A stretch of DNA of 64,000 bases, taken from positions 372,001-436,000 of the forward strand of contig NZ_JAHXDN010000004.1 in NCBI RefSeq assembly GCF_019375555.1, written 5' to 3'. The DNA is from Roseobacter insulae. GTDB taxonomy: Bacteria > Pseudomonadota > Alphaproteobacteria > Rhodobacterales > Rhodobacteraceae. The notes below the pieces were generated by a model, which had not been told where the DNA came from, made no database searches, and worked only from the letters and a program-made list of their open reading frames with translations. This document shows positions 1 through 64,000 of the stretch, piece by piece (position 1 is the stretch's first letter; each line of letters opens with the position of its first letter). A program made the translations under genes and the position numbers.

Positions 1-545
1 GCCTGGCGACGCGCCGCATCCTTTCCATTAGCGACAGATTCGCCCCTCATCCGATCCGGATTGACACTAAAAATACACGCATGGCACGAACAATCTCGCT
101 TTTCCTTCGCCCAGGCAATTTTTTTCAAAGCGCTTTTGTAGCTTGTTTCCGGCAGTTTTTTATTGCTGACCCGCCTGCCAGCCGCTAGCCCAAAATTCCG
201 CCTGCTATCAAGGTTCAGGAGCGACACTGAGTGTTCAAAATGCGCCACATGCAAAGAAATGTGATATGCTTCGCATTCATCAAGTCGATTTCGCGACAGC
301 AGGTTCTGGCCGCGCAGGTTGGATCGAAAGGCCTGCACCCCGGTTTGCTGCTGATGCCACAGGCGATATCACCCCTTTTGCTCTGAAATCGCATCGGCGG
401 TTGGGGTTGACGGCAAGACATAAAATTTTGACACTCCCGCCGTCCCCAAACGGGCATCAAGAAAGCAGGTCAACTGCATCACCGCGTCGGCGCAATCAAC
501 CGGCATAGCGCGACGGGACGTCGCGCACTAACAGAGAGGAAGAAA
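1..545. other. Non-coding stretch at the left edge, upstream of the solute-binding protein gene
   Basis: I see no convincing gene here. The open frames on both strands are short and their translations resemble no family I know. The stretch is less GC-rich than the neighbouring genes. It contains two TTGACA hexamers (from 61 and from about 428), neither followed by a good -10 box at normal spacing. It also holds a 10-base palindrome AAAGCGCTTT at 127-136. A purine-rich ribosome-binding site (GAGGAAG) immediately precedes the start codon at 546. The stretch probably carries the promoter and leader of the downstream gene, and possibly the promoter of a divergent gene beyond the left edge. Confidence 0.5.
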
Positions 546-2210
546 ATGACATTTTTCACACGTACCGGCAAACCTTTGCCGAAGTCCGTCGTGGACTCCG
601 CAGCCAAGGTCGGTTCCGATCCTGTCAATCGTCGCGAGTTCCTGGCAATGGCCAGCGCGTTCGGCGCAACCGCTGCGACCGCGTACTCGATGATCGGCAT
701 GGCCGCGCCGGCGCGCGCCGATGGCCACAAGGAAGGTGGCACTGTGCGCATGCAGCAGGAAGTTCGCGCGCTGAAAGATCCGCGCACCTATGACTGGTCG
801 CAGATCGCCAACTTCAGCCGCGGCTGGCTGGAATACCTCGTGATCTACGAAAACGACGGCACGTTCACCCCCGCCCTGCTGGAAAGCTGGGAGATCAACG
901 ACAACGCGACGGAATACACCCTGAACGTCCGCAAAGGCGTGAAGTGGAACAACGGCGACGACTTCACGGCCGACGACGTTGCACGCAACATCTCCGGCTG
1001 GTGTGACAAGGGCCTTGAAGGCAACTCCATGGCGGGTCGTTTTGGTGTCCTGATTGACGAGGCGACAGGTCAGGCGATTGACGGCGCCATCTCGGTTGTC
1101 GATAGCCACACGGTGAAGCTGGCCTTGCCACGTCCGGACATCTCGCTGATCCCCGGCATGGCGGATTACCCTGCCGCGATCACCCCGGCTGGCTTTAACC
1201 CGGAAACGATGCTCGACAATCCGATCGGCACCGGCCCGTACCTGCCTGAATCGCTGGAAGTCGGCGTGAAAAGCGTGATGGTCAAGAACCCGGACCATAC
1301 CTGGTGGGGCACGGAAGTCTTTGGCGGACCCTACATTGACCGTCTGGAATACATCGACTACGGCACCGACCCCTCTGCCTTTGTCGCCGCGGCCGAAGCG
1401 GAAGAAATCGATGCGCTCTACTCCATTGAGGGCGACTTCATCGACATCTTCGCGACATTGGACGGCTGGGTGGAGAACTCCATCGCCACCGCCGCAACCA
1501 TCGTTATCCGCCCCAACCAACTGGCAGAAGTCGATGGCATGAAACCCTATGCTGACAAGCGTGTCCGTCAGGCTCTGGCCATGGCGGTCGACAACTCGGT
1601 CCTGTTGGAGCTGGGGTATGGCGGTCGCGGAATAGAGGCTGAAAACCACCATGTTGGACCGATGCACCCCGACTATGCGGAATTGCCTCCGCGCAAGGTG
1701 GACCCGGCAGCGGCCAAGGCCCTGATGGACGAAGCCGGGATGGGCGATTTTGAGCATGAGCTCTACTCCATCGACGATGCGTGGCGCAAGGACACCACCG
1801 ATGCCGTCGCTGCGCAGCTGCGTGACGCGGGCATCAAGGTGAAGCGGACAATCCTGCCCGGCTCGACCTTCTGGAACGACTGGGTGAAATATCCGTTCTC
1901 CTCGACCAACTGGAACCACCGTCCCCTGGGTGTCCAGATCTGGGCGCTGGCATATCGGTCGGGGGAGGCGTGGAACGAGTTCGGCTGGTCCAATGCGGAG
2001 TTCGACAAGATGCTCGACGTCGCGCTTGCCACGGCGGATGTCGAGGAACGGCGCAAGCTGATGAAGGACATGGAGGCGCTGATCCAGGATGAAGGTGTGA
2101 CGATCCAGCCCTATTGGCGGTCGCTCTACAACTTCACCAAGGAAGGCCTTATCGGTGCGGGTCACCACATCGCCTTCGAGTATCATCCGGCGCGTATGGC
2201 CTGGACCTGA
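546..2210 (+). CDS. ABC transporter substrate-binding protein, peptide/nickel family 5, Tat-exported
   Basis: This 554-residue periplasmic binding protein belongs to the DppA/OppA family (SBP_bac_5), which delivers peptides, nickel or other solutes to an ABC permease. The N-terminus has a twin-arginine signal: Arg29-Arg30 in NRREFL, a hydrophobic stretch to about residue 52, and a likely cleavage after ARA near residue 58, so Tat export of a folded protein is expected. The NPIGTGPY motif and the conserved C-terminal part typical of the family are present. The start has a GAGGAAG ribosome-binding site. No permease or ATPase gene follows; a terminator sits about 20 bases after the stop, so it appears monocistronic. 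The substrate is unknown. Its closeness to the box cluster suggests, but does not show, an aromatic or related substrate. Confidence 0.9.
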
Positions 2211-2229
2211 TCCACAGGAAATCAAAAGA

Positions 2230-2256
2230 GGGTCGCGCCTGGCGCGGCCCTTTTTT
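2230..2256 (+). terminator. Rho-independent terminator after the solute-binding protein gene
   Basis: A GC-rich hairpin (GGGTCGCGCC and GGCGCGGCCC, one G-U type pair, very short loop) is followed directly by six T. It lies 20 bases after the stop codon at 2210 and separates this gene from the DUF2165 gene. Confidence 0.85.
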
Positions 2257-2292
2257 CTTGACGGGGTTTCCACTTACCAAAAGGGCGTGCAC

Positions 2293-2781
2293 ATGGAAAT
2301 CGCGGTTTTAGTGGCGCAATCCGTGGCAACCGGCCTGATCGCATGCTGGTTGACACTCGGCCTGCGTGATAACCTGCTTTACCCTTCGGTGAACGAGACA
2401 TACACCGCCCAGGTGCTCGCAATGACCCGTTTGCGGGCGGAATACCCGGACGAATTTGCCGCCGTGGCCCACCGTGCCATCACTGATCGGAAGATCCAGT
2501 TATTGGCATTCCGCAGCGTGCTGATCGCCGAATTTCTGACCTGTGTGCTGCTGTGGCTGGGCGCCCTTGGCCTGCTGCTGGCTACCGCCGGGTTTGTGGC
2601 GCCAGACTCTGGTCGCATTCTTGCGATGCTTGGCGCAGTTGGTTTCACCACGGTCTGGGCAGGCTTTTTGATTGTTGGAAACCACTTCTGCTACTGGTTC
2701 TGCCACGAAGCTGCACAGAACACGCACTATCAGATGACGTTGTGGGGATTGGCCACAGTAATCCTTATCTGCCAGACTTGA
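2293..2781 (+). CDS. DUF2165 family small integral membrane protein
   Basis: This is a 162-residue membrane protein of unknown function. It has four probable transmembrane helices: about residues 3-22, 75-98, 108-132 and 143-160. The C-terminal segment with GNHFCYWF and QNTHYQMTLWG matches what I recall of DUF2165. The ATG at 2293 is chosen because an earlier in-frame start (2155) would overlap the preceding gene and its terminator. The gene is transcribed alone after that terminator and converges with the next minus-strand gene, four bases away. I assign no function. Confidence 0.8.
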   Translation: MEIAVLVAQSVATGLIACWLTLGLRDNLLYPSVNETYTAQVLAMTRLRAEYPDEFAAVAHRAITDRKIQLLAFRSVLIAEFLTCVLLWLGALGLLLATAGFVAPDSGRILAMLGAVGFTTVWAGFLIVGNHFCYWFCHEAAQNTHYQMTLWGLATVILICQT

Positions 2782-2785
2782 CCGC

Positions 2786-3421
2786 TTAGGGTGGCTCGAA
2801 CATCTGGCCGATGTGGGGGCTTGGATGCAGGTGCGCGCCGTCAGATCGGGACAGCCGCGCCATGGCCGCCAGCAGGTTGTCCTGTCCGCGTGTGCGCGCA
2901 TGGGTCACAATGCCCCCGGTGACGGCCGGAAAACCGATACCGTCAATGCTCGCGCGATCCAGACGGAGCTGTCCATCTCGCCCGAGCCTCGGCAAAAGAT
3001 CCGCCGCAGCGTTTATGACGCTCAGCACCAGCCGCTCGATCAGGTCTTCATCGGACAGCGTGCGGCGCGCCACACCGGCAAACCGGGCTTCTTCGCGCAG
3101 TAAATCCTCGACCAGCGGATCAATCACCAACCCGCCACCGCCGGGGTAGCGATACCAGCCGACACCCACCTTTCGGCCCAGGCGGCCTTCGGCGACCATG
3201 CGGGGCACAATCGGGAGGTCATGGCCCGCCGCATTCATCGCACGATCTTCCGGGGTCATATCGAGACCATCCGCATCATGCGCTTCGCACACGCCCGTCG
3301 AGAACCCGAAGCGGGTCATTGCCTCGTCCAGCTCCCACGGGTTGGTAGCATCCATCAGCAGCCGCTCAGAGGCCGCGCGCAGGGCACTTTTCAACGCCCG
3401 GGCAGCGGCCTGATCGGTCAT
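2786..3421 (-). CDS. Stand-alone 3-hydroxyacyl-CoA dehydrogenase C-terminal domain protein
   Basis: This 211-residue protein resembles only the C-terminal half of FadB/FadJ. A first 3HCDH C-terminal repeat spans about residues 24-90 (NPWELDEAMTRFGF, then a GLDM segment). A second lies at about 125-190 (IERLVLSVINAAADLL, then IDGIGFPAVTGG). The N-terminal Rossmann NAD-binding domain and the crotonase domain are both absent, so it cannot by itself be a normal 3-hydroxyacyl-CoA dehydrogenase. Its ATG overlaps the boxR stop (ATGA), so the two are translationally coupled. Lower benzoyl-CoA degradation needs a 3-hydroxyadipyl-CoA dehydrogenase; this could be a partner subunit for it, a CoA-ester binding protein, or a remnant. 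The frame is intact with no sign of decay. Confidence 0.8.
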   Translation of the reverse strand: MTDQAAARALKSALRAASERLLMDATNPWELDEAMTRFGFSTGVCEAHDADGLDMTPEDRAMNAAGHDLPIVPRMVAEGRLGRKVGVGWYRYPGGGGLVIDPLVEDLLREEARFAGVARRTLSDEDLIERLVLSVINAAADLLPRLGRDGQLRLDRASIDGIGFPAVTGGIVTHARTRGQDNLLAAMARLSRSDGAHLHPSPHIGQMFEPP

Positions 3422-4308
3422 GCCGCAGGCACGTCCAGAAACCGTTTGGAAGCGATCACTTTCATCAGATCGTTCAACGACGCGGGAACTGTCCGGTTGG
3501 AGGTATCGACCTGCGCCTCCGCGCGCTCGTAAAGTGGCGTCCGCGTGCGCAAGAGCGCCTTGAGCTGCTCCATCGCCTCGGGGTTGCCCTTCATCGGGCG
3601 CAGGTCACCCTGCGCGCGCACCCGCAACATGTGCTCCGCTGGCGAGGTGCGCAGCCACACCGTATGGAACCGCTCCAGAACCTGAGCATAGGTGCGCTCT
3701 TCGGCGACAAGACCACCTGCAACAGCAAGGATCATCCGGTCATGCCGCTCCACGATGCGCGCCACCGCTTCCGCCTCAAGCCCGCGGTATCCGTCCTGAC
3801 CGTAAAACGCCATGACCTCGGACAGCGGCATGCCGGTGTGGGATTCGATCTCGTTATTCAACTCGACAAATGGCAACCGCAGGGCTTCGCCCGCCAGCTT
3901 GCCCAGCGTGCTTTTACCCGCCCCTCGCAGACCGATCAGGCAAATCCGCCCGGCGCGCAGTACCGCGGGGTTTTGCGGGGCCAGCAGCGCACGCACCTGC
4001 TGCTGGACATCCTGCGGCGCGTGACGGTACAGCATTGCCACCCGCTGCACTTCCATGTCCCACGGCGCGCTTTCTGACAGCAAGTGCTCGATCTTGACGT
4101 CGAGTGCATCGGACACGCGTTGCAGCAGAGCAATCGAAATATTACCCTCACCAGCTTCGAGTTGCGCGAGGTAGCGCGGCGAGACGCCTGAGCGTTCGGA
4201 CAGGGCCCGCCGGGGCAATCCCTGAGCCTTGCGCGCCTCGCGCACACGTGTCGCCAGCCGCGAGATGACCGTCGCCGCCGGTTCTGACCGGGTGATCACG
4301 TCAGGCAT
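3418..4308 (-). CDS. boxR: BoxR-type transcriptional regulator (XRE HTH fused to shikimate-kinase-like domain)
   Basis: This 296-residue protein resembles BzdR/BoxR, which represses benzoyl-CoA pathway genes and is released by benzoyl-CoA. Residues about 20-75 form an XRE-type helix-turn-helix (RALSERSGVSPRYLAQLEAG). A linker follows. The C-terminal half, from about residue 120, is shikimate-kinase-like with the P-loop GLRGAGKST, thought to be the effector-binding part in this family. ATG 4308 is preferred because GAGG lies five bases upstream; the longer frame would begin with TTG. A degenerate TGCA-type palindrome lies just upstream (4326-4339), so autoregulation is plausible. The gene follows boxA by about 110 bases. 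Confidence 0.92.
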   Translation of the reverse strand: MPDVITRSEPAATVISRLATRVREARKAQGLPRRALSERSGVSPRYLAQLEAGEGNISIALLQRVSDALDVKIEHLLSESAPWDMEVQRVAMLYRHAPQDVQQQVRALLAPQNPAVLRAGRICLIGLRGAGKSTLGKLAGEALRLPFVELNNEIESHTGMPLSEVMAFYGQDGYRGLEAEAVARIVERHDRMILAVAGGLVAEERTYAQVLERFHTVWLRTSPAEHMLRVRAQGDLRPMKGNPEAMEQLKALLRTRTPLYERAEAQVDTSNRTVPASLNDLMKVIASKRFLDVPAA

Positions 4309-4325
4309 GGAAGCCTCGGCATTTT

Positions 4326-4339
4326 CGTACAATAATGCA
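4326..4339 (-). promoter_or_regulatory. Possible degenerate BoxR operator in front of boxR
   Basis: On the minus strand this reads TGCATTATTGTACG. It shares the first eight bases with the palindromic sites upstream of boxC and the benzoate-CoA ligase gene, but has a degenerate second half (TACG for TGCA). It lies about 20 bases before the boxR start codon, where a bound repressor would block the gene. This is inference from motif similarity only. Confidence 0.35.
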
Positions 4340-4418
4340 TATCATTCTGAGGAAACTAGGGCACGCGCCACGGATTTCAGGTCAGAATGGCAACATGTCG
4401 CATCTTTTTTGCGATGCG

Positions 4419-5615
4419 CTAATAGGTTTCGACGTGATACCGGCCCGCATTCCGCATCTGGTCGCGCAGATCGGACCATTGCACACCGACACCGCGGGCA
4501 ATGTCACTCATGGCCTCTTCGACACCCTGCTCCATCGCCTTCAGGCCGCAGATGTAGACATGTGTGTTTTCATCGGTGATCAGCGCGGCAATCATCTCCG
4601 CCTGCTGGCGCAGCTTGTCCTGCACATATTGCTTTGGGCCGTCTTTCTGACGGCTGAAGGCAAATTCCTTGCGCATGAAACTGTCCGGCACTTTCTTGAG
4701 TGGCCCGAAATAAGGCAAATCGCGCGGACTGCGCGCGCCGAACACCAGCGTCAGGCTGTCCTTTGCCGATGACATTTCACGCTGACGCCGCATGGTGAAA
4801 CCGCGGAATGGTGCTGACCCGGTGCCGGTGCAGATCATCAGGAGATGTGCCTTCGGATCGGACGGCATCAGGAAAGTGGACCCGAAAGGGCCGGTAATCT
4901 GAACCTCGGCACCTTTTTCAAGATCACATACGTAGTTGGAACATATCCCTTTTTCTTCGCGCTTTACGGTCAAGGAGACGTTGTTGAAACCGGGGCGCTC
5001 GCCGTCGCGGGGGCTTGAGACCGAATAGAGACGCGGCAAATGTGGGTCGCCATTGGCATCTGTTCCGGGCGCGATGATGCCGATGCTCTGACCTTCGAGA
5101 ACCGGGAACGGCAGGCTGGCCAAGTCCAGAATGATGTGGCGGACGTCGCCGTCGCTGTCGGCTTCGGTTAGCCGGTAGTTGCCCTGCACCTTCGCGGTGG
5201 CAGGCGCGCCGAGAGTATAGAGGTTTATTGTCGGTTTCGAGGCCGAGGCAGGCGCTTTGACCTTCCCTCCGGCACCCTTGTGCGCCTCCGCCAGCAAAGC
5301 CGCGATCGCGTCATCATGCGCCTCTATACCGTCGTCAGATGCGTCCGGTTCGAGCGCGATATCTTCCTGCTCGGGAAGTTCATCGAAGCCGTATTGCTGG
5401 GCCAGACTGTAAGGCGTGTCGACCACACGCCATTCATCAATCGAACCAGTGGGGCAAACGGGAATGCAATCCATGCAGAAATTGCAGGTATCGGGGTCGA
5501 CAACGACGTTATTGTCGTCATGCTGGATCGCCCCGATGGGGCATGTCATCTCGCAGGTGTAGCAGCGGATGCAGATTTCAGGGTCAATGAGATGTTGTTT
5601 TACAGGTTGATTCAT
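4419..5615 (-). CDS. boxA: Benzoyl-CoA 2,3-epoxidase, reductase component BoxA
   Basis: BoxA passes electrons from NADPH to the di-iron oxygenase BoxB, which epoxidises benzoyl-CoA. The 398-residue protein starts with a two-cluster ferredoxin domain: Cys15, 18, 21, 25 and Cys44, 47, 50, 54 form two CxxCxxCxxxC motifs for [4Fe-4S] clusters. An acidic linker (about residues 80-120) leads to a ferredoxin-NADP reductase module with FAD-binding RLYSVSS and a nucleotide-binding MICTGTGSAPFRG segment. The C-terminus ends in Tyr, as is usual for this reductase family. Its ATG overlaps the stop of a 47-residue Cys-rich ORF (ATGA), and boxB lies 226 bases upstream. Confidence 0.96.
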   Translation of the reverse strand: MNQPVKQHLIDPEICIRCYTCEMTCPIGAIQHDDNNVVVDPDTCNFCMDCIPVCPTGSIDEWRVVDTPYSLAQQYGFDELPEQEDIALEPDASDDGIEAHDDAIAALLAEAHKGAGGKVKAPASASKPTINLYTLGAPATAKVQGNYRLTEADSDGDVRHIILDLASLPFPVLEGQSIGIIAPGTDANGDPHLPRLYSVSSPRDGERPGFNNVSLTVKREEKGICSNYVCDLEKGAEVQITGPFGSTFLMPSDPKAHLLMICTGTGSAPFRGFTMRRQREMSSAKDSLTLVFGARSPRDLPYFGPLKKVPDSFMRKEFAFSRQKDGPKQYVQDKLRQQAEMIAALITDENTHVYICGLKAMEQGVEEAMSDIARGVGVQWSDLRDQMRNAGRYHVETY

Positions 5616-5755
5616 GGGCTGGCGGCAGACCTGTGCAGCACCGTTTCCGGCAAGAACGCAAGATCAACGATTTCGCGGCACAGCCCCTGGCAATCGGTGC
5701 ATCCAATGCAGTTCGGGCGCGGGGTCTGCGGGGTCTTGGCGGTTGGGGTCTTCAT
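5612..5755 (-). CDS. Small Cys-rich protein (47 aa) translationally coupled to boxA
   Basis: A short frame lies between boxB and boxA. The start codon follows a good AAAAGGAG site and the stop overlaps the boxA start (ATGA). The predicted peptide has a Thr/Pro-rich first 14 residues, then CIGCTDCQGLCREIVDLAFL, then a short tail. The four cysteines (16, 19, 22, 26) form CxxCxxCxxxC, the same spacing as each half of the BoxA ferredoxin domain, so binding of one [4Fe-4S] cluster is possible. The motif, the ribosome-binding site and the overlap support a real gene. I do not recognise the family. It could be a one-cluster electron carrier or an assembly or oxygen-protection factor for BoxA/BoxB. 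Confidence 0.75.
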   Translation of the reverse strand: MKTPTAKTPQTPRPNCIGCTDCQGLCREIVDLAFLPETVLHRSAASP

Positions 5756-5831
5756 TGGTCCGGTCTCCTTTTCATGCAAAGGTCACTGGCTGTGACGCGG
5801 TCCAGTCTGAGTGGCCCGCGTTGCGATTACG

Positions 5832-5845
5832 TTGATGTGGATCAA
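5832..5845. promoter_or_regulatory. FNR-type box overlapping the boxB stop codon
   Basis: TTGATGTGGATCAA is a perfect match to the FNR/FnrL consensus TTGAT-N4-ATCAA. It overlaps the boxB stop (5842-5844) and its centre is about 83 bases upstream of the small Cys-rich ORF and about 224 upstream of boxA. An fnrL gene is in the same window. The motif is exact; its function at the end of a coding region is inferred. Confidence 0.55.
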
Positions 5846-7293
5846 GCCATGTGCAGTTTCACATATTCAAAATCGCCCGGCTTGTTGTCGATCCCAACCT
5901 TCGGTGGCGCGATCCACGAGGCATATTCGCCGGGTTCGTAACAGGGCACCATCAAGGATTGTATGAAATCGCCATCCGCCTTGGTGGGCAACCACTCGTC
6001 GCGGCGGCTGTTCCACTCCTCAGACGACATGATCGTGCCCTCGGGGTCGACTGCAACGGTCGAAAACACGCCGATCTGCCGGTGGAAGCCTTCGTGCGGC
6101 AGCTTCAGTTCAAATTCGACACCTGCCCTGGCAATCGCCTTGTTCCAGCGCCCGACACCCCCTGCGGCATCGCGCACGTAGTCGTCCCTCAACCGCATGT
6201 TGATCGCGGTAAGAGCAGGAACATCCTCGGTAACGATTTTGCCATCCTTGATCGATGTCACCGCGTAGGTGTCATTCTGAAGTTTGTGGTCATCGTCGAT
6301 CCGCAGTTCCATGTAGCGGCCCTTGATGCCGGCATTGAACGCATTTGCGGCGTTGGTGGAGACTTCCTGACCAAACAGATCGAGGCTGAGCGTATAGTGC
6401 AGGTTCAGCTTCTTCTGGATCGTTGGCAGATCAATCACACCCAGATCGCGGATCTTGTTGATATCGTAGGGGTCCGTGATGCCATGTCTGGTCATCGCTT
6501 CCAGGGTGGCCTGAATGGTGCGGCCCACCCCGGTTTCGCCTACGAACATGTGGTGTGCCTCTTCGGTCAGCATGAACCTGCATGTGCGGGACAGCGGGTC
6601 GAATCCCGATTGCGCAAGGCTTTCCAGCTGCATCTTGCCGTCGCGGTCCGTAAAATATGTGAACATGAAAAACGACAGCCAATCGGGCGTTTCCTCATTG
6701 AAGGCCCCCAGCATTCGGGGTGCCTCTTCACTCCCTGACGAGCGTACAAGAAGGTCGTTTGCCTCTTCTCGCCCGTCACGACCAAAGTATTTTTGCAGCA
6801 GGTAGACCATCGCCCAAAGGTGTCGGCCCTCTTCGACGTTGACCTGGAAGAGATTGCGCATGTCATAAAGGGATGGCGCGGTCAGGCCCAGAAACCTTTG
6901 CTGTTCCACCGACCCCGGCTCCGTATCACCCTGAATGACGATCAGCCGCTTGAGCATGTTTCGGTATTCACCGGGCACCTCCTGCCATGCCGGATCGCCA
7001 AAATGCTCTCCCATCGGGATCCTCCGGCCTTCGACAGCTGGCGCGAGCAAAACACCCCAGCGATATTCCGGCATTTTCACATAGTCGAATTTGGCCCAGC
7101 CCTTGGGATCCACGCTCACGGCGGTGCGCAGGTAAACCATGCTCTCCTGAAAATTCTGCGGAATCAGATCGTTCCACCAGTTGATGTAGCCGGGGTGCCA
7201 CTTCTCCAGCGCCTTGAGCACCTTCTTATCGGAACTCAGCCCAACATTGTTTGGGATCTGGCTGTCATAGCTGACGTTGATGAGATCGAGCAT
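5842..7293 (-). CDS. boxB: Benzoyl-CoA 2,3-epoxidase, di-iron oxygenase component BoxB
   Basis: BoxB is the class I di-iron epoxidase that uses O2 and electrons from BoxA to turn benzoyl-CoA into 2,3-epoxybenzoyl-CoA in the cytosol. The 483-residue length matches the family. The carboxylate-bridged di-iron motifs are visible: EEGRH at residues 154-158 and EEAHH at 244-248, within a helical core. The start is preceded by AGGAGG. It follows boxC after a 95-base gap that contains a strong inverted repeat. A perfect FNR-type box overlaps its stop codon. No anomaly in the coding sequence. Confidence 0.97.
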   Translation of the reverse strand: MLDLINVSYDSQIPNNVGLSSDKKVLKALEKWHPGYINWWNDLIPQNFQESMVYLRTAVSVDPKGWAKFDYVKMPEYRWGVLLAPAVEGRRIPMGEHFGDPAWQEVPGEYRNMLKRLIVIQGDTEPGSVEQQRFLGLTAPSLYDMRNLFQVNVEEGRHLWAMVYLLQKYFGRDGREEANDLLVRSSGSEEAPRMLGAFNEETPDWLSFFMFTYFTDRDGKMQLESLAQSGFDPLSRTCRFMLTEEAHHMFVGETGVGRTIQATLEAMTRHGITDPYDINKIRDLGVIDLPTIQKKLNLHYTLSLDLFGQEVSTNAANAFNAGIKGRYMELRIDDDHKLQNDTYAVTSIKDGKIVTEDVPALTAINMRLRDDYVRDAAGGVGRWNKAIARAGVEFELKLPHEGFHRQIGVFSTVAVDPEGTIMSSEEWNSRRDEWLPTKADGDFIQSLMVPCYEPGEYASWIAPPKVGIDNKPGDFEYVKLHMA

Positions 7294-7311
7294 TCATTCC
7301 TCCTGTCGGTC

Positions 7312-7381
7312 GGTGGCCTGAAGCCCACCTTGGAATTTCGGCACCCGTCAACCGGGCGAATAGGGCGGGCTTCAGGCCACC
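7312..7381. repeat. REP/REPIN-like inverted repeat between boxC and boxB
   Basis: GGTGGCCTGAAGCCC (7312-7326) and its exact reverse complement GGGCTTCAGGCCACC (7367-7381) flank a 40-base spacer. Each arm extends into its own imperfect hairpin around TTCA, and the right arm is preceded by TAGGG. Two REP-like units in opposite orientation are the usual layout of REPIN/BIME elements. It could act as an mRNA stability or processing element that sets boxC versus boxB/A levels. There is no T-tract, so it is not a normal terminator. Confidence 0.6.
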
Positions 7382-7388
7382 TATGCTG

Positions 7389-9047
7389 TTATACGCGTTG
7401 CATGTTGTACTCGGCACGCACCCCGGACCCGTAGCGCTGCAGCGCGCCTTCGGGACCCACGGCGTTGGGACGCTGAAAAATCCAGTTCTGCCAGGCAGTG
7501 AGGCGCCCGAATATGCGGGTCTCCATCGTTTCGGGGCCAGCAAATCGCAAGTTTGCCTCCAGACCCGTCATCGCATCGGGGGAGAAGCTGGCGCGTTCTT
7601 CGCGAAACAGGCGGACCTCATCCTCCCAATCGATATCGTCATAGGCATATGTGACCAGGCCGAGATCCTCGGCCTCTTCGGCGTCGAGATGTTTCCCGAT
7701 CTGGTCGCGCAGGGATTCCATATGTTCGCGCTGGCCATAGAACCGGGTTTCCAACCTGCTTAGTCCATTGCCCATCGGATATTGACCAAAATTCGATGGC
7801 GTCATCGCAACCGTTGCCAAGTGCCGGTCATCGTCGTCGAATTCCTCAAGCATCATGTAGCTGCGATCAACGGCCCACAGCAGTTCGGCCAGAACCCCGG
7901 CAAAACATGACCCATGTTCAATCAGCGCGACGAGGCTGCGAGACGTCATATCGACACGTTTGAGAACACGCTTCCAAAGGCCCAGAACCTCATTCGCCAG
8001 CCAATGACCTTGATGGTCGAGCAACAGCGCTTCGTGCGCGATGACCCGATCCGGAGCACCTCTGGTCTGGAATTCGATGAGCCCCAGTTCGTCTTCATTG
8101 GTGCGCAGATGCAGGATCGCATCGTCCAGTTCGCGGGCGCAGCGCAACATCCAGGCGTCAGAGCCTTGAGCGGTGAACGCATCCATGTCTGCCGGTGCGG
8201 CTTCCTCCGGCCCGGTGATGGTCACGACGGCGCGCCGACCGGGGCGATCCAGGTCAACCTCTACGGTCGAATAACGCACTCCGTTGTCGTGGAATTCCCG
8301 GGTCAGGGGCTTCAGGTCAATGCCCTGCGCAACATCCGGCTTTTCCGAAGCGGCAGCGAATTCTCGGGCCCGGTCAGCCACGGCATCGTCAAACTTCGAG
8401 TTTGCAACAACCTCATCAACCAGACGCCATTTCAGCGCCCGTTTGCCTTTGACCCCCTCCTCGACCGAACAGAAGACATCGGCCAGATCGCGACGGACCT
8501 TGCGTTTGTCGGTCACACGCGTCAGGCCGCCGGTTCCGGGCAGGACCGCAAGCAGCGGCACTTCGGGTAAAGCGACAGAGGAGGTGCTGTCGTCGGTCAG
8601 CATGATGTGATTGCACGCCAGCGCCAATTCGTAACCGCCGCCCGCGCAGGCCCCGCGAATAGCGCAGATGTAATTCTGCCCGCTGTCCGCCAGCGCGGCC
8701 TCGAATGTATTGCGGGTCTCGTTGGTGAACTTGCAGAAATTCACCTTATGCGCATGGGCCGCGCCCCCCAGCATTCGGATGTTGGCCCCGGCACAGAAAA
8801 CTTTATCCTTGGCAGACCGCATCACGACCACTTTCACCTCGGGGTGTTCGAAACGCATCCGCTGAACAACGTCCGCAAGCTCGATATCAACCCCCAGATC
8901 GTAGGAGTTGAGTTTGAGCTCATAACCCTCGAACAGTCCCGCCTTTTCATCGACATCCATGTAGAGATTGGCCACCGCGCCGTCGTAGGCAACGCGCCAA
9001 TGCTTCATCTGCTTGGGGTCAACCTGGAAGTCTATGTGTTTGGTCAC
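7389..9047 (-). CDS. boxC: 2,3-epoxybenzoyl-CoA dihydrolase BoxC
   Basis: BoxC opens the ring of 2,3-epoxybenzoyl-CoA to 3,4-dehydroadipyl-CoA semialdehyde and formate. This 552-residue protein is a large crotonase-fold enzyme, of the expected length for BoxC and twice that of simple enoyl-CoA hydratases. The N-terminal half carries the crotonase oxyanion-hole segments (VFCAGANIRML near residue 87, and a CAGGGYELALACN stretch near 134). The second half is the family-specific extension. A probable BoxR operator and a -10 like TATAAT lie about 115 bases upstream, overlapping the 3' end of the preceding gene. It heads the boxC-boxB-small ORF-boxA unit. Confidence 0.96.
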   Translation of the reverse strand: MTKHIDFQVDPKQMKHWRVAYDGAVANLYMDVDEKAGLFEGYELKLNSYDLGVDIELADVVQRMRFEHPEVKVVVMRSAKDKVFCAGANIRMLGGAAHAHKVNFCKFTNETRNTFEAALADSGQNYICAIRGACAGGGYELALACNHIMLTDDSTSSVALPEVPLLAVLPGTGGLTRVTDKRKVRRDLADVFCSVEEGVKGKRALKWRLVDEVVANSKFDDAVADRAREFAAASEKPDVAQGIDLKPLTREFHDNGVRYSTVEVDLDRPGRRAVVTITGPEEAAPADMDAFTAQGSDAWMLRCARELDDAILHLRTNEDELGLIEFQTRGAPDRVIAHEALLLDHQGHWLANEVLGLWKRVLKRVDMTSRSLVALIEHGSCFAGVLAELLWAVDRSYMMLEEFDDDDRHLATVAMTPSNFGQYPMGNGLSRLETRFYGQREHMESLRDQIGKHLDAEEAEDLGLVTYAYDDIDWEDEVRLFREERASFSPDAMTGLEANLRFAGPETMETRIFGRLTAWQNWIFQRPNAVGPEGALQRYGSGVRAEYNMQRV

Positions 9048-9158
9048 TGTGGTCTCCCGGGGCAGCGCGTCGCCTTCATTTTAGTGTAATATGAAATATA
9101 GTTCATAAGAAGTGCAGGTAAAGGGATGATTTGAGCAATTTTTATGAATTTTCAGTCA

Positions 9159-9179
9159 ATTATATGCATTATAATGCAT
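9159..9179 (-). promoter_or_regulatory. Probable BoxR operator with overlapping -10 element upstream of boxC
   Basis: ATGCATTATAATGCAT (9164-9179) is a perfect 16-base palindrome containing TGCA-N6-TGCA. On the minus strand TATAAT occupies 9159-9164, directly beside it, so a bound repressor would cover the promoter. Nearly the same palindrome lies before the benzoate-CoA ligase gene. TGCA repeats are the reported recognition sequence of BzdR/BoxR-type regulators; assignment to BoxR is inferred from this and from location. The site overlaps the last codons of the DUF309 gene. Confidence 0.65.
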
Positions 9180-9630
9180 CTATAACATCGTTTCGTAATT
9201 TCCCGGCGCGCGATCGAATGTCCTCTGGTGCAACCCCAAGGACGAGTCGCCCCGCCGGACACCGCTGGAGATGCGCATCGACCATATCGCACAGCCGTAG
9301 CGATGCGCGGGGACGTCCCATCAGGACCTTGAGTTGAGCATTGGCAAGCTGGATCAAAGCCTGAACCATATCGCGCTCCGGGGAAGGGTCCTGTGTGCGC
9401 ATCCAGACCGCCTCCAGAACCTCGTGGCATTCCCAGAAGAACCCGGCATCCAGATACGCGATCCCTGCCCTGAAGGCCTGTGTCTCGTGCAGGTCCCGCA
9501 CCGGCGTCGCAGACGAAACGCTCGCCTTTATGTCATCAAACCAGTCTTCAGGATGACGGCGGGTTTTGCCGGGCACATACAGATGCGGTGGGACGGGGAC
9601 ACCGTCCGGCCACTCAGGTGAGCGCGACAT
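9169..9630 (-). CDS. DUF309 family protein
   Basis: This is a 153-residue helical protein of unknown function. The segment FFWECHEVLEAVW (about residues 63-75) followed by a conserved QLKVLMG stretch identifies DUF309. The start is set at ATG 9630; the longer frame would run deep into the alpha/beta hydrolase gene. The stop of that gene lies inside this one (17-base overlap), so the two are coupled. The probable boxC operator overlaps its last codons. DUF309 proteins bind no ligand that I know of. Being inside the benzoate unit suggests a role in aromatic-CoA metabolism, which is inference only. Confidence 0.85.
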   Translation of the reverse strand: MSRSPEWPDGVPVPPHLYVPGKTRRHPEDWFDDIKASVSSATPVRDLHETQAFRAGIAYLDAGFFWECHEVLEAVWMRTQDPSPERDMVQALIQLANAQLKVLMGRPRASLRLCDMVDAHLQRCPAGRLVLGVAPEDIRSRAGKLRNDVIDAL

Positions 9631-10438
9631 TTTCCTGCTCCAGCCGCACCAGGCGCGCACAGAACTCCGCAATGGCATCACGGGTCGATTCCGGTTGTTC
9701 GAAGTGTGGCGCATGACCGCAGTTATCAAGGATCACCGACTCGAACGGCGCATAAATGCGTGTGTCGATCTCCTCGAGCTGCGCCAACGTGCCATAGGGA
9801 TCATCGCGCCCCTGAATGGCGAGCACCGGGACGCGAAGATGGTCGATGGCATCTGCAACATTCCAGCTTTCAAACGCCGGGTCGGTCCACGCGTCGTGCC
9901 AGCCACGAAACGCCGCATCCACGTTCTTATGGTGGCGCGCAAGCCGGTGTCTCATATCGCCGCTTGCGAATGCCTGTCCCGCAGCGCGGATCGCGGCAAG
10001 CCCCGTCGGTTCAGTGAAAAAATGCGGCGCTATGAGGATCAGCCCGCGGACCCGCATGTCGCTGACCGATCCGGCATAGATACTGGCGATCGTGGCCCCG
10101 TCAGAGTGACCCAACAGGATGACGTCGCGCATTCCTGCCGCGTTCAAGACAGCCCCCAGCACATCTTCCGCCTCGCGCGTCATATAGTCGAGCGGGCGTG
10201 GCAACCCGATGCTGTCGGACTGGCCGTACCCTTGACGTGAGTAGACGAAAACGCCCAGTCCGGTTGCGGCGGCCAGTTGTTGCGGCACATCGCGCCACAA
10301 GGCCACGCAGCCCAATCCTTCGTGCAGCATCACGAGCGTTGGCAACGTGCCGGGCGGTTGCCCAAAACAGGCATATTCCAGCGCCACGCCGTCAACCTCA
10401 AGCATCTGGCCGGGCTTGGCGGTCCACGCCAGCGTCAT
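9614..10438 (-). CDS. Alpha/beta hydrolase in the benzoate operon
   Basis: This 274-residue protein has an alpha/beta-hydrolase fold. The nucleophile elbow GHSDG provides the catalytic Ser, VLAIQGRDDPYG carries the acid region, and NCGHAPHFEQP near the C-terminus provides the His. The start is ATG 10438, which overlaps the stop of the benzoate-CoA ligase gene (ATGA), so the two are translationally coupled. No signal peptide is seen, so it is cytosolic. It might be a thioesterase that frees CoA from benzoyl-CoA or a dead-end ester, or it might hydrolyse aromatic esters to feed the ligase. The substrate cannot be told from sequence. Confidence 0.85.
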   Translation of the reverse strand: MTLAWTAKPGQMLEVDGVALEYACFGQPPGTLPTLVMLHEGLGCVALWRDVPQQLAAATGLGVFVYSRQGYGQSDSIGLPRPLDYMTREAEDVLGAVLNAAGMRDVILLGHSDGATIASIYAGSVSDMRVRGLILIAPHFFTEPTGLAAIRAAGQAFASGDMRHRLARHHKNVDAAFRGWHDAWTDPAFESWNVADAIDHLRVPVLAIQGRDDPYGTLAQLEEIDTRIYAPFESVILDNCGHAPHFEQPESTRDAIAEFCARLVRLEQENVALT

Positions 10439-11976
10439 GCCGTCCCCTCCCTCAGTTTGAAGCGCTGGATTTTGCCGGTGGCGGTCTTGGGCAGATCGTC
10501 GACAATCTCGATCCAACGCGGATATTTCCACTTGCCGATCCGGCTTTTCACATGGTCGATCAGCGCCGCCTCGACATTATCGGGCGCAGCACCGGACAGC
10601 ACGATGAAGGCCTTGGGCTTTTCCAGACCATCCGCGTCCTTTGCCGCGACCACGGCGGCCTCCAGCACCGATGGATGACTGGCGAGAGCCTGCTCCACTT
10701 CAAAGGGCGACACCCAGATGCCAGAGACCTTGAACATATCATCCGTGCGCCCGCAGTAGACAAAACGTCCGTCGGGGCGCCGTGCGTATTTGTCCCCCGT
10801 GCGGGTCCAGATGCCCTCGAACGTCGCGCGCGACTTGCTTCTCTGGTTCCAGTAAGCGCCCGCGGCAGAAGCACCGTTGACAAGCAACTCGCCGATCTCA
10901 TTGTCCGGCACCTCGTCTCCGGCTTCATCCACGAGCCGTACGTCATAGCCGGGGACCGGCGTGCCCGAGGTGCCATACTCCACATCATCCGCGCGATTGC
11001 TGAGGAAGATGTGCAGCATCTCGGTTGAGCCGACCCCATCCAGAATCGCGACGTCGGTATGCGCCTCCCACCGCATACCGACGTCCTCGGGCAACGCCTC
11101 CCCCGCAGAAATACATCTGCGCAACGGGGCATCGGGCGCGCCTGAAGTGTCCATTTCGGCGACCATCGCCGCATACAGCGTGGGAACCCCGCAAAACACC
11201 GTGGCTTGTGTGTCGTTCAGGGTTGCGATCATATCAGCGGGTGTCGGCCTGCCTGCAAAAAGCACCGTTGTCGCACCCACCGCCAACGGAAAGGTCATGG
11301 CGTTTCCCAGCCCGTAAGCGAAAAAGAGTTTGGCAGCCGAGAGCACGATATCACCTTCCGACAGAGCCAGAACACCCGCGCCATATGTATCCGCTGTGGC
11401 CTTCAGACTGGAATGCACGTGTTGCACACCTTTTGGCAGACCCGTCGACCCGGAAGAATACAGCCAGAAGGCGACTTCGTCCGCCGATACCGGCCGGGTC
11501 TCCACCGGGGTCGCCCCGGCGATGAATTGATCATAGCTGTGGACGTCGCCTGCGGGTGGCCCGCCGATCACGATCACCGCACGCAAATACGGATTGCCCG
11601 CCAGAACCGGCTTTACCGCCTCGTAGAGCGGCGCTGACACAAACAGAATCGACGCGCGGCTGTCGCGCAGAATGCTGTCGTAAACCGGAGGCGCCAACAA
11701 CGTGTTGATCGGGACCGGGACAACGCCACACTTCAGCGCGCCGAAAAAGACCTGCGGGAACTCCACGGTATCCAGCATCAGCATCGCGGCACGTTCTTCC
11801 TGCCGAAACCCGGCCTGCGTCAGAGCGCCCGCAACTCTCTCCGATCCGTCGACGAGCGCCTGATAGGTCAGACTGCGGAGTGTTCCCGCTTCGCGGTAGG
11901 CGATCTTGTCGCCCCGTCCTTCCGGAATATGTCTGTCAACGAAATAACTGGCCGCGTTGTCGCTCACGCTGGTCAC
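10435..11976 (-). CDS. bclA: Benzoate-CoA ligase
   Basis: This 513-residue acyl-adenylate-forming enzyme activates benzoate (or a close analogue) with ATP and CoA to benzoyl-CoA, the BoxB substrate. The phosphate-binding loop YSSGSTGLPKG, the adenylate motif region and the C-terminal catalytic-Lys motif TATGKIQRF are all present. I place the start at GTG 11976, which has GGGAG six bases upstream. The longer frame begins with an ATG inside the upstream palindrome and the next ATG (12012) has no ribosome-binding site. It heads a coupled unit with the hydrolase and DUF309 genes, behind a probable BoxR operator, and lies downstream of a TRAP transporter. Confidence 0.93.
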   Translation of the reverse strand: MTSVSDNAASYFVDRHIPEGRGDKIAYREAGTLRSLTYQALVDGSERVAGALTQAGFRQEERAAMLMLDTVEFPQVFFGALKCGVVPVPINTLLAPPVYDSILRDSRASILFVSAPLYEAVKPVLAGNPYLRAVIVIGGPPAGDVHSYDQFIAGATPVETRPVSADEVAFWLYSSGSTGLPKGVQHVHSSLKATADTYGAGVLALSEGDIVLSAAKLFFAYGLGNAMTFPLAVGATTVLFAGRPTPADMIATLNDTQATVFCGVPTLYAAMVAEMDTSGAPDAPLRRCISAGEALPEDVGMRWEAHTDVAILDGVGSTEMLHIFLSNRADDVEYGTSGTPVPGYDVRLVDEAGDEVPDNEIGELLVNGASAAGAYWNQRSKSRATFEGIWTRTGDKYARRPDGRFVYCGRTDDMFKVSGIWVSPFEVEQALASHPSVLEAAVVAAKDADGLEKPKAFIVLSGAAPDNVEAALIDHVKSRIGKWKYPRWIEIVDDLPKTATGKIQRFKLREGTA

Positions 11977-12057
11977 AGGCCTCTCCCAAGATTCCACGGC
12001 AGGTTTGGGCATATACTGCACGCACCATGAGGCATCGCAAGACAACAGGCCGTGTAT

Positions 12058-12073
12058 ATGCATTTTAATGCAT
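12058..12073 (-). promoter_or_regulatory. Probable BoxR operator upstream of benzoate-CoA ligase
   Basis: ATGCATTTTAATGCAT contains TGCA-N6-TGCA and differs from the site upstream of boxC at a single base. It is 82 bases before the GTG start of the ligase gene. On the minus strand it sits in the spacer between a weak -35-like TGGTCA and a -10-like TATACA. Assignment to BoxR is inferred from recurrence, position and the known TGCA preference of the BzdR/BoxR family. Confidence 0.65.
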
Positions 12074-12115
12074 AATTGACCACTCCACGGTACTCCTGAT
12101 TCAAGCGCGGCACAG

Positions 12116-13435
12116 CTATCCCGGAATGAGGAACAGCGTAATGGCGGGGAACAGGACGAGGATTATGACACGCAGGATGTCCGAGCCCACAAAGAACATG
12201 ACGGCCTTGTAGGTTTCCGTCATCGGCGTTTCACGGTCCATCGCGTTAATGATGAACAGGTTCATGCCCACCGGCGGCGTGATCAGGCCAACCTCGACCA
12301 CGATCAGCACCAGAATACCGAACCAGATCGCCACATGTTCCGGCGACATCCCGAAATCCATCGCGGAGATGACGGGAAAGAAGATCGGGACGGTCAAGAG
12401 GATCATCGACAGGCTGTCCATCAAGCACCCGAACACAAGGTAGAAGATCAGAATGATGGACAATACAAGCCACGGGCTGAAACCCTGGGTCAACACCCAG
12501 TCCGCCATGAATTGCGGAACGCCGGAAAGCGCCAGGAAGCTGTTGTAAAAACTTGCGCCCAACACGATGAAGAAAATCATGGCCGTGGTTTTCGCGGTGC
12601 CGAGAAGGCTGTCGCGAAAAACGGACCAATTCAGACTGCCCGAGAGCAAGGCCACCAGTCCGGTGCCCGCGGCACCGATGGCTGATCCTTCGGTTGGCGT
12701 GAACCAGCCGAGGTATATGCCGCCCACAACGAGCCCGAAGATCACCAGAACCGGCCATGTTTCCGCTAGTGCGGCCCAGCGTTCCGACATCGGTTGTGGG
12801 GGCCTCGTGCCTGCGGACTTTGGATTCAACCGGACATAGAACGAAATCGTCAGCATATATCCGATCGCGGCCATGATGCCCGGAATGAACGCAGCAAGGA
12901 ACAGTTTCGCGATGTTCTGCTCGGTCAAAATGGCATAAATTACGAGAATCACGGAGGGCGGGATCAGAATGCCCAGCGTGCCGCCCGCCGCCAGCGTTGC
13001 CGTCGAAAAGCCGCCCGAGTACCCGTAGCGCCGCAGTTCGGGCAATGCGACCTTGGACATGGTCGCGGCGGTCGCCAGAGACGATCCACAGATCGCGCCA
13101 AACCCGGCGCAAGCGCCGACGGCGGCCATGGCTACGCCGCCGCGCCGGTGCCCGAGGAAGCTTTCGGCGGCTTTGAAAAGTGAACTGGACATGCCCGACA
13201 GGGTGGCGAACTGACCCATCAGCAGAAACATCGGGATGATCGACAGCGAGTAGCTGGAAAACTGCGTATAGGTTTCGGATTTCAGCTTGTTCAGCAGCAC
13301 GTTGGGATTGCCGCCCATCGCGAAGTACCAACCGGCGAAACCACACAGCAGCATCGCCAGACCAATGGGCGCGCGCAAAAACACCATGATCAACAGGATC
13401 GGGAACGACATGAAACCAAGTTCGAGGTTGCTCAC
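12116..13435 (-). CDS. dctM: TRAP transporter large permease subunit DctM
   Basis: DctM is the 12-helix translocation subunit of a tripartite ATP-independent periplasmic transporter, driven by an ion gradient. The 439-residue length and the hydrophobic profile fit the family. The conserved motif region GTLGILIPPS is visible near the middle, and a matching LITPPVGMNLF segment near the C-terminus. It follows dctQ with a 10-base gap. The solute is probably an aromatic or other carboxylate, judging from the benzoate-CoA ligase downstream and the aromatic hydroxylase upstream. Confidence 0.95.
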   Translation of the reverse strand: MSNLELGFMSFPILLIMVFLRAPIGLAMLLCGFAGWYFAMGGNPNVLLNKLKSETYTQFSSYSLSIIPMFLLMGQFATLSGMSSSLFKAAESFLGHRRGGVAMAAVGACAGFGAICGSSLATAATMSKVALPELRRYGYSGGFSTATLAAGGTLGILIPPSVILVIYAILTEQNIAKLFLAAFIPGIMAAIGYMLTISFYVRLNPKSAGTRPPQPMSERWAALAETWPVLVIFGLVVGGIYLGWFTPTEGSAIGAAGTGLVALLSGSLNWSVFRDSLLGTAKTTAMIFFIVLGASFYNSFLALSGVPQFMADWVLTQGFSPWLVLSIILIFYLVFGCLMDSLSMILLTVPIFFPVISAMDFGMSPEHVAIWFGILVLIVVEVGLITPPVGMNLFIINAMDRETPMTETYKAVMFFVGSDILRVIILVLFPAITLFLIPG

Positions 13436-13445
13436 GGTCTGATCC

Positions 13446-14015
13446 CTATGCGGTCGGCAGGAGGATGCGGCCCGACAGGCTTTCGCCCACGCGCATCACC
13501 GCACAATAGACCGCAACCACACATGTAACGGTCGAGGCTGCAAAGCTGGCAGCATAGGCCCACCACACCGGGAACTGCAAAAAGAGCGTCGTCTCACCGT
13601 TGCCGATGTAGCGCTGCATCCCCTCGTAAAGCCGCCAGCTGATGAGGATCAGAACTGCGGCCAGAACAACCTCCCAGAAAGCCACGATGGCGCGATGCAC
13701 CCGGGCCGGCAGTCTGGAGGTGAAGATATCCACCGTCGCATGCCCGCCATAAAGCTGGCAGACCGGAAAGAACGAGAAGATCGCAAAGGCAACACCTGCC
13801 TCAAGTAGTTCGTAGCTGCCGTTCACTTCGCCGATACCGAGGTCTAGAAGGGTCTGTGCGAACCCGCCCATCAGGCTTTCGGCGCGGTCGGAATGCAGCA
13901 TCTTGTTCAGCGACCGGCCGATGATCGACAGCGTTGTCAGCACGATCAGTCCGACCAGGACAAGACCGCCAATCACGGCCGTTCCTCGTGCGAGCAGTTT
14001 CATCGCATTGTGCAT
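13446..14015 (-). CDS. dctQ: TRAP transporter small permease subunit DctQ
   Basis: This is a 189-residue small membrane subunit with four predicted helices that links the DctP binding protein to DctM. The ATG at 14015 is chosen for the GGAG site nine bases upstream; the longer frame would run into the terminator-like hairpin behind dctP. The gene order dctP-dctQ-dctM is the standard TRAP order. Expression relative to dctP is probably lowered by that hairpin. Confidence 0.9.
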   Translation of the reverse strand: MHNAMKLLARGTAVIGGLVLVGLIVLTTLSIIGRSLNKMLHSDRAESLMGGFAQTLLDLGIGEVNGSYELLEAGVAFAIFSFFPVCQLYGGHATVDIFTSRLPARVHRAIVAFWEVVLAAVLILISWRLYEGMQRYIGNGETTLFLQFPVWWAYAASFAASTVTCVVAVYCAVMRVGESLSGRILLPTA

Positions 14016-14036
14016 GTACTCGGTCTCCGCCCGGGG

Positions 14037-14076
14037 TAAAAAAGACCCGCCGCAAGTCTGGCTTGCCGCGGGTCTC
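14037..14076 (-). terminator. Attenuating terminator between dctP and dctQ
   Basis: The minus strand carries a 14-base-pair stem (AGACCCGCGGCAAG pairing with CTTGCGGCGGGTCT, one mismatch) with a 5-base loop, followed by a run of T into TTTTTTACC. It lies just after the dctP stop (14092) and before the dctQ start (14015). Such partial terminators keep the binding protein more abundant than the permease. Confidence 0.8.
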
Positions 14077-14091
14077 AATCGTTATCCCGGT

Positions 14092-15132
14092 CTATTCGGT
14101 GTACTTGTCGATGAGCATACGGGCTTCGTCGATCAGCGCCTGACCATCGATGCCTTTTTCGTTCATTTCAGCGACCCATTCCGCATAGATCGGCTCGGCG
14201 ACGGCCTTCCACTCCGCTGTCTCTTCGGCATTCAGGGTCACGATGTTGTTGCCGCGGTCCGCCGCAGCCTGACGCGCCGGGCCATCGCTGTCCGCTTGCG
14301 TCCCACCGGCAAAGATCGAGAATTCGAGACCGGAGTTATCGTCGATCACCTTTTGCAGATCGGCTGGCAGGCTGTCGTAGCGGTCCTTGTTCATCGCCAG
14401 AACAAAAGTCAGGACGTAAAGCGCGTTACCGGTGAACTCTGTATGGTTTCCTACCAGTTCCGGGATCTTCAGGGCGGCAGTGACTTCCCAGGGGATCGTG
14501 GTACCGTCGATCACGCCCTTGGACAGCCCCTCCGGCACGGCGGGCACGGGCATCCCGACCGGCGTTGCGCCGACTTTCTCCAACAGGGCGTTGGCCAGAC
14601 GGGACCCGCCGCGAATTTTCAGACCTTCCATGTCAGAAGGTTTGCGCACTTCCTTGTTGGCGTGGATGAGACCCGGGCCATGCACCCAAGTGCCCAGAAT
14701 ATGCACGTCCTTGAATTCGGTGTCTTTCATGTGTTTTTCGAACATTTCCCAATACGCGCGGGAGGCGGCGCGGGCGTTCGTCATCATGAAGGGTAGTTCG
14801 AAAACTTCCGTCGACGGGTACCGCCCGGGAGTATACCCGACCACTGTCCAGACGATATCGGCAACGCCATCGATGGCCTGATCCATCAGCTCCGGTGGCT
14901 TGCCACCGAGCTGCATGGAGGGGTAACGCTCAACCTTGATGCGGCCGCCGCTGTCTTCCTCCACGCTATCCGCCCAGACATCTAGCACCAGTTTGGGCAC
15001 ATTGGCCTGCGGTGGCAGAAACTGGTGCAGGCGCAGCGTGACTTCCTGGGCCAGCGCCGGGGCGGCTCCGAAGCCGAATGCGAGCGCGGCTGCAGCCGCC
15101 ACATTCAGAAATGATTTCCGTGAGATGGTCAT
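14092..15132 (-). CDS. dctP: TRAP transporter substrate-binding protein DctP
   Basis: This 346-residue periplasmic binding protein has a Sec signal: KSFLNVAAAAALAFGFG with a likely cut after ALA near residue 28. The GLKIRGGSR segment contains the conserved Arg that pairs with the carboxylate of the ligand in most TRAP binding proteins, so a carboxylate substrate is likely. A very good AGGGAGG site precedes the start. The hydroxylase gene lies 123 bases upstream on the same strand, and a terminator-like hairpin follows the stop. Benzoate or a hydroxybenzoate are candidate ligands from context; specificity cannot be read from the sequence. Confidence 0.92.
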   Translation of the reverse strand: MTISRKSFLNVAAAAALAFGFGAAPALAQEVTLRLHQFLPPQANVPKLVLDVWADSVEEDSGGRIKVERYPSMQLGGKPPELMDQAIDGVADIVWTVVGYTPGRYPSTEVFELPFMMTNARAASRAYWEMFEKHMKDTEFKDVHILGTWVHGPGLIHANKEVRKPSDMEGLKIRGGSRLANALLEKVGATPVGMPVPAVPEGLSKGVIDGTTIPWEVTAALKIPELVGNHTEFTGNALYVLTFVLAMNKDRYDSLPADLQKVIDDNSGLEFSIFAGGTQADSDGPARQAAADRGNNIVTLNAEETAEWKAVAEPIYAEWVAEMNEKGIDGQALIDEARMLIDKYTE

Positions 15133-15217
15133 TGTATTCCTCCCTATAATTCTTGGCAGGCCTTGTCTGAAGCGGCCTCTCGGTATTCTTCCCAGTCAAA
15201 TTGCTATTGCAGATCAG

Positions 15218-15233
15218 ACAGGTTGTCACCTGT
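15218..15233. promoter_or_regulatory. Inverted repeat between hydroxylase gene and dctP
   Basis: ACAGGT-TGTC-ACCTGT is a perfect 6-base inverted repeat with a 4-base centre in the 123-base gap upstream of dctP. No T-tract follows, so an operator is more likely than a terminator. The cognate regulator is not evident in the window. Confidence 0.35.
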
Positions 15234-15255
15234 GTTTGTAACTATCTGCCACCCG

Positions 15256-16482
15256 TCATTCTGTCTGCGTCCGGTCCTGTTGCGTTTCGAATGAGACCGC
15301 ACCGTCAAGCCCGGTCGATCCATAAAGCCAGGCCATCTGATCAAACCATTGATCGGGTCCGCGGGCGGCCATCACCTCGTTGCGCAGGGCCGCGTGGGCA
15401 CCGGAGGCATGATACACATGGGTGCCGATCTCGCGGGACTGCAACTGCACCCGGGCTGTCCGCAGACGCCGCCTGTCCTGATACCGGATCAATGCCGTCG
15501 GCAGGTCATCGTCGGCGGAAAGTTCGTCCGCAAGGCAGACCGCATCTTCCAGCGCCATGCAGGCGCCCTGAGCCATGTACTGCATCATCGGATGCGCGGC
15601 GTCCCCCAGCAAGGCCACGCGCCCGTCCGTCCAGCGCAGGACCGGCTCCCGATCGCATAACACCCAGAGTTTCCAATCCGCGCCCTTGTCGATGATCTGA
15701 CGCGCGCGCGGATGTATGTGCTCAAACCCCTTGCGCACTTCGTCATGGCCTACGGGCAGGCCAGCCACCGGCTCCGGCGCGTCGTTGTGATAGGTCGCGA
15801 CCAGATTGAACAAATCACCACCCGACAACGGATAGTGCACGATGTGACATTTCGGGCCGGCCCAAAGTGTCGCATCGTTCCATCTGAGGTCTTCGGGCAT
15901 CTCCGCTGCCGGGATGACGGAACGGTAGGTGGTATGCCCTGACACCAATGGCGGCCCGTCGCCGACAAGCTGAGCCCGCATCCTTGACCACAATCCATCC
16001 GCACCGACCAGCGCACGCCCCTGCAGTTGCGCGCCATCGTGCAGAACAGCGGTCACATGGTCAGCGGTCTGGGTGTAGCGATCGACACCAGAGTGGGTTC
16101 GCAGGTCGATCAGCGGGTTTTCGACACAGGCGGCCAACATAACGCCGTGCAAATCGCCCCGATGCACGACAGCGTAGGGGTTTCCAAATCTGGCGCGAAA
16201 CCCTTCGCCCAGGGGAATGTGGGTGATCTGCTCTCCGCTCACCGCGTCCATCAGGCGCAGGTTGTCGACATAGACAGCCAGCCTGCGTGCCTGATCTCCG
16301 ATGCCCAGAGCATCAAATGCATGAAAGGCATTTGGCCCCAACTGGATACCGGCACCGATTTCACCGAGGTGTCGCGCCTTTTCCAGCACAACGGACCCAA
16401 GGCCCTTCTGCGCCAGACCCAGCGCCGCCGCCAGCCCGCCGATGCCACCACCCGCAATCAAGACGCTATCTGCTTCTGCCAT
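15256..16482 (-). CDS. FAD-dependent aromatic monooxygenase (3-hydroxybenzoate 6-hydroxylase / salicylate hydroxylase type)
   Basis: This 408-residue flavoprotein belongs to the PHBH family (group A hydroxylases), which use NAD(P)H and O2 to hydroxylate phenolic acids. It has the GGGIGG ADP-binding fold at residues 9-14, a PYAVVHRGDLH segment, the DG motif in GADGLWS, and the second FAD motif GDAAHPMMQYMAQG. ATG 16482 has GGGAG upstream; the ORF extends further without support. The sequence style is closest, from memory, to 3-hydroxybenzoate 6-monooxygenases, which make gentisate. No gentisate dioxygenase is in the window, so the assignment is open. It is upstream of the TRAP genes on the same strand. 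Confidence 0.85.
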   Translation of the reverse strand: MAEADSVLIAGGGIGGLAAALGLAQKGLGSVVLEKARHLGEIGAGIQLGPNAFHAFDALGIGDQARRLAVYVDNLRLMDAVSGEQITHIPLGEGFRARFGNPYAVVHRGDLHGVMLAACVENPLIDLRTHSGVDRYTQTADHVTAVLHDGAQLQGRALVGADGLWSRMRAQLVGDGPPLVSGHTTYRSVIPAAEMPEDLRWNDATLWAGPKCHIVHYPLSGGDLFNLVATYHNDAPEPVAGLPVGHDEVRKGFEHIHPRARQIIDKGADWKLWVLCDREPVLRWTDGRVALLGDAAHPMMQYMAQGACMALEDAVCLADELSADDDLPTALIRYQDRRRLRTARVQLQSREIGTHVYHASGAHAALRNEVMAARGPDQWFDQMAWLYGSTGLDGAVSFETQQDRTQTE

Positions 16483-16555
16483 GACCCTATCTCCCACGGG
16501 GCATAACCTTGCGCGCGCGGGCAGCATGGTCAATCTGAATGATCAGAAAGGGGAG

Positions 16556-16632
<77 letters not shown>

Positions 16633-16685
16633 ATCGGGGCGTGGACTATGCCAGCCCCGCAGCGCCGTCAAGGCAGAAAGCGCGA

Positions 16686-17720
16686 TTAATGCCCGCGGAC
16701 GGCGTCAATCATGCGTTGTACATTATCCGGATCGGCATCGGGCGTGATCCCATGGCCAAGGTTGAAGATGTGCGGCCCGTTGGACAGCGCCTCTACAATG
16801 GCCCGCGCGTCATCGACCAAACCCTGCCCTCCGGTTACCATATGGCTGCTGGCGAGGTTCCCCTGCACGCAGCCATCGACCTGAACATGCTCCGCGGCCC
16901 ACTGCGCACTGACCGAGTTGTCAAGCGCCACACAATCCACACCTGTTGCCCGGGCAAAACCGATGTAGTTATAGCCCGCTTCGCGCGGGAACCCGATGAC
17001 CGGCGTATCGGGATGTTTTTTCTTAAGGGCGGATGTGATCTCGCGTGCGGGTTCTAAGGCATATTTCTGGAACGCGTCGCCTTTCAACGATCCGGCCCAG
17101 CTGTCGAAAATCTTGACCACTTCGGCACCGGCTTCGATTTGAGCGTAGAGGTAGTCGATTGTGCCGGCGGTGATCCGCGCCAGCAACGCCTCGAAAAGCG
17201 GCGTATTCTCCTGCATCAGGGCATGTGCCAGTGCCTGATCAGGGGTACCACGCCCGGCAATCATATAGGTGGCGACGGTCCATGGCGCGCCTGCAAAGCC
17301 GATCAGGGTGGTTTCCGCAGGCAGCTCACCGCGCAAAATCCGCACGGTTTCATAGATCGGGTTCAACGTTTCGTGAATATCCTCAACCGGGCCAAGTTTG
17401 TCGAAATCCGCCTGTGTCTGCACGGTGGACAGCCGCGGCCCCTCGCCCGTGACGAACCACAAATCCGCACCAAGCGCCTGCGGCAACAACAGGATGTCGG
17501 CAAACAGGATCGCCGCGTCGAACCCATAGCGACGAATAGGTTGCAGCGTGACCTCCGCAGCGAGTTCCGGATTGTAGCACAAGGACAGAAAATCCCCGGC
17601 CTGCGCGCGGGTTGCCCGGTATTCGGGCAGGTACCGTCCCGCCTGCCGCATCATCCAGATCGGCGGGGTCGGCAGCGTCTCACCGGCAAGAGCGCGCAGG
17701 ATGGTTTTGGTCGGGGCCAT
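16686..17720 (-). CDS. hemE: Uroporphyrinogen decarboxylase
   Basis: HemE removes four carboxyl groups from uroporphyrinogen III to give coproporphyrinogen III in haem synthesis. The 344-residue protein carries the signature [16 protein letters not shown] near the N-terminus and the conserved GFAGAPWT segment. ATG 17720 follows a GAGG site; the longer frame begins in the hemE-hemC intergenic region. It is divergent from hemC with about 100 bases between them, so they may share a control region. It lies beside a tRNA gene. Confidence 0.97.
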
Positions 17721-17822
17721 AGTGTCCTCATTTTCAATTTCCCTTTTGGTCAAGGTCAGCGCCGCCGATGTCAAGGGACTGACGGGTTGTCAGGATAAAT
17801 TGACGCGCCTATTGATTGTCGC

Positions 17823-18773
17823 ATGACAGTAACCCTCCCCACCCCCGACCGCCCGTTGAAGATTGGCACACGCGGCTCTCCGCTGGCGCTGGCGCAGGCC
17901 TACGAGACCCGTGAAAGACTGTCTCGGGCCTTTGATCTGCCCGAGAACTGCTTTGCGATTATCGTGATCAAGGTCACGGGGGATGCCATTCAGGATCGCC
18001 CCCTGAAGGAGATTGGGGGCAAGGGGCTTTTCACCCGCGAGATCGAAGAAGACCTGCTGTCAGGCAAAATTGATATCGCCGTTCACTCGATGAAGGACAT
18101 GCCGACGGTGCAACCGGATGGGCTGATCCTCGATACCTACCTGCCGCGGGAAGATGTTCGCGATGCTTTCGTCTCACCCTCGCTGACGGGCATTGCCGGT
18201 CTGGCTTCGGGCGCGGTTGTGGGCACATCCAGCCTGCGTCGCAAAGCGCAGTTGCTGAACCGCAGGCCCGATCTGAAAGTGGTCGAGTTTCGCGGCAACG
18301 TGCAGACCCGGTTGAAGAAATTGAGCGATGGCGTTGCCGATTGCACGTTTCTGGCCGCAGCCGGGCTGAACCGGCTTGCCATGGCGGACGTGCCCGCGAC
18401 GCCGATTGATCCGGATGACATGCTGCCCGCCATAGCCCAGGGCGCGATTGGCATCGAGCGCCGGATAGCCGATGGCAACACGGCGGAGCTGCTCAGCAGA
18501 ATACATCACACCGAAACCGGTCAGCGTCTCGCTGCGGAACGCGCGTTCCTGCTGACCCTTGACGGATCGTGCGAAACCCCAATTGCCGGGCTGGCGGAAC
18601 TCGACGCGGACAAGCTGAGGCTGCGGGGTGAAGTGCTGCGCCCCGATGGATCACAGGCCATCGCCGGGGAACGTGTAGGTGTCATCTCCGATGGGGCCGC
18701 CATGGGCAAGGATCTGGCGGAGGAACTGTTGTCACGGGCCGGTACGGGCTTCTTCGACTGGCACGGCGCCTAA
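17823..18773 (+). CDS. hemC: Porphobilinogen deaminase (hydroxymethylbilane synthase)
   Basis: HemC polymerises four porphobilinogen molecules to hydroxymethylbilane using a covalent dipyrromethane cofactor. The 316-residue protein starts with KIGTRGSPLALAQA and contains HSMKDMPT and the GTSSLRRKAQL segment. Cys250 in LDGSCETPIAG is the cofactor attachment site. It is divergently transcribed from hemE and convergent with hemF, 15 bases apart. No anomaly. Confidence 0.97.
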   Translation: MTVTLPTPDRPLKIGTRGSPLALAQAYETRERLSRAFDLPENCFAIIVIKVTGDAIQDRPLKEIGGKGLFTREIEEDLLSGKIDIAVHSMKDMPTVQPDGLILDTYLPREDVRDAFVSPSLTGIAGLASGAVVGTSSLRRKAQLLNRRPDLKVVEFRGNVQTRLKKLSDGVADCTFLAAAGLNRLAMADVPATPIDPDDMLPAIAQGAIGIERRIADGNTAELLSRIHHTETGQRLAAERAFLLTLDGSCETPIAGLAELDADKLRLRGEVLRPDGSQAIAGERVGVISDGAAMGKDLAEELLSRAGTGFFDWHGA

Positions 18774-18788
18774 GCGCGATATCCCGCC

Positions 18789-19682
18789 TCAGACCCATTT
18801 CGCCAGGGGCGGCAAACTCATCAGCACGGCATTGGCATCATGCCCGGTTTCAAGACCGAACTTGGTGCCTCTGTCATAGACCAGATTGTACTCGGCATAG
18901 AGGCCCCTATGCACCAGTTGTGCGTCTTTGTCGGCTTCTGACCACTCCTGAACCCGGCGTTTCCGGACCAGCGGCAGATAGGCCGGAAGAAACGCCCGAC
19001 CGATATCCTGGGTCAGCGCGAAATCGGCGTCCCAATCGCCGGAACAGTGATCATCCATGAAGATGCCGCCAACCCCACGGGCCCGGTTACGGTGCGGGAT
19101 GAAGAAATACTCATCCGCCCAATCCTTCAGCCTGGGATAGAAGTCTGCACCATGCGGGTCGAGGTGTTCTTGTTGTGTGGCATGAAAATGCGCGGTGTCC
19201 TCGCTGTATTCGATACAGGGATTCAGGTCCGAACCGCCACCGAACCACCATGCATGGGGTGTCCAGAACATGCGGGTATTCATGTGCACCGCCGGCGCGT
19301 GCGGGTTCTGCATATGCGCCACCAGCGATATGCCAGATGCCCAGAAGCGCGGATCATCTTTCATCCCCGGGATGCCTTTACGGGCGGCCATCGCCATTTG
19401 TGCCCGCTCGCCCAGCGTTCCGTAAACGGTCGAGATATTCACGCCGACTTTCTCGAACACCCGGCCGCCGCGCAGGACGCTCATCAATCCACCGCCGGCA
19501 TCGGTGCCATCGTCACTGCTTCGCCTGGTTTCGGTGACGTCGAAATGCCCCGGCTCGGCATCGGACATCGGGCCTGACCTGTGATCCTGCTCCAGCGCCT
19601 CGAAAGCAGCGACGATCTGGTCGCGCAAGTCCCTGAACCAGGCAGAGGCCCGGTTCTTTTCGCTGTCAAAACTATCAGTCAT
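18789..19682 (-). CDS. hemF: Oxygen-dependent coproporphyrinogen III oxidase
   Basis: HemF decarboxylates coproporphyrinogen III to protoporphyrinogen IX with O2. The 297-residue length fits the family. Conserved segments are HMNTRMF, WWFGGGSDLNP and EYNLVYDRGTKFGL. The oxygen-independent counterpart HemN is also in this window, controlled by an FNR-type box, so the cell can make haem at high and low oxygen. It is convergent with hemC. Confidence 0.96.
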   Translation of the reverse strand: MTDSFDSEKNRASAWFRDLRDQIVAAFEALEQDHRSGPMSDAEPGHFDVTETRRSSDDGTDAGGGLMSVLRGGRVFEKVGVNISTVYGTLGERAQMAMAARKGIPGMKDDPRFWASGISLVAHMQNPHAPAVHMNTRMFWTPHAWWFGGGSDLNPCIEYSEDTAHFHATQQEHLDPHGADFYPRLKDWADEYFFIPHRNRARGVGGIFMDDHCSGDWDADFALTQDIGRAFLPAYLPLVRKRRVQEWSEADKDAQLVHRGLYAEYNLVYDRGTKFGLETGHDANAVLMSLPPLAKWV

Positions 19683-19755
19683 CGGGCGTCCAGTTGGTCA
19701 CGGTTTCATGCCACCATGTGTAAACCTGAATGCGCCGGAACGAAAAGCGGGAAAT

Positions 19756-20556
19756 CTAATGTGCCGGGGCCGACACCGCATCCAGAAGGCTGCGCCCACC
19801 GTCCACCGTGATCACCTCACCCGTCATGAACCCCGACCCTTCGGCGGCCAGAAACTGAACCGCATCCGCCAACTCGGACGGGCCTGCGATGCGACCCAAA
19901 GGCGTGTGACTGCGTATGTCATCTCGCCACTCGCTGTTTTCAACCACGGATGATTTCAGCGAAGCGCTCATCACCGACCCGAAGGCCACGGCATTGACCC
20001 GGATGCGTTCAGGGGCCAGCGCCAATGCCATGGAGCGCGTCATCTGCTCCAATGCGGCGGACGCAATCGAATACCCCATCAGTTCCGGCCGCGTATTGCG
20101 CGCCGCGATAGAGCTGAGGTTGATGATCGAGCCTACCTGACCCTCGGGTTGCTCCGTCCCCTGTTTGATCATGCGTCGCGCAACCTGCTGAGTGAGGTGG
20201 AGCGATGTCATCAGATTCTGCTCCAACAGGATCGAGACGGACTTGTCCTCCACATCAAGCGCGTCGGTCGCCATAACCTGACGGGAGGCATTCACCAGGA
20301 TATCGACACGCTCAAAGGCGTCGATTGTCGCTGACACGAGGTTTGCAATGGTCAGACGCTGGCGCAGGTCACCTGCAAAGTAGCGCAGGTTGCCGTCGTC
20401 CGTCTGATCACCCCATTCGGAGGCGAGTTTCTTCTCATCCATATCGGCACACATCACGTTCGCGCCGCGATCCGCGAACTGGCGGGCAATCGCCAGACCA
20501 ATGCCATTGGCGGCGCCTGTGACAATGGCGGTTTTACCGTTGATCGAAAATGACAT
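19756..20556 (-). CDS. Divergent short-chain dehydrogenase lacking the catalytic Lys
   Basis: This is a 266-residue SDR-fold protein. The cofactor loop TGAANGIG is at residues 14-21, and an acidic residue after the second strand (CADMDE) suggests NAD. Ser-Tyr active-site positions are present (NLSSIA, then Tyr162 in GYSIASAAL), but the position four after Tyr is Ser166 instead of the usual Lys, and the structural NNAG motif reads NASR. The codons are clear in the DNA. The C-terminal GGRSLLDA segment is normal. It may be a weak or repurposed enzyme, or a binding protein. It lies 73 bases upstream of hemF on the same strand. Confidence 0.88.
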   Translation of the reverse strand: MSFSINGKTAIVTGAANGIGLAIARQFADRGANVMCADMDEKKLASEWGDQTDDGNLRYFAGDLRQRLTIANLVSATIDAFERVDILVNASRQVMATDALDVEDKSVSILLEQNLMTSLHLTQQVARRMIKQGTEQPEGQVGSIINLSSIAARNTRPELMGYSIASAALEQMTRSMALALAPERIRVNAVAFGSVMSASLKSSVVENSEWRDDIRSHTPLGRIAGPSELADAVQFLAAEGSGFMTGEVITVDGGRSLLDAVSAPAH

Positions 20557-20591
20557 GGGAGCCCTCTCTGGCGGTGTTCAGTCTTGCGCCT

Positions 20592-21584
20592 TCACGCCCT
20601 CTTGCGAAGCGGACGGCTGGCGCGGAACAGCTTGAAGCGTGTATCCGCCCCGGCTTCTGTAACGTGGGCAAAGGTTGCCCGCAAAGTGGACTCATACGGC
20701 AGGTGTCGGTTTGCTACCATCCACAATTGACCCTGTGGATGCAACACTCTCGCAGCCGATTGCATAAAGGCGCGCCCCAGGTCCGGGTCAGCCGCGCGGC
20801 CCGTGTGAAAAGGGGGGTTCATCACAACCGTGTCAATCGGTTCCGGCGGCGACCAACTCGTGGCGTCCGCCCAATGGAAGCGGGCGCGGCCATCCGCGAC
20901 GTTGCGACGGGCGCATTCGAGTGCCATGTGGTTCGCCTCGACCAGATGCACGGCGTCGATGTCGGACCGTGTCAAAACATGCGCCGACAGGTACCCCCAC
21001 CCGGCACCAAGGTCGGCGATGCGCTTGCCCAGTTTTTCCGGCAGAGCAGATGCCAATAGCGCCGAGGCCGGATCGACTGCATCCGCAGAGAATACACCCG
21101 GCGCGGTCCAGAAGCCACCTTGCGTCAAGGCGGGCCCGACGTCCCAGTCCCGGAACGCTTCCGGGTCCCGGTTTTCAAACCAGAACAGTTTGCCGTGGGC
21201 TTTCGATACCGGACCATGCACCTGAACGCGTTTGCGGACGTCCTTCAGAACACTATCAACACCATCCGTTTTCTGCCCGTCGATCACGACAATACCGCTT
21301 GCATGCGCGACGCTGCTGGCCAGCAAAGCGCGCGCTTCGGTCTTGGCACGCGGCAAGCAGACGATCGCCGCTGCATAGGTCTTGTCGATGCCAACCGTGC
21401 AATCGTAGCCGCGCGCCTGCCACGCATCGTGGGTTGGTTTGAATCCGTGGATGATTTGCGCTCGGTCCCTGGGCACACCGGGCAAGCTGGCTTCGGCGTT
21501 CGGCTGGATTATGGCAATGGGCCCGTGTTCCGGCCACACCAGACCACCCCCGTCAAGGGCCAGCGGCAAGCGTGCGTCGATCAC
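20592..21584 (-). CDS. RsmC-like class I methyltransferase
   Basis: This 330-residue SAM-dependent methyltransferase has a two-half layout like RsmC, which methylates G1207 of 16S rRNA. The C-terminal half has the SAM motif I IADLGAGWGYLS, an acidic motif II (HLVEANHMALE), and NPPFHTGR, the base-methylase motif found in RsmC/RlmG proteins. The N-terminal half is a degenerate copy without catalytic motifs. It starts with GTG, four bases after the clpS stop, so the genes are coupled. The target RNA is inferred from family likeness. Confidence 0.87.
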   Translation of the reverse strand: MIDARLPLALDGGGLVWPEHGPIAIIQPNAEASLPGVPRDRAQIIHGFKPTHDAWQARGYDCTVGIDKTYAAAIVCLPRAKTEARALLASSVAHASGIVVIDGQKTDGVDSVLKDVRKRVQVHGPVSKAHGKLFWFENRDPEAFRDWDVGPALTQGGFWTAPGVFSADAVDPASALLASALPEKLGKRIADLGAGWGYLSAHVLTRSDIDAVHLVEANHMALECARRNVADGRARFHWADATSWSPPEPIDTVVMNPPFHTGRAADPDLGRAFMQSAARVLHPQGQLWMVANRHLPYESTLRATFAHVTEAGADTRFKLFRASRPLRKRA

Positions 21585-21588
21585 CTGA

Positions 21589-21930
21589 CTATTCTTCTTT
21601 TTCCATTGTGCACTGCAGCGGGTGCTGGTGCCGGCGAGCGAAATCCATCACCTGCGCCACCTTTGTTTCGGCAATCTCGTGACTGAAAACGCCGACAACG
21701 GCAACGCCTTTCTTGTGCACCGTCAACATGATCTCGAAGGCCTGCGCATGGTTGAGGCCGAAAAAGCGCTCAAGCACGTGCACGACGAACTCCATGGGCG
21801 TGAAGTCATCGTTCAGCAACAAGACCTTGTACAGCGGCGGACGCTTGGTCTTGGGCTTGGTTGCGGTCAGAACCGAGGTATCACCCTCGTCATCCGACCG
21901 GTCCGTCATCATGAATGCGTCGCGGTGCAT
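21589..21930 (-). CDS. clpS: ATP-dependent Clp protease adaptor ClpS
   Basis: ClpS delivers N-degron proteins to ClpAP. The conserved core [20 protein letters not shown] contains the Asn-Asp pair that grips the N-terminal residue of the substrate, and a HKKG segment follows. I place the start at ATG 21930, which has AGGAG six bases upstream, giving 113 residues; an ATG at 21957 has no ribosome-binding site. It precedes the RsmC-like methyltransferase gene by four bases. Confidence 0.95.
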
Positions 21931-22017
21931 TTCTGCTCCTGATCGTCTTTTGGCCATGGTGAGTCGTTGAGCGCTCTATATAAACTGTCTGAGCATTTAG
22001 AAAAGGGGGCGTACATC

Positions 22018-22725
22018 ATGGTTAAAGGCTTGACCACGGTGGCTTTCGATGCCGATGACACATTGTGGCACAATGAGCGCTTCTTTCAAATGACCCAGGC
22101 GCATTTTGCCGACCTTCTGTCGGAGTTCACCGATCGTGCTGACCTGATGTCGCGTTTATTGGCGGCAGAGAAACGTAACCTCGGGCATTACGGGTTCGGG
22201 GTGAAGGGTTTTACCCTATCGATGATCGAAACGGCGATCGAGGTCACGAACGGCAACGTCGCAGCCTCCGTCATTGCCGAGATCATGGAGGCTGGCCGCG
22301 AGATGCTCCGCCATCCCGTGGATTTGCTGCCCCATGCGCAGGAAGCGGTGGAAGCGGCGGGCCGGACGCATCGTCTTTTATTGATTACCAAAGGTGACTT
22401 GCTGGATCAGGAACGCAAACTCGCGCAGTCCGGCCTGGGTGACCACTTCGACGCCGTGGAAATTGTCTCTGACAAGAAGCCGCAGGTTTACCGGGATATC
22501 TTCGAGCGGCACGGTGATGGCCCGGATCGGGGCGTGATGGTCGGAAACTCCATGAAATCTGACGTGTTGCCAATGATCGACGCGGGTGGCTGGGGTGTTT
22601 TCGTGCCCCACGGACATGAGTGGGACCTCGAAAAAGCATTACCGCCGCAGGATAATCCACGCTACCGCGCCCTGCCGGATTTGGCGGGACTCACACAGTT
22701 GATCGACCAAATCGAAAACCGCTGA
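22018..22725 (+). CDS. HAD family hydrolase
   Basis: This is a 235-residue haloacid-dehalogenase-type phosphatase. Motif I is FDADDTLW (nucleophile Asp and acid Asp), motif II is LLITKGD, the motif III Lys is in DKKPQVY, and motif IV is VGNSMKSDVLP. The C1-type helical cap lies between residues 20 and 95. The start at 22018 has a GGGGG site; a longer frame exists without support. Its substrate is unknown, and phosphoglycolate-like or nucleotide substrates are possible. It is transcribed alone, divergent from clpS. Confidence 0.9.
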   Translation: MVKGLTTVAFDADDTLWHNERFFQMTQAHFADLLSEFTDRADLMSRLLAAEKRNLGHYGFGVKGFTLSMIETAIEVTNGNVAASVIAEIMEAGREMLRHPVDLLPHAQEAVEAAGRTHRLLLITKGDLLDQERKLAQSGLGDHFDAVEIVSDKKPQVYRDIFERHGDGPDRGVMVGNSMKSDVLPMIDAGGWGVFVPHGHEWDLEKALPPQDNPRYRALPDLAGLTQLIDQIENR

Positions 22726-22971
22726 ACGGCCCCACGGGCGAGATTTGCATCCGCCCTTTGTCGCCGTCACGCGTCGCCACAATGCTGCCACAATAGCTCA
22801 ATTGGGTCCCGTTTCGCAAAGGGCCGCTAGATATGGATCGTGCTTCATCGAAAGTTAACGCAAATACCTTAAAACAAAGACTTTATTGAAAACGGAAGCT
22901 GTGGTAGCCTCTCCCACATAAAACGGCCAGTCGAAAAATCGGCGGCATGAGGCAGAAAAAGGCAGGTTATC

Positions 22972-24426
22972 ATGAAGGTTCGGCGTGTAGTGCCGGCCCG
23001 TTACGGGCTATTTATTCTCGCAGCTTTGTGGATGCTGGTGGTTCTGCCACTGAGTGCGGCTGCCGCTCCCTACGCAGCATTTGTCATGGATGCGCGAACC
23101 GGGAAAGTGCTCCACTCCCGAAACGCCGACACACGACTGCACCCGGCATCGTTGACAAAGATGATGACACTCTACATCGCCTTCGAGGCGGTGGAACGTG
23201 GTGAAATCTCGCTCGATACCAAGGTCAGGATTTCCCGGAACGCGGCCTCTGAACCACCCTCCAAGCTGGGCCTCAAGTCAGGGCAGCGCATTGCCTTTCG
23301 CTACTTGATCCGCGCCGCCGCCGTGAAATCCGCCAATGATGCCGCAACCGCCATTGGCGAAGCGCTCGAAGGGTCGGAGGCGGCATTTGCCCGCCGTATG
23401 AACCGCACGGCCAAAGCGCTCGGCATGACGCGCACGACATTCAAGAACGCTCACGGGCTGACTGAATCGGGCCATATGTCGACAGCGCGCGACATGTCGC
23501 TGCTCGGTCGGCACGTGCTTTATGATTATCCGGAGTATTACAACCTCTTCTCGCGCCGTTCGACCAACGCTGGCGTGCGCGAGGTCGCCAACACAAACCG
23601 CCGCCTGCTGGGGGCCTATCGCGGCGCGGATGGCATCAAAACAGGGTACACGCGCGCGGCCGGCTTCAATCTGGTTGCCTCTGCAGAGCGTGGCAGCGAA
23701 CGGATCATTGCAACTGTTTTTGGCGGCACATCCACAAGTGCCCGCAATGCGCGCGTCGCCGAACTGCTGGACATGGGGTTCAAACGGGCACCCACCCGCG
23801 CCGCTTTGAGAAAGCCATCGCGCCCGGTTTACCGCGGGGGTGGTGCAGGTAAAACCATCCGTGTCAGCGGTATCACGAAGACCAGCAAACGCCCCCGTCT
23901 CAGACCCGTTGCCGAGGTCACTGTTCCGGAGGCGCTGCTGGCCGCTATCGAGGCCCCTGCCGCCGCGCAGGCCAGCACCAGCGGTGTTCTGTCGGCGGAT
24001 ATTACATCGGCGTTGATTGAAGCCCAGCAGACAGCGACAGAAACGGAACCTTCCCCGACGCCGGTTCAGAACAGCAGCCTTGCCGCCATATCGACCCGCC
24101 CGGTCATGCGCCCCTCGGCACAGATCGACGCCAGCCAGACCGCCGCAGTGGAAGAAAACGAGGTTGTCACCCGGATGTCGACATCCGGCGGGCATCAATG
24201 GGGCGTGAACGTGGGGCGTTATCCCAGCCGTTACAAGGCGGAACGCGCGCTGGTCACCACTGCCCTTGCGGAGATGACCACGCTGGACGGGACCTTGCGC
24301 AAGGTCGTCAAGAAGCCCACCGGGTTTGATGCCAATTTCCTCGGGATGACGCGCGACAGCGCGGACCTTGCCTGCCGCCGCCTCACCGCGCGGAACATCA
24401 GTTGCTTCATGGTCGGGCCGTCCTGA
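22972..24426 (+). CDS. D-alanyl-D-alanine carboxypeptidase (PBP5/6 family) with C-terminal SPOR domain
   Basis: This 484-residue periplasmic penicillin-binding protein trims the peptidoglycan pentapeptide. A signal peptide spans about residues 1-30. The three active-site motifs of family S11 are present: SLTK (with the nucleophile Ser), SAN and KTG (in GIKTGY). A low-complexity Ala/Pro/Ser linker covers about residues 280-400. The final ~75 residues (HQWGVNVGRYPSRYKAERA onward) form a SPOR domain, which binds denuded glycan at the division septum, so septal localisation is likely. The 246-base upstream gap has an AT-rich section but no motif I can name. Confidence 0.94.
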   Translation: MKVRRVVPARYGLFILAALWMLVVLPLSAAAAPYAAFVMDARTGKVLHSRNADTRLHPASLTKMMTLYIAFEAVERGEISLDTKVRISRNAASEPPSKLGLKSGQRIAFRYLIRAAAVKSANDAATAIGEALEGSEAAFARRMNRTAKALGMTRTTFKNAHGLTESGHMSTARDMSLLGRHVLYDYPEYYNLFSRRSTNAGVREVANTNRRLLGAYRGADGIKTGYTRAAGFNLVASAERGSERIIATVFGGTSTSARNARVAELLDMGFKRAPTRAALRKPSRPVYRGGGAGKTIRVSGITKTSKRPRLRPVAEVTVPEALLAAIEAPAAAQASTSGVLSADITSALIEAQQTATETEPSPTPVQNSSLAAISTRPVMRPSAQIDASQTAAVEENEVVTRMSTSGGHQWGVNVGRYPSRYKAERALVTTALAEMTTLDGTLRKVVKKPTGFDANFLGMTRDSADLACRRLTARNISCFMVGPS

Positions 24427-24435
24427 AGCCCGTCG

Positions 24436-24594
24436 CTACTCTTTCGGGTGATCGTCCCAGGTGTCGTTGAGGATGCGGCGGCTGTCGCCTTCGGGATCGT
24501 CATACTGTCGCGACCGCAAGGTGTAGATAAACCCGATCAATCCGATCCCTCCCAGAAGCAGGGAAATTGGTATCAGGTAGGTCAGAACATTCAT
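24436..24594 (-). CDS. ccoS: cbb3-type oxidase assembly protein CcoS
   Basis: This 52-residue frame encodes one N-terminal transmembrane helix (LIPISLLLGGIGLIGFIYTL) followed by a charged tail, as in CcoS/FixS, which is needed to fit haem and copper into the cbb3 oxidase. Its ATG overlaps the ccoI stop (ATGA), giving the standard ccoGHIS order. The short length, position and hydrophobic N-terminus make it secure. It ends 10 bases from the convergent carboxypeptidase gene. Confidence 0.93.
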   Translation of the reverse strand: MNVLTYLIPISLLLGGIGLIGFIYTLRSRQYDDPEGDSRRILNDTWDDHPKE

Positions 24595-26780
24595 CCGCGC
24601 CCCCGAACCCGCAATGCGTTCAAAGAGACTGAGATCGAAGACGTCGACATTGCCAGCGCCGCTATCAACGGTGTGGCCAGACCGGCCACCGCGAGCGGAA
24701 CCGCAACGATATTATACAACGTTGCAATTCTGAAGTTTTCGCGGATGCGCCGTGTTGCCATGCGGGCAACTGACACAGCCTCCGAGATCGGCGACAAGTC
24801 GCGCCCCAGAAGCACCATGTCAGACGCCGCCCGCGCTGCATCCAGCGCCTGCGCCGGGCTGATCGACACATGTGCCGCAGCCAGGGCCGCGGTGTCGTTC
24901 AACCCGTCGCCGACCATCAGCACCCGGCGCCCGTCGGACTTCAGCCGCTGCAGGAAGCGCGCCTTCTCCTCCGGCAACATCTCGGCATGCCAGTCTGCGA
25001 TTCTCACGGTTTGCGCAAAGCGGTCGACCGCCGAGGTCCTGTCACCGGAGAGCAGGATGACGTCGATACCCAGATCCTGAAGCCCACTAACGGTTTCAAC
25101 CGCGCCCGGGCGGTGTTTATCCTCGAACCGCAAGACTACCGCGTTGCCGGTGCCGCTATCCAAACCCGCGCAAAGCCCATCATGATCCGTCTCGATGCCA
25201 ACCCATTCGGGGCGACCGAGCCGGACGTTCGTTCTCTCGACTGTGGCCATGGTGCCGTACCCCGGCCGTTCAATCACCTCGTCCAGTGGCGTCGGCTCGA
25301 TGCCATCAGCCTGCGCCGCCTCCGCAATAGCGCGCGACAACGGATGTGCGGACGCTTTCGCCAGAGCGTAGGCCAGCCGCTGTTGCGATGCGTTCAGCGC
25401 CGACCAGTTGGTGAGACTGGGATGGCCTGTTGTCAGCGTTCCGGTCTTGTCAAAAACGACGGTGTCGACTTCGGCCAGACGCTCCAGCGCGGTGGCATTC
25501 TTGATCAACAGCCCCCGACCGAACAGCCTGCCGGATGCTGCGGTTGTCACCGCCGGCACAGCGAGGCCCAGGGCACAGGGGCAGGTGATGATCAACACCG
25601 CAGCGGCAATATTGAGAGAGACCCGCATATCCCCTGACCAGATGAGCCACCCCAGGAACGCAAGTGCCGACAGGATATGGACCCCCGGCGCATAGAGCTT
25701 GGCCGCACGATCTGCGAGCGACGTGTAGCGCGACCGCCCGCTCTCCGCAATTGCAACCAGTGCTGCCATACGCTGCAGTGACGTGTCCTGCCCCACGGCC
25801 GTTGCCCGCAGAGTCAAAGGCCCGGTGAGGTTGACCTCGCCCGCGCTCATTGCATCACCCGACCGCCGAACTTCCGGCAGCGTTTCCCCGGTCAGCATCG
25901 AGCGGTCCACCTCTGAACGTCCCTCGGTGACAATGCCATCGACAGGTGCCCGGGCACCAGGATGCACAAGGATATGGTCCCCGACCTGTAACGCAGCGAC
26001 GGATACTTCGACGGGGGTTGCGTTTTCGATCCGCCAGGCGCGCGGCACCTCAAGCGCCGTCAACTCTTCGGCGGCAGAGCGCGCCGCAGAGCGGGCGCGG
26101 GCATCAAGCCACCGCCCGGCAAGCAAGAAGAACGTCAGCGTCAAGGCGGCATCGAAATAGGCGTGATGTCCCGACAGCCAGGTTTCCCACAAAGATGTCA
26201 CCAGCGCCAAAAGGATGGCCAGGCTGATGGGCACATCCATGTTCAGGCGCCCCGCACGAAGCGCACTCCAGGCATTGCGGAAAAACGGCTGGGCGGAGAA
26301 CGCGATCGCTGGCAGAGTGATCGCAGCCGAAATCCAGTGGAAGAGGTCTCGGGTTGTATCCGTTGCACCTGACCACACGGCGACCGACAACAGCATAACG
26401 TTCATGGAGGCAAAGCCCGCCACGGCGAGACGCATGAGAAGATCGCGCGCGGCGGTGCGTGTGGCCGTTTCATTTATCGCCGCAGGATCAAGTTCGTACG
26501 CCTCGAAACCGGTGACCTCCAACCGTCGGATCAACTCCGCCGCCGTGACCTCCGGCGCGGCGTCGATCAGCGCGCGTTTCAGCGTCAGGTTGACCCGGGC
26601 CGAATGAACGCCCGGGTGCGCCGCCAGCGTTTTTTCGACGCTGGCGATGCAGTTCTGGCAATGGATTGTGGGCAGGGACAGCATCAGCCGGGCATCCGCC
26701 ACCGGCGTGCCGGTATCCTGCGTCGGCATGGCAACGCAGCCCGGGCAGGCGACAGGGGTATTTGTCACCGCGCTTGTCAC
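24591..26780 (-). CDS. ccoI: Copper-transporting P-type ATPase CcoI (FixI)
   Basis: CcoI is a P1B-type ATPase that exports Cu for insertion into the cbb3 oxidase rather than for detoxification. In the 729-residue protein, the N-terminal region has a metal-binding domain with CQNC (after an extra CPGC), followed by transmembrane helices. The metal-channel motif is CPC (TCPCALGLAVP), the phosphorylation site is DKTGTLT, and the hinge is GDGLND. Its start overlaps the ccoH stop and its stop overlaps the ccoS start. It belongs to the ccoGHIS unit. Confidence 0.96.
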   Translation of the reverse strand: MTSAVTNTPVACPGCVAMPTQDTGTPVADARLMLSLPTIHCQNCIASVEKTLAAHPGVHSARVNLTLKRALIDAAPEVTAAELIRRLEVTGFEAYELDPAAINETATRTAARDLLMRLAVAGFASMNVMLLSVAVWSGATDTTRDLFHWISAAITLPAIAFSAQPFFRNAWSALRAGRLNMDVPISLAILLALVTSLWETWLSGHHAYFDAALTLTFFLLAGRWLDARARSAARSAAEELTALEVPRAWRIENATPVEVSVAALQVGDHILVHPGARAPVDGIVTEGRSEVDRSMLTGETLPEVRRSGDAMSAGEVNLTGPLTLRATAVGQDTSLQRMAALVAIAESGRSRYTSLADRAAKLYAPGVHILSALAFLGWLIWSGDMRVSLNIAAAVLIITCPCALGLAVPAVTTAASGRLFGRGLLIKNATALERLAEVDTVVFDKTGTLTTGHPSLTNWSALNASQQRLAYALAKASAHPLSRAIAEAAQADGIEPTPLDEVIERPGYGTMATVERTNVRLGRPEWVGIETDHDGLCAGLDSGTGNAVVLRFEDKHRPGAVETVSGLQDLGIDVILLSGDRTSAVDRFAQTVRIADWHAEMLPEEKARFLQRLKSDGRRVLMVGDGLNDTAALAAAHVSISPAQALDAARAASDMVLLGRDLSPISEAVSVARMATRRIRENFRIATLYNIVAVPLAVAGLATPLIAALAMSTSSISVSLNALRVRGRG

Positions 26781-27247
26781 TTCCGCTCTCTTGGCACGTT
26801 CAGCAAAACGCGTTGCCGAAAGGCCGTTCCGTCCTTGGCCTGTGCGATCATGCGCAGGTTCCAGTTACCTTCGGCAAGGGTGGTCGAGGCGACGTAGTTC
26901 CGACCATCGAATACAAACTCCGGGCTCTGGTCATCGCGAACATGTGTTGCGCGCCCCAACGTCGCCTCCAGCGAGGCGACATCGACCGGGTCGCCGTTTT
27001 TATCCGTGATCGACAGGATTACCTCGCCACCGCGCGCCTGCGCGGAAACCGACCAGCCTAAACCGGTCTGGGCTTCGCGATCCCGGTCGAAGTGCTGGCT
27101 GGCGACATAGGAGTTCTTCACCTCCAGCCCGGGGAACGTTTTCACGGCGCTGTAGGCCAGCAGCAGATTGACCCCGATGATGACCGTGAAGGCCGAGACA
27201 AACATGATGGCGACATGCCGACCTGTAAGTTGTCGTGCTGGGGTCAT
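26777..27247 (-). CDS. ccoH: cbb3 oxidase assembly protein CcoH (FixH)
   Basis: This 156-residue protein has one N-terminal helix (about residues 12-35, AIMFVSAFTVIIGVNLLLAY) and a periplasmic domain, the FixH layout. In this family it stabilises the cbb3 complex and works with CcoI. Four-base ATGA overlaps join it to ccoG upstream and ccoI downstream. No metal motif is visible, as expected. Confidence 0.92.
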   Translation of the reverse strand: MTPARQLTGRHVAIMFVSAFTVIIGVNLLLAYSAVKTFPGLEVKNSYVASQHFDRDREAQTGLGWSVSAQARGGEVILSITDKNGDPVDVASLEATLGRATHVRDDQSPEFVFDGRNYVASTTLAEGNWNLRMIAQAKDGTAFRQRVLLNVPRERK

Positions 27248-28677
27248 TGGGCATCTCCTTTTCCGGTAAAGCTGCTGTCACGGTAGGCGCGATCCCCGGT
27301 CGTCAGGTCCTCGACCCAGAAACGAACCTGCGTGCGCGCCGCATCGGCAGGGTCCGAGCCCGGAGGAGCAATGACATAGACCCGTTGCAGGTGTGACGTA
27401 TCGGCCTCCACAGGCACCGAAGCGTAGGGTGTGCCCTCCAGCTGGATGCGCAGCGCCGGATCACCCTTGGCAAAAATCCGGAACAGGCGTTCGTCGTTAT
27501 TCTTGTTGCGCAGGCGAATATCATAGGTATTGCGGATCGACCCGTCCGAGAGGGTTACGAAGGTCGGATTGCGAACCGGTGCCACCGTCATTTCGATGTC
27601 CGCCCGGATGAACAAGGCGACGATCAGCGCGACCCCAACCCCGCCCCACAGGGCGGTATAGAGCAAGGTGCGCGGGCGAAACACATGCCGCCATGTCGGG
27701 CGGGGCGGATTGCCGTCGCGCTCCAGCGATTCATCCGAAAGCGCGATGTAGTCAATCAGCCCACGCGGTTTGCCGATCCGCTCCATCACATCGTCACAGG
27801 CATCAATGCACAGCGCACAGGTAATGCATTCCATCTGCTGACCGTCGCGGATGTCGATGCCCATCGGGCATACGTTGACGCAGGCCATGCAGTCGATGCA
27901 GTCGCCCATCGGTTGGGTTTTGGCCTCCTGGCTGTGTTTGCGCGGCTCGCCGCGCCAGTCTCGATACGCCACAGTCAGGGTGTCTTCGTCCATCATGGCG
28001 GCCTGGATGCGCGGCCACGGGCAGGCGTAAATGCAGATCTGCTCGCGCATGAAGCCGCCGAAAACGAATGTCGTCGCGGTCAGGATAGCGACCGTGATAT
28101 AGGCCACCGCATGCGCCTGACCTGTAAAGAGATCGACCATCAGTGTCGGGGCATCCGCAAAGTAGAACACCCAGGCACCGCCGGTGGCCACGGCAATAAG
28201 CAACCACAATACCCATTTCGTCAGCCGCAAACGCAGCTTGCGCGCGTCCATTTTCTGCTGACGGTGCAACCGCAGACGGGCGTTGCGATCACCTTCCACC
28301 CAGCGTTCAACCAGAATGAACAGGTCCGTCCAGACGGTTTGAGGACAGGCATACCCACACCAGACACGGCCAAGCGCAGAGGTAAACAGGAAAAGACCCA
28401 GACCCGCCATGATCAGCAGACCGGCCACGAAATAGAACTCGTGGCTCCAGATCTCGATCCAGAAGAAGTAGAAGCGCCGGTTGGCCAGGTCGAGCAACAC
28501 AGCCTGGTCCGGCAGGTTCGGCCCCCTGTCCCATCTGATCCATGGGATCAGGTAGTAAATACCCAGTGTGACCGCGAGGATCACCCATTTCAGGTTGCGA
28601 AACGGGCCGGTGACGCGGCGCGGGAAAATTGGTTCGCGGGCAGCGTAGAGGCTGGGTGGCGGAGCTTGATCGGTCAC
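27244..28677 (-). CDS. ccoG: Cytochrome c oxidase accessory protein CcoG (RdxA/FixG)
   Basis: CcoG is a membrane iron-sulfur protein, reported to act as a Cu(II) reductase for cbb3 assembly. The 477-residue protein has several transmembrane helices, CGYACP and CIYACP motifs, and a two-cluster ferredoxin section with CIDCMACVNVCP and CITCALCIDAC. The C-terminal third is an Ig-like periplasmic domain. I take GTG 28677 as the start, since AAGGA lies five bases upstream and the protein then begins like known CcoG sequences; the frame is open further upstream. It is 82 bases after ccoP, with an inverted repeat in between. Confidence 0.94.
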   Translation of the reverse strand: MTDQAPPPSLYAAREPIFPRRVTGPFRNLKWVILAVTLGIYYLIPWIRWDRGPNLPDQAVLLDLANRRFYFFWIEIWSHEFYFVAGLLIMAGLGLFLFTSALGRVWCGYACPQTVWTDLFILVERWVEGDRNARLRLHRQQKMDARKLRLRLTKWVLWLLIAVATGGAWVFYFADAPTLMVDLFTGQAHAVAYITVAILTATTFVFGGFMREQICIYACPWPRIQAAMMDEDTLTVAYRDWRGEPRKHSQEAKTQPMGDCIDCMACVNVCPMGIDIRDGQQMECITCALCIDACDDVMERIGKPRGLIDYIALSDESLERDGNPPRPTWRHVFRPRTLLYTALWGGVGVALIVALFIRADIEMTVAPVRNPTFVTLSDGSIRNTYDIRLRNKNNDERLFRIFAKGDPALRIQLEGTPYASVPVEADTSHLQRVYVIAPPGSDPADAARTQVRFWVEDLTTGDRAYRDSSFTGKGDAQ

Positions 28678-28700
28678 GGCGGTCCTTGCGGTTTGGGTCT

Positions 28701-28732
28701 GGTGCTGTCGTGTCCATTCCGACGACAGCACC
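28701..28732. repeat. Inverted repeat between ccoP and ccoG
   Basis: GGTGCTGTCG (28701-28710) is matched exactly by CGACAGCACC (28723-28732), with a 12-base loop. No T-run follows on either strand. It could be an mRNA processing or stability hairpin separating ccoNOQP from ccoGHIS, which are needed in very different amounts. Confidence 0.6.
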
Positions 28733-28759
28733 CTACCACACATGATGGAGCCAGCGGAG

Positions 28760-29623
28760 TTACTCGCCTCCGCCCAACTGGTGCACATAGAGCGCTACTG
28801 CCCTGATCTGTGCCTCCGACAATCGCTGTGTCCAAGGTGGCATAACGCCAAAGCGACTATAGGTCACAGTTTCGGTCAGCGCTTCGACGTCACCGCCATA
28901 AAGCCAGATCGCATCCGCAAGGTTCGGGGCACCCTGCTCGCGATCACCCATGCCGTTTTCACCGTGGCACGCAGAACAATTATCGGCGAAAACCTCCGCA
29001 CCCGGTCCGGCCAGCGCGGGGTCGGCCTCGCTTCCGGACAGTTCGAGAACGTAGTTCACAACCTGCTCAATTTCCTCGTTTTCCAAAATCTCGCCAAAGG
29101 CGGGCATTTCGGAATAGCGCGCGTCATCGTCTTCTTCATTGCGGATACCGTGGGAAATCGTGGCATGTATTGCTTCGATATCCCCACCCCAGAGCCAGTC
29201 GTCATCCAGCAGGTTCGGATAGCCGGGAAAACCAGCCGCACCAGACCCGTGGCACTGCGCGCACCATGTGCGGAAAACCGCCGCCCCGGCTGAGACCGCG
29301 TAGCCGTTCAACTCGGCATTGGCGGAAATCTCGGTCAGTTCGGCAGAGGCCAGCTGCGCGTTGATGCCCGCGTTGGCCTCCTCGGCAGCGGCGATCTCCT
29401 CGGCAACCTCGGCACGGGTGGAGTAGCCCAGCAAGCCCGCCGTCGCGGAGGACACAAGCGGCCATGCAGGGTAGGCGATAGTGTAGGCGACCCCCCAGAC
29501 GATGGTCGCGTAGAATGTCCACAACCACCAGCGTGGCATCGGGTTGTCAAATTCTTCGATCCCGTCCCAGCTGTGGCCGGTGGTGTTTGGATCGCCCTCT
29601 TGCTTCGGGGGTATCTTGCTCAT
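28760..29623 (-). CDS. ccoP: cbb3 oxidase di-haem cytochrome c subunit CcoP
   Basis: CcoP (287 residues) accepts electrons from soluble or membrane cytochrome c and passes them to CcoO/CcoN. One N-terminal transmembrane helix lies at about 31-58. Two c-type haem sites follow: CAQCH at 121-125 and CSACH at 216-220. The N-terminal [11 protein letters not shown] motif is typical. Its ATG overlaps the ccoQ stop. Followed by the ccoP/ccoG inverted repeat. Confidence 0.97.
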
Positions 29624-29805
29624 TTCGGTGCCTCCTGATCTGGGGCTGGTCTGTCTTCGTGTCGGAAAGGAATATTGGCCGTATCGCTATGGATCTTGCG
29701 GCTGCCGGGGCGAAAGACCCAGATCATCATGCCGATAAAGATGAGGAACAGCACCAACAGCATCCAGCTATCCGCGAATTCGCGCAGGAGAGAATATGTT
29801 TCCAT
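29620..29805 (-). CDS. ccoQ: cbb3 oxidase small subunit CcoQ
   Basis: This 61-residue single-helix protein ([18 protein letters not shown], about residues 14-31) has a charged tail, matching CcoQ, which stabilises the oxidase. The start is 11 bases after the ccoO stop, and the stop overlaps the ccoP start. The order N-O-Q-P is standard. Confidence 0.93.
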
Positions 29806-29816
29806 CGTCGCCTCCT

Positions 29817-30542
29817 CTAACGGTTTGCATCTGGGGTGAAGGTCGAGAAATCAACCAATGTGCCCAGCATTTGCAGGTAGGCGATCAGCGCATCCGCCTC
29901 TGATGTGCCGGGCTGACCGTCAAAGTTGCGCACCTGCGCCCCGGGATAACGCTCAAGCATGTCGTCGTAATCGCTGTCGGGATCGGCCTGCGCCCGGAAA
30001 TCCGCAGAGGCCGCCTGGATCATCTCGTCGGTGTAGGGAACACCAACCAGCGCGTGCGTTTTCAGCAGGTCGGCCACATGGTCGCTGTCCACAAGCTTGC
30101 GCTCCAGAAACCCGTATTTCGGCATGATCGATTCCGGCACAACCGACTGTGGATCGCGCAAATGGTCGAGGTGCCAGTCATCGGAATACCGCCCGCCGAC
30201 CCGCGCCAGATCCGGCCCGGTCCGCTTGGACCCCCATTGGAACGGGTGATCATACATGGATTCCGCGGCCAGAGAGTAGTGACCGTAGCGTTCCACCTCG
30301 TCACGCATCGGGCGGATCATCTGGCTGTGGCACACGTAACAGCCTTCGCGGATGTAGATGTCCCTACCCGTGAGCTCCAGGGGTGAGTATGGGCGCATGC
30401 CTTCCACCTTCTCGATCGTGTTCTCGAGATAGAAGAGCGGCACGATCTGCACCAGCCCGCCAATCGAGACAACCAGAAAGCTGAGGATCAACAGCAGAGA
30501 GGCATTGGTTTCGATGAACTTGTGTTTCTTGAGGATCGACAT
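29817..30542 (-). CDS. ccoO: cbb3 oxidase mono-haem cytochrome c subunit CcoO
   Basis: CcoO (241 residues) is membrane-anchored by one N-terminal helix (about residues 14-34) and carries one c-type haem at CYVCH (68-72). It passes electrons from CcoP to the CcoN haems. It begins 11 bases after ccoN. The [14 protein letters not shown] segment is strongly conserved in the family. Confidence 0.97.
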
Positions 30543-30553
30543 CGCGGGCCCCC

Positions 30554-32167
30554 TTATTCAGCGGGGACGGCTGTGCCGAGGGACGCCTTGGCAGGCGCCG
30601 CACGGACAGTCATCCACAGGTTGTAGCACATGATGGCGGCACCAGCGAGGAACATGACCCCGCCCAGACCCCGGACCACATACATCGGGAACTTCGCGCT
30701 GACGGTGTCGGCAAAGCTGTTCACGAGGAAACCATTGGCGTCGACTTCACGCCACATCAGGCCCTCCATGATACCAGTCACCCACATCGAGGCGGCGTAA
30801 AGCACGATACCAATGGTGGCGAGCCAGAAGTGCCAGCTGACGAGGCTCAGGCTGTAGAGCCGCTCGCGTTTCCACAGCACCGGCACGAGGTAGTAGAGCG
30901 CGCCGAAGGTCACCAGACCGTTCCAGCCAAGAGCACCGGAGTGCACGTGCCCGATTGTCCAGTCAGTATAATGCGACAGGGAGTTGACCGCGCGGATGGA
31001 CATCATCGGCCCCTCGAAGGTGGACATGCCGTAGAATGCCAGCGACGTGACCATCATCCGCAACACCGGGTCGGTGCGCAGCTTGTCCCAGGCGCCTTGC
31101 AGCGTCATCAGGCCGTTGATCATACCGCCCCAGCTGGGCATCCACAGGATGATCGAGAAGACCATGCCGAGCGTCGATGCCCAGTCGGGGAGAGCGGTGT
31201 AATGCAGGTGGTGCGGACCGGCCCAGATATAGAGGAAGATCAGGGCCCAGAAGTGAATGATGCTGAGCTTGTAGCTGAACACGGGGCGTTCGGCCTGCTT
31301 CGGCACGAAGTAATACATCATGCCCAGAAAACCCGCTGTCAGGAAGAAGCCCACGGCATTGTGGCCATACCACCATTGTACCATCGCATCCTGCACGCCG
31401 GAAAAGACCTGAACCGATTTGCTGCCCCAGATGGACACCGGTATCGAGATGTTATTGACGATATGCAGCATCGCCACGGTCACGATGAAGGCAAGGTAGA
31501 ACCAGTTGGCCACGTAGATATGCGGCTCTTTACGCTTCACGATCGTGCCCAGGAAGACGGCCAGGTAAGCGACCCAGACAATGGTCAGCCAGATGTCGAC
31601 ATACCATTCGGGCTCCGCGTATTCCTTGGACTGGGTGCCGCCCAGCAAATAGCCGGTCGCGGCAAGCACGATAAAGAGCTGATAGCCCCAGAACACGAAC
31701 CACCCAAGATTGCCCCCCCAGAGCCGTGCCGCTGATGTACGCTGCACGACATAGAAGGAGGTAGCGATCAAGGCATTGCCACCGAAGGCAAAAATCACCG
31801 CTGACGTATGCAGCGGCCGCAACCTGCCGAAGTTGGCGTAGCCCTCGGCCCATTCGAAGTTAAGAACGGGAAAGGCCAGCTGGAACGCGATGACCACGCC
31901 CACGAGAAAACCGACAACGCCCCAGAACGCAGTGGCGATGACGCCCGCGCGCACGACGCTGTCAAAATACTCGTTGCTCGGTGTCGGCACAGTTGGCTCA
32001 TCTATTGCGCGCAGGGTTGTCAGAAACAACCCCGCCGCCACGATCATGAAGATGACCATATGGACCTGGTACGCAACGTCGCGCGCATAGCTTGCGGCGA
32101 TCATTGCCATCAATGTCGCAAGCGCCAGGACCACCAGCTTTACGTAATTTAGTGTTCCGGTATTCAT
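30554..32167 (-). CDS. ccoN: cbb3 oxidase catalytic subunit CcoN
   Basis: CcoN (537 residues) is the proton-pumping haem-copper subunit with high O2 affinity, holding haem b and the b3-CuB site. It has about 12 hydrophobic helices. His-rich motifs are visible in [28 protein letters not shown] and the C-terminal [14 protein letters not shown], matching CuB and haem ligands. The ATG at 32167 is preferred over the longer frame because GGAG is directly upstream. A perfect FNR box lies 91 bases upstream, shared with the divergent usp gene, so induction under low oxygen by FnrL is expected. Confidence 0.97.
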
Positions 32168-32257
32168 CACTCCGGTTTCCCTTCCGGTTGTCCGCACGCG
32201 AGGCGCACGGATGTTCGTGGTATTGCCGGGTTTTGCCCTGCAACACAGCACCGCGCT

Positions 32258-32271
32258 TTGATCTGCATCAA
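32258..32271. promoter_or_regulatory. FNR box between ccoN and universal stress gene
   Basis: TTGATCTGCATCAA matches TTGAT-N4-ATCAA exactly. The two divergent start codons (32167 and 32364) are each about 97-99 bases from its centre. FnrL, encoded 1 kb away, is the likely regulator of both genes. Confidence 0.9.
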
Positions 32272-32363
32272 GCAACGCGGGCAATTTGGCTGACACCGAT
32301 CAAAGCCGGTGCACGCAGGGCGAGTATGATACCGAACAGACTGATTTGGAAAGGATTAGGATC

Positions 32364-33200
32364 ATGCCCTACAAAACGATTTTCACCGCCATGACCTCCT
32401 TCGCCTCCAATAAAGCCGCTCTCGAACAGGCGGCCTCTCTCGCTGAAGTGCACGACGCGCATCTTGAAGTGATGTGTCTGGGTATCGACCGGTCCCGGAG
32501 CAACTATTACGAAGTGGGTGCCAATGCGGTCATCATGCAGGCCGCCATCGAAGAAGCGTACACCAAGGCCGAGGTCGTCAAAGACGATGTTTCGTCATGG
32601 CTGGAGAGTTCAAAACTGCGCTGGAACGCCTCGAATGCCGTGGCAACACTTGCAGACGTGGGGCGCCCGCTGGCCCGGGGTGCACGATTCGCCGACCTAT
32701 GCGTTGTTGCGCTGCCCTACCGCGATGAAAGCTGCGCAGAAGACACCATGATTCTGGAAACTATGCTGTTTGATGCGGCCTGCCCGACGGTGGTTGTGCC
32801 GGATGCGGCCGTGCAGGCACGGCCCGAAAGCGTGGTGATCGGCTGGAACGAAAGCGCCGAAGCCCTGCGGGCCGTGCGCGCGGCGATGCCCATTCTCGCT
32901 GCCGCGACAGAGGTGCATATCGCCATCATCGATCCACCCGAGCATGCAGCAGATCGTTCCGACCCCGGAGGGGCGCTTGCGGTCATGCTGTCCCGTCACG
33001 GGGTGCATTGTGACATTCAGGTCATGTCCCGTGGCGGAGCAAAGATCAGCGAAAGGCTGCAGCGCCACGTCACCGAAACCAATTCGCAGATGCTGGTAAT
33101 GGGGGGATATGGTCATTCCCGGTTCCGCGAGGCGGTCCTGGGTGGTGCCACCCGGGAAATGCTGGAACATTCAAAAGTTCCGGTGTTCATGGCCCACTGA
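32364..33200 (+). CDS. Universal stress protein, tandem UspA type
   Basis: This 278-residue cytosolic protein has two Usp-like halves; the C-terminal half has the nucleotide-binding-like motif MLVMGGYGHSRFREAVLGG near its end. The start at 32364 follows AGGA; the frame is open further upstream into the FNR box region. It is divergent from ccoN with the shared FNR box, a common arrangement in this group, so it is probably induced at low oxygen. The function is unspecified stress protection. Confidence 0.88.
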   Translation: MPYKTIFTAMTSFASNKAALEQAASLAEVHDAHLEVMCLGIDRSRSNYYEVGANAVIMQAAIEEAYTKAEVVKDDVSSWLESSKLRWNASNAVATLADVGRPLARGARFADLCVVALPYRDESCAEDTMILETMLFDAACPTVVVPDAAVQARPESVVIGWNESAEALRAVRAAMPILAAATEVHIAIIDPPEHAADRSDPGGALAVMLSRHGVHCDIQVMSRGGAKISERLQRHVTETNSQMLVMGGYGHSRFREAVLGGATREMLEHSKVPVFMAH

Positions 33201-33239
33201 AGGGCCGTGGCGGGCGATGGCGGATCAGGGGACTTCCCG

Positions 33240-33983
33240 TTAAGTCAGGAAGCCGCCATCGCTATCGTCACCTGCTTCGAACAGCAGTTTGTCCATGTCC
33301 GGCACGCTAATGCGCCGTTTCCCCGACAGGGCAATCACGCCATCGCGCTTGAGCGCTGACATCTGGCGACTGACCGTTTCCAGCGTCAGGCCCAGATAGT
33401 CGGCCATTGCCTCGCGTGTCAGCGGCAGTTCGAAGGTCAGCGCTTTTCCGGGGTTGGATGTGCTAAAGGCAGCGTCCCGACGCGCGATGATAGAGAGCAG
33501 GCTGGCAATTTTCTCGCGTGCCGTTTTGCGCCCCAGTACCAGCATCCATTCCCGCGCCGCATCGAGTTCGTCCAATGTCATTTCCAACAGCCGCTGCGCC
33601 ACGTGCGGCGTGGTGTCCATCATCTGCTCAAAGGGCTTTCGCCGAAAACAGCACATCATCAGGTCCGACGTCGCGGTAACCGTGTAGGTGGCAACGCTGC
33701 GGCCCGGGCGACCCACGAAGTCGGACGGCAGCAACAGTCCGACCATCTGGGTACGGCCGTCTTCCATGGTCTGCGTAAGTGACGCAACACCGGACACGAC
33801 AGAGGCCACAAAGTCCATGTGATCTCCTGCCCACAACACGGGCTGACCGGCACTGAAGCTCCTGTAATACTTGATGTCCTCCAGCAACGCCAATTCGTCA
33901 CTGTCGCACTTGGCGCAAACCGCACGATGCCGGATCGGGCAGTCCGAACAGTTTTTGAAGGCTGGCGATGCCATGTGCTGCAT
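33240..33983 (-). CDS. fnrL: FnrL, oxygen-sensing CRP/FNR regulator
   Basis: FnrL (247 residues) senses oxygen through a [4Fe-4S] cluster and activates or represses genes with TTGAT-N4-ATCAA sites. Candidate ligands are Cys15, Cys23 and Cys26 (with Cys12 nearby) and Cys111 or Cys112. A cyclic-nucleotide-type beta-barrel follows at about 40-130, and the helix-turn-helix has the recognition segment LTLETVSRQM, whose Glu/Ser/Arg pattern is the FNR type. Start 33983 has GAGGA upstream. The gene is divergent from hemN with a near-perfect FNR box between them, suggesting autoregulation. Confidence 0.96.
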   Translation of the reverse strand: MQHMASPAFKNCSDCPIRHRAVCAKCDSDELALLEDIKYYRSFSAGQPVLWAGDHMDFVASVVSGVASLTQTMEDGRTQMVGLLLPSDFVGRPGRSVATYTVTATSDLMMCCFRRKPFEQMMDTTPHVAQRLLEMTLDELDAAREWMLVLGRKTAREKIASLLSIIARRDAAFSTSNPGKALTFELPLTREAMADYLGLTLETVSRQMSALKRDGVIALSGKRRISVPDMDKLLFEAGDDSDGGFLT

Positions 33984-34000
33984 AGATGCGGTCCTCTTTT

Positions 34001-34014
34001 TTGATCTGTGTCAA
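34001..34014. promoter_or_regulatory. FNR box between fnrL and hemN
   Basis: TTGATCTGTGTCAA matches the FNR consensus at nine of ten defined positions. It lies 18 bases before the fnrL start and 35 bases before the hemN start, so it can govern hemN and fnrL itself. Confidence 0.85.
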
Positions 34015-34048
34015 AGCGGTCTGTCTGCCCGCTCTTTATGCCAACACT

Positions 34049-35404
34049 ATGCCTATAACATCCAGATTAGCAAAGCTGGGGCTATTTGACGCGATGGTCC
34101 CGCGATATACAAGCTACCCGACCGCCCCTCAGTTCAGTGCTGACGTCGGTTCCGGACAGATGCAGGAATGGATCGGCGCCGTTCCACCGGGCAGCCAGGT
34201 ATCGCTTTATCTGCATATCCCGTTTTGCAGACGCCTGTGCTGGTTTTGCGCTTGTCGCACACAAGGCACTAAAACCCTCTCACCGGTCCGCGGTTATCTG
34301 GACAGGCTTAAAACCGAAGTCGCGATGCTCGGCCGCGCCCTGCCATCCGATGTCACACTGAGCCGGATACACTGGGGCGGCGGGACACCCACGCTTCTGT
34401 CTCCTGAAATGATGGCGGAGCTGGCGGAGGCTGTGCGCGTTGTCGCGCCCCTGGCAGACGGTGCCGAGTTTTCGGTTGAGATCGATCCCAATGAGATTGA
34501 CGCGGCCCGCCTCGACGCGCTCGCCGCGGCAGGGATGACCCGCGCCTCAATTGGCGTGCAGGATTTCGACCCCGAGGTGCAAACCACGATCGGCCGGATT
34601 CAGAGTTTCGAAGTCACCCGGGACGCCGTTGAAATGCTGAGACAGGTCGGGGTTACCTCCCTGAACGCGGATATCCTGTTTGGCCTGCCCCATCAGGACG
34701 AGACGCGTATTTCAGATTCCGTCCAGAAGCTGCTGACGCTGAACCCTGACCGTGTGGCGCTTTACGGCTATGCGCATGTGCCCTGGATGGCGCGCCGGCA
34801 ATCCCTGATACCCAGCGATGCGCTGCCCGCGCCGGAAAAGCGTTTGCGGCTGTTCGAAACCGCCCGCCAGCTGTTTGAGTGGGATGGATACCGGCAAATC
34901 GGAATCGACCACTTTGCAACGCCCGAAGACCGTCTGGCCATCGCCGCCGAGACCGGCAGGTTACGGCGCAATTTCCAGGGCTATACGGATGACCCTGCGG
35001 AGGTGCTGATTGGTTTGGGAGCCTCCGCGATCTCGCGGTTTCCGCAGGGGTACACCCAGAACGCGCCCGCGACCTCCGCCTATGCGAAGGCTATCGGAGA
35101 GGGCAGGTTTGCCACGGCCCGCGGGCATGTATTTGCCGGTCAGGACATTCTGCGGGCCCGGATCATCGAAGCCATCATGTGCGATTTCGAAGTGCGCGCG
35201 ACCGATCTTGCCGATCGGTTCCCGGGCTGCGAACATCAGGTGGCGCAGATGATGGAAACCGCGGCCGACCGTTTTGGCGACATTGTCCAGCTTACAGATG
35301 CGGGTCTGCGCATCCGTCCCGAAGGCCATACCCTCGCCCGGATCATCGCGCGCCATTTCGACGCCTACGATATGTCAGGCGCCGGGCATGCGTCGGCAAT
35401 CTAA
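34049..35404 (+). CDS. hemN: Oxygen-independent coproporphyrinogen III oxidase
   Basis: HemN is a radical-SAM enzyme that makes protoporphyrinogen IX without O2. The radical-SAM cysteines are Cys60, 64 and 67 in CRRLCWFCAC (Cys69 is the extra family Cys). Conserved segments are HIPFC, WGGGTP, VEIDPNE and YGYAHVPWM. I place the start at 34049 to give the usual N-terminus (GLFDAMVPRYTSYPTAP); 451 residues is the normal length. No strong ribosome-binding site is visible. The adjacent FNR box indicates anaerobic induction, complementing hemF. Confidence 0.95.
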   Translation: MPITSRLAKLGLFDAMVPRYTSYPTAPQFSADVGSGQMQEWIGAVPPGSQVSLYLHIPFCRRLCWFCACRTQGTKTLSPVRGYLDRLKTEVAMLGRALPSDVTLSRIHWGGGTPTLLSPEMMAELAEAVRVVAPLADGAEFSVEIDPNEIDAARLDALAAAGMTRASIGVQDFDPEVQTTIGRIQSFEVTRDAVEMLRQVGVTSLNADILFGLPHQDETRISDSVQKLLTLNPDRVALYGYAHVPWMARRQSLIPSDALPAPEKRLRLFETARQLFEWDGYRQIGIDHFATPEDRLAIAAETGRLRRNFQGYTDDPAEVLIGLGASAISRFPQGYTQNAPATSAYAKAIGEGRFATARGHVFAGQDILRARIIEAIMCDFEVRATDLADRFPGCEHQVAQMMETAADRFGDIVQLTDAGLRIRPEGHTLARIIARHFDAYDMSGAGHASAI

Positions 35405-35413
35405 CCCGTGGGG

Positions 35414-36994
35414 TCAGGTTGCGGCCTGCAGCAGCGTGCGTGTGTAGTCGTGTGATGGGGCGTCAAAGATCGTGTCAACGTCGCCCAGTTCAACAACGTC
35501 TCCGCGTTTCATGACGATCACCTGGTGCGACATCGCCCGCACCACGTTCAGATCGTGACTGATGAAGATATAGGCCAGCCCGTATTTTTCCTGAAGATTT
35601 CGCAACAGGTCCACGATCTGAACCTGCACCGTCATGTCCAGCGCCGAGGTCGGTTCATCCAGCACCAGCAGCCTTGGTCGCAACACCATGGCGCGCGCGA
35701 TGGCGATCCGCTGGCGTTGGCCGCCGGAGAATTCGTGCGGATAACGGTCCATTGTCGCCGGATCAAGGCCGACCTCGACCATCACCTCCCGCACCAGATC
35801 GCGCGGATCCCGGTCTGCATCAACCTTGTGAATGCCCAAACCCTCGGAGATGATCTGGGCACAGGTCATGCGCGGGCTGAGGCTGCCAAACGGATCCTGA
35901 AACACGATCTGCATGTCTTTGCGCAAACCGCGCAGCTGTCGCGTTGACCATTTGCGGACGTCCTGCCCCATGAACACGATCTGACCTTCCGAAGAGATCA
36001 GCCGCATCAGCGCCAGCGCCAGGGTCGTTTTGCCGGAACCGCTTTCCCCCACGATGCCGATCGTTTCACCGGCCCGCACCGAGAAGCTGGCATCGTTCAC
36101 AGCCTTCACATGCCCCACCGTGCGACGCAGCAAACCGGCCTGGATCGGGAACCAGATCTTGAGGTTATCCGCTTGTGCGATCACCTCGGCCTTATCCGGT
36201 ACCGGTGCCGGCGCGCCAGACGGTTCCGCACTCAAGAGCTTGACGGTATAGGGGTGTTTCGGGGCGTCGAAGATTTGCCGCGTCGGCCCGGTTTCGACAA
36301 TTATCCCATGCTGCATCACGCAGACCCGATCCGCGATGCGGCGGACGATCCCAAGATCGTGCGTGATGAACAACAAACCCATGCCCATACGGTCCTTGAG
36401 TTCTTTCAGCAGGTCGAGAATTTGCGCCTGAATGGTCACGTCGAGCGCGGTTGTCGGCTCGTCCGCGATCAGCACGTCGGGTTTGTTGGCCAGCGCCATG
36501 GCGATCATGACGCGCTGCCGCTGCCCCCCCGACAACTGATGCGGATAGCTGGAAATGCGGCTTTCCGCGTCCTGAATGCCTACGTGTTCCAGCAGTTCCA
36601 GAATACGCGCCCGGGCTTCTGCACCGGCAAGGCCCTGGTGCAGGGCGAGACTTTCACCCAGTTGCTTTTCAATGGTGTGAAGCGGATTGAGCGAGGTCAT
36701 CGGCTCCTGGAAAATGAAGCTGATGTCATTGCCGCGCACCTTGCGCAGCAGCGCCTCGCTGGCACCGATCATTTGCTGTCCGTCGTAGGTCACGGATCCG
36801 GACACCTCCGCGCTGTCGCCCAGCAACGACACAGTGGACAAGGCCGAGACAGATTTGCCGGAGCCGGATTCGCCCACCAGTGCCACCGTCTCGCCGCGTT
36901 CGACCGCAAAACTGACCCCCTTGACAGCTTCCGTTACCGCACCGTCTTGGCGGAAACTGACACGCAGGTCCTTGACGTCCAAAAGTGCAGTCAT
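35414..36994 (-). CDS. yejF: ABC transporter fused ATP-binding protein, YejF type
   Basis: This 526-residue protein contains two ABC ATPase domains in tandem: Walker A GESGSGKS with LSGGQRQR in the first half, and GESGSGKT with [10 protein letters not shown] in the second, plus OppF/DppF-like C-terminal extensions. It powers import by the YejBE channel. The start at 36994 overlaps the yejE stop (ATGA). The yejABEF set imports oligopeptides, including microcin C-like nucleotide-peptides in enterobacteria. Confidence 0.95.
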
Positions 36995-38097
36995 GTGAAA
37001 GTCTTCCGCGGGTCGAAGGCGTCGCGGATACCTTCGAAGATGAAGACAAGCAGCGACAGCATGATGGCAAAGGTGAAAAAAGCGGTGAAGGCGAGCCAAG
37101 GCGCTTGCAGATTCTGCTTGGCCTGCAGGGTCAGCTCCCCGAGCGAGGGGGCGGATGAGGGAAGACCAAACCCAAGGAAGTCCAGAATCGCCAGCGTGGA
37201 AATCGTACCGGTGATGATAAACGGCAACATCGTCAGCATGGCCACCATCGCGTTCGGCAACATATGGCGGAACATGATCGTGACGTTGCTGACCCCGAGC
37301 GCGCGTGCGGCGCGTACATATTCCAGGTTTCGGGCCCGCAGGAACTCCGCACGGACCACACCGACAAGCGACGTCCAGCTAAAGAGTACCAGCAAGAAGA
37401 CCAGCAGCCAGAAACTGCGCCCCAGAATGGCGAACATGATAATGATTACATAAAGCGACGGCGTTGATGCCCAGATCTCGATCACCCGCTGGAAGATCAG
37501 GTCGGTCTTGCCACCGAAAAAGCCCTGCACGGCCCCGGCGATGATGCCGATGAGGCTGGAGGCGCCGGTGACCAGTAACGTGAAGAAAATCGACAGTCGA
37601 AACCCATGGATCACGCGTGCCAGCACGTCGCGTTTGGTGCCATCGGTGCCCAGCAGGTTCTCGCCGTTGGGCGGCAGCGGCGCCGCGCCCGGGCGATCCA
37701 CCGCGGTGTCGAAGGAATAGGGGATCAGCGGCCAGATCGCCCAGCCTTTTTCAATCGACTCCCCTTCGACAATACCGTCTTCTGCATCTTCGATATAACC
37801 TTCAGGATCGTCGAAACACAAATCAAGCCCACCCGTGGCGATCAGGCATTTGACCTCCGGGTCGCGATAGACAGCTTCTGTCTGGAAATCGCCGCCGAAT
37901 TCCGTCTCCGGATAGAAATTCCAGATCGGCGTGTAATAGCTGCCGCGGTATTGCACCAGAATGGGTTTGTCGTAAGCAATGAACTCGGCAATCAGCGACA
38001 GGCCGAAGAGCACCGCGAAAATCCACAGCGACCAATAGGCCCGCTTGTTACGCTTGAAGTTTCGCCAGCGCCTCTGGTTGAGCGGGGAGAGTGCCAT
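36991..38097 (-). CDS. yejE: ABC transporter permease YejE
   Basis: This is a 368-residue inner-membrane permease of the DppC/OppC group. One N-terminal helix (about 22-40) is followed by a long periplasmic segment and a BPD-transport domain with the coupling motif EFLRARNLEYVRAARALG. The extended periplasmic insert, longer than in OppC, is characteristic of YejE. It overlaps yejB by one base and yejF by four. Confidence 0.94.
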   Translation of the reverse strand: MALSPLNQRRWRNFKRNKRAYWSLWIFAVLFGLSLIAEFIAYDKPILVQYRGSYYTPIWNFYPETEFGGDFQTEAVYRDPEVKCLIATGGLDLCFDDPEGYIEDAEDGIVEGESIEKGWAIWPLIPYSFDTAVDRPGAAPLPPNGENLLGTDGTKRDVLARVIHGFRLSIFFTLLVTGASSLIGIIAGAVQGFFGGKTDLIFQRVIEIWASTPSLYVIIIMFAILGRSFWLLVFLLVLFSWTSLVGVVRAEFLRARNLEYVRAARALGVSNVTIMFRHMLPNAMVAMLTMLPFIITGTISTLAILDFLGFGLPSSAPSLGELTLQAKQNLQAPWLAFTAFFTFAIMLSLLVFIFEGIRDAFDPRKTFT

Positions 38098-39185
38098 CAG
38101 CCTTCCCTCCGTTCAAAGTCGATGCGCGGGTCAACGAACACATACATCAGGTCCGAGATGATACCGACCACCAGCCCGATCAGGCCGAAGATGAACAGCG
38201 TGCCAAAGACGATCGGATAATCCCTTGCGACGGCGGCCTCAAAGCCCAGACGCCCGAGACCGTCGAGGCTGAAAATCGTCTCGATAATCAGGGAGCCGCC
38301 GAAGAACACGCCGATGAAAACCGCCGGGAATCCGGCGATCACGATCAGCATCGCATTCCGGAACACGTGGCCGTAAAGCACCCGGCGTTCCGACAGACCC
38401 TTGGCACGGGCGGTGATCACATATTGCTTTTTGATTTCGTCGAGAAAGCTGTTTTTGGTCAGCAGGGTCAGCGTCGCGAAGGCCGAGATCGTTGAGGCCA
38501 GCACCGGCAGGGCGATGTGCCAGAAATAGTCGGCCACCTTTCCCAATGGGCTCAGTTGATCGAAGTTGTCCGATGTCAGGCCGCGCAGCGGGAAAATCTG
38601 CCAGTACGACCCGCCGGCAAACAGCACCAGCAACAGAATCGCAAAGAGAAAGCCGGGGATGGCGTAGGCCGCAATGATGGCCCCCGAGGTCCATGTATCG
38701 AAGCTGGTGCCATCCTTCACCGCCTTGCGAATGCCCAGCGGGATCGACACCAGATAGGCGATCAGCGTGGACCAGAGGCCCAGCGTGATCGACACGGGGA
38801 GTTTTTCTTTGATCAGTTCAATGACGGAGATCGAGCGGAAATAGCTCTCGCCGAAATCAAACCGCATGTAGTTCCAGATCATGGTCAGGAAGCGTTCCAC
38901 CGGCGGTTTGTCAAAACCGAATTCCCGTTCCAGCTCCGCGATGAATTCGGGTGGCAGTCCACGTGCGCCCACGTATTGGCTATCGTTGGTGGGCAGTTCC
39001 GCATTACCCGCATCATTGCCCGCGCCTGCGAAGCCGCCAAAGACATCACCCTCCCCCTGGGCGCGCGCGATGGCCTGCTCAACCGGGCCGCCGGGCACGA
39101 ATTGCACCAGTGCAAAGTTGATCAGCATGATCCCCAGAAGCGTCGGGATGATCAGCAATAGCCTTCTGACAATATAGGCGCCCAT
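38097..39185 (-). CDS. yejB: ABC transporter permease YejB
   Basis: This is a 362-residue permease of the DppB/OppB group. The first helix ([21 protein letters not shown]) and the coupling segment [19 protein letters not shown] are visible. An insert after the first helix includes a Gly/Ala-rich stretch ([11 protein letters not shown]). It pairs with YejE to form the channel. It lies 9 bases after yejA. Confidence 0.94.
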
Positions 39186-39194
39186 AGTCGGCTG

Positions 39195-41126
39195 CTACCT
39201 CAGTGCACCGGCAGCGCGCAAGGCGTCCGCCTTGTCCTGATTGTACCACCAGAAATCCAGCTGACCCAACGCGAACGGCGGGATTTCCTCGGGGTGTTCA
39301 TACTGATCGTAATAGGCCACCCAGAAGCTGTCGTTATACCACGTCGGCACCATAAAGAATTCATACCGCAGCGCGCGGTCCAGCGCCATCAGGGTCACAT
39401 CCGTGTCTTCCTTGGTCTCCATGCGCTGGGATGCCTCGATGATTTCATCAACCAAGGGGCTGGCCAGACCGGCGGGGTTGAAAACGGAATAGGCGGCGGC
39501 TTCAGAGCCGAAGAACTGCTGCAAACCACCCCCGGTGCTGAGGAAGGGGATGTATTGATCGTAGACCAGATCATAATCCCGGTCGCGCTCGCGGTTGGTG
39601 TATTGCGCGGCATCCACCGCCTCCAGCACGGTTTCGATGCCCATCGCCTCGACATTGGACAGGAAGTTTTCGACCACGGCGCGTAGGGTCGAAGAGCCTG
39701 CGGAGTTGAGCAGGAAGGTAACCTTCAAAGGTGCGCCCGCGGCATTCCTGCGCTTGCCATCGGCACCCACGGACCATCCGGCGTCATCCAGAAGCTTCAT
39801 CGCGCGGCGCAGGTTGCGGCGATCCAGCAGCCTGTTCGCGCCCGACGTATGCGGCATACGCGCCTCGGAGGTCAGCATGTCCTCTGGCACCAGATCACCC
39901 AGAGACTGCAGGAATGCAAGCTCCTCGCCCTCCGGCGCACCAACCGCCATCAGATCCGTATCCTGGTTGAAAGACGCGCGCGGTTTGAAGAGCCCGAACT
40001 GCAGGGACTCGTTTGTCCATTCGAAATTGAACCCAAGCGCAATCGCCTCGCGGACGCGCCGGTCCTGCAAAACCTCCCGCCCAAGATTGAAAACGAAACC
40101 GGTTGGCGTCGGCGGGGAGCCATCGGGCAATTCCTTCTTGACGATCTGGCCATCGTTCACCTTGGGAAAGTCATAAGCCGTGGCCCATTGCCGCGAATTG
40201 CCCTCGGTGCGGAAGGTATACTCACCGGCTTTGAACGCCTCGAAGGCCGCGTTCTCGTCGCCAAAATATTCCACGCGAATCGTGTCAAAGTTGTTCCGGC
40301 CCACATTGAAGGGCAGATCATTACCCCAGTAATCGGGATTCCTCTTGTAGATGATCCGGCGATTCACATCGATTGTATCGACCATATACGGACCCGAGCC
40401 GGGCGAGATATCGAGACGGCTTTCGTCAAGCCGCGCACCGGTTTTCTCGTACCATGCCTTGGACCAGATCGACATGCCGCCGACCACCTCGACGAGGCTG
40501 CGGCGTGAAATGCCGGGGGTGAAGGAATACTTGATCGTGTGGTCGTCAATGACCTCGATGTCGGTGATGCGTTTGCTGACTGCATCCGCATAGGATTTCA
40601 GCCCCTGCTCCAGAATGAGTTGCTGGCTGAACGCGACATCATGGGCGGTAAGGGGGGTGCCATCGGAAAAGCGCGCCTCGGGCCGCATATAGAAAATAAC
40701 CCAGTTCTTCCCTTCATCGTATTCCAGCCGCTCGGCCACAAGGCCGTAATATTCGGCGAAGACATCTGCGGGCGCGGTCGTGCCGCCTGTTCCCTCCCCC
40801 AGCAGGCTTTCGTACATGATGGTGCTAAGCGCACCGCCACGGCCCTTGCGCGTATAGGGGTTCATCGAGTCGAAAGTGCCGAGGGCGGAAAAGGAGATTT
40901 CACCCCCCTTGGGCGCGTCCGGATTCACATAATTGAAATGCGTGTAGTCTTCCGGATAGGAGAGATTGCCGTAGAACGAGTATCCATGGCTCACAATCGT
41001 CTTTTCTTCTGCCCGTGCTGTGTCGGACCAGATCATTGCCAGCAAAAGCATCAGAAGACACAAACTCAGCTTGAGCGCATGGATGACGGGGTTTCGCATC
41101 GTCGTGGTCGCCTGTCGGGCTGTCAT
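39195..41126 (-). CDS. yejA: Oligopeptide / microcin C-type solute-binding protein YejA
   Basis: This is a 643-residue periplasmic binding protein of SBP family 5 with a Sec signal (hydrophobic LKLSLCLLMLLLAMIW, likely cut after ARA near residue 39). YejA-type features are the large size and the N-terminal SFYGNLSYPEDYTHFNYVNPDAPKG region (given in parts here). A GGAGG site precedes the start. It is first in the yejA-B-E-F unit, which has very short gaps or overlaps throughout. Confidence 0.94.
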   Translation of the reverse strand: MTARQATTTMRNPVIHALKLSLCLLMLLLAMIWSDTARAEEKTIVSHGYSFYGNLSYPEDYTHFNYVNPDAPKGGEISFSALGTFDSMNPYTRKGRGGALSTIMYESLLGEGTGGTTAPADVFAEYYGLVAERLEYDEGKNWVIFYMRPEARFSDGTPLTAHDVAFSQQLILEQGLKSYADAVSKRITDIEVIDDHTIKYSFTPGISRRSLVEVVGGMSIWSKAWYEKTGARLDESRLDISPGSGPYMVDTIDVNRRIIYKRNPDYWGNDLPFNVGRNNFDTIRVEYFGDENAAFEAFKAGEYTFRTEGNSRQWATAYDFPKVNDGQIVKKELPDGSPPTPTGFVFNLGREVLQDRRVREAIALGFNFEWTNESLQFGLFKPRASFNQDTDLMAVGAPEGEELAFLQSLGDLVPEDMLTSEARMPHTSGANRLLDRRNLRRAMKLLDDAGWSVGADGKRRNAAGAPLKVTFLLNSAGSSTLRAVVENFLSNVEAMGIETVLEAVDAAQYTNRERDRDYDLVYDQYIPFLSTGGGLQQFFGSEAAAYSVFNPAGLASPLVDEIIEASQRMETKEDTDVTLMALDRALRYEFFMVPTWYNDSFWVAYYDQYEHPEEIPPFALGQLDFWWYNQDKADALRAAGALR

Positions 41127-41257
41127 CTGGCATATCCTCCGGTCCTGCGCCGTATGCTCGGGCGTCTTGGTCGTTAACCATGTAAGCTAACGGGACGCAG
41201 CGCCAAGTTACAAGTTGCGAAAATGTGATCCGAGGTGCAATTTGCGCCTGCAGATAC

Positions 41258-41293
41258 AAAAAAGCCGCTCGCATCCCAGCAAGCGGCTTTTTT
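41258..41293. terminator. Bidirectional-looking terminator downstream of cycM
   Basis: AAAAAAGCCGCT and AGCGGCTTTTTT form a perfect 12-base stem around a 12-base loop, with A-run and T-run on the two sides. It ends the minus-strand cycM transcript (stop at 41313). Confidence 0.9.
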
Positions 41294-41312
41294 GGTTAAT
41301 GTCGGGTTAAGA

Positions 41313-41816
41313 TCAGTTGGTGAGGCTGTCGAGATAGGCGATCACGTTGGCGCGGTCCTCGACCTTCTTCAGACCGGAGAAGCTCATCGACGTGCCCGCG
41401 GCATATGACGACGGCTTTTCGAGGAACCCGCTCAGGTTTTCAGGTGTCCAGTCGCCTTCCATCGACGCCAGCGTATCCGAGTAGTTGAACCCGGAGACGG
41501 ACCCCTTGTCGCGGCCGACAATGCCGTAGAGATGCGGCCCGGTGCCGTTCTCGCCGTCAACCAGCTTGTGGCAGGCCGAACACTTGCGGAACACATTGGC
41601 CCCTTTTTCCACATCGGCGGAGGCCAGAACGGTTGCGAAATCGACTTCTTCCACCTCGGCGACTTCTTCGCCGCCTTCCACTTCGATCACGTAGGCCGCT
41701 TCACCATGGCTTTCCATGTGGTACAGCTCTTCAGCTGCCCACTTACCCAGAAGGAACACCAGCAGGGCGCCGCAGATACCGCCGGCCGCTTTCGTAAAGG
41801 TCATTGTGTCGAACAT
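41313..41816 (-). CDS. cycM: Membrane-anchored cytochrome c552 (CycM type)
   Basis: This 167-residue protein has one N-terminal helix (about residues 9-26), an acidic linker (residues 38-60) and a class I cytochrome c domain with CSACH near residue 79 and the distal Met segment GTSMSFSGLKK. The N-terminal MFDTMTFTKAAG is very like the Paracoccus denitrificans CycM sequence as I remember it. It carries electrons from the bc1 complex to terminal oxidases at the membrane. It is divergent from pheA, and a strong terminator follows. Confidence 0.92.
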   Translation of the reverse strand: MFDTMTFTKAAGGICGALLVFLLGKWAAEELYHMESHGEAAYVIEVEGGEEVAEVEEVDFATVLASADVEKGANVFRKCSACHKLVDGENGTGPHLYGIVGRDKGSVSGFNYSDTLASMEGDWTPENLSGFLEKPSSYAAGTSMSFSGLKKVEDRANVIAYLDSLTN

Positions 41817-41934
41817 GCTTGTCAGTCCATTGCTATGGGTTTGGGGCTATCTATTGCTTCACCTTGGCTGTGGCAAGGTGTACTTACCGCGACCAATCGA
41901 CCCCTACTAGTAGAAAAAACCCAAGGACCGCTTA

Positions 41935-42780
41935 ATGACAACCTTATCCTCTGCCAGTATCGCGTTTCAGGGCGAACTTGGCGCCTACAGCCATGAAGCC
42001 TGTCGCGTGGCGCGCCCGGATATGACGCCGGTCCCCTGCGCGACCTTCGAGGACGCGATCGAGGCGGTGCGGTCCAGTCGTGCGGAACTGGCGATGCTGC
42101 CGGTGGAGAATTCGACCTACGGGCGGGTCGCGGACATTCATTCGCTGCTGCCGAAATCGGGCCTGCACATCATCGAGGAAGCATTTGTGCGGGTGCACAT
42201 CAACCTGCTGGCGCTGCCGGGCACCCAGCTGAAGGAAGTCAAATCCGCAATGAGCCATACGGTTCTGCTGGGGCAGTGCAAGGATTTTCTGGCACAGCAC
42301 GGCATCTCGCGGGTTACCGGCGCAGATACGGCCGGTTCGGCCAAGGACGTCGCTGCGGGCGGGGATCCGACGATGGCGGCGTTGGCCAGTGAACTGGCGG
42401 GCGAGATTTACGGGTTGGATCTGCTGGCAAGACACATCGAGGATGAGGGCAATAACACGACCCGGTTCCTGCTGATGTCACCTGATGCCGACCGGTCGCG
42501 GCGCGGCGACCATGGCATGATCACCAGCTTCGTCTTCGAAGTCCGCAATATCCCCGCAGCCCTGTACAAGGCCATGGGCGGATTCGCCACGAACGGGATC
42601 AACATGACGAAACTGGAAAGCTACATGGTCGGAGGATCGTTTACCGCAACGCAATTTTATGCGGATATCGAAGGCCATCCGGAAGACCCGGGCGTCAGGC
42701 GCGCATTGGAGGAGCTTGATTACTTTACCAACATGGTCGAAATTCTGGGCGTGTATCCGGCTGATCCGGGCCGCCACTGA
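41935..42780 (+). CDS. pheA: Prephenate dehydratase
   Basis: This 281-residue enzyme converts prephenate to phenylpyruvate for Phe synthesis. The catalytic domain runs to about residue 180 and includes the NNTTRFLLMS motif with the key Thr. A C-terminal ACT domain (about 195-275, with ESYMVGG) is the Phe feedback site; this Gly-containing variant of the usual ESRP motif is worth noting. No chorismate mutase domain is fused. It stands alone and converges with a membrane protein gene. Confidence 0.94.
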   Translation: MTTLSSASIAFQGELGAYSHEACRVARPDMTPVPCATFEDAIEAVRSSRAELAMLPVENSTYGRVADIHSLLPKSGLHIIEEAFVRVHINLLALPGTQLKEVKSAMSHTVLLGQCKDFLAQHGISRVTGADTAGSAKDVAAGGDPTMAALASELAGEIYGLDLLARHIEDEGNNTTRFLLMSPDADRSRRGDHGMITSFVFEVRNIPAALYKAMGGFATNGINMTKLESYMVGGSFTATQFYADIEGHPEDPGVRRALEELDYFTNMVEILGVYPADPGRH

Positions 42781-42795
42781 TCCGGCCCCCGGTCT

Positions 42796-43665
42796 TCAGC
42801 TCAACGCGTGGACCTCGCGTCGCAACTTGCCCAGCAGTGTCAGGTCTCTCGTGCCGTTCAGCACCGCACGGGCCGAAGCGCTGACCTGTGCCCCGAGATT
42901 GTCAAACCACATCAGCAAGGCTTCTCCAACCGCGAGCTTTTCGTTGATTTCCCTGATGTCCACACGGGTGCCCTGCGTGCCGAGGTCAGTAAGCGAGATC
43001 ACGCAGGAACCCCGGTTGAACATTCTGTTGCGGTCGCTTGTTTCGGTGTGGAACCGGTATGCATAGCGCTTGTTCGGAATCCGTTCCGTCACATCGATTT
43101 GCAGTTCCAGAACCGCGCTGCCTCCCAATCCGAGCTTTTGGATGTACCGTCCCGGGATCTCCGGGACCGGGTGGTATGCTCTTAACGTTTTCGAATAATA
43201 TGCTCCGGGATCATGCTCGTTCGGCACCAGTTGCGCCCATGTTTCGGCAGGAGTGAGCTTGGTGTCGAAGCGCGAATGCAAACGCACTGACAAGCCCAGC
43301 CCGGATTTCTGCCACCAGGTGCCGTAAACAACCTGATGCATGATTGCAAACATGATAAAAAATGCGCAGGAGGCCAGCCATTCCGGCAGGTGGTCGGCGT
43401 TATGCGCCAAACCGCTGTGTTGAAACACGGCCGAGGCAAAGAAAACCAAGCCACCAAGCTCCATGACGATGCGGAAACTGGGAAAAGCGGCAACACCGAC
43501 AAACCCGAGCACCGCGATGATCATCATGAAAACAAGCGTGGTCACCAGGTTGATCAGCAAGGAGGCGTCGTTTGGCGGGCCGGAGAACATCAGGAAAGCG
43601 GCCAGACCGTAGAATAGTGCGCCGATCATGACACGGCGATAATGCAATTGGAGCAAGGTTTTCAT
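42796..43665 (-). CDS. Membrane protein with C-terminal SRPBCC-like domain
   Basis: This 289-residue protein has four probable transmembrane helices (about residues 12-30, 37-60, 66-85 and 97-115), followed by a soluble domain of about 170 residues. That domain starts with FDTKLTPAETWAQLVP, resembling the START/SRPBCC ligand-binding fold, and ends with a helix (ALLMWFDNLGAQVSASARAVL). I do not recognise a named family. The next gene on the same strand also encodes an SRPBCC protein, so they may share a lipid-like ligand. ATG 43665 or the earlier ATG at 43671 could be the start. Confidence 0.75.
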   Translation of the reverse strand: MKTLLQLHYRRVMIGALFYGLAAFLMFSGPPNDASLLINLVTTLVFMMIIAVLGFVGVAAFPSFRIVMELGGLVFFASAVFQHSGLAHNADHLPEWLASCAFFIMFAIMHQVVYGTWWQKSGLGLSVRLHSRFDTKLTPAETWAQLVPNEHDPGAYYSKTLRAYHPVPEIPGRYIQKLGLGGSAVLELQIDVTERIPNKRYAYRFHTETSDRNRMFNRGSCVISLTDLGTQGTRVDIREINEKLAVGEALLMWFDNLGAQVSASARAVLNGTRDLTLLGKLRREVHALS

Positions 43666-43741
43666 GCACACCTGAAAGCATCCGAAAATGGTGACCGCAC
43701 GACGTTAGTCGGGCGAATTCATGTCCGCCGGCAATGACGCC

Positions 43742-44215
43742 TCAGGTCTGCGCGCTCGCCTGATACCGTTCTTCCATTTCTTTGACGTATTCACCGATCC
43801 GCGCTTTGTATTGCTTGGTGAGAACGGATTTAGTGAGCTTGAGCGATTGCAGCATCAAACGGGCGGGCAGCGTTTGCGGGCGTAATTCGACACTGATCAT
43901 TATGCGGGTACGGCTGCGCGACAAGGCCATCAGTTCAAACCGCGTCTCGCCTTTTACTCCTTGCGACAACACGTCCAGAACCATTTCGTTCGGAGGTTCG
44001 TAAGATGCCATTGTCAGATCAACCTCGCGGGCCCGGCCGCGCATGTTGAATCGCGTCGCCCAGGTCATCCCCACACCCGGGGCTTTCAGGACATCTGTGC
44101 GCTGGACTTCCGCACCGCGGCGCATCGCCGCGCGTTCATAGTACTCAAAGGACGACAACATATCGAATACCGAGGAGATCGGCGCTTCAATGTCCTCATT
44201 CGTCGAGAATTTCAT
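43742..44215 (-). CDS. SRPBCC family protein
   Basis: This 157-residue protein has the START/polyketide-cyclase-like fold: EDIEAPISSVFDMLSSFEYYER at the start (given in two parts, 20 residues or fewer apart), a central beta-rich segment and a C-terminal helix. Such proteins bind hydrophobic ligands. No catalytic residues can be named. It lies 76 bases upstream of the membrane SRPBCC-like gene, same strand, and 37 bases after nudC, so a small co-transcribed set is possible. Confidence 0.82.
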   Translation of the reverse strand: MKFSTNEDIEAPISSVFDMLSSFEYYERAAMRRGAEVQRTDVLKAPGVGMTWATRFNMRGRAREVDLTMASYEPPNEMVLDVLSQGVKGETRFELMALSRSRTRIMISVELRPQTLPARLMLQSLKLTKSVLTKQYKARIGEYVKEMEERYQASAQT

Positions 44216-44252
44216 TCAGCAGCTCACGTTAACCTTTATGAACACTGTCGGG

Positions 44253-45221
44253 TCAATCCAGCCGGTCCGCAAGCCAATTCTCCAGCAAAAAATGTGCAAT
44301 TGCCCCTTTGCGCGCAGGCAACATGGTCGGGTGATCTCCCGAGAAAGCCAGCATCATCTCTTCACGGCTGATCCACAATGCATCTTCGATCTCGACCGGG
44401 TCGATGATGATTTCTTCACTCAGGGCTTGCCCCGAACACCCGAACATCAGGGAGGCCGGAAAGGGCCATGGCTGGCTGGCAAGATAGCCGACCGCGCCGA
44501 CCTGCACACCCGCCTCTTCGAGAACCTCGCGCCGAACCGCGGCCTCAAGGGTCTCGCCGGGCTCGACAAATCCGGCGAGCAGCGAATACATCCCCTCCGG
44601 CCATCCCGGAGACCGCCCCATCAGAACCCTGTTACCGTGGGTAATCAGCATGATGACAACAGGATCGGTGCGTGGGAAATGCGATGCGCCGCAATCGGGA
44701 CACCGGCGCTGCCATCCTGCCTGGCTGATCTGTGACTTAGCGCCGCACTTGGAGCAGAACTTATGTGTTTCATGCCAGCCGAATACTGCCTTGCCGGTTG
44801 CTGCAAGTTCGGCATCCCGGGGTGACAGCCACGTCATTACCCGTCGCAATTCCGCAAAGACCATCGTAGCCGGCAGGGCCGGATGGCTTTGTTCGGAAGG
44901 ATCCAGAAAACCGCCCAGCATCTCGGTATCCAGATCGGGTGGCTCCCACGCAGACAGATCCACGGCAAATCGCGCGGCACCGTCTTCGCGACCCAGAAAA
45001 ATCTGCTCCGGCGTGACTTCCGCAAGGATGGCGTGATCCATGGGCAGACGCACCAGTTCCGCCGTGTCGCCCGATGTGATCAAGGGCTTGCCACGCCAAA
45101 ATACGATTGCCCGGGTATCAGCCGATGTCCGGGCCGCCTCGATCGAGGCGCTGTCATCTCGCAGTTCACCTGCCCGGTCGAGACCAGACCCCCCGAAGGT
45201 GACTGTTTCCGCGTGCCTCAT
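44253..45221 (-). CDS. nudC: NADH pyrophosphatase / NAD-RNA decapping enzyme NudC
   Basis: This 322-residue NudC-type hydrolase cleaves NADH to NMNH and AMP and can remove NAD caps from RNA. It has a zinc ribbon (CSKCGAKSQ and CPDCGASH), the Nudix box GFVEPGETLEAAVRREVLEEAG (as two halves, with Glu residues for Mg), and the family motif SQPWPFPASLM. ATG 45221 follows GAGG and is preferred to the upstream frame start. Confidence 0.94.
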   Translation of the reverse strand: MRHAETVTFGGSGLDRAGELRDDSASIEAARTSADTRAIVFWRGKPLITSGDTAELVRLPMDHAILAEVTPEQIFLGREDGAARFAVDLSAWEPPDLDTEMLGGFLDPSEQSHPALPATMVFAELRRVMTWLSPRDAELAATGKAVFGWHETHKFCSKCGAKSQISQAGWQRRCPDCGASHFPRTDPVVIMLITHGNRVLMGRSPGWPEGMYSLLAGFVEPGETLEAAVRREVLEEAGVQVGAVGYLASQPWPFPASLMFGCSGQALSEEIIIDPVEIEDALWISREEMMLAFSGDHPTMLPARKGAIAHFLLENWLADRLD

Positions 45222-45441
45222 ACCCTGCCTCTTTTGCACTATTTTTGACGACTGGCACGCGCACCGGCTGCTTGCAAGATCAAAGGATGGGTTCTGACAT
45301 CACAGGTCTTGCCAACTTCTGCGCGATCTGGTCGATACTGTTTCTTGTGTAAGTTGATAAACCTTCGATTTTTTTCGGGAGATTTCAAAGATTCCCCCAG
45401 ATCCCACATCTGACGTAACACGCCGGGACATCCGTGTTCGA

Positions 45442-47256
45442 TTGCTGGCGACAAGCGATCTGCACATGCAGCTGATCGCCTATGATTACGTGCAGGATCA
45501 TCCCACGAAAAACGGCAGCCTTGCCAAATTGGCGACGTTGATCCGTACCGCGCGGCAGGAGGCGGAAGACACCGGCGCGACCTGTGTCTTGCTGGACAAC
45601 GGCGACACCCTTCAGGGCACGCCGGTCAGTGATTTTCTGGCGCAGCACAAGGATGTGGATGCACATCCGATGGTCGAGGCCATGAACAGCCTGGGCTTTG
45701 ACGCGATCGGTCTGGGCAACCACGATCTCGACTACGGCGTCGCGCAACTGACGAGATGGCTGAACCAGTTCGCTGTCCCGGTGCTGTCGAGCAACCTGCG
45801 TTGCGCAGCGCTGAACGGGCTGGTCTCGCACACCGTCTTGCACCGCGCTGGCGTGACAGACGACGGACAGACCAGATCGTTGCGCATCGGCGTCGTTTCC
45901 GCGATGCCGCAACAGACCGCGGCCTGGAACCGGCACCAGCTGGATGGCGAGGCTGACGTCTCCGCCCCTGCGCCCGCGTTGGAAACCGCAATTTCACAGG
46001 CATGCTCGGCCGGGGCGGATGTCGTGGTGGCGTTGGCCCATATGGGCATCGCGACGATTGACGAAGGCGAAGACGCGCAAAATCAGGTCATCGACATCGC
46101 GCATATGGCGGGCGTTCACGCCGTCGTTGGTGGTCACACACACCTGCGGTTCCCGGGGCCGGATCACCGGGGTGTTGCCGGTATCGATTGCCGTGCCGGG
46201 TTGATTGGCGGGGTGCCCGTTGTCATGCCGGGCAGCAGCGGTTCCGATCTTGGTGTCATTGACCTGCGGCTGAGCCCTTCCGACCAAGGGAGTGCCTGGA
46301 ACGTGACCGCGTGCACATCCGAACTGCGCAGCGCATGTGGTGAGATACCCGAAGACCCCGGCATCGTCAGCATCGGTGCCGCGGCGCATGAGAAAACACG
46401 CGCATATCTTGCGCAGCCCGTTGCCCGGCTGGCGGCCCCGATGCACAGCTTTTTCGCGCTGGCCCAGCCAAGCCATGTGCCGTCGCTGATGGCCGCCGCG
46501 AAACGCCATGCCATAGCAAGAGCCATTGCGGGCACCGATCTGAGTTCTTTGCCCCTGCTCGCCGCTGCGGCCACACCGGCAACCGGCGGCTTTGACGGGC
46601 CTGATAACTTTGTCTTCCTGCCGGAGGGAGAGTTGAAACGGCGGCATGTTGCAGGGTTGCTTCCCTACGCCAATCAGGTTTGGGCCGTGCGGGCAAATGG
46701 GGCGCGCATCGCCGGGTGGCTGGAGCGCTCGGCTTTATTGTACAACGTCCTTCACCCCGGAAACGACGCGCAAATGCTGGTCGATCCGCAAGTGCCGGGG
46801 TTCAGGTATGACGCGCTCTACGGGTTGAGCTATGCCATCGACCCGACCCGTGCACCCCGCTTTGACGCTGCGGGGCGCGCCGTCTCGGATGAACATGGCC
46901 GTGTGTCTGATATCAGATGGCAGGGCAAGCTGATTGAGCCGGACCAGGAGTTCCTGGTTGCGGTGACAGATCACCGCGCGGGTGGCGGCGGTGTTTTCCG
47001 CCCCTTCAGCGATGACGAGATCGTGGTCAGAGAAGCTGCGCCGCTTGACGAGGCGCTGATGGATTATCTTGAAAAACCCGATTGCCAGGCGGTCCGCTCT
47101 GCTGCGCCCTGGCGTTTTGTGCCGCACCTGGGTGTACGCGCCATTTTGCACACGGCACCTGAAGCCCTTGAGCATCTGTCGGATATTGCCAGCCTGAACC
47201 CAAAACCATGCGGCGTCACGGCAGAAGGGTTTTTGCGCCTCCGCCTGCAGCTTTGA
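45442..47256 (+). CDS. 2',3'-cyclic-nucleotide 2'-phosphodiesterase / 3'-nucleotidase family protein
   Basis: This protein of at least 604 residues has an N-terminal calcineurin-like metallophosphatase domain (TSDLHMQL, NGDTLQG, GLGNHDLDYG, GGHTHLRFPG) and a 5'-nucleotidase C-terminal domain. Related enzymes are periplasmic and salvage nucleotides, but no signal peptide is seen here. The start is uncertain. The first metal-binding strand (IRVRLLATSDLH) begins upstream of TTG 45442, and the frame is open back to 45361 with no ATG, GTG or TTG. ATT codons at 45382 and 45391 follow a GGGAG site and could be used. Confidence 0.88.
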   Translation: MLATSDLHMQLIAYDYVQDHPTKNGSLAKLATLIRTARQEAEDTGATCVLLDNGDTLQGTPVSDFLAQHKDVDAHPMVEAMNSLGFDAIGLGNHDLDYGVAQLTRWLNQFAVPVLSSNLRCAALNGLVSHTVLHRAGVTDDGQTRSLRIGVVSAMPQQTAAWNRHQLDGEADVSAPAPALETAISQACSAGADVVVALAHMGIATIDEGEDAQNQVIDIAHMAGVHAVVGGHTHLRFPGPDHRGVAGIDCRAGLIGGVPVVMPGSSGSDLGVIDLRLSPSDQGSAWNVTACTSELRSACGEIPEDPGIVSIGAAAHEKTRAYLAQPVARLAAPMHSFFALAQPSHVPSLMAAAKRHAIARAIAGTDLSSLPLLAAAATPATGGFDGPDNFVFLPEGELKRRHVAGLLPYANQVWAVRANGARIAGWLERSALLYNVLHPGNDAQMLVDPQVPGFRYDALYGLSYAIDPTRAPRFDAAGRAVSDEHGRVSDIRWQGKLIEPDQEFLVAVTDHRAGGGGVFRPFSDDEIVVREAAPLDEALMDYLEKPDCQAVRSAAPWRFVPHLGVRAILHTAPEALEHLSDIASLNPKPCGVTAEGFLRLRLQL

Positions 47257-47299
47257 GCACAGGGTTGCGTCCGTGCCCCGCCTTGCCTATATGACGCAT

Positions 47300-47395
47300 T
47301 GAGAGGTTGGCGCGGGCGAGCGCCTCGCCAACCCGGTCAGGTCCGGAAGGAAGCAGCCGTAACGAGCCCCGCTTGGGTCGTTGTCCAGCCTCTCA
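47300..47395 (+). ncRNA. ffs: Signal recognition particle RNA (4.5S, small bacterial type)
   Basis: The apical domain GTCAGGTCCGGAAGGAAGCA is the Ffh-binding signature (symmetric and asymmetric loops plus GGAA tetraloop). The ends TGAGAGG and CCTCTCA pair to close a ~96-base hairpin. The RNA forms SRP with Ffh to target membrane proteins. It is a short 4.5S form without an Alu domain, as in other alphaproteobacteria. The ends are estimated from pairing. Confidence 0.93.
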
Positions 47396-47428
47396 CCTTT
47401 CCATTCAGGCAACGAAGCGACAGACCGG

Positions 47429-48265
47429 TCAAAGCTGGCGTGCGCCAAAGGTGTCGCAGGCATTGACCTGCCCACTGTCATACCCGCGCTCGAACCAGCG
47501 CGCGCGCTGTGCTGATGTACCATGGGTGAATGTATGCGGTTGAGGCACCCGTCCGGCCTGCCGTTGCAGATGGTCGTCCCCGATCCTGCGCGCGGCATTG
47601 AGGGCTTCGTCCAGATCGCCGCGCTCCATCAGACCCTGCACCGATCTTGCCCAAACCCCGGAAAGACAATCCGCCTGCAATTCAAGACGAACGGTCAGCG
47701 CATTCGCATCCGCCTGGCTTGACTGTCGCCGCAATGCGTCAACCTCTGGCAGAATTCCCAGTTGGTTCTGCACATGATGCGCCACTTCATGTGCGATGAC
47801 ATATGCCGCCGCGAAATCACCACCCGCCCCCAACTGACGCTCAAGCTGCACGAAAAACCGGGTGTCCAGATAGGCGCTCTGATCCGCCGGGCAGTAAAAC
47901 GGGCCGGTGGCACCGGAGGCACCGCCACAGGCACTCTGGGTGACGCCTGAAAAAATGATCAGTTGCGGTGGCCGGTAGCTGCGATCCAGCTGCGTGGCAA
48001 ACACGCGGGACCATACCTCTTCGGTCGTGGTCAGCACCCTTGCGGAAAACTGGACCGCGGCCTCTTCCTCGGCGGTTGCCGGTCGGGAGTGTTCGGTCGG
48101 TGCGCCGGTGCCCTGCAACAGTGGCGACACATCGATGCCTGTAAAATACCCGATCGCAAGCACCGCAAGTACGCCAAACAACCCCAGACCGCCGACACGC
48201 CCCCGGCGCCCACCGCCGCGTCGGACGGTCACGTTTCGGCTCGACCTAATTCCTCTGAGACGCAT
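47429..48265 (-). CDS. ypfJ: Neutral zinc metallopeptidase, YpfJ family
   Basis: This 278-residue protein has an Arg/Gly-rich N-terminus, one helix (about residues 25-43) and a periplasmic metallopeptidase domain with the gluzincin-like HEVAHH motif and a downstream ELQADCLSG segment that supplies a further ligand. The YpfJ/KPN_02809 family is named but its substrate is unknown. ATG 48265 has GGAGG upstream and is preferred over the upstream frame start. Confidence 0.88.
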   Translation of the reverse strand: MRLRGIRSSRNVTVRRGGGRRGRVGGLGLFGVLAVLAIGYFTGIDVSPLLQGTGAPTEHSRPATAEEEAAVQFSARVLTTTEEVWSRVFATQLDRSYRPPQLIIFSGVTQSACGGASGATGPFYCPADQSAYLDTRFFVQLERQLGAGGDFAAAYVIAHEVAHHVQNQLGILPEVDALRRQSSQADANALTVRLELQADCLSGVWARSVQGLMERGDLDEALNAARRIGDDHLQRQAGRVPQPHTFTHGTSAQRARWFERGYDSGQVNACDTFGARQL

Positions 48266-48327
48266 GAAAACCCTCCCGAAACCCAAACGCATCTTGCAAC
48301 CAAACGCCGCAGCCCCACAATAGGTTC

Positions 48328-48690
48328 ATGGCAAGCAGCAACGAAATGGCCGAGGATCGTACCGATTGGGCCGAAGACCGCACCGTTCTGGCGAATGAAC
48401 GCACCTTTGCAGGCTGGATGCGTACCGGCATGGCTTGCGTGGCGCTGGCCATCGGTCTGAAAGCCGTGTTCGCCCCGTTCGAGCCCACGTGGATTCCCAA
48501 ATCGGTTGCCTCCCTCTTTATCCTGTCTGCCGTGTTCATTTTCTGGGCTGCGCGCAGACAAGCCTGCGCCACGCTCGCGCGGCTCAACCAGAATACCGCA
48601 CAGGCACAACCCGTTCGTTACATCACCGCCCTCACCATTGGCCTCAGCATCGCGTCGCTGACGACCGGCGCTATTCTTTGGTGGCTCTAG
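48328..48690 (+). CDS. DUF202 (YidH-like) membrane protein
   Basis: This 120-residue protein has three predicted helices. The N-terminal DWAEDRTVLANERTFAGWMR (20 residues) is the DUF202 signature. The function is unknown. It is transcribed towards dnaX, 68 bases away, and is divergent from the metallopeptidase gene. Confidence 0.9.
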   Translation: MASSNEMAEDRTDWAEDRTVLANERTFAGWMRTGMACVALAIGLKAVFAPFEPTWIPKSVASLFILSAVFIFWAARRQACATLARLNQNTAQAQPVRYITALTIGLSIASLTTGAILWWL

Positions 48691-48758
48691 TTTACGTCCC
48701 CCGCCACTGCGCCTACCCTAGGGGCTGAGTTGCGAATCTCTATCCAACAAGGCGCTTC

Positions 48759-50522
48759 ATGACCGAGACTGCGAAATCCGAATACCAGGTGCTGGCGCGC
48801 AAATACCGACCGGAAACATTTGCCGATCTGGTGGGGCAGGACGCCATGGTCCGCACCCTCAAGAATGCCTTTGACGCCGACAGGATCGCGCAGGCCTTCG
48901 TGATGACCGGTATCCGCGGGACCGGCAAGACCACGACCGCGCGGATCATCGCCAAAGGCATGAATTGCATCGGCACAGACGGCACCGGCGGACCCACCAC
49001 CGAGCCCTGCGGCACCTGCGAACACTGCACGGCAATCATGGAAGGTCGCCACGTCGATGTGATGGAAATGGACGCGGCCTCGAACACCGGCGTCGCCAAT
49101 ATTCGCGAAATCATCGATTCGGTGCATTACCGTGCCGCCTCCGCCCGGTACAAGGTCTACATCATCGACGAGGTGCACATGCTGTCGACCGGCGCTTTCA
49201 ACGCACTGCTCAAGACGCTCGAAGAACCACCGGCGCATGTGAAATTCATTTTCGCGACAACGGAAATCCGCAAGGTACCGGTGACGGTCCTGTCGCGCTG
49301 CCAGCGTTTTGACCTGCGTCGGATCGAACCAGAGGTGATGATAGCTCTGATGCGCCGGATCGCGGCAGCGGAAGGTGCTGAAATCGAGGAGGACGCGCTG
49401 GCGCTGATTGCAAGAGCCGCCGAAGGCTCCGCGCGGGATGCAACGTCGCTGCTGGACCAGGCGATCAGCCATGGGGCCGGTGAAACCACCGCCCTGCAGG
49501 TGCGCGCGATGCTGGGTTTGGCCGATCGCGGTCGGGTGCTCGATCTGTTCGACATGGTCCTCAAGGGTGATGCCGCTGGTGCACTGACGGAATTGTCGGC
49601 GCAATATGCCGAAGGCGCGGACCCCATGGCCGTCTTGCGCGATCTGGCGGAGATCACGCATTGGGTGTCGGTCGTCAAGATTACGCCGGAAGCGGCAGAA
49701 GACCCGACGGTATCGCCGGATGAACGCAGCCGGGGTCTTGCCATGGCAGACGCGCTGCCCATGCGCGTTCTCACCCGTTTATGGCAAATGCTGCTGAAGG
49801 CGCTGGACGAAGTCGCAAATGCACCGAATGCCATGATGGCGGCGGAAATGGCCATTATCCGGCTGACCCATGTCGCCGATTTGCCGAGCCCCGAGGAGTT
49901 GCTGCGCAAGCTGCAGGGGGCCACACCGCCCCCGGCACCTGCGCCAAGTGACGGCCGGGGCCCTGCGCAGGGCGCAGGTACGCGTGCCGCGGGCGGGGGG
50001 GCCTCGGCTATCGCCTCGGCCCGCACAAGCTCCGGCACAGGCGCAGGGCCGGCAACGGCGCAGGCTGTGGATCTTGACGCGGCATTGGCCCGGTTTCCCA
50101 CCTTTGACCATGTCGTGCAACTGATCCGCGCCAATCGGGACGGCAAGCTGCTGGCTGATGTGGAAACGGACCTGAGGCTCGCGTCCTACCAGCCCGGGCG
50201 CATCGAGTTTGAACCGACCGACCGCGCACCCCGCGATCTGGCGCAACGTCTGGGCCAGCGCCTGCAGATGTGGACCGGCAACCGCTGGGCTGTGACCGTT
50301 GTGAATGACGGCGGCGGCAAAACCATCGACGAGGCGCGCAATGCCAAGAAATACGCCCTTGAGGCTGAGGCGAAGAAACACCCTTTGATGCAGGCCGTTT
50401 TCGCGCAGTTCCCGGGAGCAAAGATCAAGGATATCCGCACACCGGACCAGATCGCAGCGGAAGCGGTTCAGGAAGCGCTTCCGGAGGTCGAGGACGAGTG
50501 GGACCCCTTCGAGGACAGCTGA
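48759..50522 (+). CDS. dnaX: DNA polymerase III subunits gamma and tau
   Basis: DnaX (587 residues) is the clamp-loader ATPase. Walker A GTGKTTTAR lies in the first 60 residues, a zinc module with CGTCEHC follows, then Walker B DEVHMLS and the arginine-finger SRC motif. A Pro/Ala/Gly-rich linker at about 390-430 precedes the tau C-terminal domain, which binds the polymerase and helicase. I see no obvious programmed-frameshift slippery site. It heads the classic dnaX-ybaB-recR set. Confidence 0.97.
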   Translation: MTETAKSEYQVLARKYRPETFADLVGQDAMVRTLKNAFDADRIAQAFVMTGIRGTGKTTTARIIAKGMNCIGTDGTGGPTTEPCGTCEHCTAIMEGRHVDVMEMDAASNTGVANIREIIDSVHYRAASARYKVYIIDEVHMLSTGAFNALLKTLEEPPAHVKFIFATTEIRKVPVTVLSRCQRFDLRRIEPEVMIALMRRIAAAEGAEIEEDALALIARAAEGSARDATSLLDQAISHGAGETTALQVRAMLGLADRGRVLDLFDMVLKGDAAGALTELSAQYAEGADPMAVLRDLAEITHWVSVVKITPEAAEDPTVSPDERSRGLAMADALPMRVLTRLWQMLLKALDEVANAPNAMMAAEMAIIRLTHVADLPSPEELLRKLQGATPPPAPAPSDGRGPAQGAGTRAAGGGASAIASARTSSGTGAGPATAQAVDLDAALARFPTFDHVVQLIRANRDGKLLADVETDLRLASYQPGRIEFEPTDRAPRDLAQRLGQRLQMWTGNRWAVTVVNDGGGKTIDEARNAKKYALEAEAKKHPLMQAVFAQFPGAKIKDIRTPDQIAAEAVQEALPEVEDEWDPFEDS

Positions 50523-50666
50523 GCCTGCAGGGCGCCACCGGTTGGGCGTGCAGCGGGATGCTCGCAAAATCAGACTTGGTCGGGACCATCTTCGCCTGCC
50601 TCCCCTTGCCCCGGTGCGCTGCAACCCGCATATATCGTGCAACGAACCCTCATGAAGGACGACACA

Positions 50667-51011
50667 ATGTTCAAAGGACTAGGTGGTCTCGGCGATATGG
50701 CCGGGATGATGAAGAAAGCGCAGGAAATGCAGGGCAAGATGGCCCAGTTGCAGGACGAAATGCACAGTATCATGGTCGAAGGCTCTTCTGGTGCCGGCCT
50801 TGTCAAGGCGACATGTTCGGCCAAGGGTGAGCTCAAGACGCTGGATATCGACCCCTCCATTTTCAATGGCGACGACAAGGAAGTTGTCGAAGACCTGATC
50901 CTGGCCGCCATCAAGGATGCGCAGTCCAAGGCCAGCGACCGCGCCCAGGAGGAAATGGCGAAACTGACCGAAGGGCTTGGCCTGCCCGCGGACATGAAAC
51001 TGCCGTTCTGA
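50667..51011 (+). CDS. ybaB: YbaB/EbfC family nucleoid-associated protein
   Basis: This 114-residue DNA-binding protein of the YbaB family has an N-terminal Gly/Met-rich stretch ([20 protein letters not shown]) and the helix-sheet-helix layout of the family. It begins at ATG 50667 with AAGGA upstream. It lies between dnaX and recR as in most bacteria. Confidence 0.93.
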
Positions 51012-51093
51012 GGCCCGTGGCGCGCAGAAATCCAGGCTGCTGTCATCGACAGTTGTTGCGCAAGCGATGGCCGGCCGTGGCAGAGCATCCAGA

Positions 51094-51687
51094 ATGAGCA
51101 GCACCAAGGACATCGACGCGCTGATCGAGCTGATGGCGAAGCTGCCGGGCCTCGGTCCACGCTCCGCACGGCGCGCCGTGCTGCATTTGATCCGCAAGCG
51201 CAGCCTGTTGCTGACGCCGCTGGCTGACGTGATGCAAACGGTCGCAGCCACTGCGCGGGAGTGTCTGAACTGCGGGAATGTCGGGACGCTGGACATTTGT
51301 GACATCTGCACATCGGAAAAACGTGCCAACGGCGAACTCTGCGTGGTTGAAGATGTGGCCGATCTCTGGGCTATGGAACGCTCGGGCGTTTTCAAGGGGC
51401 GCTATCATGTGCTGGGCGGCACCCTGTCGGCCCTCGACGCGGTTGGCCCCGAAGAGCTGCGCATCCCCCGGCTGCTAGACAGGATTCCATCTGAAAATGT
51501 CACGGAGGTCATTCTGGCCCTGAACGCCACCATAGATGGCCAAACCACCGCGCACTACATCGCCGACCAGTTGGAAGGCGAGGTGCGCCTGACGTCACTG
51601 GCGCAGGGCGTACCGATTGGCGGAGAACTGGACTACCTCGACGACGGGACAATCACCGCTGCGATGCGCGCGCGCAAGACGCTCTAG
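51094..51687 (+). CDS. recR: Recombination mediator protein RecR
   Basis: RecR (197 residues) works with RecO/RecF in gap repair. It has an N-terminal helix-hairpin-helix ([11 protein letters not shown]), a four-cysteine zinc finger (CLNC and CDIC), and a Toprim domain with the Walker B-like [14 protein letters not shown] use ATG 51094; a 9-residue longer frame exists. It converges with the RidA gene seven bases away. Confidence 0.95.
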
Positions 51688-51693
51688 CGGAGC

Positions 51694-52035
51694 TTACTCG
51701 TAAGCCGCATCCACGATGATCTCGACTTTCAACTCGGGGCGCGCCAGTTTTGCTTCGCCGCACGCCCGCGCCGGTGCATGACCCTCCGGGACCCAGACGT
51801 TCCAAACTTCGTTGAGCCCGGCAAAATCGCTCATGTCGGCAAGCCAGATCGTTGCGCGCAGCATCTGCTTGCGCGACGATCCCGCCTGAACGAGCAGGCC
51901 ATCCAGCCGACGCAGACATTCTTCGGTTTGCGCCTGAATTGTCTCACCTTCGCCCACCTGTCCGGTGATATAGGCCACCCCGTTATGTTTGACGATTTTC
52001 GAAGATCTGACCCCGGTATCGATACGTTCGATCAT
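51694..52035 (-). CDS. RidA family protein
   Basis: This 113-residue YjgF/YER057c/UK114 protein could deaminate reactive enamine/imine intermediates. The usual catalytic Arg is seen within RATIWLAD, and the C-terminal Glu in the [13 protein letters not shown] segment. It could also be one of the non-RidA subfamilies with other roles. It lies 161 bases upstream of the decarboxylase gene stop. Confidence 0.88.
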
Positions 52036-52138
52036 GTTGCGCCCCTTTGTTCAGCAATAGCGTGTTGCGCCTTGCATGACGCCATTGTGATCGCACTGCA
52101 AGGAGGCAATCGACCGCCGGTGACGGGATCGGAAACTG

Positions 52139-52172
52139 AAAAGCCGCCCACCCCTCCCAGGTGGACGGCTTG
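52139..52172 (-). terminator. Terminator after the decarboxylase gene
   Basis: On the minus strand AAGCCGTCCACC pairs with GGTGGGCGGCTT (one G-U) around a 7-base loop and is followed by TTTTC. It is 25 bases after the decarboxylase stop codon. The T-tract is short, so efficiency may be partial. Confidence 0.7.
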
Positions 52173-52196
52173 CTCCCGCAGCGACGTGCGCCGTTC

Positions 52197-53369
52197 CTAC
52201 AGAACGACGACATCCAGCGGCGGAAATCCATTAAACCCGACAGATGCGTAACTGGACGTGTAGGCCCCGCAGTTGCGGATGACGATCCGGTCACCGTCCC
52301 GCAGGGCCAGTGGCAATTGCACCGGGCGTTTTTCATACAGGATGTCAGCGCTGTCGCACGACGGGCCGGCCAGAACGCACGGGCCGGTGTCGCCGCCATC
52401 GTGGCGGGTGACGAACTGGTAGCGGATCGCCTCCCCTTCCGTCTCTGCCAGACCGGAAAACCGGCCGATATCCAGATACACCCATCGATGCAGATCATCC
52501 TGTGACTTCTTCGACACAAGCATGACTTCTGCAACGATATGTCCGGCTTCGGCAACCATGCCGCGACCGGGCTCAGCCATCACGTTTGCCACGTCACCGA
52601 AACGGGCTTTGACCGCTGACATGACAGCAGCGGCATAGGCGCGGGGTGCCTGAACCGTTTGCCCGTAGAACGCCGGGAAGCCGCCGCCGATGTTCAGTAG
52701 CTGCAGGTCATGACCGGCAGCGCGTGCCGCGTGCCAGAGCGGGGCGACCTGATCCAGCACCGGTGTCCAGAATGCAGCATCGCGCGTTTGCGATCCGACG
52801 TGAAACGACAGGCCATAGGGCGTCAGGCCCAAAGCCGCCGCCTGATCAAGAAGGTCCGGCAGTTGCGACGGCGCACAGCCAAATTTGCGGCTCAGGGGCC
52901 AGTCGGCCAGGGAGTTTTCAACGATGAGGCGCAGATAGACACGCGCGCCCGGAGCATGTGCGGCGATCTTGTTCAGTTCAGCTTCACTATCGGCCGCGAA
53001 GAGCGTCACACCGGCACTATGCGCAAAAGCGATATCCGAGGCGCGTTTGATGGTGTTTCCGAAGGAAATGTTCTGCGGGCGCGCTCCCTGGCTCAGACAC
53101 AGCTCAATTTCCTGGCGCGACGCGGCGTCGAAACCGGACCCTTTCTTGACCAGCATACGGATCAGTTCAGGTGCCGGGTTGGCCTTGACCGCATAGTGGA
53201 TATGCGCGGGGCCCAAACCGGCCTTCAGCGCGTCATACTGCGTGGCAACCCGGTCCCTGCTGATCACCAGCGTCGGTTTGTCAAACGTATTCGCCGCGAT
53301 GAACGCAGCCGCGGCATCCACAATAACAGGAGAGGCGGCGCGCAATGCGCCGGGGGCTGTAGCATTCAT
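52197..53369 (-). CDS. Ornithine/lysine decarboxylase (PLP fold-type III)
   Basis: This 390-residue alanine-racemase-type decarboxylase makes putrescine (or cadaverine). The PLP Lys is in YAVKANP, the phosphate-binding GGG is in NIGGGFPA, and the conserved Cys lies in PSCDSADI near the active site of the partner subunit. I place the start at ATG 53369 because GGAG is six bases upstream. It has a long leader with an Arg-rich upstream ORF and a G/C hairpin. Substrate choice between Orn and Lys is not certain. Confidence 0.93.
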   Translation of the reverse strand: MNATAPGALRAASPVIVDAAAAFIAANTFDKPTLVISRDRVATQYDALKAGLGPAHIHYAVKANPAPELIRMLVKKGSGFDAASRQEIELCLSQGARPQNISFGNTIKRASDIAFAHSAGVTLFAADSEAELNKIAAHAPGARVYLRLIVENSLADWPLSRKFGCAPSQLPDLLDQAAALGLTPYGLSFHVGSQTRDAAFWTPVLDQVAPLWHAARAAGHDLQLLNIGGGFPAFYGQTVQAPRAYAAAVMSAVKARFGDVANVMAEPGRGMVAEAGHIVAEVMLVSKKSQDDLHRWVYLDIGRFSGLAETEGEAIRYQFVTRHDGGDTGPCVLAGPSCDSADILYEKRPVQLPLALRDGDRIVIRNCGAYTSSYASVGFNGFPPLDVVVL

Positions 53370-53625
53370 GGTCATCTCCAAAGAGCAGGTGGGGGAGATC
53401 CCCCAAGAGTCGTTTCAAGAGACGTTACCGTCGCTACATAAACGCGGGTCAGTCAGGCCCGAACTTGGGAAACCGACCGGCCAGAGGCGCGTGCGTTGGC
53501 GTCTGATGGCAGCCATTTACGCTCATTGTGGATTCGCGCAAGATAAAAAATGCAACGATGGTAAAAGTGTCTTCCCAAGGGCCTCGATGTGCTTTCAGAG
53601 ATACAGCGCGGCAGGGCCGCGGCGC
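53370..53625 (-). promoter_or_regulatory. Long leader of the decarboxylase gene (candidate speF-type or attenuator RNA)
   Basis: This 256-base gap lies upstream of the decarboxylase gene. It includes a 33-codon ORF (53415-53516) starting MAAIRRQRTRLW, and a hairpin TGGGGGA/TCCCCCA at about 53394-53409 just before the ribosome-binding site. Alphaproteobacteria carry the Rfam speF leader RNA upstream of ornithine decarboxylase genes; I cannot confirm that match by eye. Confidence 0.45.
53415..53516 (-). CDS. Candidate Arg-rich leader peptide upstream of ornithine decarboxylase
   Basis: This 33-residue frame starts at ATG 53516 and ends at TGA 53415, 45 bases before the decarboxylase start. It begins MAAIRRQRTRLWPVG, with four Arg among the first ten residues. 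A weak GAGCG lies upstream. Its charge and position suggest a translation-sensing leader, as E. coli speFL senses ornithine. It could equally be a chance frame inside the RNA leader; no conservation was checked. Confidence 0.35.
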   Translation of the reverse strand: MAAIRRQRTRLWPVGFPSSGLTDPRLCSDGNVS

Positions 53626-54729
53626 TCAGTCTTTCTCCCAATCCTCACCAATCGGCATCCGGTCACGGTTCTGCTCCGACCGGATCATGTCCCTGGCATC
53701 GGCTTTCTCTTCCACCGTCGCGGGGTCAAGTTGCTCCGCACCGCGCGGTTTCGGCGCCAAAGCCAGCCGGAAGAAAATCGGAAAATGGTCCGATCCGATG
53801 TGCGGAACACGCTCCAAGGTAATCAGGCGAAAGCGCGCGTCGTGAAACAAGTGATCCAGCGGCCAGCGGAAAGCGGCGAAATCTGCGTGGAATGTGTTGT
53901 AGAGGCCCCGCCCCACCCGGGGGTCGAGAAGCTGGGAAAGCCGCTGAAACTTCCGCGTCGTCGTGGACCACGCGACATCGTTCAGATCCCCTGCGACAAT
54001 CACCGGCAAGTTCGCGCTTTGCGCTTCCAGTCCCACGAGGGCGATTTCGCTGTCGCGCCCCTTGGTATCGTGGTCGATGACCGGAGGCTCCGGGTGCAGC
54101 AGGTTCAGCTGAATGGCGTCTCCCGATTGCAGCGCAATCTCCGTCCGGATCGACGGGACGTTGCGCGTGACAAGCGTTCGGACTTCGCTGTTTGCAAGGC
54201 TCAGTCGCGAGATAAGGCAGAGACCGTAGCCGTTGTCCTGTGGCACCGTGACCCAATGTGCATAACGCGCCTTCAAGGCTTTTTGCAGGGCCGCGACCCA
54301 GGCATCGTCGACTTCGATCGCCATGATGACATCGGGATCATAGGCCGTGATTTGCGTCAGCAACCGGTCATAGGCCCGGTTGGACATTTTGACATTTGCC
54401 GACATCAGGGCGATCTGCCGGTCGGTGTCCCGTCTCAGGTCTGCCTCGGCCCCGTGCGATTGCTTCGGCCAGACCGGCGTGAACTTGACGATATAGCCTG
54501 CCTGCACCCCGGCAACAACGAGCAGAACAAGCGTTACCCAGCCAGAGGTGACCAGCGGCAGCACGACACTCAGCAGCGCGAGCAGCACGGCAAGGCAAGC
54601 AATTTGCAGACGTGGAAAAGCGAGACCACGAACGGCGCCAAGAGGCGATTTTGTCAGCGGCAGCACCGTTGCAAGGACAAGCGCCGCAGCCAGCACCCAA
54701 AAAAGGCCATTCGCAAGACTGTCGAGCAT
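53626..54729 (-). CDS. Endonuclease/exonuclease/phosphatase (EEP) family membrane protein
   Basis: This 367-residue protein has three N-terminal helices (about residues 7-22, 42-62 and 65-82) and a C-terminal EEP domain. The EEP residues are visible: SANVK (metal), AIEVDD (catalytic Glu), GDLND and the SDHFP catalytic His motif. The active site would face the periplasm or outside. Family members cleave phosphodiester or phosphomonoester bonds of nucleic acids, lipids or inositol phosphates; the substrate is not known. A ribosome-binding site close to the ATG is not clear. Confidence 0.87.
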   Translation of the reverse strand: MLDSLANGLFWVLAAALVLATVLPLTKSPLGAVRGLAFPRLQIACLAVLLALLSVVLPLVTSGWVTLVLLVVAGVQAGYIVKFTPVWPKQSHGAEADLRRDTDRQIALMSANVKMSNRAYDRLLTQITAYDPDVIMAIEVDDAWVAALQKALKARYAHWVTVPQDNGYGLCLISRLSLANSEVRTLVTRNVPSIRTEIALQSGDAIQLNLLHPEPPVIDHDTKGRDSEIALVGLEAQSANLPVIVAGDLNDVAWSTTTRKFQRLSQLLDPRVGRGLYNTFHADFAAFRWPLDHLFHDARFRLITLERVPHIGSDHFPIFFRLALAPKPRGAEQLDPATVEEKADARDMIRSEQNRDRMPIGEDWEKD

Positions 54730-54792
54730 TCGTTGTCACATCCTTCCTGGGGTCAACAGACACGAGCAGCGTTGGTTCCGACCCGGAGTTCT

Positions 54793-54834
54793 GAAAAACA
54801 AAACCCCCGATGGCGGTGCGCCCCGGGGGTTTTC
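54793..54834 (-). terminator. Terminator after trcR
   Basis: The stem AAAACCCCCG/CGGGGGTTTT closes a loop of about 13 bases and is followed on the minus strand by TTTTGTTTTT. It lies 21 bases after the trcR stop. Confidence 0.9.
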
Positions 54835-54854
54835 CTTTTGGTGTCATCCGCGCC

Positions 54855-55628
54855 TCACTTGCGCGGATCGCTGTCCTCCGCCTCGTCGTCCGAGGCCTCC
54901 TCAGGCAAGTTGAAGAAGCTATCGGCGTCAGAGAAGTCGCCTGCTTCTTCTTCCTTGGTCTCTTCCTCTGCATCACCCGACAGCGTGAATGTTTCCAACC
55001 CTTCGATGGCCGTTGGGATCTTGGGTTCCGCGTCCATTCCGAGACTTTGCTCGGTGCTGACCAGCTTGCGGCGTTCGTCGTCGCTCATCACCGGCGCGTC
55101 GGCCGCTTTCTTGGCTGCTGCTTTTTGCACCGCGGCATCCAACTCGGACTGCTTGCACAGCCCCAAAGCGACCGGATCGATGGGTTGGATATTCGAGATA
55201 TTCCAATGCGTCCGCTCGCGGATCGCCTGAATGGTGGGTTTGGTGGTCCCGACCAGCTTGCTGATCTGGCCGTCGCTCAGCTCAGGATGGAACTTGACCA
55301 GCCACAGGATCGACGCCGGGCGGTCCTGACGCTTGGACAAGGGTGTATAACGTGGGCCACGGCGCTTTTCTTCACCTTGGGCCGCTGCATTGAATTTCAA
55401 TTGCAGCTTATGCTGCGGGTTTTCCTGCGCGGCATCGATTTCGTCCTGGGTCAGCTGGTTATTGGCAATCGGATCAAATCCTTTGACACCCTGCGCCACG
55501 TCGCCATCTGCAATGCCCTGAACTTCCAGTTCATGCATGCCGACGAAATCGGCGATCTGTTTGAAACTGATTGTCGTGTTGTCTACCAGCCAGACCGCGG
55601 TGGCTTTCGCCATGATCGGTTTTGCCAT
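54855..55628 (-). CDS. trcR: TrcR / DUF1013 family regulator
   Basis: This 257-residue protein belongs to DUF1013, now described as the cell-cycle transcriptional regulator TrcR in alphaproteobacteria. The N-terminal half has HTH-like helices (ISFKQIADFVGMHELEVQGI) and a second pair (GQISKLVGTTKPTIQAIRE). The C-terminal 70 residues are very acidic. ATG 55628 has AGGAG upstream; the longer frame has no support. It has its own terminator. It is divergent from the RNase T2 gene. Confidence 0.9.
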   Translation of the reverse strand: MAKPIMAKATAVWLVDNTTISFKQIADFVGMHELEVQGIADGDVAQGVKGFDPIANNQLTQDEIDAAQENPQHKLQLKFNAAAQGEEKRRGPRYTPLSKRQDRPASILWLVKFHPELSDGQISKLVGTTKPTIQAIRERTHWNISNIQPIDPVALGLCKQSELDAAVQKAAAKKAADAPVMSDDERRKLVSTEQSLGMDAEPKIPTAIEGLETFTLSGDAEEETKEEEAGDFSDADSFFNLPEEASDDEAEDSDPRK

Positions 55629-55766
55629 TTTTATACTCCTGTCTACATCTCGGAACCCACAACTCTCCCGTCGCCTGAAAGGGCTGTCCCGGAGGGTCGG
55701 AACGGTTTCCATTGTGGGGGAACTTGTGGCTTATATAAGCAGACAAACCGAATAAGGAAAGACCCA

Positions 55767-56396
55767 ATGCGCTGGCTGCTCGCCTGGATGTTTTTCGCGA
55801 TACCTGTCGCGGCGCAGGAAGATGTTGCCGGCAATTTCGATTATTATGTCCTCTCTCTCAGTTGGTCACCCAACTGGTGCGCCATCGAAGGCGATGCGCG
55901 ACAGTCGCCGCAATGCGATGCTGGCAGGAACCACGGGTGGATACTGCATGGGCTTTGGCCACAATATGATCGTGGCTACCCGTCATACTGCAACTCGTCG
56001 CACCGAAACCCTTCCCGCCGCATGACATCTGAGATGTCCGACATCATGGGCACCTCGGGTCTCGCGTGGCACCAGTGGAAAAAACACGGGCGTTGCACCG
56101 GGCTGGATGCGCCGGACTACTACGCCCTGTCCCGCGAGGCATACGGGCGCATCACCCGTCCGCAGGTTTTTCGCAAGCTGGAGGAAACAGTCCGCCTGCC
56201 CGCTGCAGTGGTCGAGGAAGCATTTTTGCAGGAAAATCCGGCATTGTCGGCGGATATGATCACCATCACCTGCAAGAACGGGCATGTTCAGGAGGCACGC
56301 ATCTGCCTTGACCGCGGCCTCGCACCGCGCCGCTGCGCCCCGGATGTATTGCACGACTGCACCGCGACCGACGCCCTCTTCGCCCCCCTGCGGTAG
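55767..56396 (+). CDS. Ribonuclease T2 family protein, secreted
   Basis: This 209-residue protein has a signal peptide (MRWLLAWMFFAIPVAA, cut near residue 16) and the RNase T2 active sites CAS1 HGLWPQ and CAS2 WKKHGRC, each with its catalytic His. It cleaves single-stranded RNA in the periplasm or outside. Its start has AAGGA upstream. A longer frame reading back over trcR is an artefact of the antisense strand. Confidence 0.93.
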   Translation: MRWLLAWMFFAIPVAAQEDVAGNFDYYVLSLSWSPNWCAIEGDARQSPQCDAGRNHGWILHGLWPQYDRGYPSYCNSSHRNPSRRMTSEMSDIMGTSGLAWHQWKKHGRCTGLDAPDYYALSREAYGRITRPQVFRKLEETVRLPAAVVEEAFLQENPALSADMITITCKNGHVQEARICLDRGLAPRRCAPDVLHDCTATDALFAPLR

Positions 56397-56402
56397 CTGC
56401 AA

Positions 56403-57377
56403 TCACAGGGTCAGTATCGTACTTCCAGTCGTTTTCCGGGCTTCCAGCGCTTCATGCGCCGCACGGACGTCGCTCAGGGCAAAACGCTGATCAATTCGGA
56501 TTTTCACCTCGCCAGCCACTACTTTTTCAAACAGGTGCCGCGCCATCTCCTGACAGGTTTCGCGATCGCCCGTATGTGCAAAAAGCGTCGGGCGGGTGAT
56601 TTTCAATGACCCTTTCTGTGCCAGAACCGCAAGGTTGAAAGGTGGCACAGGGCCCGAGGCATTGCCGAACGAGATCATCATGCCCAACGGTTTCAGGCTG
56701 TCCAGCGATCCTTCGAACGTATCAGCGCCAACTGAATCCATCACCACGTCAACGCCGGCGCGGTTTGTCAGCTCCTGCACCCGCGCTGGCCAATCCTCTG
56801 TCCGGTAGTTGATGCAATGCGCAGCACCGTGCTCAAGGGCCAGAGCACACTTCTCATCCGTTCCGGCCGTCCCGATCAGCGTGATGCCTTCGGACCGCGC
56901 CCATTGGCAGGCGATCAATCCAACGCCACCCGCCGCTGCATGAAAGAGCACTGTGTCGCCACGCGCCACCGGATGAGTACGGTGAAACAGATACTCGACA
57001 GTCATGCCCTTCAGCATCATGGCAGCGGCTTCGTCGAGAGAGATACCCTCCGGTAAGGGGCACACCTGGGCCGCCGGCATCACCCGCGCTTCGGCATAGG
57101 CCCCCGCGGGGGTTGCGGCATATGCGGCGCGATCTCCGACCTTCAGGTGCGTCACACCATCACCCACCGCTTCGATGATCCCCGCAGCCTCCATTCCCAG
57201 CGCGTGAGGCAAGTCCAGCGGGTACAGTCCCGAGCGCTGGTAAACGTCGATGAAATTCAGGCCACACGCCGCATGAGCAATGCGCACCTCGCCCGGCCCG
57301 GGTGAACCGACCTCCCGGTCAACCAGTGTCATGACCTCGGGCCCACCGGTGCGCTCTATGATAACGGTCTGTGCCAT
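56403..57377 (-). CDS. Quinone oxidoreductase (zeta-crystallin type MDR)
   Basis: This 324-residue zinc-free medium-chain reductase uses NADPH. It has the HAAAGGVGLIACQWA cofactor segment and the GLNFIDVYQRSGLYP motif of the quinone-reductase subgroup. It converges with the RNase T2 gene and is followed upstream by a second MDR of the same broad type 67 bases away, so a small gene set may act on enones or quinones. Substrate unknown. Confidence 0.9.
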   Translation of the reverse strand: MAQTVIIERTGGPEVMTLVDREVGSPGPGEVRIAHAACGLNFIDVYQRSGLYPLDLPHALGMEAAGIIEAVGDGVTHLKVGDRAAYAATPAGAYAEARVMPAAQVCPLPEGISLDEAAAMMLKGMTVEYLFHRTHPVARGDTVLFHAAAGGVGLIACQWARSEGITLIGTAGTDEKCALALEHGAAHCINYRTEDWPARVQELTNRAGVDVVMDSVGADTFEGSLDSLKPLGMMISFGNASGPVPPFNLAVLAQKGSLKITRPTLFAHTGDRETCQEMARHLFEKVVAGEVKIRIDQRFALSDVRAAHEALEARKTTGSTILTL

Positions 57378-57444
57378 CTTGCCCTCCTTCGCCTGTAGCT
57401 GGCCAGGGTCCGACGCTTCCCACCGCGCATCGGGCTGCCGCAGC

Positions 57445-58428
57445 TCAGCTGACTTTCAAAACAATTTTACCAATATGGCCGGAGCTTTCCATCCGTGCAT
57501 GCGCCTCACCTGCCTTTTCCAGGTCGAACTGCTGGTCCATGATCGGCGCCACCTGCCGTGAGGCCAGCAACGGCCAGACCGCTTCGCGCAGATCCTGTGC
57601 AATCCGGGCTTTCGCCAAGTCGCTTTGCGGTCGCAGGGTGCTGCCTGTCATGGTCAGACGCCGCGTCATCAGCGGTGTGAAATTGACTTCAACCTTGGGC
57701 CCGCTGAGAAAGGCGATCTGCACGAGGCGTCCATCGTCCGCCAATGTCTTAAGGTTGCGCGGAATGTAGTCGCCGCCAACCATGTCAAGGATCAGATCGG
57801 CCCCACCCTCGGCCCTCACGACCTCGACAAAATCCTGCTCGCGGTAGTTGATAGCGATCTCCGCACCCAGTTCGTTGCAAGCGTCGCATTTGTCTGCTGA
57901 CCCGGCCGTGGTGAACACGCGCGCACCGAAGGCGCGCGCCAGCTGGATGGCAGTTGTCCCGATGCCGGATGATCCGCCATGGACCAAAAACCGCTCTCCG
58001 GCCTGCAAACCACCCCGGGTGAAGACATTTGACCAGACCGTGAAATAAGTCTCCGGCAGGCAGGCGGCTTCTTTCAGCCCCATGTCTTCGGGAACCGGCA
58101 GGCAATGCGCGGCAGGCGTCGCGACATAGTCGGCGTACCCTCCTCCAGGCAACAAAGCGCAGACCTGATCCCCCACCTGGAGGGACGTCACGCCATCCCC
58201 CAGGGCCACGACCTCTCCAGAGGCCTCCAAGCCCGGCAGATCGCTGGCAGTGGGCGGCGGCGCATAGAGACCTGCCCGTTGCAGGGCGTCGGGCCTGTTC
58301 ACGCCCGCCCAGGCGACCTTGATCACAACCTGCCCATGCGCTGGTTCGGGCACTGGCCGCTCCGTCAGTTTCAGAACATCCGGCCCGCCGGGTTCGGTTA
58401 TTTCGACAGCGCGCATCATCTTGGTCAT
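57445..58428 (-). CDS. NAD(P)H quinone oxidoreductase, PIG3 family
   Basis: This 327-residue MDR has the PIG3/TP53I3-like features GVNRPDALQRAGLY, PGLEASGEV and VHGGSSGIGTTAIQLA. ATG 58428 has AAGGA upstream. It lies 67 bases before the other quinone reductase gene and 75 after the COQ9 gene on the same strand, so it may belong to a ubiquinone-related set. Substrate unknown. Confidence 0.9.
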   Translation of the reverse strand: MTKMMRAVEITEPGGPDVLKLTERPVPEPAHGQVVIKVAWAGVNRPDALQRAGLYAPPPTASDLPGLEASGEVVALGDGVTSLQVGDQVCALLPGGGYADYVATPAAHCLPVPEDMGLKEAACLPETYFTVWSNVFTRGGLQAGERFLVHGGSSGIGTTAIQLARAFGARVFTTAGSADKCDACNELGAEIAINYREQDFVEVVRAEGGADLILDMVGGDYIPRNLKTLADDGRLVQIAFLSGPKVEVNFTPLMTRRLTMTGSTLRPQSDLAKARIAQDLREAVWPLLASRQVAPIMDQQFDLEKAGEAHARMESSGHIGKIVLKVS

Positions 58429-58503
58429 GATCTTGGTCCTTTCTGCTGGCCCCTGCCTAGCAGCACCGTTCGGAATGGCCAACCAAAGTCACTCACCCGC
58501 GGG

Positions 58504-59202
58504 TCACTCGCGCGGTGCCGTCCAGCTGCCCGGCAATTCCATGTTTGGCATGCGCGTAGGTGCTTTGATATGGCTCATCAGCCAATTGGGCCCGGTCATC
58601 AGACGGCTGAGCGTTGGGCTTTGGCGCACCCGCGCCTTCAGTTTCTCGATCTGCATCACATCTTCAATGCGACGATCCAGAAACTCCCACGTGGACATAT
58701 GATCGGGGCTGTCATCGCCCAGCCAGTAAAGGACAGTGGCCGAATACACCCCCCCCAGTGTTGCGCGCTTAGTGTACCAATTTACATCGTCCGACGTATC
58801 GCCGAGGGCATCCCATATCCGATCCGCCGTGCCCCAGATCAGCTTGGCGCCATCTGCCGCGTGCATCGGCAAGGCAAAGAGCGTCGTGCCGCGTCTCACC
58901 GCTTCCTTGTCCGTGACAGCTTCGAGCCGGAACCGCACGGCTGCTGCAATTTTGTCCCGGAATTTCAGATCCGCCATGTTTTCCGTCTTGAGGCGTGCGA
59001 CCATCGCATCATCCCCACGGTGGTGAAAGGCGATCGCCAGATCAACGGCGCCACGCGGACAGACCGCCCGCGCCACGGCTGGCGCAATATCCGCATCGCG
59101 GATGGCCGCCTTGAACGTTGCCGGGGACCACCCGTCAAAGGCGACGTGGGTGAGCGCCGCGTCCAAAAGCAGTGATTTTGTGGTCTCATAAGGGACGGTC
59201 AT
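58504..59202 (-). CDS. COQ9 family protein
   Basis: This 232-residue protein resembles COQ9, a lipid-binding helper in ubiquinone synthesis (it works with COQ7 in mitochondria). It has a TetR-like N-terminal helical region (GWSPATFKAAIRDADI) and the C-terminal COQ9 stretch WYTKRATLGGVYSATVLYWL. In alphaproteobacteria it often lies beside rpsU, as here. It is divergent from rpsU. Confidence 0.9.
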   Translation of the reverse strand: MTVPYETTKSLLLDAALTHVAFDGWSPATFKAAIRDADIAPAVARAVCPRGAVDLAIAFHHRGDDAMVARLKTENMADLKFRDKIAAAVRFRLEAVTDKEAVRRGTTLFALPMHAADGAKLIWGTADRIWDALGDTSDDVNWYTKRATLGGVYSATVLYWLGDDSPDHMSTWEFLDRRIEDVMQIEKLKARVRQSPTLSRLMTGPNWLMSHIKAPTRMPNMELPGSWTAPRE

Positions 59203-59301
59203 GGCATTTCTCCGGGTTCAGACGGTCGATACACTGGACAAGATAGTGTGTCCTTGCTATATGCCCACTTCCTGCAATTCCTTGCAACTCAACTTAGAAA
59301 G

Positions 59302-59315
59302 GTGGTGAAAACCAC
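59302..59315 (+). promoter_or_regulatory. Hairpin with GAAA tetraloop directly before the rpsU start codon
   Basis: GTGGT-GAAA-ACCAC forms a 5-base stem with a GNRA loop, ending at the base before ATG. It overlaps the AGGTGG ribosome-binding site, so it could gate translation of S21. Confidence 0.45.
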
Positions 59316-59522
59316 ATGCAGGTTAGTGTTCGCGACAACAACGTCGATCAGGCGCTTCGTGCCCTGAAGAAAAAGCTACAGCGTGAAGGTGTCTTCCGTG
59401 AAATGAAGCTCAAGCAGCATTTCGAGAAGCCGTCCGAGAAAAAAGCACGCGAGAAAGCTGAAGCGATCCGCCGCGCCCGTAAACTGGCGCGCAAAAAGGC
59501 CCAACGCGAAGGGATGCTCTGA
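59316..59522 (+). CDS. rpsU: 30S ribosomal protein S21
   Basis: This 68-residue basic protein has the S21 signature [20 protein letters not shown] and a Lys/Arg-rich tail. A hairpin sits directly in front of its start and a strong terminator is 31 bases after the stop. It is divergent from the COQ9 gene. Confidence 0.97.
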
Positions 59523-59553
59523 GCAAACCCGGCCGCGAGGCTTTCGAAAAAGC

Positions 59554-59586
59554 ACCCTTGTACGTGAAAACGTGCAAGGGTTTTTT
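59554..59586 (+). terminator. Terminator after rpsU
   Basis: ACCCTTGTACGT and ACGTGCAAGGGT form a 12-pair stem (one G-U) with a GAAA-type loop, followed by six T. Confidence 0.92.
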
Positions 59587-59720
59587 GTTCCGCCCGACCG
59601 CGATGTATCCAAAATCGTTAAACTGCTGGTAAAAATGACGGTTTTTTGCGCGCTCAGACCCACCGGTTGTTAAGGCACCTGCGGCACAACAGGTTCAGTG
59701 TCGAATGACGGAGCCGGATT

Positions 59721-61697
59721 GTGGACAGCAAACCCTTGGTCACCAAGCGTGAAAAAGGCTTGGCCATGCGCAAATGTGCGATCTCGCTGGCCGTTCTGGC
59801 AACCTTCACCGGTCTGATCACCCTCGGTGTCCATCTGCTAGTTGATTGGGCCATTACGGAGACGATCAAGAAACACGCTGAAATGTCCGCGGTAAAATGG
59901 GCGGAGGAATTCAATGAAAATCTTCCGGCATCGGGTGATCTTCTGGCAGGCCAGTCCCTGACGGCTGGTCAACAATCCGTCATTGAATCGGCGATGAACT
60001 ACGGCCACGTCTACGCCTTCATCGTGTATAATACGGATGGTCGTGCCGTTTATTCATCCGACTACGGAGTGTCTTCGTCAGTGGCCGACCAGCCGGTGAA
60101 CAAGACAGCGCTTGCCGTTGTTGCCTCGAAAAACTCGAGCATTGACGTGGTTCAGAAAGTCAGCCCGACGGGCAGTCAGAGCGTGTTTGTCGACGCCCTT
60201 GTGCCCGCGAAAGACGAAACCGGCACTGTGATTGGCGCGGTACAGCTGTATCTGGACGAGTCGGAACCTGCAGCGTTTTATACCAGTTTCCTGGATTGGA
60301 TCGCCCTTCTGCTGCCGATCCTATGCGCCATTATCTACATCGTGCCGGCATTTGCCTTCATCCTGAAGCGCGAACAAGCATTTGCACGCACAAAGTGGGT
60401 CCATCATCTGTCGCGTTTCGATACGCTCACCGGCGCCCTGAACCGGCACACCATGAGTACCGAGTGCAAGGAAAGGTTCGCGGACCGTGCCACCAACAGG
60501 AAAATCGGTGTGTTCTTCATGGACGTCGATAAATTCAAGACCATCAACGATACGAACGGCCACGAGTTTGGTGACGCATATCTGAAACACATCGCGTCCA
60601 TCCTGATCAGCAGCGTCCGGGACATCGACCTTGTGGGTCGTATGGGCGGGGATGAGTTTGTCATTGCCTTCCCCGACGCCACGCATGAGCTTTTGGACAC
60701 TGTGGGGGAACGCATTCTTCAGGAGGCGCGCAAACCCTTCGAATACAAGGGAAAGACGATCCAGGGCAGCATCAGTATCGGATCGCACCTCGCCGACCTT
60801 GACGAAGATGGCCCCGGCGCGCTCCATGCTGCGGATCTTGCGCTCTATCATGCCAAGACGCAGGGGCGGAACACGTTGCAGTGGTATTTCCGCGAGCTCG
60901 ATACCGCGATGATCCGGCGATGCGCCGTGGAAGCTCGCATACGCGATGCGTTGCGGGACGACGCGTTCGAGACGCATTTTCAGCCTCTGACAGATGCCGC
61001 GAATGGATCCATTGTCGGATTTGAGGCGTTGCTGCGTCTCAACGACGCCGATGGTCACCCGATATCGCCCGCAGAATTCGTTCCGATTGCCGAAGAGACC
61101 TGCATGATCCAGGAAATTGGCATGAAGGCGCTGCGGCAGGCCATCGAGGCCGCCAAATCGTGGCCGGAGCACATCTTCCTGTCGGTCAATTTGTCTCCCG
61201 CGCAATTCGCTTCCGGGGATCTTGTAGACGACGTTCAGGCCCTTCTCGACGCGCTTGATTTTCCCGCCGGCCGGCTTGAGCTTGAGGTCACTGAAAGCCT
61301 TCTGATGGCTGATGAAGACCGCGTCTCGGCCCAGTTGCATGGGCTGAAACGCATGGGGATTGCCATCGCCATGGATGACTTCGGTACCGGCTACTCCAGC
61401 CTTGGCTACTTGTGGAAATACGACTTCGACAAGCTGAAAATCGACCGGGTGTTCCTGGAAGGGTTTGACTTCGATCCCGTACGGTATCGCGAGATCATCG
61501 AAACCATTGTTACCCTGGGCCACAAGATGGGCATGCAAGTCACCATCGAAGGTGTGGAGACCGAACTGCAGACGGACATGCTCAAGGACTTTGCCTGCGA
61601 CCAGTATCAGGGGTTTCTGTTTGGCAAACCAATGCCAGCCGATCAGGCGCTGGCTGCGGTTTCTGTCAACTCACTGGGCGATACGTCGGCCGCCTAG
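59721..61697 (+). CDS. Membrane GGDEF-EAL cyclic-di-GMP protein
   Basis: This 658-residue protein has an N-terminal helix (about 19-44), a periplasmic sensor of about 150 residues, a second helix (about 193-218), then GGDEF and EAL domains. The GGDEF site is intact (MGGDEF), so cyclase activity is possible; the usual RxxD I-site is not obvious. The EAL motifs are all there: EALLR, NLSPAQF, EVTES, DDFGTGYSSLGYL, KIDRVF and EGVET, so phosphodiesterase activity is likely. It starts at GTG 59721 (GGAG eight bases upstream); ATG 59766 is an alternative. Confidence 0.93.
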   Translation: MDSKPLVTKREKGLAMRKCAISLAVLATFTGLITLGVHLLVDWAITETIKKHAEMSAVKWAEEFNENLPASGDLLAGQSLTAGQQSVIESAMNYGHVYAFIVYNTDGRAVYSSDYGVSSSVADQPVNKTALAVVASKNSSIDVVQKVSPTGSQSVFVDALVPAKDETGTVIGAVQLYLDESEPAAFYTSFLDWIALLLPILCAIIYIVPAFAFILKREQAFARTKWVHHLSRFDTLTGALNRHTMSTECKERFADRATNRKIGVFFMDVDKFKTINDTNGHEFGDAYLKHIASILISSVRDIDLVGRMGGDEFVIAFPDATHELLDTVGERILQEARKPFEYKGKTIQGSISIGSHLADLDEDGPGALHAADLALYHAKTQGRNTLQWYFRELDTAMIRRCAVEARIRDALRDDAFETHFQPLTDAANGSIVGFEALLRLNDADGHPISPAEFVPIAEETCMIQEIGMKALRQAIEAAKSWPEHIFLSVNLSPAQFASGDLVDDVQALLDALDFPAGRLELEVTESLLMADEDRVSAQLHGLKRMGIAIAMDDFGTGYSSLGYLWKYDFDKLKIDRVFLEGFDFDPVRYREIIETIVTLGHKMGMQVTIEGVETELQTDMLKDFACDQYQGFLFGKPMPADQALAAVSVNSLGDTSAA

Positions 61698-61796
61698 CAG
61701 CTGACCCCCTTGCATGCGGCCTGAAACATGCACCCGGTACCATCGGGCCCGCCCGTCCAATCGGATACACCGCCGCCAGATGCGCGACCTCCGCGA

Positions 61797-62255
61797 TCAT
61801 ACGGGCAGAGCAGTTGTCTTGAAAACCGTGCGAAGCGCAAAACTCGACTGCATCTGGCCCACGCCCGGCAGTCGCGCAAGATGCTGCCGGTGAATGCGGG
61901 CGAAATCCTCTGTGTTTTCTGCAACGACCTTGAGCAGGTAGTCAGCGGTGCCCGCCATCAGATGACACTCCAGCACATCGGGAATGCGGCTTACCGCTTT
62001 TTCAAAGGCCTCCAGCACCTCATCAGCCTGCCCCTGCAACGTGATTTCCACGAAAACCGTGGTCGGCACCCCCATTTTGCGGGCGTCCAGAAGCGCCACA
62101 TAGTCGCGGATATAGCCGTCCTTCTCCAGACGCTGCACCCGCCTGTGACACGCGGAGGGCGACAGGTTCACCGCTTCGCTCAGCTCAGCATTGGGCATGC
62201 GCCCCTTTTGCTGCAACGATTTGAGAATCCGTCGATCTGTTGCATCCAGGTTCAT
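61797..62255 (-). CDS. Lrp/AsnC family regulator, probably of ald
   Basis: This 152-residue protein has an N-terminal HTH (SEAVNLSPSACHRRVQRLEK) and a RAM effector domain (residues about 70-150). It is divergent from ald, 140 bases away, the usual place for an activator sensing Ala. A GTTG-TG-CAAC palindrome lies in the gap (62286-62295). ATG 62255 gives the standard N-terminus. Called AldR-like by context, not by sequence detail. Confidence 0.92.
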   Translation of the reverse strand: MNLDATDRRILKSLQQKGRMPNAELSEAVNLSPSACHRRVQRLEKDGYIRDYVALLDARKMGVPTTVFVEITLQGQADEVLEAFEKAVSRIPDVLECHLMAGTADYLLKVVAENTEDFARIHRQHLARLPGVGQMQSSFALRTVFKTTALPV

Positions 62256-62395
62256 TTGCGCAAGGTTCTCCCAAAATCTCTGTCTGTTGTGCAACTATAT
62301 CCGAAGAACACCGCGAATGACGAGGTGAAATCGGTGCGACATTGCACGTGGATTGCCCTAGTCTCCGCGCAAACACTTTGGTGGAGGAGACACCT

Positions 62396-63514
62396 ATGAT
62401 CATCGGCTGCCCGACAGAAATCAAACCTCAGGAGTTTCGCGTGGGTGTCACCCCCAATGCGGCACAGGAAGCGGTGAACCACGGTCACGAGGTTCTGATA
62501 CAAGCCGGAGCCGGTGCCGGAGCAGGCTTCGAAGACGAAGCTTATGTTGCTGCGGGCGCGCGGATCATCGAGACTGCAACGGAAATCTTCGGCACTGCCG
62601 ACATGATCGTCAAGGTCAAGGAACCGCAGGCGGGTGAACGAAAGATGCTGCGCGACGGCCAGTTGCTGTTTACCTATCTTCACCTTGCGCCCGACCCTGA
62701 CCAGACACATGATCTTCTGGCTTCAGGCGCCACCTGTATTGCATATGAAACCGTGACCGACGATCGCGGCGGCCTGCCACTTCTTGCGCCGATGTCGGAG
62801 GTGGCCGGACGTCTCGCCCCGCAGGTTGGTGCATGGACATTGCAGAAAGCCAACGGCGGTCGCGGTGTGCTGATGGGCGGCGTGCCCGGTGTCGGCCCCG
62901 CGCGCGTCGTGGTGATCGGGGGCGGTGTGGTTGGCACCCATGCTGCCAAGATCGCCGCTGGCATGGGCGCGGACGTGACCGTGCTCGACCGGTCGCTGAC
63001 ACGCCTGCGCTATCTCGACGACGTCTTTGGCGGTACATTCAAGACCAGCTATTCTTCGGCAGGCAACACCCTCGACCTTGCGCGCGAGGCCGACATGATC
63101 ATCGGGGCGGTGCTGATCCCCGGTGCGGCGGCGCCCAAACTGATAAGCCGCGCACAGTTGGGCGAGCTCAAGCCCGGCGCGGCCCTCGTTGATGTCGCGA
63201 TTGACCAGGGCGGCTGCTTTGAGACATCCAAAGCAACGACGCATCAGGACCCGGTGTACGAGGTAGACGGGATCATGCACTACTGTGTCGCCAATATGCC
63301 CGGTGCCGTGGCCCGCACCTCCACCATCGCGTTGGGCAATGCGACAATGCCCTTCATGTTGGCGTTGGCCGACAAGGGCTGGCGCAAGGCCTGCACCGAC
63401 GACCCGCACCTGATGAATGGCCTGAATGTGCACGCTGGTCAGCTGACCTATTACGCGGTTGGCAAAGCGCTCGGGATCGATGTGATTTCACCAAGCGTTG
63501 CCGTCAAAGGCTAA
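62396..63514 (+). CDS. ald: Alanine dehydrogenase
   Basis: This 372-residue enzyme deaminates L-alanine to pyruvate with NAD. It starts MIIGCPTEIKPQEFRVG, with conserved Lys and His regions (KVKEPQ, YLHLAPD) and the NAD-fold GGGVVGTHAAKIA. A GGAGG site precedes ATG 62396; the longer frame is unlikely. It overlaps the convergent LysR gene by 11 bases. Confidence 0.96.
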   Translation: MIIGCPTEIKPQEFRVGVTPNAAQEAVNHGHEVLIQAGAGAGAGFEDEAYVAAGARIIETATEIFGTADMIVKVKEPQAGERKMLRDGQLLFTYLHLAPDPDQTHDLLASGATCIAYETVTDDRGGLPLLAPMSEVAGRLAPQVGAWTLQKANGGRGVLMGGVPGVGPARVVVIGGGVVGTHAAKIAAGMGADVTVLDRSLTRLRYLDDVFGGTFKTSYSSAGNTLDLAREADMIIGAVLIPGAAAPKLISRAQLGELKPGAALVDVAIDQGGCFETSKATTHQDPVYEVDGIMHYCVANMPGAVARTSTIALGNATMPFMLALADKGWRKACTDDPHLMNGLNVHAGQLTYYAVGKALGIDVISPSVAVKG

Positions 63515-64000
63515 GCGCCAGTGACGGATTGCGCCCCTCAAAGAGCGGGCGCAACCCGTTGATCCGAGTGGCTGCGAACTCCGTGAAAGTCGTCACCTTG
63601 CGCGTGTTGCGCAGATCGGCATGGGTCAATACCCAGATGGGCCGGTAAGGCAGCAGTGGAACCCGCGCCAGCCGTTCCATATCCGGCTCACTGTCACCCA
63701 GGAAACACGGGATTCGGGTGGCGCCCATATTGGCCCGCACCGCGGCCAGGGCTGCGTACATATCATCGACAGTCAGGGTGATTCGCCGATCGGGCCAGGC
63801 TTCTTTCAGCACTTCCGGCGGCCCCGGCCAATGCGCAAAGCGAATCCAATCCAGCGGCAGCTTTGGGTCGGCGCGCAGCCGCGCCGCCTGCTCCTTGCCC
63901 ACATAGACACCGGCGGATTGTTCTGTCACGCGTCGACCCACCAGCGTGTCGCCCGGTGTGTCAGAAATCCGAAAGGCGACGTCCGCTTCATGCGCGGCGA
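63504..64000 (-). CDS. LysR family regulator, 3' part (runs off the window)
   Basis: Only the C-terminal ~165 codons are inside the window; the frame stays open to base 64000. The visible part is a LysR-type effector-binding domain, with EADVAFRISDTPGDTLVGRR and then GVYVGKEQAARL, and a terminal ATRINGLRPLFEG segment. The HTH must lie beyond the right edge. The target genes are unknown. Confidence 0.8.
   Translation of the reverse strand, partial: AAHEADVAFRISDTPGDTLVGRRVTEQSAGVYVGKEQAARLRADPKLPLDWIRFAHWPGPPEVLKEAWPDRRITLTVDDMYAALAAVRANMGATRIPCFLGDSEPDMERLARVPLLPYRPIWVLTHADLRNTRKVTTFTEFAATRINGLRPLFEGRNPSLALSL

Follow-up and report, generated by a model that had tools for sequence, protein, structure and literature searches.

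The closest described systems to the small protein that we report here are the half-ferredoxins, or semidoxins. In the passages of a 2025 report that treat them, extant half-ferredoxins appear rare, have so far been found only in thermophilic anaerobes, and have untested functions (PMC12648291). Semidoxins, including protodoxin-1 of Thermoanaerobacter, resemble our protein in possessing a very short chain with a single [4Fe-4S]-type motif and, as those passages present them, they share with it a candidate monomeric or homodimeric state and a link, putative in our case, to low oxygen (PMC12648291). The differences from the semidoxins described there concern length, sequence, habitat, and possibly fold: semidoxins have about 30 residues and a beta–alpha–beta fold and come from thermophilic anaerobes, whereas the small protein has 45–58 residues, lacks a proline right after its fourth cysteine in 66 of 67 homologues, yields AF2 models that contain only helices (of poor confidence, pLDDT 62 and 65), and belongs to mesophilic marine bacteria, with a predicted FNR-type promoter (same passages of PMC12648291). 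All 67 homologues that we collected (59 from boxA loci, the copy studied here, and seven from genomes lacking box genes) have one motif in a chain of fewer than 60 residues, a count to which the motif itself contributed, since it helped to find 59 of them.

A second relevant system is the FnrL regulon of Dinoroseobacter shibae. According to the passages that concern it, FnrL targets in that organism include cbb3 and USP genes (PMC5398030). The likeness lies in TTGAT-N4-ATCAA sites with USP and cbb3 genes nearby; the FnrL passages of that report name no such small protein (PMC5398030), and the sites here are predicted from sequence. Bacterial 2[4Fe-4S] ferredoxins and the N-terminal Fer4 domain of BoxA have the same CxxCxxCxxxC spacing; these carry two motifs, whereas the small protein carries one and scores below the curated Fer4 cut-off. 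In classical two-cluster ferredoxins, the fourth cysteine of CxxCxxCxxxC ligates the other cluster. For that reason, the preliminary description of this locus, which was right about the four cysteines, went too far in calling their arrangement single-cluster ferredoxin spacing. Finally, aromatic oxygenase operons encode small cysteine-bearing ferredoxins such as XylT. Likened by description alone, the two agree in being small cysteine-bearing proteins inside an aromatic-degradation operon; set beside the XylT type, the small gene also occurs without oxygenase genes.

The small gene lies between boxB and boxA on the minus strand of a 64,000-nucleotide stretch of the Roseobacter insulae genome, which was analysed whole and is called the window (Table 1). 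The order on the minus strand is dctP, dctQ, dctM, ligase, hydrolase-like gene, DUF309-like gene, boxC, boxB, small gene, boxA, and boxR; boxR is followed by one further gene and, on the plus strand, by a MAPEG-like gene. The DUF309, MAPEG, TRAP, and hydrolase labels are presumptive, having been assigned by eye from characteristic features. The presumed DUF309-like gene (9169–9729), which has a FWECHEVLEAVW stretch and for which NCBIfam returned no match, remains next to the small gene in those species of the genus that lack box. The 47-residue translation of 5612–5755 contains the motif CIGCTDCQGLC, and the TGA of the small gene (5612–5614) overlaps the boxA ATG (5613–5615) to give ATGA. Frame, ribosome-binding site, four-cysteine motif, and overlap had all been proposed in the preliminary description, and each is confirmed in the sequence. 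In the window, this is the one ATG frame of 40–70 residues with CxxCxxCxxxC, and at least one such frame arose in 5 of 200 windows simulated with a first-order Markov model. An Rfam scan of 4000–7400 found no structured RNA, and no sigma-70 consensus promoter was found in 5300–6200.

Table 1. Features of the box cluster, the small gene, and the candidate FnrL elements in the window.
Feature	Coordinates	Strand	Basis or remark
boxR-like regulator, next after boxA	3418..4332	-	NF006015 357.6 bits, cut-off 204
boxA, reductase of benzoyl-CoA epoxidase	4419..5615	-	TIGR03224 535.9 bits, cut-off 459.2
ATGA, small-gene stop over boxA start	5612..5615	-	sequence; same overlap in 47/59 loci
Small gene, 47 aa, with CxxCxxCxGxC followed by predicted helix and conserved Pro	5612..5755	-	frame and homologues
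Ribosome-binding site AAAAGGAG	5765..5772	-	9 nt ahead of small-gene ATG, read from sequence
FNR-type palindrome TTGATN4ATCAA, exact	5832..5845		76 nt upstream of small-gene ATG, overlaps boxB stop
boxB, epoxidase subunit	5842..7293	-	TIGR03225 892.7 bits, cut-off 499.1
boxC, dihydrolase	7389..9047	-	TIGR03222 938 bits, cut-off 712.3
Second exact FNR palindrome of the window	32258..32271		between ccoN and USP-like gene
fnrL, candidate regulator of small gene	33240..33983	-	NF045989 457.5 bits, cut-off 300

A BoxA scan of public genomes yielded 80 boxA loci. The preliminary description had left room for the frame and its cysteines to prove unconserved at other boxB–boxA junctions. Both are conserved: a short CxxCxxCxxxC frame lies directly upstream of boxA in 59 of the 80 loci, with the proviso that these were found via the cysteine pattern, so cysteine invariance among them is partly built in. 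The boxB–boxA gap measures 195–383 nt with the small gene versus 23–135 nt in 19 loci without it. The remaining two of the 21 frame-less loci are L054, which is cut by a contig end, and L090, which has a gap of 255 nt and no CxxCxxCxxxC frame. Among uncut gaps of at least 195 nt, 59 of 60 hold such a frame.

The ATGA overlap with boxA, present in 47 of the 59 loci, could suggest a cis-acting upstream frame that merely couples or tunes boxA translation. We regard that as highly improbable: selection acts on the amino acids, box-less copies have no boxA downstream, and the frame stops at least 70 nt ahead of boxA in seven loci. Because the small gene ends 70–127 nt before boxA in those seven, coupling to boxA is not universal. 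The loci concerned are L064–L066, L070, L071, L095, and L099, that is, the Maritimibacter-type loci plus L070.

All 67 homologues contain CxxCxxCxGxC with an invariant glycine; 63 have exactly four cysteines, and 65 have a proline 9–11 residues past the fourth. The core of the small gene is under purifying selection, with a pN/pS of about 0.3. Specifically, core pN/pS is 0.34 among box-bearing species of the genus (8 of 13 box-bearing genomes compared), and the other two reading frames give 1.04 and 1.90 in the same comparison. The value is 0.26 among the three box-less copies of the genus and 0.30 between these and the box-bearing species. For the whole gene at all distances, the median is 0.82 (495 pairs), with pN below pS in 86%; the median is this high because the N-terminus is loosely conserved and synonymous substitutions approach saturation. 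Three alignments were made: A1, of 48 chosen sequences; A2, of 57 of the 59 loci plus the window, two loci with GTG or TTG starts being left out; and A3, of 54 sequences. Junction conservation, purifying selection, and the Markov simulations rule out a spurious frame. The small frame is a genuine, conserved, and so far unnamed gene, and in the titles and abstract openings that we searched, we found no small protein between boxB and boxA.

Searches of Pfam and NCBIfam returned no match above cut-off for the small protein, and assignment to a known family was rejected on that basis. Fer4_2 scored 13.7 bits against the window protein (cut-off 24.5), and the best E value among 48 members was 0.0019; the weak family matches are mostly to Fer4 models and rest on the cysteine spacing. 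Profile comparison with the BoxA ferredoxin domain gave a probability of 2%. A Foldseek search of the PDB with the poor model returned nothing useful, and the low-confidence model leaves no known fold to propose. Ferredoxins usually have a proline after the fourth cysteine. Because the Fer4 matches are weak, that proline is missing, and the models are poor, the small protein should not be called a ferredoxin. Judged from its motif, it is likely to bind an Fe–S cluster. Four cysteines also suffice for zinc, and a small Zn-binding adaptor or regulator in place of an Fe–S protein would agree with the lack of the proline in 66 of 67 homologues and of a confident ferredoxin match. We consider this unlikely, given that CxxCxxCxxxC is the spacing of Fe–S motifs and that the weak matches point mostly to Fer4 models.

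The small-protein family occurs chiefly within a single family of Rhodobacterales. We surveyed 248 genomes of that family, one per genus, by profile search, with at most 27 candidates scored per genome. The small gene gave a match in 42 genomes and boxB in 54; both occur in 35, and each of these 35 matches sits, according to the listed coordinates, immediately downstream of boxB. Two of these 35 matches are poor, one being split between two frames (G027) and one weak (G181). The other 19 of the 54 boxB-bearing genera gave no small-gene match at the search sensitivity used, which is not proof of absence. Among the 194 boxB-negative genomes, four possess an intact small gene (G148, G235, G259, and G281); one further copy is split by a frameshift (G185), and two doubtful weak matches (G019 and G135) are not counted as copies. 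The frame-split copies are located at G027:C3:2494120-2494286, beside an intact boxB, and at approximately 8002–8167 of L152 (G185), in a genome without boxB.

In the genus, 13 of 19 genomes carry boxB and the small gene, three of the six box-less genomes carry the small gene only (G003, G017, and G018), and three carry neither (G009, G010, and G012). A BoxA search at E 1e-20 in 13 box-less genomes found none. Intact small genes are present in seven genomes without boxA and boxB. A class-wide survey of 385 genomes, a few of them from the family, returned the window copy (G000) and three short weak matches only; at most 17 candidates were scored per genome, which means that a genome without a match may still carry the gene. 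The small gene also occurs in two box loci whose titles name Roseitalea and Phyllobacteriaceae (L051 and L077). Plasmid records searched with one homologue as the query at E 0.01 yielded no match. Sulfitobacter D7 was dropped as a case of box genes without the small gene, the strain being described, in the relevant part of the source, as using the catechol route (PMC9873259).

The preliminary description proposed that the small protein is a carrier, assembly factor, or protection factor for BoxAB. If it were dedicated to that service, its box-less copies would be vanishing relics. Such a role accords with the position directly downstream of boxB in 35 of 35 boxB-positive genera with a match, the ATGA overlap in 47 of 59 loci, and the likely low-oxygen promoter before boxA in the genus; the missing copies in box-less G009, G010, and G012 and the frame-split copy in G185 are likewise what relics would give. 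We nonetheless consider dedication to BoxAB quite unlikely. The small gene is found neither with every boxAB nor only with boxAB: 19 of 54 boxB-positive genera give no match, and intact copies occur in seven box-less genomes from at least four lineages. Moreover, pN/pS is 0.26 among the box-less species of the genus, which form a long-branched clade, and these species keep the FNR site. BoxA is also complete in its own cysteines, all eight being present in 21 of 21 aligned BoxA rows (7 from loci lacking the small gene), which rules out the small protein as the supplier of a missing BoxA ligand. The proposed service to BoxAB is thus at most half correct: the gene mostly travels with box, and a dedicated role is what the evidence speaks against.

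Gene order bears on how the box-less copies arose. In G017 and G018, the order is dctP, dctQ, dctM, DUF309-like gene, small gene, and MAPEG-like gene; G003 has a similar order without the MAPEG-like gene. Box genes are absent from both flanks, and the small gene is kept at the same syntenic spot. In a gene tree of the dctM region, box-less G003, G017, G018, G010, and G012 form one clade (100/100) whose nearest relatives are box-bearing; the small gene is kept in three of these five genomes, and G009 lost both independently. In other genera, the box cluster is followed by a YcaQ-like gene in 27 of the 80 loci and by a LacI-like gene in 25, and G148, G235, and G281 carry the small gene beside this pair without box genes. 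The same pair flags the site of box insertion in several genera, box-less genomes included (L148, L149, and L151). In a second gene tree, G148, G235, and G281 lie apart among 23 box-bearing rows; three changes are needed, forced by well-supported branches, and one group appears in 0% of 200 bootstrap trees. Both trees are gene trees, G281 (L151) is flagged as a long branch in the second, and the second was built from rows that have YcaQ and LacI within range, a choice that barred box-less genomes lacking the small gene from appearing in it. Most simply read, the box genes were lost at least four separate times, and each time the small gene was spared; it is also conceivable that the small gene was in place before the box genes arrived. 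Under either history the small gene persists without box, and it is thus separable from box.

The TRAP transporter genes dctPQM are often in the same region, and the small protein could be an accessory of that transporter: the gene directly neighbors dctM in the box-less genomes G148 and G235 and lies close to it in G003, G017, and G018. An accessory role of this kind is very unlikely. The dctM gene is not beside the small gene in G259 and G281, the best DctP match of G115 is on another contig, and the TRAP binding protein matches 156 of 248 genomes versus 42 for the small gene. A link to TRAP alone was rejected on G259, G281, G115, and these genome counts.

The FNR-type palindrome upstream of the small gene points to oxygen control. 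In all 16 genus copies, including those of the three box-less species, a palindrome matching at least 8 of 10 positions is located 68–84 nt upstream, and in 15 of 16 it matches 9 or 10. Among 20,000 random positions drawn from the fetched loci themselves, 9 matches were reached at 114 and 8 at 682. Because the palindrome is kept in box-less species, which have no boxB, boxB coding is no explanation for it. Genome-wide (4.88 Mb), exact TTGATN4ATCAA occurs at 11 sites and the reversed control at 0. The other exact sites are near ccoN (identified by model) and, by eye, several USP-like genes, Hsp20-like genes, and a sensor-kinase-like gene. In the window alone, there are three sites with at most one mismatch, and as many arose in 17 of 100 shuffles; thus, the window shows no excess. 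The region 30554–35404 clusters ccoN (minus), a USP-like gene (plus), fnrL (minus), and hemN (plus), and a one-mismatch FNR site lies at 34001–34014, near the hemN frame start. Outside the genus, the palindrome is present in 3 of 29 other family copies, including an exact site in box-less G235. Among the 59 box-locus copies, nine have at least 9 of 10 positions, all in the genus, and no FNR-type site was found upstream of the small gene in box-less G148, G259, and G281. Putative FnrL control of the small gene, with a site at promoter distance and FnrL encoded in the same genome, is well supported in the genus and is not general.

The reading that we favor, at a probability of roughly one half, is that the small protein is a low-oxygen-induced, half-ferredoxin-like Fe–S carrier with a single motif and a box-independent role. 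It would hold one [4Fe-4S] cluster per chain, or two as a homodimer, and would carry electrons or clusters at low oxygen. In the genus, FnrL would switch on the small gene's own promoter, which would start at the end of boxB; where box is present, the ATGA overlap would take boxA along on the low-oxygen transcript. We infer metal binding, FnrL binding, and a redox role for the small protein. Its job would be separable from BoxAB, and a separate job is probable because the small gene persists in some relatives without the benzoate enzymes.

More tentatively, and with considerable doubt on our part, the small protein may be a natural half-ferredoxin of aerobic marine bacteria: an FnrL-induced homodimer or monomer of 47–58-residue chains, each with one CxxCxxCxGxC motif, that would carry electrons in its own low-oxygen pathway and would have been picked up by, and several times have outlived, the box operon. 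Half-ferredoxins are the postulated ancestors of bacterial ferredoxins. In marine bacteria, a conserved family with one motif, a likely oxygen switch, and defined neighbors could offer a genetic system for probing the role of such proteins. If the favored reading is true, the box pathway in the genus would possess an oxygen-sensing layer, in the form of an intra-operon promoter, active at low oxygen, that precedes the reductase gene.
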